Below, piece by piece: positions 1 to 41,082 of a stretch of 41,082 nucleotides of DNA (its first letter is position 1; each line of letters begins with the position of its first letter). This DNA comes from Actinomycetota bacterium. Its GTDB lineage: Bacteria > Actinomycetota > Acidimicrobiia > IMCC26256 > PALSA-610. The stretch spans positions 1 to 41,082 of the forward strand of contig SXIR01000100.1 of the NCBI GenBank assembly GCA_005772765.1. The letters are read 5' to 3'. Made by a program: the position numbers and the translations under genes. A model generated the notes under the pieces. That model had not been told where the DNA came from and ran no database searches. It was given only the letters and a program-made list of their open reading frames with translations.

Positions 1-1418
1 CCCTGGGAGTTGCCGTCGTAGAACAACTCCGATCCGTCGATCACCGCGACGCCATCGTCGTCTTGGAACGCTTCGTGACTGCCGAACCCGTTCGGGTGGG
101 TGAGCACACGTCCCAGGACGATTGCGTTGAGAAATCCTTGCTGCGAACGGTCGGCGAGTGTTGGCATGTTCGATACGTCTTGCAGAATTGCCACGGCGTT
201 GCCGATGTCGGCCTCGCTCATGCCGATCCAATCGGTCGCACAAAACACGATGTCGTGCGCCTGCGAGAACGCTCGTACGTTGCCGGCACTGACTTCTCCG
301 GCACTCCCGAGGAGTCCGTGGCCGTAGAGCGACACGCGCGCGGGCACGTCGAAGGCCGCGTGGGGAATGTTGCAGATGAAGTTGGCGGCGTAGGTCCCCT
401 GCGCTGTGGGCAGCCCCGCGAGATTCGTGAACCTCGAGCCCGGCGCTCCATCACCGTCGAGGTACTTCGGCACCTCGACCGTTCCGGTGACGCGGCGCGC
501 GATCTCTTCGTCGGGATCGATTTCGACGCCCGTCACCGTAAACGCTGGAGCGTCGCCACCGAGCGTCGCCAACGCGTCGTCACGAAGGTGCAACATTCGC
601 TCGGCGAGGTTGCGCTCGCTCGCCACCGTGAAGTCCCAAGCAAGAAACAGATCGGTGCGAGCCACACCCGCTTGTTCCAGATCGGCGAAGACCTGTTCGT
701 AACGGTCCCGGCGCGCCTCGATGGCGTCGATGCCCGTGTCGAGTCGGTCGCGATAGGCCCTGAACACGTCGCCGGGCGGAATCGTTCCCTTCGGACCGTA
801 GAGCCCGCGCAAGGCGACGACCATGCGATGACCTTCGGGATAGTTCGTCGCCGGACGGATGTACAGCACCCGATCGTCGTCGGATTCGACCGACGCGTCG
901 AGTTCCGTCCAGTAGGGCCACCGCGTTCCCGTCGTCGCGTCGAGCAACACGATCGGCGCGCCGGGAGCGAGCGATGCTTCGATGTCGACGAGTTCGGCTG
1001 CCGATGTCGCCGCAAGATCGAGATCGGGAACGAACAACGAGATCGGCTGGCCGGGAGAGAATCCGTCGTTGCGGTTCCATTCAGTCGGGTCGATCTGCAC
1101 ACCTTGCGCGTTGGTCGGCATCGACGACCGATCGAAGCTGATGCGCCGACCCGAGTCGGCGGCGGCGTCCTCGACGGTGAAGGTGTCGCTCGGGAACGGC
1201 AACAAGCAGTGTCGGGGATCGGTCGGGTCGCAACGGTCGGCAGTGCCGGCGAGCGCGGGATCGATGTCGATCGAACCCTGTATCGCCACCGTTGTCGTCG
1301 GTTGTTGGTCGGTCGAGGTCGACGTGTCGTCCGACCGATTGTCGTCGCCCGAGCAGGCTGCGGCAACGAAGGACGACACGATCAGGCAGGTCAGAGCGGT
1401 TCGGCGCACGATCGGCAC
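1..1418 (-). CDS. Secreted lipoprotein with predicted alpha/beta-hydrolase-like region (3' end outside window)
   Basis: The frame is open from a GTG at 1418 to the left edge, so the C-terminus is missing. The N-terminus has an arginine pair, a hydrophobic core and a lipobox-like SFVAAAC, followed by an Asp/Ser/Thr-rich linker, which is typical of a lipoprotein. Residues after the linker contain DPTDPRHCLLPFPSDTF, which resembles the N-terminal domain of the bacterial virulence-factor lipase family. Further on, SLYGHGLLGSAGE looks like an oxyanion-hole turn of an alpha/beta hydrolase. The catalytic serine, if present, would lie beyond the visible part or near its end, so enzyme activity is inferred. 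A second in-frame GTG at 1409 is an alternative start. It is divergent from the crotonase gene, with only 37 bases between the start codons. Confidence 0.75.
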   Translation of the reverse strand, partial: MPIVRRTALTCLIVSSFVAAACSGDDNRSDDTSTSTDQQPTTTVAIQGSIDIDPALAGTADRCDPTDPRHCLLPFPSDTFTVEDAAADSGRRISFDRSSMPTNAQGVQIDPTEWNRNDGFSPGQPISLFVPDLDLAATSAAELVDIEASLAPGAPIVLLDATTGTRWPYWTELDASVESDDDRVLYIRPATNYPEGHRMVVALRGLYGPKGTIPPGDVFRAYRDRLDTGIDAIEARRDRYEQVFADLEQAGVARTDLFLAWDFTVASERNLAERMLHLRDDALATLGGDAPAFTVTGVEIDPDEEIARRVTGTVEVPKYLDGDGAPGSRFTNLAGLPTAQGTYAANFICNIPHAAFDVPARVSLYGHGLLGSAGEVSAGNVRAFSQAHDIVFCATDWIGMSEADIGNAVAILQDVSNMPTLADRSQQGFLNAIVLGRVLTHPNGFGSHEAFQDDDGVAVIDGSELFYDGNSQ

Positions 1419-1455
1419 CGTACAACGCGCTCGGCGCGACGAGTACGTTCGGCGT

Positions 1456-2241
1456 ATGACTTCCTCGCGGGCCACGGATTCCATCGTCGTCGAATCCGGT
1501 CGTATCGCACGGATCACCTTGAACCGGCCCGAACAACGCAACGCGTTGGCCTTGGAGGTGCTGCGCGACCTCACGGCTGCTGTGCGGACGTTGTCGGACG
1601 ATCCCGAGGTTCGGGTCATCGTCGTCGCGGCGGCCGGGCCAGTGTTCAGCGCGGGGCACGACCTGCGCGAGATGGTCACCGAACGCGGCGAGATGTTCTA
1701 CGCCGAGTTGTTCGACGAGTGCGTAGCCGCGATGCAAGCGATTCGCGAAGCACCACAACCCGTGATTGCGCGCGTCCACGCGCTCGCGACTGCCGCCGGC
1801 TGTCAGCTCGTTGCTGCCTGCGACCTCGCCGTGGCGGCCGACACCGCCTCGTTCGCCACGCCGGGAGTCAAGATCGGGTTGTTCTGCTCGACGCCGATGG
1901 TTCCGCTTTCCCGGGCGATCGGTCGCAAGCGGGCGCTCGAAATGCTGTTGACCGGCGAACCGATCGACGCCGAGACCGCCGCGGCGTGGGGACTAGTGAA
2001 CCGGGTGGTGCCGAAGGATTCACTCGACGTTGCCGTCAGCGAGCTCGCCGAACGCATCGCAGCCGCCGCCGCATCGACGCTCGCCCTCGGTAAGCGCGCG
2101 TTCTACGCGCAAGAAGCGGTCGACGAAGACCTCGCATACGGCATTGCGGCGCCGACGATGACTGCGAACGCAATGTCGGACGACGCCCAAGAAGGCATGA
2201 CTGCGTTTGTCGAGAAGCGCGCGCCGATCTGGCGAACCTGA
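1456..2241 (+). CDS. ECHDC3-like crotonase-fold protein lacking both catalytic glutamates
   Basis: This 261-residue protein has the crotonase fold: the acyl-CoA/oxyanion segment FSAGHDLREM (about 64-73), the second oxyanion loop AAGCQLVAACD (113-123) and a C-terminal EGMTAFVEKRAPIW. In classical enoyl-CoA hydratase the two catalytic glutamates lie 20 residues apart, in GGxxE and PE. Here those positions are Gln117 and Gly137. The segment FATPGVKIGLFCSTP is characteristic of the ECHDC3 branch as I know it, which also lacks these residues. CoA-ester binding is likely, but hydration is not expected. I chose ATG 1456 because the fold starts a few residues later; an upstream in-frame extension overlaps the divergent lipoprotein. 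Confidence 0.9.
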   Translation: MTSSRATDSIVVESGRIARITLNRPEQRNALALEVLRDLTAAVRTLSDDPEVRVIVVAAAGPVFSAGHDLREMVTERGEMFYAELFDECVAAMQAIREAPQPVIARVHALATAAGCQLVAACDLAVAADTASFATPGVKIGLFCSTPMVPLSRAIGRKRALEMLLTGEPIDAETAAAWGLVNRVVPKDSLDVAVSELAERIAAAAASTLALGKRAFYAQEAVDEDLAYGIAAPTMTANAMSDDAQEGMTAFVEKRAPIWRT

Positions 2242-2254
2242 TCGCGACTGCCCG

Positions 2255-2938
2255 TCACCCCGAAGGGCAGGCCGACCACAAGCCGCGGCCCTCCCGGCGC
2301 GCCGTCCGCTGCAGATCGACGAACTCGTCGGCAAACGCGACATTGGGCGGGACCGTGTAGGCGAACGCGAAACCTTCGTCGATGAGCGCCGCATTGACGA
2401 ACAGATCGTCGTCGCGTCGGTAGACATAGGCCAAGGTGCGTTCGAAACGATCCTGGGACTCGACGTCGGCGACGAGCACTACCTCCGTGCCGGGTGGCAG
2501 CAACGCCGAGAGCCGGCGCGACGCTTCGGCGCCGAAACACTCTTCGGGCGAATCGGGTTTCACCGACTCGGGCGTGTCGATACCGATGAGACGAACCCGT
2601 TCGTTGGGTTCGACGATGATCGTGTCACCGTCGACGACTCGGTCGATCGTGACGACGCGACCGCTCCGCGGTCCGGGCTTGTCGGGCGTCTCGGGAGGGT
2701 CGCCTTGGTTGGAGAATTCGGTTGCTCCCGTGTTGGCCGTCGACCCCGGATCGTCGACGGCGCAGGCAACGAGCAGCACGCTCGCCCCGACCACCGCTCC
2801 GACACCGCGAGCGATCGAGGGCAACCACTTCGTTGCTCGGAACTCGGGCTGGGAACGACGCCGCACGTCCCGAGTGTCGCGCGTCACCCGACCTCGCGCT
2901 GCACCTGGCAGTAGGTTCAGCCGCCTTGGTCGCCGCAT
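2255..2938 (-). CDS. Thermonuclease (SNase-like) lipoprotein
   Basis: A staphylococcal-nuclease domain follows a membrane-anchoring leader with a lipobox (ASVLLVAC). The catalytic residues of the family are all visible: the Arg and Glu in VRLIGIDTPE and the second Arg in DRFERTLAYV, with calcium-site aspartates in VDGDT. It is therefore a probable extracytoplasmic, calcium-dependent nuclease that degrades DNA or RNA. The ATG at 2938 is preceded by a good Shine-Dalgarno (GGGGAG, 6-base spacing), but it gives a long 58-residue leader. GTG 2887 or GTG 2866 would give a more usual leader of 41 or 34 residues. The chosen start overlaps the divergent MFS start by a few bases. It converges with the crotonase gene, 13 bases away. 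Confidence 0.88.
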   Translation of the reverse strand: MRRPRRLNLLPGAARGRVTRDTRDVRRRSQPEFRATKWLPSIARGVGAVVGASVLLVACAVDDPGSTANTGATEFSNQGDPPETPDKPGPRSGRVVTIDRVVDGDTIIVEPNERVRLIGIDTPESVKPDSPEECFGAEASRRLSALLPPGTEVVLVADVESQDRFERTLAYVYRRDDDLFVNAALIDEGFAFAYTVPPNVAFADEFVDLQRTARREGRGLWSACPSG

Positions 2939-4176
2939 CGTTCGCTCCCCTGCTGCGCCGCCCGTACCGTCGGGTGTGGACGGGCAACTTCGTGTCGAAC
3001 GCCGGGACGTGGATGCAGACCGCCGCGCTCGGCTACTACGTCGCCGAATCCACCGAGAGCGCAACATGGGCGGCGTTGATCGCCGCAGCCGAGTTCGTTC
3101 CGACGGCGGTGCTCGCACCGTTCGGCGGCGCGCTCGCTGATCGTCTGAGTCGCAAACGACTGTTGCTGATCGGGTGCGCGTTGCAGGGTGCGCTCGCCGC
3201 GATCCTGACAGTGCTGATGGCATCGGGCGCCCCCGGCCCTGGCGTGATCGCGAGTTTCGCGCTCGGGAACGGCATCGTCTGGGCCCTCGCCTTTCCCGCG
3301 ATGCAGACGATCCTGCCGGACCTCGTGCCACCCGAAGAACTCACTGCGGCCATCGGTTTGTCGTCGGCGAACTGGAACCTCGGTCGCGTCCTCGGCCCGG
3401 CGCTCGGTGCGATCGTCTACTCCGTCGCCGGCATCGAGTGGGTGGTGGGCGTCAACGCCGTGAGCTTCTTCGCGGTGTTCGTCGCGATCGTCCCGCTCCG
3501 ACTCCCCGACGTGCGCGGGGCGGTCGAACCGGTGCTGGCCTCGATTCGAACGGGATGGCGATTCGTGCGCGACGAACCCGGGCTGCGCGTCAGCGTGCAG
3601 GCCATGGTGCTGAACACACTGTGTTGCGCCGCGTTCATCGGGCTGATTCCTGCCGTTGTCGTGAAGGTGTACGGCGAGTCGAAGGGTTGGAACTCGGCGC
3701 TGATCACTGCGCAGGGATTGGGTGCGGTCGTCACCGGTTTCATGCTCGGGTCGGTCGTCGAACGGCTCGGCGTCCGTCGCTTGATGGTGGGTTCGATGGT
3801 GGCCCTCCCGGGCGCGCTCATCGCCTACGGCGCCGCGCCATCGATCTGGCTGGCGGTTCCGGCGTTGTTCGTCGTCGGGCTCGTCTACTTCGCGGCGTTG
3901 CAGAGTTTCACGACGATCGCACAGCGTCGGTCGCCGGCGGAACTCCGAGGCCGCGTGTTGTCGATCAACAACCTCGTGCTGGGAGCGTGCTATCCGATCG
4001 GGTTACAGGTCCAGGCAGCGCTGGGCGACGCGTTCGGGCTGCGTCCCGTGACGATCGGTGCCGCCCTTGTCATGTGGGTCGCCCTGGTGGCGATACGACT
4101 CCGACGGCCCGGGATCAGCGCGGCGGTCGAATCCCCGACACCAGACCTCAGTGGATCGCCGGCGCTCGCCCGTTGA
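2926..4176 (+). CDS. MFS exporter (MFS_3 / EntS-like)
   Basis: This is an integral membrane transporter of about 416 residues with roughly ten to twelve hydrophobic segments. The opening RRPYRRVWTGNFVSNAGTWM, the loop GALADRLSRKRLL and the second-half RRSPAELRGRVLSI are typical of the transmembrane secretion effector (MFS_3) branch, which includes siderophore and macrolide exporters. The substrate cannot be told from sequence. The start is uncertain: TTG 2926 gives the usual number of residues before the first membrane segment, and GTG 2974 would be very short. The 3' end overlaps the convergent small membrane-protein gene by 29 bases. Confidence 0.85.
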   Translation: MVAASFAPLLRRPYRRVWTGNFVSNAGTWMQTAALGYYVAESTESATWAALIAAAEFVPTAVLAPFGGALADRLSRKRLLLIGCALQGALAAILTVLMASGAPGPGVIASFALGNGIVWALAFPAMQTILPDLVPPEELTAAIGLSSANWNLGRVLGPALGAIVYSVAGIEWVVGVNAVSFFAVFVAIVPLRLPDVRGAVEPVLASIRTGWRFVRDEPGLRVSVQAMVLNTLCCAAFIGLIPAVVVKVYGESKGWNSALITAQGLGAVVTGFMLGSVVERLGVRRLMVGSMVALPGALIAYGAAPSIWLAVPALFVVGLVYFAALQSFTTIAQRRSPAELRGRVLSINNLVLGACYPIGLQVQAALGDAFGLRPVTIGAALVMWVALVAIRLRRPGISAAVESPTPDLSGSPALAR

Positions 4177-4669
4177 TTCGCGTCGCGATCACCGACCCGG
4201 CGAGAAACGCTGCCTCGCAGGTCATCTGGCCGATCCACCACAACCCAAACGAGTGATGTCCGGTCAGGACGCACACGGCGCTTTCGATGAGCAGCGCCGC
4301 TCCGGCCAAGGTCGCGCCCCACAGACCGAAGGTCTTGAACTTCACCAGGCCGACGCCGGCGCTGAACACGCCGGCCCACACGAACGTGTCGATCGCGAGC
4401 AACCACAGCGGAACACGCACGTGGCCGGCCGCGACAGGTTCCAGTGCGCGCGCTGCTCCGATCAGCAACACGCCGGACAGGAACAGCACGAAGGCCAGCG
4501 GCGGATCGATCGGCGTCAAGGCGCGAGCTCGGATACCGAGCCCGACCTCGGAGTTCGTCAGGGGACGAACGCGTGACGAAGCTTCAGCGCGAAGCACCGG
4601 AAGCACCACCACGTTGCCCGGTGTTTCGCTGGGTAGGTCGCGCGCCCAGCGGCGCGTCGTTCCGTTCAC
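4148..4669 (-). CDS. Hypothetical four-helix membrane protein
   Basis: This 173-residue protein has about 55 polar residues first, then four hydrophobic segments (LAFVLFLSGVLLIGAARAL; PLWLLAIDTFVWAGVFSAG; LWGATLAGAALLIESAVCVL; LWWIGQMTCEAAFLAGSVI). I do not recognise a family. The GTG start at 4669 has a clear Shine-Dalgarno GGAGG with 5-base spacing, which supports a real gene. It is divergent from the enoyl-CoA hydratase gene at 4830 across 160 bases, which must hold both promoters. Its C-terminal codons overlap the MFS gene on the other strand. Confidence 0.72.
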   Translation of the reverse strand: MNGTTRRWARDLPSETPGNVVVLPVLRAEASSRVRPLTNSEVGLGIRARALTPIDPPLAFVLFLSGVLLIGAARALEPVAAGHVRVPLWLLAIDTFVWAGVFSAGVGLVKFKTFGLWGATLAGAALLIESAVCVLTGHHSFGLWWIGQMTCEAAFLAGSVIATRINGRAPAIH

Positions 4670-4829
4670 CCCGACCTCCGTGTCGACGCGTTCGTCCCTG
4701 ACCTTGGAATTCTCGGCCGACGGCCGCTGCGACCTGAGCGGTTCCGCGCCACGCCCGTCGGCGGCTCGCCTCGCCCCTACCGCAATCGGCCTTGTACGGT
4801 GCGGCTCGAGACGTCGAGGAGGAACTCAG

Positions 4830-5597
4830 ATGGCAGTGGTCGAACGGGAACGGCGGGGCAGCGTCGAGGTGTTGCGGCTGAACCGGCCGGAGGCGAAGAA
4901 CGCGATCAGCCCGGAGGTCAGCGTGGCGATGGCCGAAGCGCTCGACGCGGTCGAAGTCGACGGCGATGTGCGCGCCGTCGTGGTCACCGGCACCGGCGAC
5001 GTCTTCTGCGCGGGTGCTGACCTCAAGGTCGTGGCGCAGGGCCGCGGCAACGAGATCGCCGCCGCCCGCGGCGGTTTTGCCGGGCTCACGAACCGCGAGT
5101 TTCCCAAGCCGATCATCGCCGCCGTGCAGGGCCCGGCGTTGGCTGGCGGCTTCGAGATCGTCTTGTCGTGCGACTTGGTCGTCGCGGCGGACGACGCCCG
5201 CTTCGGCATCCCCGAGGTGCAGCGCGGCCTGATTGCCGCGGCGGGTGGTCTCTTGCGCCTCCCGAAGCGGGTGCCGATGGCGTTGGCCCTCGAGTTCGCG
5301 ATGACTGGCGACCCCATCAGCGCGATTCGAGCGTTCGAACTCGGACTCGTCAACCGATTGGTGCCCCGCGACCGCGTACTCGACGAAGCCGTGGCGCTCG
5401 CCGAACGGATCGCGGAAAACAGTCCGATCGCAGTGCGACTGTCGCGCCAACTCGTGAAGGAAGCGGCCGACATCTCCGAGGCCGACGGTTGGCAACGCAA
5501 CGCGAAGTACGCGATCGAGGTCTTCAGCAGCGGCGACGCCATCGAAGGCAGCAGCGCCTTCGCCGAGAAGCGCAAACCCAACTGGAAGAGCGTCTGA
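4830..5597 (+). CDS. Enoyl-CoA hydratase (crotonase family)
   Basis: This 255-residue crotonase catalyses hydration of 2-enoyl-CoA esters in fatty-acid or side-chain beta-oxidation. Both catalytic glutamates are present: Glu109 in ALAGGFEIVLSCD and Glu129 in FGIPEVQRGL. The oxyanion-hole segment FCAGADLK and the C-terminal SSAFAEKRKPNW are also intact. The Shine-Dalgarno GAGGAGG at 4816-4822 lies 7 bases before ATG 4830 and fixes the start. It lacks the SGGDQ and DVGSFDGG signatures of MenB, so despite lying near the menaquinone genes I do not call it naphthoate synthase. Exact substrate unknown. Confidence 0.92.
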   Translation: MAVVERERRGSVEVLRLNRPEAKNAISPEVSVAMAEALDAVEVDGDVRAVVVTGTGDVFCAGADLKVVAQGRGNEIAAARGGFAGLTNREFPKPIIAAVQGPALAGGFEIVLSCDLVVAADDARFGIPEVQRGLIAAAGGLLRLPKRVPMALALEFAMTGDPISAIRAFELGLVNRLVPRDRVLDEAVALAERIAENSPIAVRLSRQLVKEAADISEADGWQRNAKYAIEVFSSGDAIEGSSAFAEKRKPNWKSV

Positions 5598-5637
5598 GGC
5601 GTCGTGTCGTTGCCGTATCCCGCAACAACAAGCCGCG

Positions 5638-6477
5638 TCAGGGCGCCGGGGCGAGCGCGAACTGCAGCTCGGTGACCCACTTCGACCGGTCCGGCGGACA
5701 GTCCAAGTAGATCTCGCGAGAGAAGCCCACGGCGACATAGCCGTTGGCCTCCGCGAAGCGAAGCAGCGCGTGGTACGACGCATCGAAGCCCACTTCGGCC
5801 TCCGGCGCGCCTCGATGCACGATCGCCGCCACCCGCTCGATCGCGGGGAGGTCGACGACATCCAGACCGTCGACCGCGGTCACCGAGTCGTCGACCGGGA
5901 CACCGGCGTGAACCAGCACCTGGTCGGTCCCCATCGGATCGACCTCGTACCAGGCGAGTGATGGGCCGGTCGGTGTGACGCCGCTGGCGCCAAGCTGATC
6001 GAACAAGCGCGGGTACAGCGGGCCGATGACTGCGGTGATGTCGTCCGGGTCGAAGCTGGCCGCCAATGCACCCGTCGACGCGACGTGCATCGCAGCGACG
6101 GACTTCACTTCGATCTGGTGTTCGCTCATGTCGTGCTCCTGTTCGATGTTGCGGAGTCGGGCCTCGACGTCGGCGAGGCGGCGTTGGTGCTGACCGATCT
6201 CGTGTTCGAGTTCCACGCGACGCAACCGGAGCATCCCGCGCAACTCGCCCGCCGTGATCGAGTGGGCCAGCATCGCCGCGACCTGGTCGAGACCAAAACC
6301 GAGGTCCTTCAGCGCGACGATCGAGTGCAATCGCTCGAGTTGGGCGCGTTCGTAGAACCGGTAGCTCGTGCGCGGGTCGACCGCTGCGGGTCGCAACAGA
6401 CCGATGTCGTCGTAGTGGCGCAAGGTCCGAACCGAAACCCGCCCCGCCGCTGCGAACTCGCCGATTGCCATGCGCAT
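5638..6477 (-). CDS. MerR-family regulator with GyrI-like effector domain
   Basis: The 279-residue protein begins with a MerR winged helix (about 3-75: IGEFAAAGRVSVRTLRHYDD, then SYRFYERAQLERL), followed by a coiled dimerisation helix rich in Glu, Arg and Gln (about 85-120). A GyrI/AraC-type ligand-binding domain follows (about 125-279), as in BmrR-type multidrug sensors. It probably activates transcription in response to a small hydrophobic ligand. ATG 6477 is followed six bases later by another ATG (6471), and either could start. The gene is divergent from a second MerR gene across 143 bases that contain direct repeats and a perfect palindrome. Confidence 0.92.
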   Translation of the reverse strand: MRMAIGEFAAAGRVSVRTLRHYDDIGLLRPAAVDPRTSYRFYERAQLERLHSIVALKDLGFGLDQVAAMLAHSITAGELRGMLRLRRVELEHEIGQHQRRLADVEARLRNIEQEHDMSEHQIEVKSVAAMHVASTGALAASFDPDDITAVIGPLYPRLFDQLGASGVTPTGPSLAWYEVDPMGTDQVLVHAGVPVDDSVTAVDGLDVVDLPAIERVAAIVHRGAPEAEVGFDASYHALLRFAEANGYVAVGFSREIYLDCPPDRSKWVTELQFALAPAP

Positions 6478-6532
6478 GGTCGGTATCTTCGACCCTGCCG
6501 CGACGTGAGAGTCAAGCCTCGTCGTTCGATGC

Positions 6533-6585
6533 CGGCACCGCCAGTTCGGCACCGCCAGTTCACCGTCAGTCGGCACCGCCAGTTC
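6533..6585. repeat. Three direct copies of a 15-base repeat
   Basis: CGGCACCGCCAGTTC occurs exactly at 6533-6547, 6547-6561 and 6571-6585. The first two share one base (period 14) and the third is offset by 24. The cluster lies in the intergenic region between two divergent MerR regulator genes, 56 bases upstream of the GyrI-type regulator's start. It could be a set of protein-binding sites or a small slipped-strand expansion. No coding frame explains it. Confidence 0.7.
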
Positions 6586-6594
6586 GTCATCATG

Positions 6595-6608
6595 GGAGTG
6601 ATCACTCC
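6595..6608. promoter_or_regulatory. Perfect 14-base palindrome, candidate MerR operator
   Basis: GGAGTGATCACTCC is a perfect inverted repeat ending 12 bases before the ATG (6621) of the dual-HTH MerR gene. MerR-type regulators bind dyad-symmetric sites in their own promoters, so an autoregulatory operator is a reasonable inference. It might also serve the divergent regulator. The symmetry is visible; the binding protein is not known. Confidence 0.5.
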
Positions 6609-6620
6609 TACGATCCGGGC

Positions 6621-7394
6621 ATGGCCCTGGAACTGCGCGTCGAGGAACTCGCCGAGCGGACCGCGACGTCGGTCGACACCATTCGCTTCTATCAAAAGCG
6701 ACGTCTGCTCGATCCGCCGGACAAGGTCGGCCGGATCGGGATCTACGGCGACACGCACGTCGAACGGCTCGAACGGATCCGCGATCTGCGTCGCCACGGA
6801 CTCACGCTCGCGCTCATCGAACGCGTGGTGTTGGGTGAACTCGACGCCGCGGACGCACCGCTCGCGGCCGCGGTCGCCGCGGCCGAGAGCACCGATGGTG
6901 ACGAAGAGTTCTTGACCATCGACGAACTCGCGACTCGCGTCGGCGTACCCGCCGAGATGCTCGCCACGGTCGTCGACGCCCAACTGCTCGTCCCTCGGCG
7001 GATCGACGGTCAGGATCGCTTCACCGCGGCCGACGCCGAGATCATTCGTGGCGCCACCGCGCTGCTCGGCACCGGCCTGCCGTTCGATGCACTCCTCGAT
7101 CTCGCACGAGCGCACGACGCCGCGACCCGCGCGACCGTCGAGCACGCGGTGCAACTGTTCGACGCCCACATCCGCGAGCCACTCCGCGCCAGCGCGCTCG
7201 ACGACGCGGCACGAGCCGAGCGGCTCGTTGAATCGTTCCGCGTCATGTTGCCGGCGGTGACCAGTTTGGTCGCTCACCATTTCCGCCGGGTGCTGCTCGA
7301 CAGCGCGCAGGCGCATCTCGACCGGGTGGGCGAACAAGCCGAACTCGCCGCGGCACGAATCGAAGGCACCCGTCGCATCGAAGGGCCTCGCTGA
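6621..7394 (+). CDS. MerR-family regulator with two tandem MerR-type HTH domains
   Basis: This 257-residue protein has a first MerR-like helix-turn-helix at about 5-72 (VEELAERTATSVDTIRFYQK) and a second, similar unit at about 98-165 (LTIDELATRVGVPAEMLATV, then DRFTAADAEIIRGATALLGT). The tail is helical. No separate ligand domain is evident. Its stop overlaps the menG start by one base (TGATG), so it is co-translated with menG and menF and may control this menaquinone unit or respond to membrane or redox state. A perfect palindrome just upstream suggests autoregulation. The start ATG 6621 directly precedes the first HTH; a longer frame upstream would run through the intergenic repeats. Confidence 0.88.
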   Translation: MALELRVEELAERTATSVDTIRFYQKRRLLDPPDKVGRIGIYGDTHVERLERIRDLRRHGLTLALIERVVLGELDAADAPLAAAVAAAESTDGDEEFLTIDELATRVGVPAEMLATVVDAQLLVPRRIDGQDRFTAADAEIIRGATALLGTGLPFDALLDLARAHDAATRATVEHAVQLFDAHIREPLRASALDDAARAERLVESFRVMLPAVTSLVAHHFRRVLLDSAQAHLDRVGEQAELAAARIEGTRRIEGPR

Positions 7395-8101
7395 TGCTCA
7401 CGCGGACCAAGGCTGCGGCGAGCGCCCTCCCCGACCCACTCGACAAGGCGGCATCGGTCGAAGCCATGTTCGACCGCATCGCCGGGCGCTACGACCGCCT
7501 CAACCGCATCCTCACGTTGCGCATGGACGTTCGATGGCGACGGATCTCGGTGCGAGTCCTCGGCCTCACGGGTCGCGCGACGGTCCTCGACATCGCGTGC
7601 GGGACGGGTGACTTCTGTCGCGAACTCGATCGGGTTGGACACGATGTCGTCGGCACCGACTTCTCCGCCGGCATGCTCGCCGCAGCGCGAACTCGTGCGC
7701 CGCTCCTGCGCGGCGACGCACTCGACCTTCCCGTCGCTTCCGGCTCGCTCGATGGCATCACGTGTGGCTTCGCGTTGCGCAACTTCACTGCGCTCGATCC
7801 GTTCTTCGCCGAGTGCGCCCGCACCGTGAGGTCGGGCGGCAGGATTGCCTTGCTCGATGTCTCGGAGCCGAAATCTCGAATCGTTCGCATCGGTCACGCG
7901 TTCTGGTTCCGCAAGGTGGTGCCGTTCGTCGGCGGACTCCTGTCGGACCGAGCGGCCTATCGGTACTTGCCCGAGTCCACCGCCTACCTGCCGGCGAGCG
8001 CGGACCTCGTGAACATGGTGCGCGCCGCCGGGTTCGACGACGTGCAGCACCGAACGTTCTTCTTCGGCACCGCACAGCTCATCACCGGGACGCGCCGATG
8101 A
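7394..8101 (+). CDS. menG: Demethylmenaquinone methyltransferase
   Basis: This 235-residue class I SAM methyltransferase of the UbiE/MenG family transfers the last methyl group to demethylmenaquinone. Visible signatures are the entry segment FDRIAGRYDRLNRILT, the SAM-binding VLDIACGTGDFC, the acidic loop VGTDFSAGML, and the family-specific GFALRNFTALD. The length is normal. The start overlaps the preceding MerR stop (TGATG), and the stop overlaps the menF start by 4 bases (ATGA), indicating one coupled operon. Ubiquinone methylation is less likely because men genes surround it. Confidence 0.95.
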   Translation: MLTRTKAAASALPDPLDKAASVEAMFDRIAGRYDRLNRILTLRMDVRWRRISVRVLGLTGRATVLDIACGTGDFCRELDRVGHDVVGTDFSAGMLAAARTRAPLLRGDALDLPVASGSLDGITCGFALRNFTALDPFFAECARTVRSGGRIALLDVSEPKSRIVRIGHAFWFRKVVPFVGGLLSDRAAYRYLPESTAYLPASADLVNMVRAAGFDDVQHRTFFFGTAQLITGTRR

Positions 8102-9189
8102 CGTTTACCTGGCGGCGGCCAGATGGCTCCGGGTTCGTCACGGCCGGCGTGGCCGCGTTCGTCGAGCCCGACGCAGTCGACGCGCTCGGCGAACAATTCG
8201 GCGAGCACGCGATCGCAGTTGGCGCGTTGCCGTTCGACGGCGCAGGTCAGCTCACCGTCCCCGCTCGGGTGACCTCGTTCGACGCAACCGGAGCGGGCGC
8301 GACGCACGAACTCGGCTCACCGTCGACGTGGATCGAACCACCCGCACGCGACGACGAGTTCGCTCGCCTCCCACGACGATTCGTTGTCGAGTCGGTGCAG
8401 GATCTCGCTTGGTGGGACGCCGCGATCGCCGCGGCCCTCGAGGCCATCGACAACGGAACGCTCGAGAAGGTCGTGCTCGCACGCGAAGTGATCGTCGAAG
8501 CCGACGCCCCATTCGTCGTTCGCGAGGTACTCGAACGCCTCACCCGAACGCAGCCGGGCTGCTACGTGTACGGCGACCATGGGTTCGTCGGGGCCACACC
8601 CGAGTTGCTCGTGCAGCGCAAGGGCAATTCGGTGCGCTCGCGGCCGATGGCCGGCACGACCGCGCGCCGTGACGATCCCGCGGCCGACGACGCAGCGGTG
8701 GCCGCGCTCGTCGACTCCGGGAAGGACGACCATGAGCACCGCCTCGTCGTCGACGCGGTACGCGCCGCGCTCGAAACCTGGTGCACCTCGCTCTCGGTCG
8801 CCGAGCCGGTCGCCGAGCGCTTCACCACGGTCACGCATCTCACGACCACGGTCACCGGCACGCTGCGCTGCGACGCGCCCCACGCGCTTGGTCTTGCACT
8901 CGCACTGCACCCCACCCCCGCCGTCGGCGGCGCGCCCCGCGCCGTGGCGCTCGACACGATCGCACGCCTCGAACTGTTTTCACGCGGCAACTACGGCGGC
9001 CCGGTCGGTTGGGTCGATGCTCGCGGTGACGGCGAGTTCGCGGTGGCATTGCGGTGCGCCGAGATCAACGGAACGCGCGGCCGGTTGCTGGCCGGAGTCG
9101 GAATCGTCGATGGGTCCGACCCCGACCTCGAGTGGGCCGAAACCCAAGCGAAACTGGAGCCCATGCTCCGCTGCCTGGTCCGCCCATAG
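8098..9189 (+). CDS. menF: Isochorismate synthase (menaquinone pathway)
   Basis: The 363-residue protein is a chorismate-binding enzyme converting chorismate to isochorismate, the first step of the classical menaquinone route. Family segments are in order: LEKVVLAREV, GATPELLVQRKG, SRPMAGTTAR, HEHRLVVDAV, HPTPAVGG and FSRGNYGGPVGW, ending with the EINGTRGRLLAGVGIV strand. A salicylate or DHB-pathway isochorismate synthase would look similar. The men neighbours and the 4-base overlap with menG favour MenF. It converges with menD, with a 128-base gap in which I see nothing convincing. Confidence 0.94.
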   Translation: MTFTWRRPDGSGFVTAGVAAFVEPDAVDALGEQFGEHAIAVGALPFDGAGQLTVPARVTSFDATGAGATHELGSPSTWIEPPARDDEFARLPRRFVVESVQDLAWWDAAIAAALEAIDNGTLEKVVLAREVIVEADAPFVVREVLERLTRTQPGCYVYGDHGFVGATPELLVQRKGNSVRSRPMAGTTARRDDPAADDAAVAALVDSGKDDHEHRLVVDAVRAALETWCTSLSVAEPVAERFTTVTHLTTTVTGTLRCDAPHALGLALALHPTPAVGGAPRAVALDTIARLELFSRGNYGGPVGWVDARGDGEFAVALRCAEINGTRGRLLAGVGIVDGSDPDLEWAETQAKLEPMLRCLVRP

Positions 9190-9317
9190 GGTCGACGATC
9201 CAGCTGCAGCGCGCGGCGAGCGATGGCGAATGCGGGCGTTCTTGCGAACCGCCTTCGAGAACATGCCGGCACGGCCAGCTTCCGCCGAGCGTCCTCGACG
9301 ACGACAACCCGCTTCGG

Positions 9318-11051
9318 TCAGCGACGCGAGCGCGCCGCATCCCAGAGCGCTCGGTGGCGCTCGACGTTGGCCGTGCGGTCGGTGCGCACGACAATCGCGC
9401 GCACACCGCCGGAGTCCAAGGCGTGCCGAAGTGCGACCGCGAACTCGGACGCGGTCGTCGGGGCCACCACGTCGATGTCATGGAAGTCGAACAAGCGCGT
9501 GAGATCACGACCGTGCGGCGTACCGAAGAGGCGGTCGAACTCGTCAGGTTCGAGGACATCGGCTTGGGGGAGGAACGAAAAGATCCCGCCGCCGTCGTTG
9601 TCGATCACGATGAATGTGAGGTCGACGTCGCGCGCATCGAGCCCGAGCAGCCCATTCGAGTCGTGCAACAACGCGAGGTCGCCGAGGAGGGCCACCGTCG
9701 GTGCCTCGGACCCCGCGGCGATGCCCGCCGCCGTCGACACCAGTCCGTCGATGCCGTTGACCCCACGGTTGGCGTGCACGGCGACCCCTGAACGCGGCGC
9801 AGCGAACCATTCGAGATCGCGCACCGCCAAACTCGATGCGACCAGCAGTTGGCTTCCATCGGGCATCCCCGCAACCACATCGCGAGCGATGCGTCCATCG
9901 AACAAGACCTCGTCTGCGTCGAGCACTCGATCGATCGATGACCGAGCTCGACGCTCCGCGTCACGCCACTCGGCCATCCACCGACTCGGCGCGGCGTTCG
10001 GCGCCCGAAACCCGCCGCCCGCAAGGCGAAGCGCAATCCGGCTCGCCAGCTGACCAGCGTCGCCAACGACTCGCACATCGGTGTCACGATGCGGATCGAG
10101 CCACGCGTGTTCGCGATCGACCACCACCCGTCGCCCGGCGCGACGCAGCCATTGATTCGTGACCTTGCTCGTCAAGGGCGCTCCGAATCGGAGCACGACC
10201 TCGGGGACGTGCTCGTCGGCGAACCGATCGTCACGTACCAACGCCTCGTAGGTCGACACCGCGTGCTTGCCGACCCGCGCGTTGCTGACCGGGTCGGCGA
10301 GGAGCGGCCAATCGAGCACCTTTGCGAGTTCGGCGATGACGCCGCCCGTCGCACGACTCCCCCAACCAGCGACGACCACGCCGCGCTCGACGCCGCCGAG
10401 CAGATCCATCACGGCGTCGATGGTTGCGTCGGCGATCGTCGGAGCATCGACGACCACCACGGGTCGCGCGGCGCGAGGCGCCGGCTCCGACCGGCTCGCC
10501 GCGAGCAACGGTTCGCGCACGGCAACGTTGACGTGCACGGGTCCAGGTACAGGACCACGCGCCACCGATGCCGCGCGCACACCGATTGGTCCGAACGCCG
10601 GCCGCGACGCTGCGTCGGCCACACCCGTCGCACCGAACCAGCGCACCGCGCCGCCGAAGAGATGGGTTTGATCGATGGTCTGCCCCGCACCGGTATCGAG
10701 CAATTCCGGTGGACGGTCAGCGCTGACTACGACGAGCGGCACCCGGCCGTGGTGCGCCTCGAGGACCGCGGGGTGCACGTGGGCGAGCGCGCTCCCCGAC
10801 GTGCACACCACGACGGCGGGGCAACCCGTTGCCCGACCGATTCCGAGCGCGACGAACGCCGCCGACCGTTCGTCGACGACCACCGTCACCGCGAGGCCCG
10901 GGTTGCGTTGTGCGGCGAGCGCGAGCGGCGTCGAACGCGACCCGGGCGCCACGACGACGTGGGCCGCTCCCGCGGCGGCAAGTCCGGCGAACAACTCCTG
11001 CACGGCACTCCACTGCGTTTCGGGGGTCCACTCGGGGCTCGCGGCATTCAT
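9318..11051 (-). CDS. menD: SEPHCHC synthase, thiamine-diphosphate enzyme of menaquinone synthesis
   Basis: The 577-residue MenD condenses isochorismate with 2-oxoglutarate, releasing CO2 and forming SEPHCHC. It begins with the MenD-type VVVAPGSRSTPLALAAQ and VDERSAAFVALGIGRATG, where the glutamate of the ThDP enzymes appears as VDERSA. The C-terminal cofactor motif is LLGDLALLHDSNGLL with FIVIDNDGGGIFS. Length is typical. ATG 11051 was chosen because the conserved N-terminus starts there, with GAGGA nine bases upstream; a longer upstream frame runs into menH on the other strand. Start codons of menD and menH are only 16 bases apart. Confidence 0.95.
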   Translation of the reverse strand: MNAASPEWTPETQWSAVQELFAGLAAAGAAHVVVAPGSRSTPLALAAQRNPGLAVTVVVDERSAAFVALGIGRATGCPAVVVCTSGSALAHVHPAVLEAHHGRVPLVVVSADRPPELLDTGAGQTIDQTHLFGGAVRWFGATGVADAASRPAFGPIGVRAASVARGPVPGPVHVNVAVREPLLAASRSEPAPRAARPVVVVDAPTIADATIDAVMDLLGGVERGVVVAGWGSRATGGVIAELAKVLDWPLLADPVSNARVGKHAVSTYEALVRDDRFADEHVPEVVLRFGAPLTSKVTNQWLRRAGRRVVVDREHAWLDPHRDTDVRVVGDAGQLASRIALRLAGGGFRAPNAAPSRWMAEWRDAERRARSSIDRVLDADEVLFDGRIARDVVAGMPDGSQLLVASSLAVRDLEWFAAPRSGVAVHANRGVNGIDGLVSTAAGIAAGSEAPTVALLGDLALLHDSNGLLGLDARDVDLTFIVIDNDGGGIFSFLPQADVLEPDEFDRLFGTPHGRDLTRLFDFHDIDVVAPTTASEFAVALRHALDSGGVRAIVVRTDRTANVERHRALWDAARSRR

Positions 11052-11067
11052 CGGCGAGAATCCTCGC

Positions 11068-11778
11068 GTGCGCGTGGTGCTGGTACCCGGCTTCAGCCAA
11101 ACTCCGGCGTCCTGGCAGGACGTGGTCGACGCCTTGCGCGACCGATCCGCGCCCGCAAACCTCGAATCCGTCCCGATCGAGGTGCCCGCGAACCTCGCGT
11201 GGGACGCCACCGTGGCTGCGCTCGCGGACACGGGTGGACGCGGGCACTGGTGCGGCTACTCGATGGGCGGCCGGCTCGCACTGGCCGTCGCGCTCGATCA
11301 TCCGGAGCAAGTCGACGGGCTCGTGCTCGTGAGCACCACGGCCGGCATTGCCGACGCGGCCCAGGCAGCACAACGCCGAGCCGATGACGAACGGCTCGCC
11401 CGGCGTGTCCTGGCGGTCGGCGTCGACGCCTTCCTCGACGAGTGGCTGGCACAGCCCTTGTTCGCCGACGTGGCACTCGACGCACCAGGTGTTGCCGAGC
11501 GTCGTGGGCAACGAGCCGAGGACCTCGCCGCCATGCTGCGGCAGCTCGGAACCGGCACCATGCCGAACCTGTGGCCCCGACTCTCGACACTGCGGGTCCC
11601 CGTCACGATCATCACCGGACGCGCCGACACCAAATACACCGAGATCGGTCGAGCGCTGACGGCGGCTTGTACGAACACGACGGTGCGACGCGTCGAACTC
11701 GACGGCGGCCACGCACTCGCCCAGACAGCGCCGGCCGAACTCGCTGCGGCCATCGCCGAAGCGCTTGCCGTGACCTGA
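11068..11778 (+). CDS. menH: SHCHC synthase (alpha/beta hydrolase)
   Basis: This 236-residue alpha/beta hydrolase matches MenH, which eliminates pyruvate from SEPHCHC to give SHCHC. Residues seen: an oxyanion segment LVPGFSQTPASW, the nucleophile elbow GYSMGGRLAL (Ser65), the acid strand TIITGRADTKYTEIG and the catalytic-His segment ELDGGHALAQTAPAEL. GTG 11068 is used because the first beta strand begins immediately after it. The position between menD and menA strongly supports the assignment; outside that context another small hydrolase could not be excluded. Confidence 0.86.
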   Translation: MRVVLVPGFSQTPASWQDVVDALRDRSAPANLESVPIEVPANLAWDATVAALADTGGRGHWCGYSMGGRLALAVALDHPEQVDGLVLVSTTAGIADAAQAAQRRADDERLARRVLAVGVDAFLDEWLAQPLFADVALDAPGVAERRGQRAEDLAAMLRQLGTGTMPNLWPRLSTLRVPVTIITGRADTKYTEIGRALTAACTNTTVRRVELDGGHALAQTAPAELAAAIAEALAVT

Positions 11779-11791
11779 CCCGTCAACGGGC

Positions 11792-12661
11792 TCAGCTCGC
11801 GAAGAGTCCGATCGCAACGAGCGATGCCAGCACCATCTGGAACAACGCCGTGAGCACCAACGCTCGAACCAACGACGGCGGGTCCGATCGTTCGCGTACC
11901 AACCGCATCGGACCCAGTGCGAACGCCATCGCGCCGATCGCCAGATAGGCCCACGAGTGCAACGCGCCGAGCCAACCCACGGCGACGAACGAACCCGCGA
12001 TGCATAACCAATACAGCTGCCTCGACCGGTCGGCACCGAACCGCACCGCGAGCGTGCGTTTGCCGGCAGCACGATCCGTCTCGACGTCGCGCAAGTTGTT
12101 GGTGAGCAAGATCGCACACGCGGGAAGGCCGGTCACGAACGACCCCAGCCAGGCCTCGGCATTGATCCGATCGAGTTGGAGATATGCAGTTCCGGCGGTC
12201 GCGACAAAACCGAAACAGATGAGCACCATGACCTCACCCAGCCCCGCGTACCCGTAGGGGCGCGGTCCGCCGGTGTAGGTCGCCGCGGCGAGGATGCACA
12301 CGCCACCGACCAGGATCAGCACCGGGTTGACCGCGATCGACAACCACAGCCCGACCACCGCGGCCAACGCGAACGACACCTGCGCAGCGCGTTTGACGGC
12401 ATCGGGCGTTGCCAGCCCTGACGCGGTGAGACGGACCGGACCTCGCCGTTCGGCATCGGTCCCCCGGACCCCGTCGCTGAAGTCGTTGGCGTAGTTGACC
12501 CCGACTTGCAGGGCGAACGCGACGAACAACGCTCCGACTGCGTAGGCACCATCGATGTCGGTGTCGGTTGATGCTGCCGCAACGCCAACGAGTACCGGCG
12601 AGATCGCCGCGCCGAGCGTCCTGGGACGCGCTCCCGCCAACCACTGCCCCGCCGTCGCCAT
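11792..12661 (-). CDS. menA: 1,4-dihydroxy-2-naphthoate polyprenyltransferase
   Basis: This is a 289-residue integral membrane prenyltransferase of the UbiA family, which attaches the polyprenyl tail to DHNA. Both aspartate-rich metal/prenyl-diphosphate motifs are present: NYANDFSDGVRGTD and NNLRDVETDRAAGKRTLAVR. About eight hydrophobic helices are visible. The start ATG 12661 leads directly into QWLAGARPRTLGAAISPVL, the usual MenA opening. It is convergent with menH (13 bases apart) and divergent from menE (62 bases apart). Confidence 0.95.
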   Translation of the reverse strand: MATAGQWLAGARPRTLGAAISPVLVGVAAASTDTDIDGAYAVGALFVAFALQVGVNYANDFSDGVRGTDAERRGPVRLTASGLATPDAVKRAAQVSFALAAVVGLWLSIAVNPVLILVGGVCILAAATYTGGPRPYGYAGLGEVMVLICFGFVATAGTAYLQLDRINAEAWLGSFVTGLPACAILLTNNLRDVETDRAAGKRTLAVRFGADRSRQLYWLCIAGSFVAVGWLGALHSWAYLAIGAMAFALGPMRLVRERSDPPSLVRALVLTALFQMVLASLVAIGLFAS

Positions 12662-12723
12662 CGCCAACCAGCCTGGCACGGCCCGTCGGGCGCGCGCCGG
12701 TTGGCCCACTACCGTCGACGCCG

Positions 12724-13893
12724 ATGACCGACATTCCGCTCGTCGCGACGTTGCTCCCGAATCGGGGCATTGCCGACATTGCGGTCCGCGCGTGGGAGGC
12801 CGACGAAGCAATCGCGCCGATCCCGGCCGATGCGCCGAAGTCCGAAATCGAGCGTCGCCTGACGCTGCTCCGCCCGACCCATCTCGTCGACGGGTCCGGC
12901 CGTCACGCCCGTCGCGACGGGCGACCGGTTCCCGCCGACACGGCAGCGGTCGTGACGACGTCGGGAACCACCGGGACGCCGAAGCTCGTCGAGCTCACCC
13001 GCTCGGGCATGGAGGTGATGGGCCGGGGTTATACGGCTGCCGTCGAAGCCGACGCAGACGACTGTTGGCTTGCGTGCATGCCCCTCCATCACGTCGCCAG
13101 CCTCGCCATCATCGCCCGGGCGCACGTCTGCAAGCTCCCGGTGGTCGTCCACGACAAGTTCGATCTGCAACGGGTGGGCGCAAGCAGCCGAGACGAAGGC
13201 GTGACGATGGTGTCGTTGGTTCCCACCATCTTGCACCGCCTCGTCGAAATCGACGCGCCGTTGGAGTCGTTCCGCCGGTTAATCATCGGCGGTGCGGTCT
13301 TGGCTCCCGGTCTTCGAACTCGCGCCGAGGCCGCCGGGGCCGTCATCGCGGACGCATACGGCCTCACCGAGACCTGGGGCGGCTGCGTCACGAACGGCGT
13401 TCCGAACGATGGTGTCGACGCGCGCCTCGGCACCGACGACGAGGTCCAGATTCGCGGCGGGCCCGTGATGCGGCGCTATCGATTTGCCGACGACGCGACC
13501 CGGGCTGTCCTCGACGACGACGGTTGGTTCCACACCGGCGATGTCGGCGCCTTCGTCGACGGGCGACTCACCATCATCGACCGCCTGAACGATCTCGTCA
13601 TCACCGGCGGCGTGAACGTGAGTCCCACCGAGGTCGAAGACGTGTTGCTCGCGCACCCGGCGATCCGAGACGTGTGCGTGATCGGCGAACCCGACGACGA
13701 ATGGGGCGAACGAGTGGTTGCAGTCGTCGTCGCGACCGACACCCCGCCATCGCTCGACGAACTGCGCGGCTTCGGTCGAGAACGGTTGGCGACGCCGAAG
13801 TTGCCGCGAGCGCTCCGGTTCGTCGACGAGATCCCGCGCTCGGCGAGCGGCAAACCGTTACGACGATTGCTGCGCGACGTCGTCGCGGAGTGA
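12724..13893 (+). CDS. menE: o-Succinylbenzoate-CoA ligase
   Basis: This 389-residue AMP-forming acyl-CoA ligase activates o-succinylbenzoate with ATP and CoA. Motifs are the P-loop VTTSGTTGTPKLVELT, YGLTETWGG, DDGWFHTGDVG, the hinge IDRLNDLVITGGVNVSPTEV, and the catalytic lysine in SASGKPLRR. It is shorter than general acyl-CoA synthetases, as MenE usually is, with a reduced N-terminal part. The neighbours menA, menH, menD and menF support the specific call. The last 36 bases overlap the convergent hypothetical gene. Confidence 0.92.
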   Translation: MTDIPLVATLLPNRGIADIAVRAWEADEAIAPIPADAPKSEIERRLTLLRPTHLVDGSGRHARRDGRPVPADTAAVVTTSGTTGTPKLVELTRSGMEVMGRGYTAAVEADADDCWLACMPLHHVASLAIIARAHVCKLPVVVHDKFDLQRVGASSRDEGVTMVSLVPTILHRLVEIDAPLESFRRLIIGGAVLAPGLRTRAEAAGAVIADAYGLTETWGGCVTNGVPNDGVDARLGTDDEVQIRGGPVMRRYRFADDATRAVLDDDGWFHTGDVGAFVDGRLTIIDRLNDLVITGGVNVSPTEVEDVLLAHPAIRDVCVIGEPDDEWGERVVAVVVATDTPPSLDELRGFGRERLATPKLPRALRFVDEIPRSASGKPLRRLLRDVVAE

Positions 13894-14331
13894 TTCTTTC
13901 CAGGTGCGGAAACGATCGTGCGTTCTCCCGCCTGCGCTGACCCCGCTGCCGGTGCCGTCGGGTTGGAGTCGGAACGTGAACGAGCGGTCGAGGTCGTCGC
14001 TCGCCAGGGCCGCATAACAAGCATCGGAACCCTTCGCCGGACCCGCACGCCACAACAGGTAGCGGCCGATCCGTCGCTTGTAGGCGACGAGCTCGACACC
14101 GAAGTCGGCGCCGAGCTCGAGCAGCCAGGGCGGTGCGCTGCGCCAGCGCGTGGCCGGAATCAGAAAGTCGCGTTGGGGAGTATCGGGGAGTTCGTCGGTG
14201 TCCCAATCCCGGTCGGTCGGTGGGCGACGCTCGGGCGCACCCACATCGCGGGTGCCGACATCGGGTGCTGGTGCACCGTTCGCCGGGGACTTGGACGCGG
14301 GCGAAGGATCGGGCAACCGGGCAGACGACAC
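13858..14331 (-). CDS. Conserved-looking hypothetical protein
   Basis: The frame encodes about 157 residues. The first 45 or so are Pro/Ala/Asp-rich and probably disordered. The rest contains DFLIPATRWRSAPPWLLELG, GVELVAYKRRIGRYLLWRAG and DDLDRSFTFRLQPDGTGSG, which reads as a small folded beta-rich domain. No family recognised, no signal peptide and no membrane helix. GTG 14331 is a guess; an upstream frame up to 14373 overlaps the divergent PLP-enzyme gene. It is the only frame of good codon quality in the interval, and its 3' end overlaps menE. Confidence 0.6.
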   Translation of the reverse strand: MSSARLPDPSPASKSPANGAPAPDVGTRDVGAPERRPPTDRDWDTDELPDTPQRDFLIPATRWRSAPPWLLELGADFGVELVAYKRRIGRYLLWRAGPAKGSDACYAALASDDLDRSFTFRLQPDGTGSGVSAGGRTHDRFRTWKESLRDDVAQQSS

Positions 14332-14348
14332 GTGCCATGCTCGCGCGC

Positions 14349-15359
14349 ATGACCGTCGTTGCCGACCTCCCAACCCCCGCCCTCGTACTGGACCAGGTTG
14401 CGTTCGAGCACAACCTCGTCTCCATGGCCGCCGTGCGACCCGGAGCTGCGCTCCGACCTCACGTCAAGGCGCACAAGTGCACCGCCATTGCCCGAGCGCA
14501 ACTGGCCGTGGGTCACGAACGGTTCTGCGCCGCAACGCCGCGGGAGGTCCTCGGTTTGGCGGTCGCGGGAGTCGGCACCGACTTGCTCCTCGCGAACGAG
14601 TCCGTGGATGCGGTCCGGTTGCGCGCCCTGGGCGATCTCGGCGACCTCGTCACCGTCGCGGTCGACTCCGAGGCCACGGTCATCGCAGCGGCCGCGGCGG
14701 GTATCCGGCGGGTGCTGATCGATGTCAACGTCGGCCTGCCCCGTTGCGGCTGCGCGCCCGAGGGTGCCGGCTCCCTGGCCGATCTCGCGCGTGCTCACGG
14801 ACTCGAGGTTCGGGGCGTCATGGGCTACGAAGGCCATGTGGTTGGCATCGTCGACGCCGTTGAACGTGCCGCCAAGTGCGAACGATCGATGGCCCGCCTG
14901 CTCACCGCACACCAGCAGGTCGGTGGGGACATCGTGTCGGCCGGCGGCACCGGCACGTACGCGGTGAACAGCTGGGCGAACGAGATCCAGGCCGGCAGCT
15001 ACGCCCTCATGGACACTGCGTACGCCGAACTCGGACTCGGGTTTCGACCCGCGTTACGCGTTGCGGCCACGGTGGTGTCGATCAACCCGAACTTCGCCGT
15101 CGCCGACGCCGGGTTGAAGGCGTTCGGCATGGATCACGGCGACCCGATTCTCGAAGGCGGCGAGGTGCTGTTCTGTTCCGATGAACACGTGACCTTCCGC
15201 AGCGAAGCGTCGGCCCGCGTCGGCGAACGCGTGCTGCTCCAACCTGCCCACATCGACCCGACGATGGCGTACCACGACCGCGTGCACGTCGCGTCCGGTC
15301 CGGGTCTCGGTGCGGAGATCGTCGACGAATGGTCGATTGACCTCCGAGGTTGGGACTAG
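14349..15359 (+). CDS. D-threonine aldolase / D-serine dehydratase-like PLP enzyme
   Basis: This 336-residue fold-type III PLP protein has an alanine-racemase-like barrel and a C-terminal beta domain. The PLP lysine is in LRPHVKAHKC (Lys40). The C-terminal metal-binding HxD pair is visible in QPAHIDPTMAYHD, as in D-threonine aldolases; D-serine dehydratases usually have HxC. It probably cleaves D-threo-3-hydroxy amino acids to glycine plus aldehyde, or acts on D-serine-type substrates. ATG 14349 starts at the conserved LPTPALVLD; ATG 14337 is possible. The last four bases overlap the convergent VOC gene. Confidence 0.88.
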   Translation: MTVVADLPTPALVLDQVAFEHNLVSMAAVRPGAALRPHVKAHKCTAIARAQLAVGHERFCAATPREVLGLAVAGVGTDLLLANESVDAVRLRALGDLGDLVTVAVDSEATVIAAAAAGIRRVLIDVNVGLPRCGCAPEGAGSLADLARAHGLEVRGVMGYEGHVVGIVDAVERAAKCERSMARLLTAHQQVGGDIVSAGGTGTYAVNSWANEIQAGSYALMDTAYAELGLGFRPALRVAATVVSINPNFAVADAGLKAFGMDHGDPILEGGEVLFCSDEHVTFRSEASARVGERVLLQPAHIDPTMAYHDRVHVASGPGLGAEIVDEWSIDLRGWD

Positions 15360-15913
15360 CGCTCCCCGCCGCCCACCGACTTGCCGTACATCTCGAGCAA
15401 CGGATCAGAGATCAACTCGAGCCGTTCACCATCGGGCCCGCTGAAGTACAACGAGGAATCGTCGACGTGCGCGTATTCGATGCCACGTGCTTCGAGCCGC
15501 GCCCGCACGACCTCCCAGTGCGCGCGATCGACCGAGATGGCAAGGTGGTGCAGTCCACCGAGCACCTCTGCGTAGGGCCCGAGATCGAGGCCCGGCAGGT
15601 CGAAGTACGCGAGACAGTTGCCGACACCGAGATCGAAGAAGAAATGTGTCGAGCCGGCGTAGTCGCGGTTCTCGAACATCTCGATGAGCGGAAATCCGAG
15701 CACGCCGTCGAAGAACGCAACGGTCCGTTCGACGTCGCGACAGATCAACGCGACGTGATGGACACCGCGCGCTGCGCTCGCGGGCCGTTCGTCGCGCGGC
15801 CGGAGATAGCGCGACTTGATCTCCTCCCGTCGCTCGTCGTGAGAACGACGGGCTTCGGGGTCGACACCGTGCACGTTGGTGTGACTCGGGTCGAGCGCAG
15901 GAGCTTCGGACAT
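15356..15913 (-). CDS. VOC-family (glyoxalase/dioxygenase-like) protein
   Basis: The 185-residue protein has about 45 charged, probably flexible N-terminal residues and then one pair of beta-alpha-beta-beta-beta modules. Metal-ligand positions are visible: His in GVHHVALICRD, His in GGLHHLAISVD and Glu in FSGPDGERLELIS. The module resembles methylmalonyl-CoA epimerase or extradiol-type VOC proteins, but the substrate cannot be read from sequence. It overlaps the convergent PLP-enzyme gene by four bases and is divergent from the YbjN gene. Confidence 0.87.
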   Translation of the reverse strand: MSEAPALDPSHTNVHGVDPEARRSHDERREEIKSRYLRPRDERPASAARGVHHVALICRDVERTVAFFDGVLGFPLIEMFENRDYAGSTHFFFDLGVGNCLAYFDLPGLDLGPYAEVLGGLHHLAISVDRAHWEVVRARLEARGIEYAHVDDSSLYFSGPDGERLELISDPLLEMYGKSVGGGER

Positions 15914-15981
15914 CCGGCCAGCCTATGTATGCGAACAAGGGGAGGCGACAGCCGACCGTTGCCGCCTCTAGGGTCATTGCC

Positions 15982-16449
15982 GTGCAACCCGACCCGCTCG
16001 ACACGTATCGCGCGTACGTCGAAGCCCTCGCGCGTGAGATCCTCCACCTCGACGCGACCGACGATCTCACCGTCGAGGCCAATGGCGACATTCCGATCCG
16101 CCTCGGCAGCGCGCTGTACCGAATCAGCCTGCTGGTACAGGATCCGCCGTTGGTTCGGGTCTGGGCTCGCATTCTCGACGCGGTGAGTCACAGCGCCGAC
16201 CTGCTCGAGGAGATCAACGACCTCAATCGCAACATCGTGAGCGCTCGCGTGTTCTTCGTCCGCGACGACGACGCGCCGACCGGTCGCGTCATCGCCGCAA
16301 CGGAGATCCCTGCGGCAACGATGGACGCCGGTGACCTCGCCTACGCGTGTTCGATCGTCGCATCACTCGCCGACTGGGTCGACACCGTCTTGATGATCCG
16401 ATTCGGCGGTCGTACCGCGTTCACCGAAGGTGATGGCTCGACCGAATGA
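15982..16449 (+). CDS. YbjN-domain protein (type III secretion chaperone-like fold)
   Basis: This 155-residue cytoplasmic protein has the alpha/beta pattern of the YbjN family: a helix, then TVEANGDIPIRLGSALYRIS, the strand LVRVWARILDAV, and the helix DLLEEINDLNRNIVSARVFF, where the NxxN-type helix is typical of YbjN and TY3 chaperone-like folds. Function is unknown for the family; a chaperone-like or sensory role is proposed for relatives. GTG 15982 was chosen because the sequence upstream lacks conserved character. It ends 26 bases before the convergent DUF1361 gene. Confidence 0.75.
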   Translation: MQPDPLDTYRAYVEALAREILHLDATDDLTVEANGDIPIRLGSALYRISLLVQDPPLVRVWARILDAVSHSADLLEEINDLNRNIVSARVFFVRDDDAPTGRVIAATEIPAATMDAGDLAYACSIVASLADWVDTVLMIRFGGRTAFTEGDGSTE

Positions 16450-16475
16450 CGTGACCGTGCACACCGCGCGGCGCG

Positions 16476-17120
16476 TCACGCCGCGAAACCACCTCGTCGT
16501 CGGTAACGCACGCCGTCGATCAGCAAGTCCGCCAACGACGTCAGGACAACCAGGCTCACGAACGTGAGCCCCGTCATCGCAATCGGCCACCGGTGCATGA
16601 GGTCGTCGAGTCGGTTGGCGAGCGAGTCCGGGGCGGTGACGATGTCCCAGCTGTTGAATCGCCAGAATCGACCGAGAAAAACTCCCACGCTGGACAGCGC
16701 GTGCAGCACGACGACGGCGATCGTTGCCGACCGCGCGCTCGCGATGCGGGTCACGAACTGCCGCACTCGATCGAGGCTCACGACGTACGAACCGAACCCG
16801 ATCACCATGAACGCGACATAGATGGGCACGATGACGAACGCGACGCGCAGATCGTGGTTGCCGCGCGACGCGCGCACGTCGTCGAAGAAGTGGATGACGT
16901 CGGAGAGAACGTACGGCGCGTTCGGCAGGAAGGCGATGAACACTGCGACGCCCAGCCACCACCGAACCCCGCGCACGACACCCACCCGGAACAGTCGCAG
17001 GGCCAACCCGAGCGGTATCAGGGCGAGCACCGTGTTCCAGACCATCCACCGACCGTGGTTTGCGAACACGCCGTACGCGGTTTCGCCCGCATTTCGGATG
17101 GCGGTCTCCAGCGCCAGCAC
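16476..17120 (-). CDS. DUF1361 integral membrane protein
   Basis: This 214-residue membrane protein has about six hydrophobic helices. The segment AFLPNAPYVLSDVIHF is the DUF1361 hallmark, followed by FWRFNSWDIVTAPDSL. The function is unknown. GTG 17120 lies just before the first conserved residues, with AGGA close upstream; the longer frame runs into the divergent amidase gene and looks unlike protein. Confidence 0.85.
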   Translation of the reverse strand: MLALETAIRNAGETAYGVFANHGRWMVWNTVLALIPLGLALRLFRVGVVRGVRWWLGVAVFIAFLPNAPYVLSDVIHFFDDVRASRGNHDLRVAFVIVPIYVAFMVIGFGSYVVSLDRVRQFVTRIASARSATIAVVVLHALSSVGVFLGRFWRFNSWDIVTAPDSLANRLDDLMHRWPIAMTGLTFVSLVVLTSLADLLIDGVRYRRRGGFAA

Positions 17121-17181
17121 GGTTCCTACGCTATCGCCCGACACCTGGACCGAGAACCCGGGTCCGCGTAGGGTGCGCCCC

Positions 17182-18636
17182 ATGACCGACGAACTCACGC
17201 ACCTCGACGCCACTGCCCAGGCCGACCTGGTCCGACGGGGCGAGGTGACCCCGTCAGAACTCGTCGAGGCCGCCGTGCGCAAGGCCGAGGCGATCAACCC
17301 GTCGCTGAACCTCGTGATCCACGAACGCTACGACGCGGCCGTCGAACGGGCACGCGGATCCCTTCCCGACGGGCCGTTCCGCGGTGTCCCCATCCTGTTC
17401 AAAGACCTCATGTGCGCGGTCGCGGGCGAACCACATCACCGCGGCAACCAAGCCCTGCGCGATGCGCAGTTCGTGTCGCGTCACACCGACGACCTCGCCC
17501 AGCGATTCTTCGACGCGGGGTTCGTGTGCATCGGCCGGACGAACACGCCCGAGTTCGGCCTCGTCCCGACCACCGAACCGCACGCCTACGGACCGAGCCG
17601 AAACCCGTGGGATCCAACGCGCACGACCGGGGGCAGCAGCGGCGGCAGCGCGGCCGCTGTCGCAAGCGGCATCGTTCCAGTCGCGCACGCGAACGACGGT
17701 GGTGGGTCGATTCGCATCCCCGCGAGCTGCAACGGCCGGTTCGGGCTCAAGCCGTCGCGTGGACGCACGTCGATGGGTCCGATGGGCGGACACCTCACGA
17801 ACCCGCTCGTCGTCGAAGGATGTGTCAGCACAAGCGTGCGCGACACCGCCGCGGTGCTCGACGCGCTGTCGGTTCCGGCGCCGGGCCAACCCGTCATTGC
17901 CCCGCCGCCTGCGCGCCCCTTCGCGTCCGAGGTCGGCGTCGACCCAGGACGTCTGCGAATCGGCGTGCTGCGCAGCAATCCACTCGGCACCGGCGACGTC
18001 GATGCCGAGTGCGTGGGTGCGGTCGACGGCGCCGCGGCGCTCCTCGAATCGTTGGGTCACGTTGTCGACAGCGATTGGCCGAAAGCGTTCGAGGACCCCG
18101 CGGTCGTGGGCTACTTCTCCGCATTGTGGGATGCCGGCCTCGCCGCCGAGGTCGCCATCGCACAAGCCGACGTCGGGCGCGAGTTCGGACCCAACGACGT
18201 CGAACCGCTGACCTGGGAAATGCTCGAGAGCGGGCGCGGCATCAGCGCGCAACAACTGCTCGAAGCGGTCGAGTCCATGCAGCGATTCGGGCGCGACGTG
18301 TCGAGTTGGTGGTTGCCATTCGATGGCAGTCGTGGCTACGACCTGTTGTTGACCCCGACCTTGGCCGAACCGCCGGTTCCGCTCGGCACGTTCGAAGATG
18401 CGGAGGTGCCAATCCTCGGGTTCTTGCGCGCGGCTGCGTTCGCACCGTTCTGTGCGGGGTTCAACCTCACCGGCCAACCGGCGGTCACCGTGCCCTTGCA
18501 CTGGACCGAGAGTGGCTTGCCGGTCGGCGTCCAGCTCGTGGCGGCGTACGGCCGAGAAGATCTGTTGATCCGTGTGAGCGCGCAGCTCGAGGCCGCCCAG
18601 CCCTGGGCCGATCGTCGCCCGTCGTTGCGAGCCTGA
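17182..18636 (+). CDS. Amidase-signature enzyme
   Basis: The 484-residue hydrolase carries the full Ser-cisSer-Lys triad of the amidase signature family: Lys74 in GVPILFKDL, Ser152 in [11 protein letters not shown] and nucleophile Ser176 in [12 protein letters not shown]; the 24-residue serine spacing matches the family. It hydrolyses a C-N amide bond, possibly of aryl or aliphatic amides, as in the nylon-oligomer hydrolase branch, whose [10 protein letters not shown] motif it shares. GatA is unlikely, since no gatC or gatB is nearby. No signal peptide. Convergent with the HDOD gene, 12 bases apart. Confidence 0.92.
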
Positions 18637-18648
18637 ACGCGCGTCGGC

Positions 18649-19476
18649 TCAGCCGGCGACGGTGAGAAATCCGGCGAGGTTGTCGCGGTCGTCGCGAACC
18701 TCGTCGAGCAGACTCGCCTCGGCATCGGCCGGGAGCCCCACCGCGACGAGCGCTTCGGCGACCGGCACGTTCGTCTCGGTCGTCGGTTCGATTGCGCACG
18801 CGATCGCATCCGCGGCGAGCACGATGCGACTCAACGGCGACTCGACGGTCGCCGGTGGCTGATGGTGGCTCGCGATCGCCGCGGTCAACTCTCCCGGGAA
18901 CTTCATCACCGACAGTGCGGCCGCACCGACCTCGGCGTGGGTGATCCCGAACTCGGCGTGTTCGGCCGTGATCAGCGTCACCGTCTCGTCAGCTTGCATG
19001 CGTTCGAGGACGGCGTCGTAGCGGCGCGGCGCACGCCGGAACATCAACGCAGTTCCGAGGTCGTGCAACAAACCGGCCGAGAAGGCGTCGTTCGCCTGCA
19101 TCCCGACTCGGCGCGCCACCGCGCTCGCGGCCGCGGCAGTCGTGACGGAATGCGGCCAGAAGTCGTCGGGAACCGAGCGGCCCTTCTCGCTGAAGAGATC
19201 GAATGCGGCGGTAGTCGCCAGAGCGCGCACCGTCGCGAGTCCGAGCACGGTGACCGCGCGCCACGCGCTTGCAACCTTGCCGGACAACCCATAGAACGCC
19301 GTGTTGGCGAGACGAATGACCTGTGTCGACAACGCAGGGTCGCTCTCGATCAGCCGACCGAGGTCCGCGGCTGAGGTGCGTGGGTCCTCGAGCATCCACA
19401 ACACCCGCATTGCGGCACCGGGCTGTACCGGCAGTTGGGTGATCTCTGCCACCAGGTCGTTGGTCTCGGTCGCCAT
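18649..19476 (-). CDS. HDOD-domain signalling protein
   Basis: The 275-residue protein consists of an HDOD domain. It starts with ITQLPVQPGAAMRVLWMLED and has ESDPALSTQVIRLANTAFYG and AGLLHDLGTALMF, with TAEHAEFGITHAEVGAAAL later. HDOD proteins are degenerate relatives of HD phosphodiesterases used in signalling and c-di-GMP control. The start ATG 19476 has GAGGAG four bases upstream. It lies 57 bases downstream of the PAS-GAF-degenerate GGDEF gene on the same strand, so the two probably form one signalling operon. Confidence 0.9.
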   Translation of the reverse strand: MATETNDLVAEITQLPVQPGAAMRVLWMLEDPRTSAADLGRLIESDPALSTQVIRLANTAFYGLSGKVASAWRAVTVLGLATVRALATTAAFDLFSEKGRSVPDDFWPHSVTTAAAASAVARRVGMQANDAFSAGLLHDLGTALMFRRAPRRYDAVLERMQADETVTLITAEHAEFGITHAEVGAAALSVMKFPGELTAAIASHHQPPATVESPLSRIVLAADAIACAIEPTTETNVPVAEALVAVGLPADAEASLLDEVRDDRDNLAGFLTVAG

Positions 19477-19533
19477 CTCACTCCTCGAGCGCGGTGCGCC
19501 CGGCCTCTCCGACCGGGATGCCGGAACGTTCCT

Positions 19534-20874
19534 TTATCGGCGGCTGGGGACGGCGTCTGAGCCTGGCCGCCCGGCCGATCCCACGACCGACGGCACCGAT
19601 CCTCCCGAACCGGACGAACGACGCGCTTCGAGGGAGCGGAGCACGTCGTCGATCGAAACTCCCGGCGCACGTCGCTCGACGACGACCTCGATCGCCGGTT
19701 CGACCGTCGTACCCCCCAGCACCACCCGCGGGGTTGCGCCGGCACGAACCCGCCGGGCAAAGCCGTCGAGCGCCTCCGGACCACCGCGGTCGCGCCCGAC
19801 GATGACGAAGCGCGCGTCGCTCCAACGGGCGAGGAGGTCACGCGTACGAACGACCCGTCGCAACCCTTCGGCGGTCGCCGCGAGGACCGCATCGCCCGCG
19901 TCGAATCCGTGCTGGGCGTTCACCGAATCGAGTCCCGCGATCCGCACCATCGCGACCACCAGCGCCGGATCGTTCACGGCGCCGACGACGTCGGCGGCGA
20001 TGACGCCAAGGAACGCTCGACGATGCAACAGTCCAGTCAACGGGTCGCGAGCGTCGGCATCGAACGCGCGGCGTGCCGCGCGAGCCGTCCCCGACGCAAC
20101 CGACACCAGGCGCGACGCCTCGTCGAGCAAGAAGCGCTCATCGGCCGTGAGGAAGCGCTTTTCCGGGTTGAGCAACACGATCCGTCCGACATCGTCGCCG
20201 TCTTCGTCGAGCACCGATCGCCACCACCCGAACCCGAGTCCGGTGCGATCGACCGTCGCCGCGAGACCTCCCGCAATCGGTTCGATCGTTCCCGGCACCG
20301 GCACACCGACCTCGTGTTCGACGCGTCCTGCGGCCTGCACGAACGCGGCCGAGGCAAGCGGCGCCGCAGCCAACTCGAGCACATCACCGCGCCGCAGGTA
20401 GACGGCCACGACGCTCGTCGGGGTCACGACCTCGAACATGCGGGCGACCGCGTCGAGCCCCGTTGCGATCGGCGCGCCCGTCGCGATCTGATCGAGCACT
20501 TCGCGATGCGCGTGCAGCACCGCACCCACCCGGCGCAGGTCGGTGACCTCCTGGCCGAGCAACACGAACGAGGCCAAGCCTTCGGGATCAGGCGCTGCCG
20601 TCGTCGGCGCCGGATCGTCGGTCCCGAACGACACCTCCACCGCGAATACGCCGATGTGGCCGCGTTCGTCGCGCACGCGGATGTCGAAGCGAGTCCCGGC
20701 CGCATCGGGGGTCGTCACCGCCTGGAGCAGTCGCTCGCGATCGGCCGACACGACGGCATCGAAGAGGTTGGAACCGACCGGGACCAACGGTCCGAACTCC
20801 GGCGACACCGTATCGATCACACCGTCGGCTCGAAAGCGACAGCAGAACTCGAGTGAGATGTGGGTGTCGTCCAT
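19534..20874 (-). CDS. PAS-GAF sensor with degenerate GGDEF domain
   Basis: This 446-residue cytoplasmic protein has a PAS-like region (about 10-112), a GAF-like region (about 120-265) and a GGDEF-fold domain (about 275-420) opened by RDPLTGLLHRRAF. The catalytic signature that normally reads GGDEF is SDARF (352-356), so c-di-GMP synthesis is unlikely. A role in binding GTP or c-di-GMP, or in partner signalling with the adjacent HDOD protein, is inferred. ATG 20874 has AGGAG very close upstream, and a perfect 7-bp hairpin abuts that site. Confidence 0.85.
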   Translation of the reverse strand: MDDTHISLEFCCRFRADGVIDTVSPEFGPLVPVGSNLFDAVVSADRERLLQAVTTPDAAGTRFDIRVRDERGHIGVFAVEVSFGTDDPAPTTAAPDPEGLASFVLLGQEVTDLRRVGAVLHAHREVLDQIATGAPIATGLDAVARMFEVVTPTSVVAVYLRRGDVLELAAAPLASAAFVQAAGRVEHEVGVPVPGTIEPIAGGLAATVDRTGLGFGWWRSVLDEDGDDVGRIVLLNPEKRFLTADERFLLDEASRLVSVASGTARAARRAFDADARDPLTGLLHRRAFLGVIAADVVGAVNDPALVVAMVRIAGLDSVNAQHGFDAGDAVLAATAEGLRRVVRTRDLLARWSDARFVIVGRDRGGPEALDGFARRVRAGATPRVVLGGTTVEPAIEVVVERRAPGVSIDDVLRSLEARRSSGSGGSVPSVVGSAGRPGSDAVPSRR

Positions 20875-20881
20875 GGCTCCT

Positions 20882-20899
20882 GCCGCGCTTGCGCGCGGC
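20882..20899 (-). promoter_or_regulatory. GC-rich hairpin next to the sensor gene's ribosome site
   Basis: GCCGCGC (20882-20888) and GCGCGGC (20893-20899) form a perfect 7-bp stem with a 4-base loop. In the minus-strand transcript it lies between the flippase stop and the sensor-gene start, touching the AGGAG ribosome site. There is no U-tract, so it is not a classical intrinsic terminator. It could tune translation of the sensor gene. Confidence 0.5.
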
Positions 20900-21020
20900 C
20901 CTTCCTTGGGGCTGGCGTCGGGCCGTATCCCGGCATCGTTGGCCGTATCAGGCTCTGCTGTAGGTGTCGGCACCGACACGCAGCACTGAAGGGATCCGAA
21001 GGTGCCGCGACGCAGACCGG

Positions 21021-22436
21021 TCAGGATTCGATCAAGGCGGCTTGGCGAGCACGGCTTCGAGCCACGAACCCCCGGACGCCGCCGACACCGTCGACGCCGA
21101 TCACTTCGAGGGCACCGAGATACGCCACAGCCGCAACCGGACCGGAAATCCACCACGGGGCCACGACCAAGACGCCGGCTGCAGCCCCGGTAGCAAGGCA
21201 ACCGGCACCGCCGATGTGGATCATCGGCCGGAGCGGCAACGGTCGCAGGCCCTGCCCACGAAGCGCCGTCACCAACATGACGATCACCACGACCTCGGTG
21301 ACGATCGTGGCCACCGCGGCGCCCATGACGTCGTAGCGCGGAATGAGCACCAGGTTGAGACCGACGTTGACGACGAGACCGCACGAGGTCGCGATCGGGT
21401 AGCGCTTGCGGTCGTCGCGTGCGACGAGCGTGATGAACACCAACTGCGTCGCGAAGTTCAGCGCCTGACCGAGCACCAACCATCGGGCGGGGGTGGCCGC
21501 GGCGACCAACTCGGACCCGACGAACGCGTCGATCAACGGTCGCGCCAACACCGCGAACACGGGGACCACGAACGCGACGACCAGCAACACGATCAGCAGC
21601 GCCTGGCCGAACGTCTCGCGAAAGTCCGTGCGCGTCTTCGATCGCACCAGGATTGGCAGCACGGCAGCCAAGAGCGCGGGTGCCAAGAACGCGAGGAGAT
21701 CGGAGAACTTGTAACCGATCTGATATCGAGCGATGGCCTCGCGACCTTCGGTTCGGGGCAGCAACCACGTCAGCATCACGGCGTCGACCTTGAAGTAGAG
21801 CTGACCGATGACCGAACCGGCAGCCAGCGGCAAGGCCGTGATGAACCAGTGACGCCAACGGGCGACGTCGATCTGGAGTCGCGGTCGCACCGCGTGACGC
21901 AACAACACGAGGAGCAGCACCAACGCGACCGCGTCGTTGACGACGGCGGGCGCGACGAACCGCAACAACGATCCCCGGTTCGTGGTTGCAATGCCCACGA
22001 CGAGCACGAGTTGGATCAACTGTCCGATCACCATCGCGATCGCGACCGAACGCAACCAGAATCGGGCTTGGCAGATGGTGATGAGCGACCAGAGCGCCGA
22101 ACCGAGGAAGTACGAACACCCACCGAGCGCGACCGCCTGTACTTCGACGGTGCTGTAATCGCCCACCGAGACGATCGCGAGCGCCAGGGCGTACACCGTC
22201 GTGGCGAGCGCGACGCGAAAAACGATGAACCGACCGGTCAGCTCGTCGAGATCGTCCCAGTCGTCGATTTCGGCCATGACGACGCGGGTCGTTTCGAAAT
22301 CCGCGACCATGCCCAGCAGTCCGAGCAACGCGAACACGAACGCGTACGAGCCGAACTCGACCGTCGGCAGTTCGGCGGCGATCAGCAGCAATCCGATCCA
22401 CCCGAATACCGCGACCACGAGTCGGGCCGCGATCAT
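21021..22436 (-). CDS. Polysaccharide flippase (Wzx/MATE-like)
   Basis: This membrane protein of about 471 residues has 12-14 hydrophobic helices and the polysaccharide-exporter fold: PTVEFGSYAFVFALLGLLG in the first pair, GSVIGQLYFKVDAVMLTWLL in the middle and LVVNVGLNLVLIPRYDVMGA near the C-terminus. It probably flips undecaprenyl-linked oligosaccharides across the membrane, working with the divergent glycosyltransferase. The start is uncertain: ATG 22436 cuts into the likely first helix, yet there is no ATG, GTG or TTG in frame from there back to 22745, within the neighbouring gene. A rare start codon is possible. Confidence 0.85.
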   Translation of the reverse strand: MIAARLVVAVFGWIGLLLIAAELPTVEFGSYAFVFALLGLLGMVADFETTRVVMAEIDDWDDLDELTGRFIVFRVALATTVYALALAIVSVGDYSTVEVQAVALGGCSYFLGSALWSLITICQARFWLRSVAIAMVIGQLIQLVLVVGIATTNRGSLLRFVAPAVVNDAVALVLLLVLLRHAVRPRLQIDVARWRHWFITALPLAAGSVIGQLYFKVDAVMLTWLLPRTEGREAIARYQIGYKFSDLLAFLAPALLAAVLPILVRSKTRTDFRETFGQALLIVLLVVAFVVPVFAVLARPLIDAFVGSELVAAATPARWLVLGQALNFATQLVFITLVARDDRKRYPIATSCGLVVNVGLNLVLIPRYDVMGAAVATIVTEVVVIVMLVTALRGQGLRPLPLRPMIHIGGAGCLATGAAAGVLVVAPWWISGPVAAVAYLGALEVIGVDGVGGVRGFVARSRARQAALIES

Positions 22437-22591
22437 GACGCCCGCGCCGCCGATCAGCGACGACGACCGACGGGGTTCGCGAGGCCCACTGCGGTCCGGT
22501 TCGGTGTCGATGCTCGCACCCTTTCGTCGCGACGCGACGCCGACGGATTGGTCACTTCGCCCGGCTGCGGCCGAACGGTTGGCGTTGGGCC

Positions 22592-24778
22592 ATGCTAGAA
22601 GCGCTCCAACGCTCGGTGGACCAAGACCCGGAGGCCGCAGACCGCGTGTCCGAACAACGCCAAGGTGACGGCTCAGACTCGCAACCCGGTCCGACCTCCG
22701 GGACGGTCGTGCGCGTCGGTGTCGTGACCTGGAACTCCGGAGCACACCTCGCGGCCTGCCTCGACGCGTTGCCGGGCGCGCTCGGTCGTTACTGGGACCG
22801 CACCGAGGTCGTCGTGGTCGACAACGCGTCCAGCGACGACTCGGCGTCCATCGCGGCCGCCGCGGGCGCTCGCGTCATGCACTTCGCGGTGAACGCGGGC
22901 TACGCCCGCGCGATGAACGAGGCCCTCGACGACCCCACCGCGCAGTTTCTCATTGCGCTGAACCCCGACACCCGCGCTCGACCGGGGTCGTTGGAGGCAC
23001 TCGTCGATCGGCTCGCAACCGACGTCAAGCTCGCAGTCGTCGCGCCCCGCCTCGAGCATCCTGGCGGACGTCTGCAGCACAGTGCGCACCGTTTCCCTTC
23101 CGTCCTCGGAGCTTGCATCGCAGGATTTGTCCCGTTGCGATTCCGCCGTGGTCGGCTGGGTGAGCGTCGGCTGCTCGAACGCTTCTCGGACGAACGCCAC
23201 CACCGCTTCGGACCCGTTGATTGGACCATCGGTGCGGTGCACGCGATGCGCAGCTCGGCCGTCGGATCACGGCCGTACAGCGAGCGGTATTTCATGTACG
23301 TCGAAGATCTCGAGCTCTGTCATCGAGTGCGGCAAGCCGGATTCGGTGTCGCCCTCGATGGCACCGTCGTGGTCGAGCACGTCGGCAACGCGTCCGGAGC
23401 GGTTGCGTTCGGCGCGCGTCGCGAGGCTCGCTGGCTCGACGCGATGTATGACTGGTACGCACGCACGAACGGGACGGCCCGGGCGCGCGCCTGGGCCCTG
23501 GCGAACACGGTCGGGTTGTCGTTGAAGCTGATCGTGCTCCGGATCCTCTCGATCGCCGGCTCGTCGTCGGCCGACGAATCCAAGGCCCAGAGCCGACGCC
23601 GACTCGCCCGCTATCACCTCGGGAAGTTGATCGGCGGCCCCACGATGCGCGAGTCCACGTTGCGCAGCCCCGAGGCTGGAGCGCCGCGACGCATCCTCGG
23701 CGTCGTGGCCGGCGGTATGCACTCCGGCGCCGAACGGGTCTTGTTGCGCGACCTCGTGGGTGCCCGCCAACACGGGTGGGACGTGCGCGTCGCATGCGGC
23801 GACGGACCGTTGGTCGCCGCGCTCGACGAGCACGGCATCGAGCGCCTGGCGATCCCCGATCTGCGCCTGCCGCGTCTGCCCCGACCGCTGGCGGTCATGG
23901 TCGCCGCGCTCCACGCCGCGCGTGCGGGTTTGCGATTGCGCCGGGTCGCGCGCGACGCCGAGATCCTCGTCATCAACAGCGTGAACGCCCTCTCGGTGTT
24001 GTTTGCGACCCGCAGCCGCACACCCGTCGTCTATTTCGCGCACGACGTCTTGGTACGGCTCGATCGCCGGATCCTGCTGCGCATCGTGGCCCGCCGGATC
24101 GACATGGCCATCGCAGTGTCCGATTGGGTGGCGCGGCGCCTTCGCGTCCTGGGAGTACCGACCGAAGTCATCTACAACGGGACGGAGTTTCCCGTCGCGC
24201 CCGCGGAGCCCGCCGACCCGCCGTGTCTCGGTATCTCTGCGTTGCTCACCCCGTGGAAGGGACACGAGGTGTTGCTCGATGCGCTGGCCCAACTCGACCA
24301 CGCCGATGTCGTGCTCGAGATCATGGGCGGCGCGCCCGACAAGGACGAGGCCTACGTCGTACAACTGCGACACCAGGTCGAGGCGCTCGACCTCGGCGCT
24401 CGGGTCCGGTTCCTCGGCCACCAGGCCGACCCGCTCGCCGTCATGCGTCGTTGGACGATCGCGATCTCGGCGAGCACCGACCCCGAAGCCGGGCCCCTGG
24501 TCGGACTCGAGGCCATGAGCCTCGGCCTCCCCGTGATCGCGACCGATCACGGCGGGGTCACGGAAGTACTCGGCGCCGCCGGGCGACTGGTACCCCCCGG
24601 CGACGCGGGCGCCATGGCTCGCGCCATCGACGCGATGCTCGACGACGCCGACGCGAGGGCAGCGCATGCGAAGGCGGGGCCCGAAATCATCGCCGCGCGC
24701 GGTTTCACGCTCGAAGCCCAACGTCTCCAGTGGCTCTCGGTGCTCGACTCGGTGGCGCGCAGCATTCCCGCGTCCTGA
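22592..24778 (+). CDS. Fused GT2-GT4 glycosyltransferase
   Basis: The single 728-residue frame carries two glycosyltransferases. Residues about 41-330 are a GT-A (GT2, rhamnosyltransferase-like) domain: VGVVTWNSGAHLAACLDAL, VVVVDNASSDDS, LNPDTRARPG and the acceptor-side EDLELCHRVRQAGF. Residues about 368-728 are a GT-B (GT4) domain: VVAGGMHSGAERVLLRDLVG, the N-terminal strand region, and DPEAGPLVGLEAMSLGLPVI with GGVTEVLGAAGRLVPPGD. The linker contains a helical hydrophobic stretch (LSLKLIVLRILSIAG). Two consecutive sugar additions to a lipid carrier are a likely role. ATG 22592 was used; GTG 22646 with a distant GGAGG is an alternative. Confidence 0.88.
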   Translation: MLEALQRSVDQDPEAADRVSEQRQGDGSDSQPGPTSGTVVRVGVVTWNSGAHLAACLDALPGALGRYWDRTEVVVVDNASSDDSASIAAAAGARVMHFAVNAGYARAMNEALDDPTAQFLIALNPDTRARPGSLEALVDRLATDVKLAVVAPRLEHPGGRLQHSAHRFPSVLGACIAGFVPLRFRRGRLGERRLLERFSDERHHRFGPVDWTIGAVHAMRSSAVGSRPYSERYFMYVEDLELCHRVRQAGFGVALDGTVVVEHVGNASGAVAFGARREARWLDAMYDWYARTNGTARARAWALANTVGLSLKLIVLRILSIAGSSSADESKAQSRRRLARYHLGKLIGGPTMRESTLRSPEAGAPRRILGVVAGGMHSGAERVLLRDLVGARQHGWDVRVACGDGPLVAALDEHGIERLAIPDLRLPRLPRPLAVMVAALHAARAGLRLRRVARDAEILVINSVNALSVLFATRSRTPVVYFAHDVLVRLDRRILLRIVARRIDMAIAVSDWVARRLRVLGVPTEVIYNGTEFPVAPAEPADPPCLGISALLTPWKGHEVLLDALAQLDHADVVLEIMGGAPDKDEAYVVQLRHQVEALDLGARVRFLGHQADPLAVMRRWTIAISASTDPEAGPLVGLEAMSLGLPVIATDHGGVTEVLGAAGRLVPPGDAGAMARAIDAMLDDADARAAHAKAGPEIIAARGFTLEAQRLQWLSVLDSVARSIPAS

Positions 24779-24865
24779 ACTTCCGCGGGTCTCGCCGCGC
24801 CGCGACGCCGGGGTGCCGACGACTCGCCGGGAGGACTGTCCGATCGTCGGCGTACGCTCCGGCCC

Positions 24866-27800
24866 GTGAACGTCGAGCCCGGTCCGTTGCGATTCAGCGA
24901 CCCGGTTGCGTCATGGTTCGCGTCGGGCTTCGCCGAACCGACGCCCGCACAGGCTCGCGGCTGGCCGGCAATCGCCGCGGGCGATCACTCCCTCATCGTC
25001 GCACCCACCGGTTCCGGCAAGACCCTCGCTGCCTTCTTGTGGGCGATCGATCGCGTCGGCGCCGAACCGGTACCCGCGAAGGCCGATCGTTGCCGCGTGT
25101 TGTACATCTCGCCGCTGCGCGCCCTTGCCGTCGACGTCGAGAAGAACCTCCGCGCGCCGATTACCGGCATTCGACTCGCCGCCGAACGCATCGGGGCATC
25201 GTTCCACGAACCGACTGTGGGTATCCGTACCGGCGACACCGATAGCCGAACTCGTGGCACGCTCGTGCGCAATCCACCCGACATCTTGATCACCACACCC
25301 GAGTCGCTGTACCTGATGCTCACCTCGCGAGCGCGCGACACCCTGCGGTCGGTGCGCTGGGTGATCGTCGACGAGATCCATGCGCTCGCGCCGACCAAAC
25401 GCGGCGCGCACCTGTCGTTGTCACTCGAACGGCTCAACGAAATCGCGCACGAACCGCCGCAACGCATCGGTCTGTCCGCGACGGTCCGACCGCTCGACGA
25501 GATCGCGCACTTCCTCGGCGGTTTTCACCACGCCACCGACGCACCCCGACCGACCCCTCGACCGGTGACCATTGTCGATGCGGGAATGCGCAAACCACTC
25601 GACCTCCAGATCATCGTGCCGGTGGAAGACCTCGCCGATGTCAGGGCGAGCGCGCCGGTCGATGCGAACGCGAGCCCGGATGCCGCAACCAGTATTTGGC
25701 CGCACATCCATCCGCGCCTGCTCGAACTGATCCGCGCGCATCGCACCACGATCGTGTTCGTCAACTCTCGACGCCTGGCAGAACGGCTTGCGGCGCGTCT
25801 CAACGAACTCGCCGACGAAGAACTCGTGCGCGCGCACCACGGATCCATCGCACGAGAACAGCGGCTGCAGATCGAAGATGACCTGAAGTCGGGCCGCCTT
25901 CGCGCCATCGTTGCGACGAGTTCACTCGAACTCGGCATCGACATGGGGACCGTCGATCTCGTCGTCCTGGTGGAATCGCCGGGTTCGGTTGCTCGGGGTC
26001 TGCAACGAGTCGGACGCGCCGGCCACCAGGTTGACGCCGCCAGCACCGGGCGCATCTTTCCGAAGTGGCGCGGCGATCTCCTCGAAGCAACCGCCGTCGT
26101 CGAACGGATGCACGCGGGGACCGTCGAAGCGATGCGGATCTCGCTGCGACCGCTCGACGTGCTTGCCCAGCACATCGTCGCGATGACTGCGGTCGACTCG
26201 TGGGCGGTGACCGACCTGCTGCGTGTTGTCCAGCGCAGCGCCAATTTCGCCGACCTGTCGATCGAGGTGTTCCATGGCGTCCTCGACATGTTGGCCGGTC
26301 GCTACCCGAGTGATCGTTTCTCGCACCTCCGGCCGCGGATCGTGTGGGATCGCCTCGGTGACAGTGTCCGCGCCCGCGACGGCGCGCAACGACTTGCGGT
26401 CACGAGCGGCGGAACCATTCCCGACCGCGGGTTGTACGGCGTGTTCACGCCGGAGGGTTCGCGCGTCGGCGAACTCGACGAGGAGATGGTGTACGAATCG
26501 CGGCCGGGCGAAGTCTTCGTGCTCGGCGCATCTGCGTGGCGCATCGAGGAGATCACCCCCGACCGCGTCGTCGTCTCCCCTGCGCCCGGCCAGCCCGGGA
26601 AGCTGCCGTTCTGGCGGGGCGACGGCCCGGGTCGACCACTCGAACTCGGTCAGGCCGTCGGCGCGTTGGTTCGCCGATTGCGCGCGACGACATCGGAGGT
26701 TGCCGAACTCGAGCTCCGCAAGATCGGACTCGACGAGTACGCAGCCCGCAACCTCGTTGCGTACCTCGACGACCAGGCCTCGGTCACCGGTGCCGTTCCC
26801 GATGACCGCACGATCGTGCTCGAACGATTTCGCGACGAGATCGGCGACTGGCGGTGGTGCCTGCTGTCGCCGTTTGGCTCGCAGGTCCATGCGCCGTGGG
26901 CGTTGGCAATCGAGGAGAAGCTGGCGCGCCTCGACCTCGACGTTGCCGTGATGTGGACCGACGACGGCATCGTGCTGCGACTCCCTGAGGCCCTCGACGA
27001 CCTTCCCCTCGACGCGCTGCTGGTGTCCCCCGACGAAGTCGAAGACCTGGTCGTCGCGCGCCTTCCCAACACCTCGTTGTTTGCCGCCCGCTTCCGTGAG
27101 AACTCGGCTCGGTCGCTCCTGCTCCCCCGCCGTGGCGCGCCGACGCAGCGAACCCCGTTGTGGCAGCAGCGACGCCGCGCTGCGGATCTCCTCGAAGTCG
27201 CGGCCGATCACCCCGACTTTCCCATGTTGCTCGAGACGACTCGCGAGTGCCTGCGTGAGGTGTTCGACCTTCCGTCCTTGCGCGAAGTGCTCGCGGGAAT
27301 CGAGCAGCGAGCGATTCGCGTCGTGCCCGTCGACACCCGATCGGCGTCGCCGTTCGCGCAAAGCCTGATCTTCGCCTACGTCGCGCTGTATCTCTATGAA
27401 GGCGACGCCCCGCTCGCCGAACGCCGGTCGGCCGCGTTGGCCCTCGATCGCAATCTGTTGCGCGAACTCCTCGGGAGCGAGGAACTGCGCGAGCTGCTCG
27501 ATCCCGAAGTCATCGCCCAACTCGAGCTCGAACTGCAACGGCTCGTCCCCGAGCGCAAGGCTCGTTCGCTCGACGCGACGCACGACCTCCTGCGAGATCT
27601 CGGCGACCTGACCCGCGTCGACCTCGCCGCCCGCATCGACTGCGCCGACAGCACGTCGGAGCCTGCCGACAAATGGATCGACGAGCTCATCAACGCTCGC
27701 CGGGCGATCGAGATCCGGCTCGACGGCGGCGCCGCGATCATCGCCGCCGACGATGCAGCCAAGTATCGCGACGCGCTCGGCGTCGCCATCCCCGCCGGGC

Positions 27801-29308
27801 TCCCGGTCGCATTCACGGATCCGGTCGAGCGCCCGCTCGACGACCTCGTCGCCCGATACGCGCGCACGCACGGTCCGTTCACCGTGGCCGAATGCGCCAC
27901 CCGACTGCGGTGCGGCTCGGATCGCATCGAGGCTGCGCTGACGTCACTCGCCGGCGCGGGACGCGTGGTGGTCGGCGCGTTTCGACCGGGCGCGAGCGGA
28001 ACCGAGTGGTGCGACACGCATGTGCTCGAACAGTTGCGCCGGCGGTCGCTCGCGGCGGCGCGCCGCGAGATCGAACCAGTCGACACGATGGCCTACGCCC
28101 GATTTCTTCCCGAGTGGCAAGGCGTCGGCCGACGTGACCGAGGATTGGACGCGTTGGTCGCCGCGCTCGAACCGCTCGAAGGTGCGGCGATTCCCGTCTC
28201 GGTCCTCGAGCAGTCGGTGCTCCCGGTACGCATGGCCGACTATGCGCCCGCGTTGCTCGATCAGCTGTGCGCGGCCGGCGAGTTGGTCTGGGTCGGCGCG
28301 GGCGCGCTCGGCGCCGACGGTGGACGAGTGCGCTTGGGTTTTCGCGACCGCGTGGGCCTGCTCGTCGATCTGGGCGAGGACCTGCCGACCGGTCCGATCG
28401 CCGAAGCGTTGTACGAGCGACTCGGACAAGGCGCTGCATTCTGGCCCGACCTGCTGGCCGCGACCGACCACGCAGCCGACGTCGAAGTCCTCGCCGCGCT
28501 CTACGACCTCGTCTGGTCGGGCCACGTCACCAACGACACGTTCGCGCCGTTGCGTGCGCCCCGAGCAAAGGCCTCCCCCACCCGGCGCCGGCCGAACGTC
28601 GGCCGACTCAGCCGACTCGGGCCGGCCGCGGCCGCCGGGCGGTGGTCGCTGGTGCGCGACTTGCTCCGGCCGAGCGATGCCGACGCGACCCGACGCGCGC
28701 ACGCACGAGCGGAGCAACTCCTGACTCGCCACGGCATCGTCACCCGCGACGGCACCCGTGCCGAAGGAACCCCGGGCGGCTTCTCGGGTGTGTATCCAAT
28801 CCTGCGAGCGATGGAAGAAGCGGGTCGGATCCGCCGAGGTTGGTTCGTCGCGGGCCTCGGCGCAGCGCAGTTCGCCGGACCCGGCGCGGTCGAGCGCTTG
28901 CGCGCGCTGCGCGACGCCCCACGCGAGTCGACTGCAGTCGTGTTGGGTGCCACCGATCCGGCGAATCCGTACGGCGCGGCGTTGGCCTGGCCAGATACCA
29001 CCGGACGACCAGCCCGGGCCGCGGGGGCCCACGTCGTGCTCGTCGACGGGGCGGTTCATTGCTTCATCGAACGCGGGGGTCGATCGCTGTTGCGGTTCAC
29101 ACCACGCGACGACACGCGGGCGTCGATCGAACCGCACGCAGCCGATCATCTTGCGATCGAGGCGATCGTCACGGCGCGCCAATCCGGTCGCATTGGTCCG
29201 CTCGAACTGCGCACCATCGACGGCGAACCCGCACGAACTCACCCCTTCGCAGCCGGCTTGGTTGCCGGCGGCTTCGCCGAGGGCTACCGCGGGCTCACGC
29301 TGCGCTGA
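24866..29308 (+). CDS. lhr: Large ATP-dependent helicase Lhr
   Basis: The 1480-residue protein is close to the size of known bacterial Lhr (about 1500). The first RecA domain has Walker A APTGSGKT (46-53), DEIH (169-172) and SAT (204-206). The second has LVRAHHGSIARE, TSSLELGIDMG and QRVGRAGH (380-387). After these come the winged-helix and Lhr-specific domains (about 400-860) and a long C-terminal region (about 870-1480) with further winged helices, as in full-length Lhr. It translocates 3'-to-5' on single-stranded DNA and unwinds duplexes in repair. The start is GTG 24866. No partner nuclease is adjacent. Confidence 0.95.
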   Translation: MNVEPGPLRFSDPVASWFASGFAEPTPAQARGWPAIAAGDHSLIVAPTGSGKTLAAFLWAIDRVGAEPVPAKADRCRVLYISPLRALAVDVEKNLRAPITGIRLAAERIGASFHEPTVGIRTGDTDSRTRGTLVRNPPDILITTPESLYLMLTSRARDTLRSVRWVIVDEIHALAPTKRGAHLSLSLERLNEIAHEPPQRIGLSATVRPLDEIAHFLGGFHHATDAPRPTPRPVTIVDAGMRKPLDLQIIVPVEDLADVRASAPVDANASPDAATSIWPHIHPRLLELIRAHRTTIVFVNSRRLAERLAARLNELADEELVRAHHGSIAREQRLQIEDDLKSGRLRAIVATSSLELGIDMGTVDLVVLVESPGSVARGLQRVGRAGHQVDAASTGRIFPKWRGDLLEATAVVERMHAGTVEAMRISLRPLDVLAQHIVAMTAVDSWAVTDLLRVVQRSANFADLSIEVFHGVLDMLAGRYPSDRFSHLRPRIVWDRLGDSVRARDGAQRLAVTSGGTIPDRGLYGVFTPEGSRVGELDEEMVYESRPGEVFVLGASAWRIEEITPDRVVVSPAPGQPGKLPFWRGDGPGRPLELGQAVGALVRRLRATTSEVAELELRKIGLDEYAARNLVAYLDDQASVTGAVPDDRTIVLERFRDEIGDWRWCLLSPFGSQVHAPWALAIEEKLARLDLDVAVMWTDDGIVLRLPEALDDLPLDALLVSPDEVEDLVVARLPNTSLFAARFRENSARSLLLPRRGAPTQRTPLWQQRRRAADLLEVAADHPDFPMLLETTRECLREVFDLPSLREVLAGIEQRAIRVVPVDTRSASPFAQSLIFAYVALYLYEGDAPLAERRSAALALDRNLLRELLGSEELRELLDPEVIAQLELELQRLVPERKARSLDATHDLLRDLGDLTRVDLAARIDCADSTSEPADKWIDELINARRAIEIRLDGGAAIIAADDAAKYRDALGVAIPAGLPVAFTDPVERPLDDLVARYARTHGPFTVAECATRLRCGSDRIEAALTSLAGAGRVVVGAFRPGASGTEWCDTHVLEQLRRRSLAAARREIEPVDTMAYARFLPEWQGVGRRDRGLDALVAALEPLEGAAIPVSVLEQSVLPVRMADYAPALLDQLCAAGELVWVGAGALGADGGRVRLGFRDRVGLLVDLGEDLPTGPIAEALYERLGQGAAFWPDLLAATDHAADVEVLAALYDLVWSGHVTNDTFAPLRAPRAKASPTRRRPNVGRLSRLGPAAAAGRWSLVRDLLRPSDADATRRAHARAEQLLTRHGIVTRDGTRAEGTPGGFSGVYPILRAMEEAGRIRRGWFVAGLGAAQFAGPGAVERLRALRDAPRESTAVVLGATDPANPYGAALAWPDTTGRPARAAGAHVVLVDGAVHCFIERGGRSLLRFTPRDDTRASIEPHAADHLAIEAIVTARQSGRIGPLELRTIDGEPARTHPFAAGLVAGGFAEGYRGLTLR

Positions 29309-29331
29309 CGATCATTGCGTCGCTCCACCGC

Positions 29332-30333
29332 CTACAAGCCGGCGAACGCTGGCGCGGCAAGCACGAGGTCACGCACGACGGTTTCGTCACCTGCACCGAA
29401 ATGCGCGACACCGTCGTCGCGCCGAGCTGCGAATCGTTTGCACCAGTCGACCGTGTCGATCGTGAGGGTTGCGATCGTCACGACATTGCCGTCGCGAGCG
29501 GCACCGCCATCGTCCACAACCAACGGAATCGTCCACTCACCGTCGATCGCGCCGGTGAGATGGAGCAGTGCGGCTCCGTGATCACGGGCGCGTCCGGTCG
29601 AGGCCAACGCCAACGGCGTCGAGCGCACCGAGAACTCGACCATCGCGCGCAACACTGCGGGTGTCGGGGTCGATTCCTCCAGTCCACTGACGGCGCGCAG
29701 GTCGTCGACATGCGTCCAGGTCTCGAAGGCTCGGATCATCAAGGCGTCGTTGATCCGGTACCCGCCGACGCGATGGTGCGCACCACGTGCGCGCTCGCGT
29801 ACGGTTTCGACCGCCGACCACCAACGCGCGACGGCGCCGTCGAAATCGACTCCCGCGCATTCGACGAGCTCCGCTGCGGTGATCTCTCGAAGGTAGGCAT
29901 CGTCGAACATCACGATCGTCGGTTGGTCGAGCTCGTTCGCGATGGCCCGTTCGGCGGCCGCAAGATGGAGCACGAGCTCGGTGACCGTCAGGCCGTTGCA
30001 TGTCTCGGAGTCAACGAAGCGTCGGTCGAATCCGGTCAGAAACGTATGGAGACGATCGGTTTCGCTGCGATAGGACTCCCAAGCGCCTGCGACTCCCACC
30101 GGCCTCGCGTCGCGCGCTCGATCGACCAAACCGCGCAACGCGCGTGGCGGAGGGGCGACCGCGTCGCTCGCAGCCAACCAGACTGCTGCTGATCGCAGTC
30201 GTTCGATCTCGCGGGCAGCATCGGGATGGGCTCGAGCGTACTCCTCGACTGCAGACCGTTCGTCGGCGTCGCACGCGTCGAGCACGTATGCACCGACGAG
30301 GTCGTCGAAGTCGGTCTCGGAGATCATGTCCAT
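29332..30333 (-). CDS. Anti-sigma factor fused to a mycothiol-dependent-isomerase-type (DinB/MDMI) domain
   Basis: This 333-residue protein has an RskA-like anti-sigma helical domain (about 1-75: LVGAYVLDACDADERSAVEE) without the HxxxCxxC zinc motif. After it (about 82-310) comes a domain like mycothiol-dependent maleylpyruvate isomerase: TVTELVLHLAAAERAIANEL and RAFETWTHVDDLRA. The metal triad is preserved as His123 and Glu204-xxx-His208. There is no membrane helix, so regulation would be cytoplasmic. It begins inside the sigma-factor stop (ATGGACATGA), giving a 10-base overlap; ATG 30327 would give the common 4-base overlap. Translational coupling implies that it is the sigma factor's partner. 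Confidence 0.85.
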   Translation of the reverse strand: MDMISETDFDDLVGAYVLDACDADERSAVEEYARAHPDAAREIERLRSAAVWLAASDAVAPPPRALRGLVDRARDARPVGVAGAWESYRSETDRLHTFLTGFDRRFVDSETCNGLTVTELVLHLAAAERAIANELDQPTIVMFDDAYLREITAAELVECAGVDFDGAVARWWSAVETVRERARGAHHRVGGYRINDALMIRAFETWTHVDDLRAVSGLEESTPTPAVLRAMVEFSVRSTPLALASTGRARDHGAALLHLTGAIDGEWTIPLVVDDGGAARDGNVVTIATLTIDTVDWCKRFAARRDDGVAHFGAGDETVVRDLVLAAPAFAGL

Positions 30334-30920
30334 TGCTCGATTCCGTTCGCCTCGAGGGCTTGCGCGATGCGTTGCAGACCGAGGCGCATGCGCGATTTCG
30401 CAGTGCCCTCAGGGATGTCCAGTTCGACGGCGACCTCGCGATAGGTCTTGCCGTCGAAGTACGCGAGCTGAATCGCAGCCCGTTGTTCGGCTGGCAGCGC
30501 CGCAACCGCCTCTCGCACCCGTTCCGCGGCCACGAGTGCCATCGCGAGTTCGTCGACGTCAGGCGTCGACCTCGCCATCGCGCCATCCCGCTCGGTGCGG
30601 CGCCGTCGTGCTTGCTCGCGTCGCACGTAATCGACCGCGCGACGATGCGCCAAGGTTCCCAGCAGCGTCCGCAGTCGACCACGTTCGGGATCGAACAACT
30701 CGGGGCGTTCCCACATCGTGACGAAGACGTCCTGGGTGACGTCCTCGGCCGCGTGACGGTCACCGATCACCCGAGCCGCGAGGCCGAAGACGAACGAGCC
30801 GAACTGGTCGTAGAGCTCGCCGAGGGCGCTTTGGTCACCGTCGGCCATCCGAGCGCACACCGACCGCTCCCAGCCGGCGATGTCGAACTCGCGCCGCGAC
30901 TCGGCCCGATCAGTGGCCAT
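30324..30920 (-). CDS. ECF sigma factor (SigK/ECF19-like)
   Basis: This 198-residue group 4 sigma factor has sigma region 2 (ALGELYDQFGSFVFGLAARV, DVTQDVFVTMWERPELF, LLGTLAHRRAVDYVRRE) and sigma region 4 (AALPAEQRAAIQLAYFDGKT, then YREVAVELDIPEGTAKSRMR). The TLAHRRAVDYVR segment is typical of the SigK/ECF19 group paired with RskA-type anti-sigmas. ATG 30920 was chosen as the first start before region 2. It overlaps the downstream anti-sigma gene and is divergent from the redox gene run at 31123, which is a likely target together with its own promoter. Confidence 0.93.
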   Translation of the reverse strand: MATDRAESRREFDIAGWERSVCARMADGDQSALGELYDQFGSFVFGLAARVIGDRHAAEDVTQDVFVTMWERPELFDPERGRLRTLLGTLAHRRAVDYVRREQARRRRTERDGAMARSTPDVDELAMALVAAERVREAVAALPAEQRAAIQLAYFDGKTYREVAVELDIPEGTAKSRMRLGLQRIAQALEANGIEQWT

Positions 30921-30992
30921 GCCATGATTGTGCCCGATGCTCGGCGCCATGTGGACGTCCCTCCGGGGGTCTGTTCGCCACGGTGCGGGTCT

Positions 30993-31037
30993 GCGGATCA
31001 CTCCCGATCGGCCGGCGACGATCTCGGACTGATCCGC
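30993..31037. promoter_or_regulatory. 8-bp inverted repeat in the sigma/oxidoreductase divergent region
   Basis: GCGGATCA (30993-31000) and TGATCCGC (31030-31037) are exact inverted copies separated by 29 bases, lying in the 202-base region between the ECF sigma gene and the flavin oxidoreductase gene. It may be a looped operator or chance. I see no reliable -35/-10 pair to anchor it. Confidence 0.35.
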
Positions 31038-31122
31038 GTGGAGGCCCGTCACCGAACTACCCGAGGCACCGTCGACGCCCCAGACCGCCGCCGCCGCCCG
31101 AGACCCGCGAACGTGAGGAACG

Positions 31123-32544
31123 ATGCAGCGATGCGACCTGGTCATTGTCGGCATGGGGTCGGGCGGCATGGTGGCGGCCGAGTTCGCGGCGAGCCTCGAT
31201 CTGCGGGTCGCGGTGATCGAGCGTCACCGCGTCGGCGGTGACTGCCTGTGGACCGGTTGTGTGCCGAGCAAGGCGCTCCTCGCTGCTGGCAAGGTCGCCC
31301 ATCACATGCGCCACGCAGCCGAGTTCGGGATCGGTTCGGTCGAACCAGATGTCGACCGCGCTGCGGTCTGGCGGCGCATACGACGCGTCCAGGAACAGAT
31401 CGCGACCGGTGACGACGACCCGGCGCGCTTCGTCGACCTCGGCATCGAGTTGGTCATGGGCACGGCGCGCCTCGACTCGCCCACGGCGGTCCACGTCGAT
31501 CTCCGCGACGGTGGCACCCGAACCCTCGACACTCGTTACGTGCTGCTCGCGACGGGCTCGCGTCCCGCAGTCCCGGCGATTCCCGGTCTCGACGAGGTCG
31601 GGTACGTGACCAGCGAGAACCTGTTCGAACTCACCGATCCCCCGGGCAGCTTCGTGAACATCGGCGGCGGACCGATCGCGGTCGAGATGGTGCAGGGCTT
31701 CACGCGCCTCGGGATCCAAACGACGTTGCTCCAAAAAGCCGATCGGATTCTTCCGCGTGACGAACCCGAACTCGTCGACTTGCTCGTCGACGCGCTCCGC
31801 GCCGAAGGGGTCGATCTTCGCTTCGACGTCGTCACCGATCGCGTCGCGTCCGAGGGCGGGCGCAAGGTCGTGTATGGCACCGAACGCGGCGAAGCTCGAC
31901 GATGGGAGGCCGACGAAATCCTCGTCGCCGTCGGTCGGCAGCCCAACGTCGAGGGGCTCGGACTCGAAGCACTCGGTGTCGAGATCGGCCCGCGCGGCGT
32001 GGTGGTCGACGAGCGGATGCGCACGAACGTTCCGTCGATCTACGTGGCCGGAGACCTCGCGGGCCGCTACCTCTTTACCCACTCGGCGGCGTACGAAGGC
32101 GTCCGGGCCGTGCGCGACATGTTCTTCCCGGGGAAGGGGAAGGCGACGGCCGGGGTGCCCTGGTGCACGTTCACGGACCCGGAGTTGGCCCACGCCGGGC
32201 TCACCGAATCGGAGGCCCGCGCACATCACGGCGACGATGTGCAGGTCTGGCGTCAAGACCTCGCGCACAACGACCGAGCCCAAGCCGATGGGGCTGAGCA
32301 CGGCGCGATCGTATGCATCACCGCCAAGGGCCGCATTGTCGGAGCGCACGTGCTCGCACCCGCCGCGGGCGAGATGATCCACGAGTTCGCGCTGGCAATC
32401 GAACGCGGCATGAAGCTGTCCGATCTCGCAGCCTTCGTCCACGTGTATCCGACCCTTGGCACCGCCGTCGGGCAGCTTGCCGGTGAGGCAGCGTTCGCGA
32501 AGGCCGAGAAGCTGCGTTGGCTCGTGCGGCGCCGGTCGGATTGA
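31123..32544 (+). CDS. FAD/NAD(P)-dependent disulfide oxidoreductase (mercuric-reductase-like, atypical C-terminus)
   Basis: This 473-residue flavoprotein of the glutathione-reductase/lipoamide-dehydrogenase superfamily has an FAD-binding VIVGMGSGGMVAAE, the redox-active CLWTGC (Cys41, Cys46), an NAD(P)-binding VNIGGGPIAVEM and the FAD motif VPSIYVAGDLAG. The catalytic HPTLSE motif of dihydrolipoamide dehydrogenase and its His-Glu pair are replaced by YPTLGT (Tyr442, Thr447), as in some mercuric-reductase-like proteins. There are no C-terminal vicinal cysteines for Hg(II). The substrate is unknown, perhaps a small thiol or quinone. Good Shine-Dalgarno GAGGA five bases before ATG 31123. First gene of a run leading to the selenoprotein. 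Confidence 0.88.
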   Translation: MQRCDLVIVGMGSGGMVAAEFAASLDLRVAVIERHRVGGDCLWTGCVPSKALLAAGKVAHHMRHAAEFGIGSVEPDVDRAAVWRRIRRVQEQIATGDDDPARFVDLGIELVMGTARLDSPTAVHVDLRDGGTRTLDTRYVLLATGSRPAVPAIPGLDEVGYVTSENLFELTDPPGSFVNIGGGPIAVEMVQGFTRLGIQTTLLQKADRILPRDEPELVDLLVDALRAEGVDLRFDVVTDRVASEGGRKVVYGTERGEARRWEADEILVAVGRQPNVEGLGLEALGVEIGPRGVVVDERMRTNVPSIYVAGDLAGRYLFTHSAAYEGVRAVRDMFFPGKGKATAGVPWCTFTDPELAHAGLTESEARAHHGDDVQVWRQDLAHNDRAQADGAEHGAIVCITAKGRIVGAHVLAPAAGEMIHEFALAIERGMKLSDLAAFVHVYPTLGTAVGQLAGEAAFAKAEKLRWLVRRRSD

Positions 32545-32552
32545 ATCTGGCG

Positions 32553-33044
32553 ATGCCGATCGTTCCGCTCACCAACGACAACTGGGGATTCACGACAAAT
32601 TGTTTCGTGTGCGAATCACGCAACGAGTCGGGGTTGCGCATCCCCTACTTCCACGACGTCGACGCACAGCTCGTCTACGCCGAATTCGAGCTGGACGATC
32701 GGTTCAGCGGCGCGCCGACGTGGGCCCACGGCGGTGTCTCCCTTGCGATCTGCGACGAGGCCATGGCTTGGGCGACGATCGCCATCCACCACAAGTGGGC
32801 GGTCACCAAGGAGTCCACGGCGGCGTTCGATCGCCCGATCGTGATCGGTCGCCGTTACCGGTGTGAGGCTCGGATCGACTCGGTGAACGACGAACACATC
32901 GCAACGGTCGCCACCATCACTGCCATCGAGTCGGCCAAGACCTGCGTTCGGACGACGGCAACGATGTCTGTGCTCAGCGCCCTCCAGGCTCCGTCGTTGG
33001 GCATCTCGCTCATCGGTGAGCACGAGGACTATCTACGCCCGTAG
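32553..33044 (+). CDS. PaaI-like hotdog thioesterase
   Basis: This 163-residue hotdog-fold protein has the N-terminal NCFVCESRNESGLR, found in a thioesterase subgroup, and WAHGGVSLAICDEAMAW, carrying the HGG-x6-DE active-site pattern. It probably hydrolyses acyl-CoA thioesters. ATG 32553 starts nine bases after the flavoprotein stop and is preferred over a frame extending into that gene. It is followed nine bases later by the SDR gene. Confidence 0.85.
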   Translation: MPIVPLTNDNWGFTTNCFVCESRNESGLRIPYFHDVDAQLVYAEFELDDRFSGAPTWAHGGVSLAICDEAMAWATIAIHHKWAVTKESTAAFDRPIVIGRRYRCEARIDSVNDEHIATVATITAIESAKTCVRTTATMSVLSALQAPSLGISLIGEHEDYLRP

Positions 33045-33053
33045 TCTCGGCCC

Positions 33054-33830
33054 ATGACCATCGAATCGCTGTTCTCATTGCGCGGCAAGATCGCGCTCGT
33101 CACCGGCGGGAGCCGGGGCATTGGCCTGATGATCGCCCGCGGCTACCTCGATGCCGGAGCCAAGGTGTACATCTCGAGCCGCAAGGCCGAGGTATGCGAT
33201 GCCGTCGCAGCCGAGCTCTGCGCGATCGGCGAGTGCATTTCGATTCCGGCCGACCTGTCGAGCGAGGCCGAGTGCAATCGCCTGGCCGGAGTCATCGCCG
33301 AACGCGAGCCCGTGCTGCACATCCTGGTCAACAACGCGGGAGCGACCTGGGGCGAACCAATGGCGACGTTCCCGGCCGATGCCTGGGACAAGGTGCTCGA
33401 CCTCAACGTGAAGAGCGTCTTCTTCTTGACGCGGGCGTTGCGACCTCAGCTCGCCGCGGCAGCAACCGCTGACGATCCCGCCCGCGTCATCAACATCGGT
33501 TCGATCGACGGCATCCACGTGCCGCTCATGGAGACGTACTCCTACTCCGCGAGCAAGGCCGCGGTTCACCAGCTCACGCGGCACCTTGCGAAGCAACTCG
33601 GCCGCGAACAGATCACGGTGAACGCCATCGCTCCCGGTCCGTTCGAGTCCAAGATGATGGCAGCAACGTTGCGCGACTTCGGTGATTCGATCGCGGCGCA
33701 GTCGCCGCTCGGTCGCATCGGCCGAGCCGACGATATGGCCGGCGCCGCGATCTTCTTGGCGTCCCGAGCGGGTGCCTACTGCACCGGCACGGTGTTGCCG
33801 GTCGACGGCGGCATCGCGACGACGAAGTGA
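33054..33830 (+). CDS. Short-chain dehydrogenase/reductase
   Basis: The 258-residue classical SDR has the cofactor loop TGGSRGIG (17-24), NNAGA (93-97), catalytic Ser150 and Tyr164-xxx-Lys168, and the substrate-side AIAPGPFESKMM. It resembles FabG/RhlG-type ketoacyl-CoA or -ACP reductases; the exact substrate is unclear. The stop overlaps the next gene's start by one base (TGATG), so the selenoprotein behind it is translationally coupled. Confidence 0.93.
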   Translation: MTIESLFSLRGKIALVTGGSRGIGLMIARGYLDAGAKVYISSRKAEVCDAVAAELCAIGECISIPADLSSEAECNRLAGVIAEREPVLHILVNNAGATWGEPMATFPADAWDKVLDLNVKSVFFLTRALRPQLAAAATADDPARVINIGSIDGIHVPLMETYSYSASKAAVHQLTRHLAKQLGREQITVNAIAPGPFESKMMAATLRDFGDSIAAQSPLGRIGRADDMAGAAIFLASRAGAYCTGTVLPVDGGIATTK

Positions 33831-34366
33831 TGGAGACCACGGGTGCAATCGGCACCGACCTCTCTGATGTCGAAGTCCGTCGAGCTTCGGGCGAGATCGT
33901 GACGCTCGGTGCGCTGATCGACTCGACCACCGTGATCGTCGCGATTCGTTACTACGGTTGAATACCCTGCCTCGAGTACCTCACGCGTGTTCGTGAGGGA
34001 CAGCGGGCTTGCACGACACCCGGCACACGCATCCTCGCGATCGGCACGGGCGCGGACTTCCAAGCCCAACGATTGATGGAAGAAGGCATCGGCTTCGAAT
34101 GCCTCGTCGATCCCGATGCGAACTTCTACGAGCGCGTCGGGATCGGCCGCGTGACCTGGCTGCACTGGTTCCGGCCTCACGTTGTCGCGAACTACCTCCG
34201 CGCGTTCCGATCCGGACACCGGCAAGGTCGCATCACCGGCGATCCGCTGCGCCTCTCCGGCGTCGTCGTCACCGACGCGAACAGCGTCGTGCGCTGGGCC
34301 CATCTCGCGACCGAAGTTGGCGACTACCCCACCATCGAATCGGTCTTCGACGCGGCCACGACCTGA
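33830..34366 (+). CDS. Selenocysteine-containing peroxiredoxin-like protein (AhpC-TSA_2/SelU type), UGA read as Sec
   Basis: Reading from ATG 33830 to TGA 34364-34366 gives 178 residues if the in-frame TGA at 33959-33961 (codon 44) is decoded as selenocysteine. The surroundings are IVAIRYYG-U-IPCLEYL, a UxxC redox motif at the exact position of CxxC in thioredoxin-fold AhpC-TSA_2 proteins. The C-terminal half (FECLVDPDANFYERVGIGRV, SGVVVTDANSVVRWAHLATE) continues the family without other stops. It probably reduces peroxides or disulfides. Standard gene finding would give a 43-codon piece or only an internal fragment starting near 34073. A bacterial SECIS-like hairpin follows the TGA. Nonsense mutation is the alternative, but both sides keep good coding quality. 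Confidence 0.82.
33979..33998 (+). promoter_or_regulatory. Candidate bacterial SECIS hairpin
   Basis: CCTCACG (33979-33985) and CGTGAGG (33992-33998) form a perfect 7-bp stem with loop CGTGTT (33986-33991). The loop begins 24 bases after the UGA, and its second base is G, both within the usual rules for bacterial SECIS elements (loop at about 16-37 bases from UGA, G among the first two loop bases). A weaker lower stem can form between 33965-33969 and 34001-34006. SelB would bind it to deliver Sec-tRNA. The hairpin lies inside coding sequence (YLTRVRE). Confidence 0.75.
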
Positions 34367-34378
34367 CTCCGATCCGGT

Positions 34379-35206
34379 TCACCCGACCGGGAAGAACACC
34401 GCGCCGACCGTCCCCGGTCCGGTATGCGCACCCACCGACGGGCCAATCGCATAACGCACGAGTTCGCCGACGCACCCGCCCTGCTCGAGGCGAGTGATGA
34501 GGGCGTGCGCAAGGTCGTCGGTGCGCGCGTCGCCGACGCCGATGCGTTGCGCGCGTCCACCCGCGTGCCGCTCGATGTAGGTCGCCATCGTCTCGACCGC
34601 GTCGGCGTCACTCCGGACGCGCGCGAGCGGGCGCATTTGTCCCCCTTCGAGCGCGAGCACCGGCGCACCCTCGCCGCTGTCCGCATCGGCGGCCAACCGA
34701 CCTCCCGAGCGCGCCAGACCGAGTGCGCCGACGATGAACACGTTGCCGACCGACGCCGCGACCTGTAACGCAGCCTGGCGCGCCTCGTCGAGCGACCCGC
34801 CGCGACCCAGCACTTCGCCGGCCGCCCACACGCAACAACCCACAGCGAAACTCGCGGTCTCGGTGTCGACGGTGGTGACCGGGATTCGGCTGAGTTCAGC
34901 CGCGATGGTCGCCGAGTTCAGCGTCGCCGATGTGTTCGACCCGACGTGGATCGACAACACGGCCTCGGCACCAACCTCCGCGGCCCGTTCGTAGGCCATC
35001 AGGAACGCTCCGGGTGCCGGCGCCGCCGTCGCCACCGCCGCGCCACCTGCGAGTCGGGTGTAGAAGTCGTCGTCAGACAGGTCGACCCGCTCGTGGAACT
35101 CTTCGCCATCGACGGTAACGATGAGCGGGACGACATCGACTCGATACCGGTCGACGAGCACCACCGGCATCTGCGCGTTCGAATCGGTGACGAGCGCGAC
35201 CTTCAT
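34379..35206 (-). CDS. DegV/FakB-family fatty-acid-binding protein
   Basis: This 275-residue protein matches DegV: VALVTDSNAQMP at the start, ATAAPAPGAFLMAYE, IHVGSNTSATLNSA and VDTETASFAVG. DegV/FakB proteins hold a fatty acid while FakA phosphorylates it to acyl-phosphate. The gene starts inside the plsY stop (ATGA, 4-base overlap), and PlsY uses acyl-phosphate, so the pairing fits metabolically. No fakA is in the window. It converges with the selenoprotein gene, 12 bases apart. Confidence 0.9.
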   Translation of the reverse strand: MKVALVTDSNAQMPVVLVDRYRVDVVPLIVTVDGEEFHERVDLSDDDFYTRLAGGAAVATAAPAPGAFLMAYERAAEVGAEAVLSIHVGSNTSATLNSATIAAELSRIPVTTVDTETASFAVGCCVWAAGEVLGRGGSLDEARQAALQVAASVGNVFIVGALGLARSGGRLAADADSGEGAPVLALEGGQMRPLARVRSDADAVETMATYIERHAGGRAQRIGVGDARTDDLAHALITRLEQGGCVGELVRYAIGPSVGAHTGPGTVGAVFFPVG

Positions 35207-35808
35207 GGCGATGCCTTTCGTCGAGCGTGCGCGAACTTTCCGAGGATCATGGCGGACGAGAGCGCCGCGAATGCGAGCAACCCGAAGTTCGGTTCCGGTC
35301 CCCAGGCGTTCGGGAGGTCCGCACGCCACCACAGCAGCGCAGCAATGATCCACACTCCGCTGGAAATCTGGGTCGCTCGTTCGGCACGCTTCGATGCGAC
35401 TGCTCCGATTGCCGCGACCGCGAGATCGATCGGGAAGTAGGCGGGGAACACGGCAAGGCATGCGCCCGCGCTCGTCGCAACGCCCTTGCCCCCGCGAAAG
35501 CGCGACCACAACGGGAAAATGTGACCACCGATCGACGTCGTCGCCGCGAGGTATCCACCGCCGTCGCCGCCGACCGCCATCCCGACCAGGCCCGCGATCA
35601 CACCCTTGGCGAGGTCGGCGACAAGCACTGCGATCCCCCAGCGAGTACCGAGAACCGCCGCGGCGTTCGTCGCGCCAGGGTTGCCGCTGCCCGAGGCGCG
35701 CAGATCGATTTCGCCCTGGGTTGCCAGCCGCGCCGCCAGGTCCGCCGAGGGAAACGTGCCGATCAGGTAACCGAGCGCTCCAGCGACGACGATCTCGGTT
35801 GCACCCAT
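35203..35808 (-). CDS. plsY: Acyl-phosphate:glycerol-3-phosphate acyltransferase
   Basis: This 201-residue membrane enzyme acylates glycerol-3-phosphate at position 1. The conserved PlsY loops are present: YLIGTFPSADLAARL, RASGSGNPGATNAA, GGHIFPLWSRFRGGKGVAT. About five membrane helices are visible. The start is ATG 35808, ahead of the first helix. It is co-translated with degV through a 4-base overlap and divergent from the acyl-CoA dehydrogenase gene (36 bases apart). Confidence 0.95.
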   Translation of the reverse strand: MGATEIVVAGALGYLIGTFPSADLAARLATQGEIDLRASGSGNPGATNAAAVLGTRWGIAVLVADLAKGVIAGLVGMAVGGDGGGYLAATTSIGGHIFPLWSRFRGGKGVATSAGACLAVFPAYFPIDLAVAAIGAVASKRAERATQISSGVWIIAALLWWRADLPNAWGPEPNFGLLAFAALSSAMILGKFAHARRKASP

Positions 35809-35844
35809 GGATTCGATTCTGACACGACCACTACCGTGGTACCC

Positions 35845-37071
35845 ATGACCACAACCGACGCCCCTCGCAGCACCGATCCTGAAGCAACCCTCGTACACGG
35901 GCTGGTCGACGAGCTCCTCGCCGACTGTGATCCGAGCACCGTCGACGACATCACGTTTCGCGGCACGCAGTACGACAAAGGCTTGGCGTGGGTGTCGTTC
36001 CCGAAGGGGTACGGCGGTGTCGGCGTTCGTCCGGGCTTGCAACGCGAGGTCGACCGGCGCCTGCGCGCTGCGGGTGCCGCTGCGGGGACGAGCAAGATGT
36101 TCTTCGGGCACTTCCTCGTCGCGCCCACGATCGTGACGCACGGCAGCGAGTGGGCCAAGGAGCGGTTCCTTCGCCGAATCTGGACCGGTGAAGACGCTTG
36201 GTGTCAGCTGTTCTCCGAGCCGGGCGCGGGCAGCGACCTCGCGTCGCTTGCGACCAAGGCCGAGCGAGATGGCGACGAGTGGATCGTCAACGGTCAAAAG
36301 GTATGGAACACGTTGGCGCACCTTGCCGATCTGGGCATGCTCGTCACCCGCACCGATCCCGATGTGCCCAAGCACAAAGGCCTCACCTATTTCGCCGTCG
36401 ACATGCACGCGCCCGGGGTCGAGGTCCGGCCGTTGCGACAGATCACCGGCGAAGCCGAGTTCAACGAGGTGTACCTCACCGACGTACGGATTCCCGACAG
36501 CCACCGCATCGGCGACATCGGCGAAGGCTGGCGCGTGTCGCTCACAACGCTTGCAAACGAGCGGGTGACCATCGGTGGTGGCGGCGGGGGCAGCGGCCCC
36601 AAGCGCGGGAGTGGTGCGATCGCCGAAGCGGTACGGATCCACCAACGCCACGCGTCCGACAACCGCGCCAAGCGCGATCAGCTGATGAAGCTCTGGGTCG
36701 ACGCCGAGTGCCTGCGCCTCACCAACCAACGAGCGTCAGCGAAGGCTCGCGCGGGCAACCCCGGCCCTGAGGGGTCGATCACCAAGCTCGCGCTCGCGAT
36801 CAACAACCAGAAGATCTACGAGCTGTGCATGAACCTCCTCGGCGCCGAGGCGATGCACGATTTCGACTTCACGTTCCGCCGGCCCGAGGAGATCGGCCTC
36901 GAAGGCGAGGAAGGATCGGCGCGCCACATGTTCCTGCGGGCCCGAGCGAACTCGATCGAAGGCGGCACGAGCGAAATCATGCGCAACATCCTCGGCGAGC
37001 GCATCCTCGGACTCCCTGGTGAACCACGCGTCGACAAGGAGCTTCCTTGGAGCAAGGTCCCGAGGTCGTAG
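35845..37071 (+). CDS. Acyl-CoA dehydrogenase (FadE-type)
   Basis: The 408-residue flavoenzyme has the acyl-CoA dehydrogenase signatures: FKGYGG-like VSFPKGYGGVGV near the N-terminus, FAD-binding CQLFSEPGAGSDLASL, VNGQKVWNT, ITGEAEFNEVYLTDVRIPD and the C-terminal IEGGTSEIMRNILGERILGL. It oxidises an acyl-CoA to the 2-enoyl-CoA, feeding a beta-oxidation hydratase. The precise chain length is unknown. ATG 35845 is used. The following 193-base gap (37072-37264) holds only a weak inverted repeat and a 73-codon frame of poor coding quality. Confidence 0.94.
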   Translation: MTTTDAPRSTDPEATLVHGLVDELLADCDPSTVDDITFRGTQYDKGLAWVSFPKGYGGVGVRPGLQREVDRRLRAAGAAAGTSKMFFGHFLVAPTIVTHGSEWAKERFLRRIWTGEDAWCQLFSEPGAGSDLASLATKAERDGDEWIVNGQKVWNTLAHLADLGMLVTRTDPDVPKHKGLTYFAVDMHAPGVEVRPLRQITGEAEFNEVYLTDVRIPDSHRIGDIGEGWRVSLTTLANERVTIGGGGGGSGPKRGSGAIAEAVRIHQRHASDNRAKRDQLMKLWVDAECLRLTNQRASAKARAGNPGPEGSITKLALAINNQKIYELCMNLLGAEAMHDFDFTFRRPEEIGLEGEEGSARHMFLRARANSIEGGTSEIMRNILGERILGLPGEPRVDKELPWSKVPRS

Positions 37072-37264
37072 AAGGTCGTGCGGCACGCCAAGGAGCGGGA
37101 CCTCGATCGGCTCGGGATCTTCTCGTCGCGGTGCGGTCGATCGAAGGTCTGCGGGAACGCAAACGGGAACTTCCTACAGGGTCCCGGGCGTTCGATAGAA
37201 ATCGGGTCACGAGCCATCGAGGCCGCGCAGCGTTCGTCCGTGCGATCAGCGCCGCGCTGAACCA

Positions 37265-37804
37265 ATGACTTCCTCGCCGTTCGTCGCCATCTTCACGGGC
37301 GTTCCTGGGTGCGGCAAGAGCACGCTCGCCGAGCGCGCGGCGCTGAAGAGTGGCGCGCCGGTCGCCAACTGGGACTGGCTGATGTCGGGGCTTCGTGTCT
37401 TCCCCGACGTGTGGGCGCCGATCGAAGCCGACGCCGAACGCCGACGCGATGTCGGCTACTCCTTGATGTGCCGGATCGGAGAACAGCAACTCCGGCGTGG
37501 CCAGTCGATCATCTACGACTGCATCACGCGGCGACGGGCGTACGAGATGTTCAGCGCACTCGCCGGACAGTACGGCGCCTCGCTCCATGTCGTGGAGTGC
37601 GTCTGTACCGACCTCGCGGTGCACGAAACGCGCATCGTCGGGCGGCGTCGCGACATCCCCGGGTGGGATGAGCTCGAGTGGAAGTGGGTGATCAACTCGA
37701 TCGCGATCTACGAGTCGCTCGACGTGGCGAAGTTGGTCGTCGACGCAATGGACCCCGTCGATCGAAACCATGCCGCCGTTGCGGCACACCTCGGCTTGTC
37801 GTGA
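37265..37804 (+). CDS. Small P-loop kinase-like ATPase
   Basis: This 179-residue protein has Walker A GVPGCGKS (12-19) and the AAA_33/zeta-toxin-type kinase layout: a helix and NWDWLM, RRGQSIIYDCITRRRAYEM, and VVECVCTDLAVHETRIVGRR with lid arginines. The GxxGxGKS loop and the CTDLAVHETR strand suggest phosphorylation of a small molecule. Target unknown. It is convergent with ilvC, 33 bases apart. Confidence 0.85.
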   Translation: MTSSPFVAIFTGVPGCGKSTLAERAALKSGAPVANWDWLMSGLRVFPDVWAPIEADAERRRDVGYSLMCRIGEQQLRRGQSIIYDCITRRRAYEMFSALAGQYGASLHVVECVCTDLAVHETRIVGRRRDIPGWDELEWKWVINSIAIYESLDVAKLVVDAMDPVDRNHAAVAAHLGLS

Positions 37805-37837
37805 ACTCCTGCCCGCGTCCGAGATGAACGTCGGCGA

Positions 37838-38866
37838 TCAGCCGCCCGAGACGTCCTGGACCCGCTTGCGACCGGCGCTGATCCACGGCATCATCGCCCG
37901 GAGCTCGGCGCCGACCTTTTCGATCGGGTGATCGATCGCCTCTTGGCGAAGCCGGTTGAAGTTGGGTCGGCCGTTCTCGTTCTCGGCCACCCACTCCTTG
38001 GCGAACTCGCCGCTTTGGATCTCACCGAGAATCTTCTTCATCTCGGCTTTGGTGTCCTGGGTGACAACGCGCGGACCGCGAGTGAGATCGCCGTACTCGG
38101 CAGTGTCGCTGATCGAGTAGTGCATTGCGGTAATGCCACCCTCGTAGATCAGGTCGACGATCAGCTTCACCTCGTGCAGCGTCTCGAAGTATGCCGACTC
38201 GGGCTGGTAGCCCGCTTCGACCAACGTCTCGTACCCGTTCTTGATGAGTTCGACAAGACCACCACACAACACGACTTGTTCGCCGAAGAGGTCGGTCTCG
38301 GTCTCTTCCTGAAAGGTCGTGTCGAGCACGCCCGCGCGGGTTCCGCCGATCGCTTGCGCGTAGGCAAGCGCAACGTCTTTCGCCTTGCTGGTCGCGTCTT
38401 GCGCGACCGCGACGAGGCAAGGAACTCCGCCGCCTTCCTCGTAGGTGCGTCGGACGAGGTGGCCCGGGCCCTTCGGCGCGATCATCCAGACGTCGATGTC
38501 GGCCGGCGGCTTGATCCGGCCGAAATGGATGTTGAAGCCGTGCGCGAACGCCAACGACTTCCCCGCCGCCAGGTTCGGCGCGATGTCGTCGTCGTAGACC
38601 TTCTTCTGCTCGGTGTCGGGAAGCAACACCATGATGATGTCGGCCGCGGCCACTGCCGCACCCGTGTTCATCACCGTCAGACCGGCCGACTCGGCTTTCG
38701 CCTTGCTCGACGATCCCTCCCGGAGCCCGACGATCACGTCGACTCCGCTCTCCTTCAGGTTCAACGCGTGCGCGTGGCCTTGGGAGCCGTAGCCGAGAAT
38801 GGCGACCCTCTTGTCGGCGATCAGTGCCGAGTTGGCAGCATCGTCGTAGTACACGGTGGCGGGCAT
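37838..38866 (-). CDS. ilvC: Ketol-acid reductoisomerase
   Basis: The 342-residue class I enzyme performs Mg-dependent alkyl migration and NADPH reduction in valine and isoleucine synthesis. It has the Rossmann loop [14 protein letters not shown], the [15 protein letters not shown] motif, and acidic metal ligands in [12 protein letters not shown] and [13 protein letters not shown]. Length is typical. A Shine-Dalgarno AGGAGA lies about six bases before the ATG at 38866. It is transcribed after ilvB and ilvH, 80 bases downstream of ilvH. Confidence 0.97.
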
Positions 38867-38946
38867 TGGAGGTTCTCCTGGTCAGCAACGAGCGTCGGAA
38901 CCCGGCCAGTATCGCCGGATTGCGAGGCGTCGGGCGAATGGACGGG

Positions 38947-39480
38947 TCAGGCGCGAGCGGCTCGAACGGCGCGGAGTTTGACTGGCTGACGCGCCAACTT
39001 CGCCAGCGCGATGCGGCCGGTGCGCTGTTGTTCGACGATGCCGAAAGGCCGCACCAGATCGCTGAACGCGTCGAGTTTGTCAGGCTCGCCCGCCACCATG
39101 ATCGTCATGGCCTCGAATCCGACATCGACGATCTTCGCCTCGAAAATGGCCGTGAGTTCGGTGACCTGGCTTCGTGCTTCAGCGGTTGCCTTCACGGTCA
39201 CCATCATCATCTCGCGTTCGACGCCTTCGTCGTGGGCGATCTCACCGATCTTGATGACGGGAATCAACTTGTTGAGTTGCTTCACGATCTGTTCGAGCGG
39301 ACTCGCATCGGCATCGACGACGATCGTCATGCGCGAAAAGCGTTCGTCTTCGGTCGGGCTGACGGCGAGCGAGACGATGTTGAACCCGCGACGTGAGAAC
39401 AACGCGGCGACTCGGGTGAGCACACCGGCTTTGTTCTCGACGAGCACCGAGAGAATGTGATGCCGTGCATTGAAGGACAT
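38947..39480 (-). CDS. ilvH: Acetolactate synthase small (regulatory) subunit
   Basis: The 177-residue protein has an N-terminal ACT domain (HILSVLVENKAGVLTRVAAL, SRRGFNIVSLAVSPTED) and the C-terminal ALS_ss domain (GFEAMTIMVAGEPDKLDAF). It binds valine and controls IlvB. Its ATG is one base after the ilvB stop (TGACATG), so the subunits are co-translated. Confidence 0.96.
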   Translation of the reverse strand: MSFNARHHILSVLVENKAGVLTRVAALFSRRGFNIVSLAVSPTEDERFSRMTIVVDADASPLEQIVKQLNKLIPVIKIGEIAHDEGVEREMMMVTVKATAEARSQVTELTAIFEAKIVDVGFEAMTIMVAGEPDKLDAFSDLVRPFGIVEQQRTGRIALAKLARQPVKLRAVRAARA

Positions 39481-39481
39481 G

Positions 39482-41082
39482 TCAGCGTCCCGCCTTTCGG
39501 TCCATGGCCGGGTCGAGGATGACGTCGGAGTTCGACGTACCGGCGGCGACCATCGGGTACACCTTCTCGCGGTAGTCGGTGCGGAAGTCGATGACGACCG
39601 GTCGATCGTTGATTTGGTTCGCCTTCTCGATCGTGGTCGCGACGTCGTCGGCGCTGTCGACGCGCATGCCGACGCATCCCATCGCCTCAGCCCACTTCAC
39701 GTAGTCCGGCAGGTCCGGGGACAGGTACACCTCGCTGTAGCGCTCTTCGTAGAAGAGTTCCTGCCACTGGCGCACCATGCCGAGGTAGGCGTTGTTCAAG
39801 ATCGCAATCTTCACTGGGATTCGTTCTGCGGTCGCCGTGACAAGTTCTTGCGCAGTCATCTGGAAACAACCGTCACCGTCGACAGCCCAGACCATCCGGT
39901 CCGGCCGGCCAACCTTGGCGCCGATCGCCGCCGGCACCGAGTAGCCCATCGTGCCGAGGCCGCCAGAGTTGATCCAGGTGTAGGGGTGCTCGAACTTCCA
40001 GTACTGACTCGCCCACATCTGGTGCTGACCGACGCCCGACGCAAGGATCGTGTCGTCGGGGCACTGCGCGTGCAGTTGTTCCAGCACGTACTGCGGCTTC
40101 AACGGACCATCTTCGGTCTGTTCGTAGACGAGCGGGAAGTCCTGCTGCCACTGACGAATCTGAGCGATCCACGCGGACAAGTCGGGCTTGGCGTGCTTTG
40201 ACTGCTCCGACTTGGTCGCCTTGATCAGCTCTTCGATCACGAACTTGCAGTCGCCAACGATCGGGACGTCGGGACGGCGAACCTTGCCCTGTTCGGCCGG
40301 GTCGATGTCGACGTGGATGATCTTCGCGTGCGGGGCGAATCCGTCGAGCTTTCCGGTCACGCGGTCGTCGAAGCGAGAACCGAGAGCGATCAGCAGATCG
40401 GCTTCTTGCATCGCGGTGATGGCGGTGTAGTTGCCGTGCATTCCTGGCATGCCGAGGCACAGCTCGTGACTGTCGGGGAACGCGCCACGCGCCATCAATG
40501 TCGTCACCACCGGCGCGCCGGTCAACTCTGCGAACGCTCGCAGCGCGTCGGCGGCGCGCGCCTTCAGGATCCCACCACCCGCATAGATGACGGGCTTGCG
40601 GGCCTGGCCGATCAGGCGCGCCGCATCCTTGATCTGTTTCGGGTGACCCTTGACCGTCGGCTTATACCCGGGGAGGTCGACCGAGTCGGGCCAGTACCAC
40701 TCCATGGTCTGGTTGGCGATGTCCTTGGGCAGGTCGACGAGCACCGGTCCGGGCCGCCCGGTGGTCGCGACGTGGAACGCTTCTCGCACGACGCGCGGGA
40801 TGTCGTTCGCGTCGGTGACGAGCCAGTTGTGCTTCGTGATCGGCATCGTGATGCCGACCGTGTCGCACTCTTGGACCGCATCGGTGCCGATCACCGAGTA
40901 GGGAACCTGTCCGGTGACGCACACGAGCGGAACGCTGTCCATGTAGGCGTCGCACAACGGCGTGACGATGTTCGTGGCGGCCGGTCCGCTCGTGACCATC
41001 GCGACGCCAGGACGTCCGGTGGCGTGGGCGTAGCCACTCGCCATGTGCCCGGCGCCTTGTTCGTGGCGCACGAGGATGTGGC
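39482..41082 (-). CDS. ilvB: Acetolactate synthase large subunit (N-terminus outside window)
   Basis: The thiamine-diphosphate enzyme is open to the right edge, so its N-terminus is missing. It starts inside [14 protein letters not shown], which holds the glutamate that activates ThDP. The C-terminal cofactor motif is [17 protein letters not shown] with [17 protein letters not shown]. It joins two pyruvates, or pyruvate and 2-oxobutyrate, as the first committed step for branched-chain amino acids. The operon order is ilvB-ilvH-ilvC. Confidence 0.97.

Follow-up and report, generated by a model that had tools for sequence, protein, structure and literature searches.

In Prx-like enzymes an attacking residue works together with a resolving Cys, and this pairing serves below as the template for the roles of Sec44 and Cys47. 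SelL itself carries the motif UxxU, and the prostamide/prostaglandin F synthase, a Cys enzyme of animals, reduces an endoperoxide. Among described selenoproteins, the Prx-like thiol:disulfide oxidoreductases of PF00578 carry UxxC or UxxU (PMC13188914, PMC9312934), and an AhpC/TSA family selenoprotein assigned to pfam13911/cd02970 carries UxxS (PMC9312934, PMC13188914). According to the rules set out in a 2026 review, a bacterial SECIS hairpin has a loop of 3-9 nt, a stem of 4-16 bp, a G within the first two loop bases, a spacing of 16-37 nt and an energy of -7.5 or lower (PMC13188914). In a 2006 survey the Actinobacteria were one of three phyla counted as rich in selenoprotein families (PMC1794560), and a study of sponges reported SelA/SelB in most symbiont bins, from various phyla, the bins including the class Acidimicrobiia (PMC5649159). 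Our literature search found no paper on the selenoproteins of this class, and the strings Actinobact-, Actinomycet- and Acidimicrobi- do not occur in the main text of the 2026 review (PMC13188914). Genes in which UGA encodes Sec are easily cut or lost in annotation.

Here we describe one such candidate in the window, by which we mean the whole stretch of 41,082 nucleotides that was analysed, and we are highly confident that it is a selenoprotein gene; it adds a new member to the known kinds (Table 1). The frame that opens at ATG 33830 is interrupted by a single stop, TGA 33959-33961, and runs on for 134 more codons to TGA 34364-34366, just as a preliminary description had proposed, for a product of 178 residues in which U44 stands in the context RYYGUIPC and the UGA takes the first position of UxxC. 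An open frame by itself is weak evidence in this G+C-rich window, because 101 of its 788 TGA triplets, counted on both strands, pass a filter that asks for 100 or more open codons after the TGA and for a start 20 or more codons ahead of it. Among these 101, a CxxU or UxxC motif is found in 6, a SECIS-like hairpin in 12, and both in one, which is the gene described here. The third codon position has the highest G+C of the three on either side of the UGA (0.72 before, 0.80 after).

Table 1. Features of the locus, with positions counted from the first base of the window.
Feature	Coordinates	Strand	Remarks
FAD pyridine nucleotide-disulfide oxidoreductase, MerA/LPD-like	31123..32544	+	head of the same-strand run; reaches no cut-off among the 25 NCBIfam families listed
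4HBT hotdog thioesterase-like gene	32553..33044	+	start codon chosen by the analyst; ORF listed from 32517
SDR oxidoreductase, directly upstream	33054..33830	+	stop TGA 33828-33830 shares one base with the ATG of the selenoprotein gene
Very probable selenoprotein gene, SelL-related/AhpC-TSA_2 Prx-like, UxxC	33830..34366	+	178 aa, Sec at residue 44; from frame and homology
In-frame UGA (U44), predicted to be read as selenocysteine	33959..33961	+	opposite UGA in 30/39 and a Cys codon in 9/39 homologues
Cys47 codon, presumed resolving Cys of UxxC	33968..33970	+	invariant in the 11-row alignment A2
Candidate bacterial SECIS hairpin	33979..33998	+	7-bp stem, 6-nt loop 33986-33991, G at loop position 2, -9.6 kcal/mol

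Homologues are spread through the class and beyond. At the family level a match of 1e-8 or better was found in 9 of 14 genomes. The class sample gave matches at 1e-14 in 40 of 395 genomes (31 with one UGA, 9 without), and the phylum sample gave matches in 18 of 396 (15 with UGA, one of them with two adjacent copies), three of which (G000, G020 and G026) overlap the class sample; the share of Sec forms in these counts is perhaps inflated, because the query was itself a sequence of the Sec type. Elsewhere in the phylum, two adjoining homologues with one in-frame UGA each were seen at G418:C130:56128-57200. The phage and plasmid collections that we searched contained no match at 1e-5. The ten lowest of the 40 class matches were given no locus, except that G009 and G011 from among them were included as L003 and L002. 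A scan of genome contigs added two loci, one from Acidimicrobiaceae (L011) that entered alignments A1 and A2, and one with 50 residues matched (L012) that was left out.

The preliminary description had placed the TGA where the first Cys of a CxxC motif is expected, and the alignment with Cys homologues bears this out: in 39 aligned homologues the place is taken by UGA in 30 and by a Cys codon in 9, by nothing else, and the downstream frame is intact. From the phylum search, which gave 16 UGA rows, only G000 and G020 are represented among the 39, and 8 class genomes that all have UGA, at whatever position, by stop count are left out. Six close orthologues from three other families of the same order, at 44-50% identity, all read RYYGUIPC with the UGA at the same place, and the tree groups them with the window gene in a single clade (support 98/91; L081 and some other branches are flagged as long). 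The tree needs four changes between Sec and Cys, a number as low as which was reached in none of 500 shuffles of the labels. The host genome also holds a distant paralogue (L010, G000:C24:19142-19642) that reads RHFGULHC and has its own in-frame UGA and SECIS-like hairpin; its subfamily recurs in the family, with a Cys form in G009 and G011, genomes without Sec machinery found.

A stop codon inside an otherwise continuous gene might also mean that a Cys codon has mutated, or has been misread, to TGA and that the gene is broken. The window comes from a single assembly of 80% completeness and relatives with Cys forms exist, both of which would suit a pseudogene or a sequencing error; the same UGA in 30 of 39 homologues from many assemblies speaks strongly against it. 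Selection points the same way: 10 of 11 pairs, several near saturation, have dN lower than dS on either side of the UGA (in the pair L084/L086, for example, dS is 2.74 and dN 0.22 before the UGA, and dS is 0.96 and dN 0.13 after it). In the eleventh pair, L098/L101, the 11 codons before the UGA are unchanged and variation is found only downstream. Together with the SECIS-like hairpin and the Sec machinery genes of the host, both described below, these data leave the broken gene with next to no credibility, and we proceed with the selenoprotein reading.

The candidate hairpin (CCUCACG-CGUGUU-CGUGAGG) starts at the 18th base past the UGA, with its loop 24 nt past it, and it agrees with all the published SECIS rules as the review gives them (PMC13188914). 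A count of base pairs in a fixed stem, compared with synonymous copies, gave an average of 7.0 of 8 pairs for the window gene and the six orthologues together, versus 5.1 (reached in 0 of 1000); taken by itself the window gene missed significance, its score being reached in 60 of 1000 synonymous copies. Since the Cys rows also stood above their own null in this count (z 3.1), and since shifting the stem by -2 gave a similar score over the whole set of 30 UGA rows, we adopted a hairpin test based on the rules instead. In this test 20 of the 30 UGA rows pass, versus 2.7 under a synonymous-codon null (maximum 8; reached in 0 of 200), with 2 of the 20 using another hairpin at spacing 17 and the other 10 rows failing, and among the Cys rows 1 of 9 passes versus a null of 0.6 (reached in 95 of 200). 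In 27 of the 30 UGA rows the four bases at the loop are AGUU or AGGU, always at the same position. A Gln stands in the protein column at the SECIS loop (residue 53 of the window gene) in 27 of the 30 Sec rows, compared with 2 of the 9 Cys rows, and may be a trace that the RNA element has left in the protein; the rows behind the hairpin and Gln counts are related, so they are not independent.

The fate of the selenoprotein reading had been tied in the preliminary description to the presence of sel genes in the genome, and several of them came to light. The host tRNA-Sec, on contig C139, scores 68 bits against a cut-off of 47 and has the anticodon TCA (UCA). SelD, the selenium donor enzyme, scores 359.7 bits (L037, G000:C218:11544-12467) and looks from its sequence like a selenoprotein too, with an in-frame UGA of its own at HGAGUACK. 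SelB is present as a C-terminal piece only, a weak match (L073, G000:C81:5750-5881, E 3.1e-6) cut off where contig C81, 5901 bases long, ends, and selA was not found in our search of the 80%-complete assembly. In relatives selA lies directly 5' of selB (in G004, for instance, on C8 at 38309-39622 and then 39652-41412), so a single assembly gap could account for both the missing selA and the cut selB. Within the window itself Rfam and ARAGORN gave no match, selC lying on another contig.

Across the class, tRNA-Sec is found in 246 of 395 genomes. All 31 genomes with the UGA form have tRNA-Sec, selA or selD: tRNA-Sec is above the cut-off in 24, under filters that are stricter and can lose weak matches, and the remaining 7 have selD in every case and selA in 6. 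The machinery is present in 4 of the 9 genomes with the Cys form (G172, G285, G297 and G346, all with tRNA-Sec). For the other five, whose assemblies are 64 to 95% complete, selA, selB, selD and tRNA-Sec were all below the cut-offs in G009 and G011, and a search limited to tRNA-Sec and selD found neither in G177, G180 and G193. The association of machinery with form has a Fisher p of 1.9e-4, not corrected for kinship, and with three independent Sec/Cys pairs on the tree a sign test is not significant. Genus g8 holds both states, Cys forms in genomes without machinery found (L002 and L003; G009 and G011) and the UGA form with tRNA-Sec in G008 and G010, which is consistent with the loss of the machinery and the change to Cys having gone together. 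Set against L004 and L006, the loci L002 and L003 mark a recent loss or gain of Sec in this genus. With both forms at hand, the genus lends itself well to asking what a Prx-like enzyme gains from Sec.

From these computed features of the locus and the genome we infer that a ribosome arriving at the UGA would insert Sec, with SelB bringing tRNA-Sec(UCA) under the direction of the hairpin, and a failure of insertion would leave a stub of 43 residues. The codon could instead be read as Trp or Cys, through a changed code or plain readthrough. We found nothing in favour of that explanation and give it very little weight, for UGA also serves as a stop, ending both this same gene and the SDR gene, the alignment partner of the UGA is Cys and not Trp, tRNA-Sec(UCA) and SelD are present, and the hairpin is enriched in the UGA rows and not in the Cys rows.

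The probable selenoprotein gene stands last in a same-strand run, after the FAD disulfide oxidoreductase, the 4HBT gene and the SDR gene, and a scan of 30900-34600 for promoters and terminators returned nothing. The coupling to the SDR put forward in the preliminary description is present here, with one shared base, and it does not extend to the relatives that we inspected: the flanks of the six close orthologues, with 1500 bases upstream (only 261 for L076), yielded no SDR, so the coupling says little about function. Near L008, L010 and L083 the opposite strand shows weak SDR matches. Downstream of the window gene, on the other strand, come DegV, PlsY and IlvC, with roughly 1.1 kb separating PlsY from IlvC. 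The orthologues L079 and L080 (G085 and G190) are followed by PlsY and IlvC on the other strand, and L076 has a 4HBT-like piece immediately upstream (83 residues, 36%) and a DegV piece further downstream. Because PlsY/IlvC, DegV and 4HBT neighbours recur beside orthologues, the shared gene order supports vertical descent.

Judged by its sequence, the product has a thioredoxin/peroxiredoxin-like domain and is probably a SelL-related, Prx-like selenoprotein that acts as a thiol peroxidase or a thiol-disulfide oxidoreductase. For the chemistry, the reductant and the substrate we infer the following from Prx-like enzymes and from the gene run. Sec44 would be the attacking residue, on a peroxide or on a disulfide, Cys47 would resolve it by forming a Se-S bridge, and Sec44 would be restored by a thiol or a flavin disulfide reductase; a peroxide seems slightly the likelier target. 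A run that holds an FAD reductase, a 4HBT gene and an SDR gene suggests both a reductant and a lipid-related setting, and the FAD oxidoreductase is a possible reductant of the selenoprotein. Action as a thiol:disulfide oxidoreductase of the thioredoxin/ResA kind, a variant of the selenoprotein reading and not exclusive with it, deserves tentative consideration: the product carries UxxC; in its first part the A2 profile finds matches in a thioredoxin-like protein (2.9e-7) and, at 1.1e-6 and weaker, in structures of ResA; and the 2026 review enters Prx-like proteins with UxxC under the thiol:disulfide oxidoreductases (PMC13188914). It has against it that the best and longest match of the profile to a solved structure is a Prx-like synthase, the prostamide/prostaglandin F synthase (PDB 9us9; 1.8e-15, positions 12-170), and that Pfam and NCBIfam place the product with AhpC-TSA_2 and the SelL-related proteins. 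An AlphaFold model from a two-row alignment was poor (pLDDT 53) and was set aside. Joined together, these threads would make this a Prx-like family whose standing form, in the class and elsewhere in the phylum, is Sec, with Cys mostly secondary, the SECIS loop having stamped a Gln (CAG) into the protein, and the host FAD disulfide reductase recycling Sec44 to reduce lipid-derived peroxides; as a whole we consider this combination rather unlikely.

Set beside the described systems, the product resembles each in part. Its best curated NCBIfam family is NF040769, the SelL-related redox proteins, which it matches over residues 12-174 of 178 (E 5e-28), but its score of 97.9 bits is below the curated cut-off of 120. 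At 0.001 the family is matched by each of the 11 A2 members. The UxxU of SelL proper is absent, the product having UIPC, that is, UxxC. The AhpC-TSA_2 label of the preliminary description stands, with PF13911 matching residues 64-160, after the UGA, at 36.2 bits over a cut-off of 27, and its SelU label applies only loosely, the nearest curated bacterial family being the SelL-related one. The Prx-like selenoproteins of PF00578 share with the product a UxxC with Sec first and a Prx-like domain, whereas the product fits AhpC-TSA_2 better than AhpC-TSA, which covers residues 7-108, across the UGA, at 24 bits, slightly below its cut-off of 26. The pfam13911/cd02970 selenoprotein belongs to the same Pfam family and also has Sec at the first position, but in UxxS where the present product has UxxC. 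The prostamide/prostaglandin F synthase, in the profile match given above, sets its CxxC opposite the UxxC, and it differs in being a Cys enzyme of animals, whereas the bacterial product is a putative Sec form.
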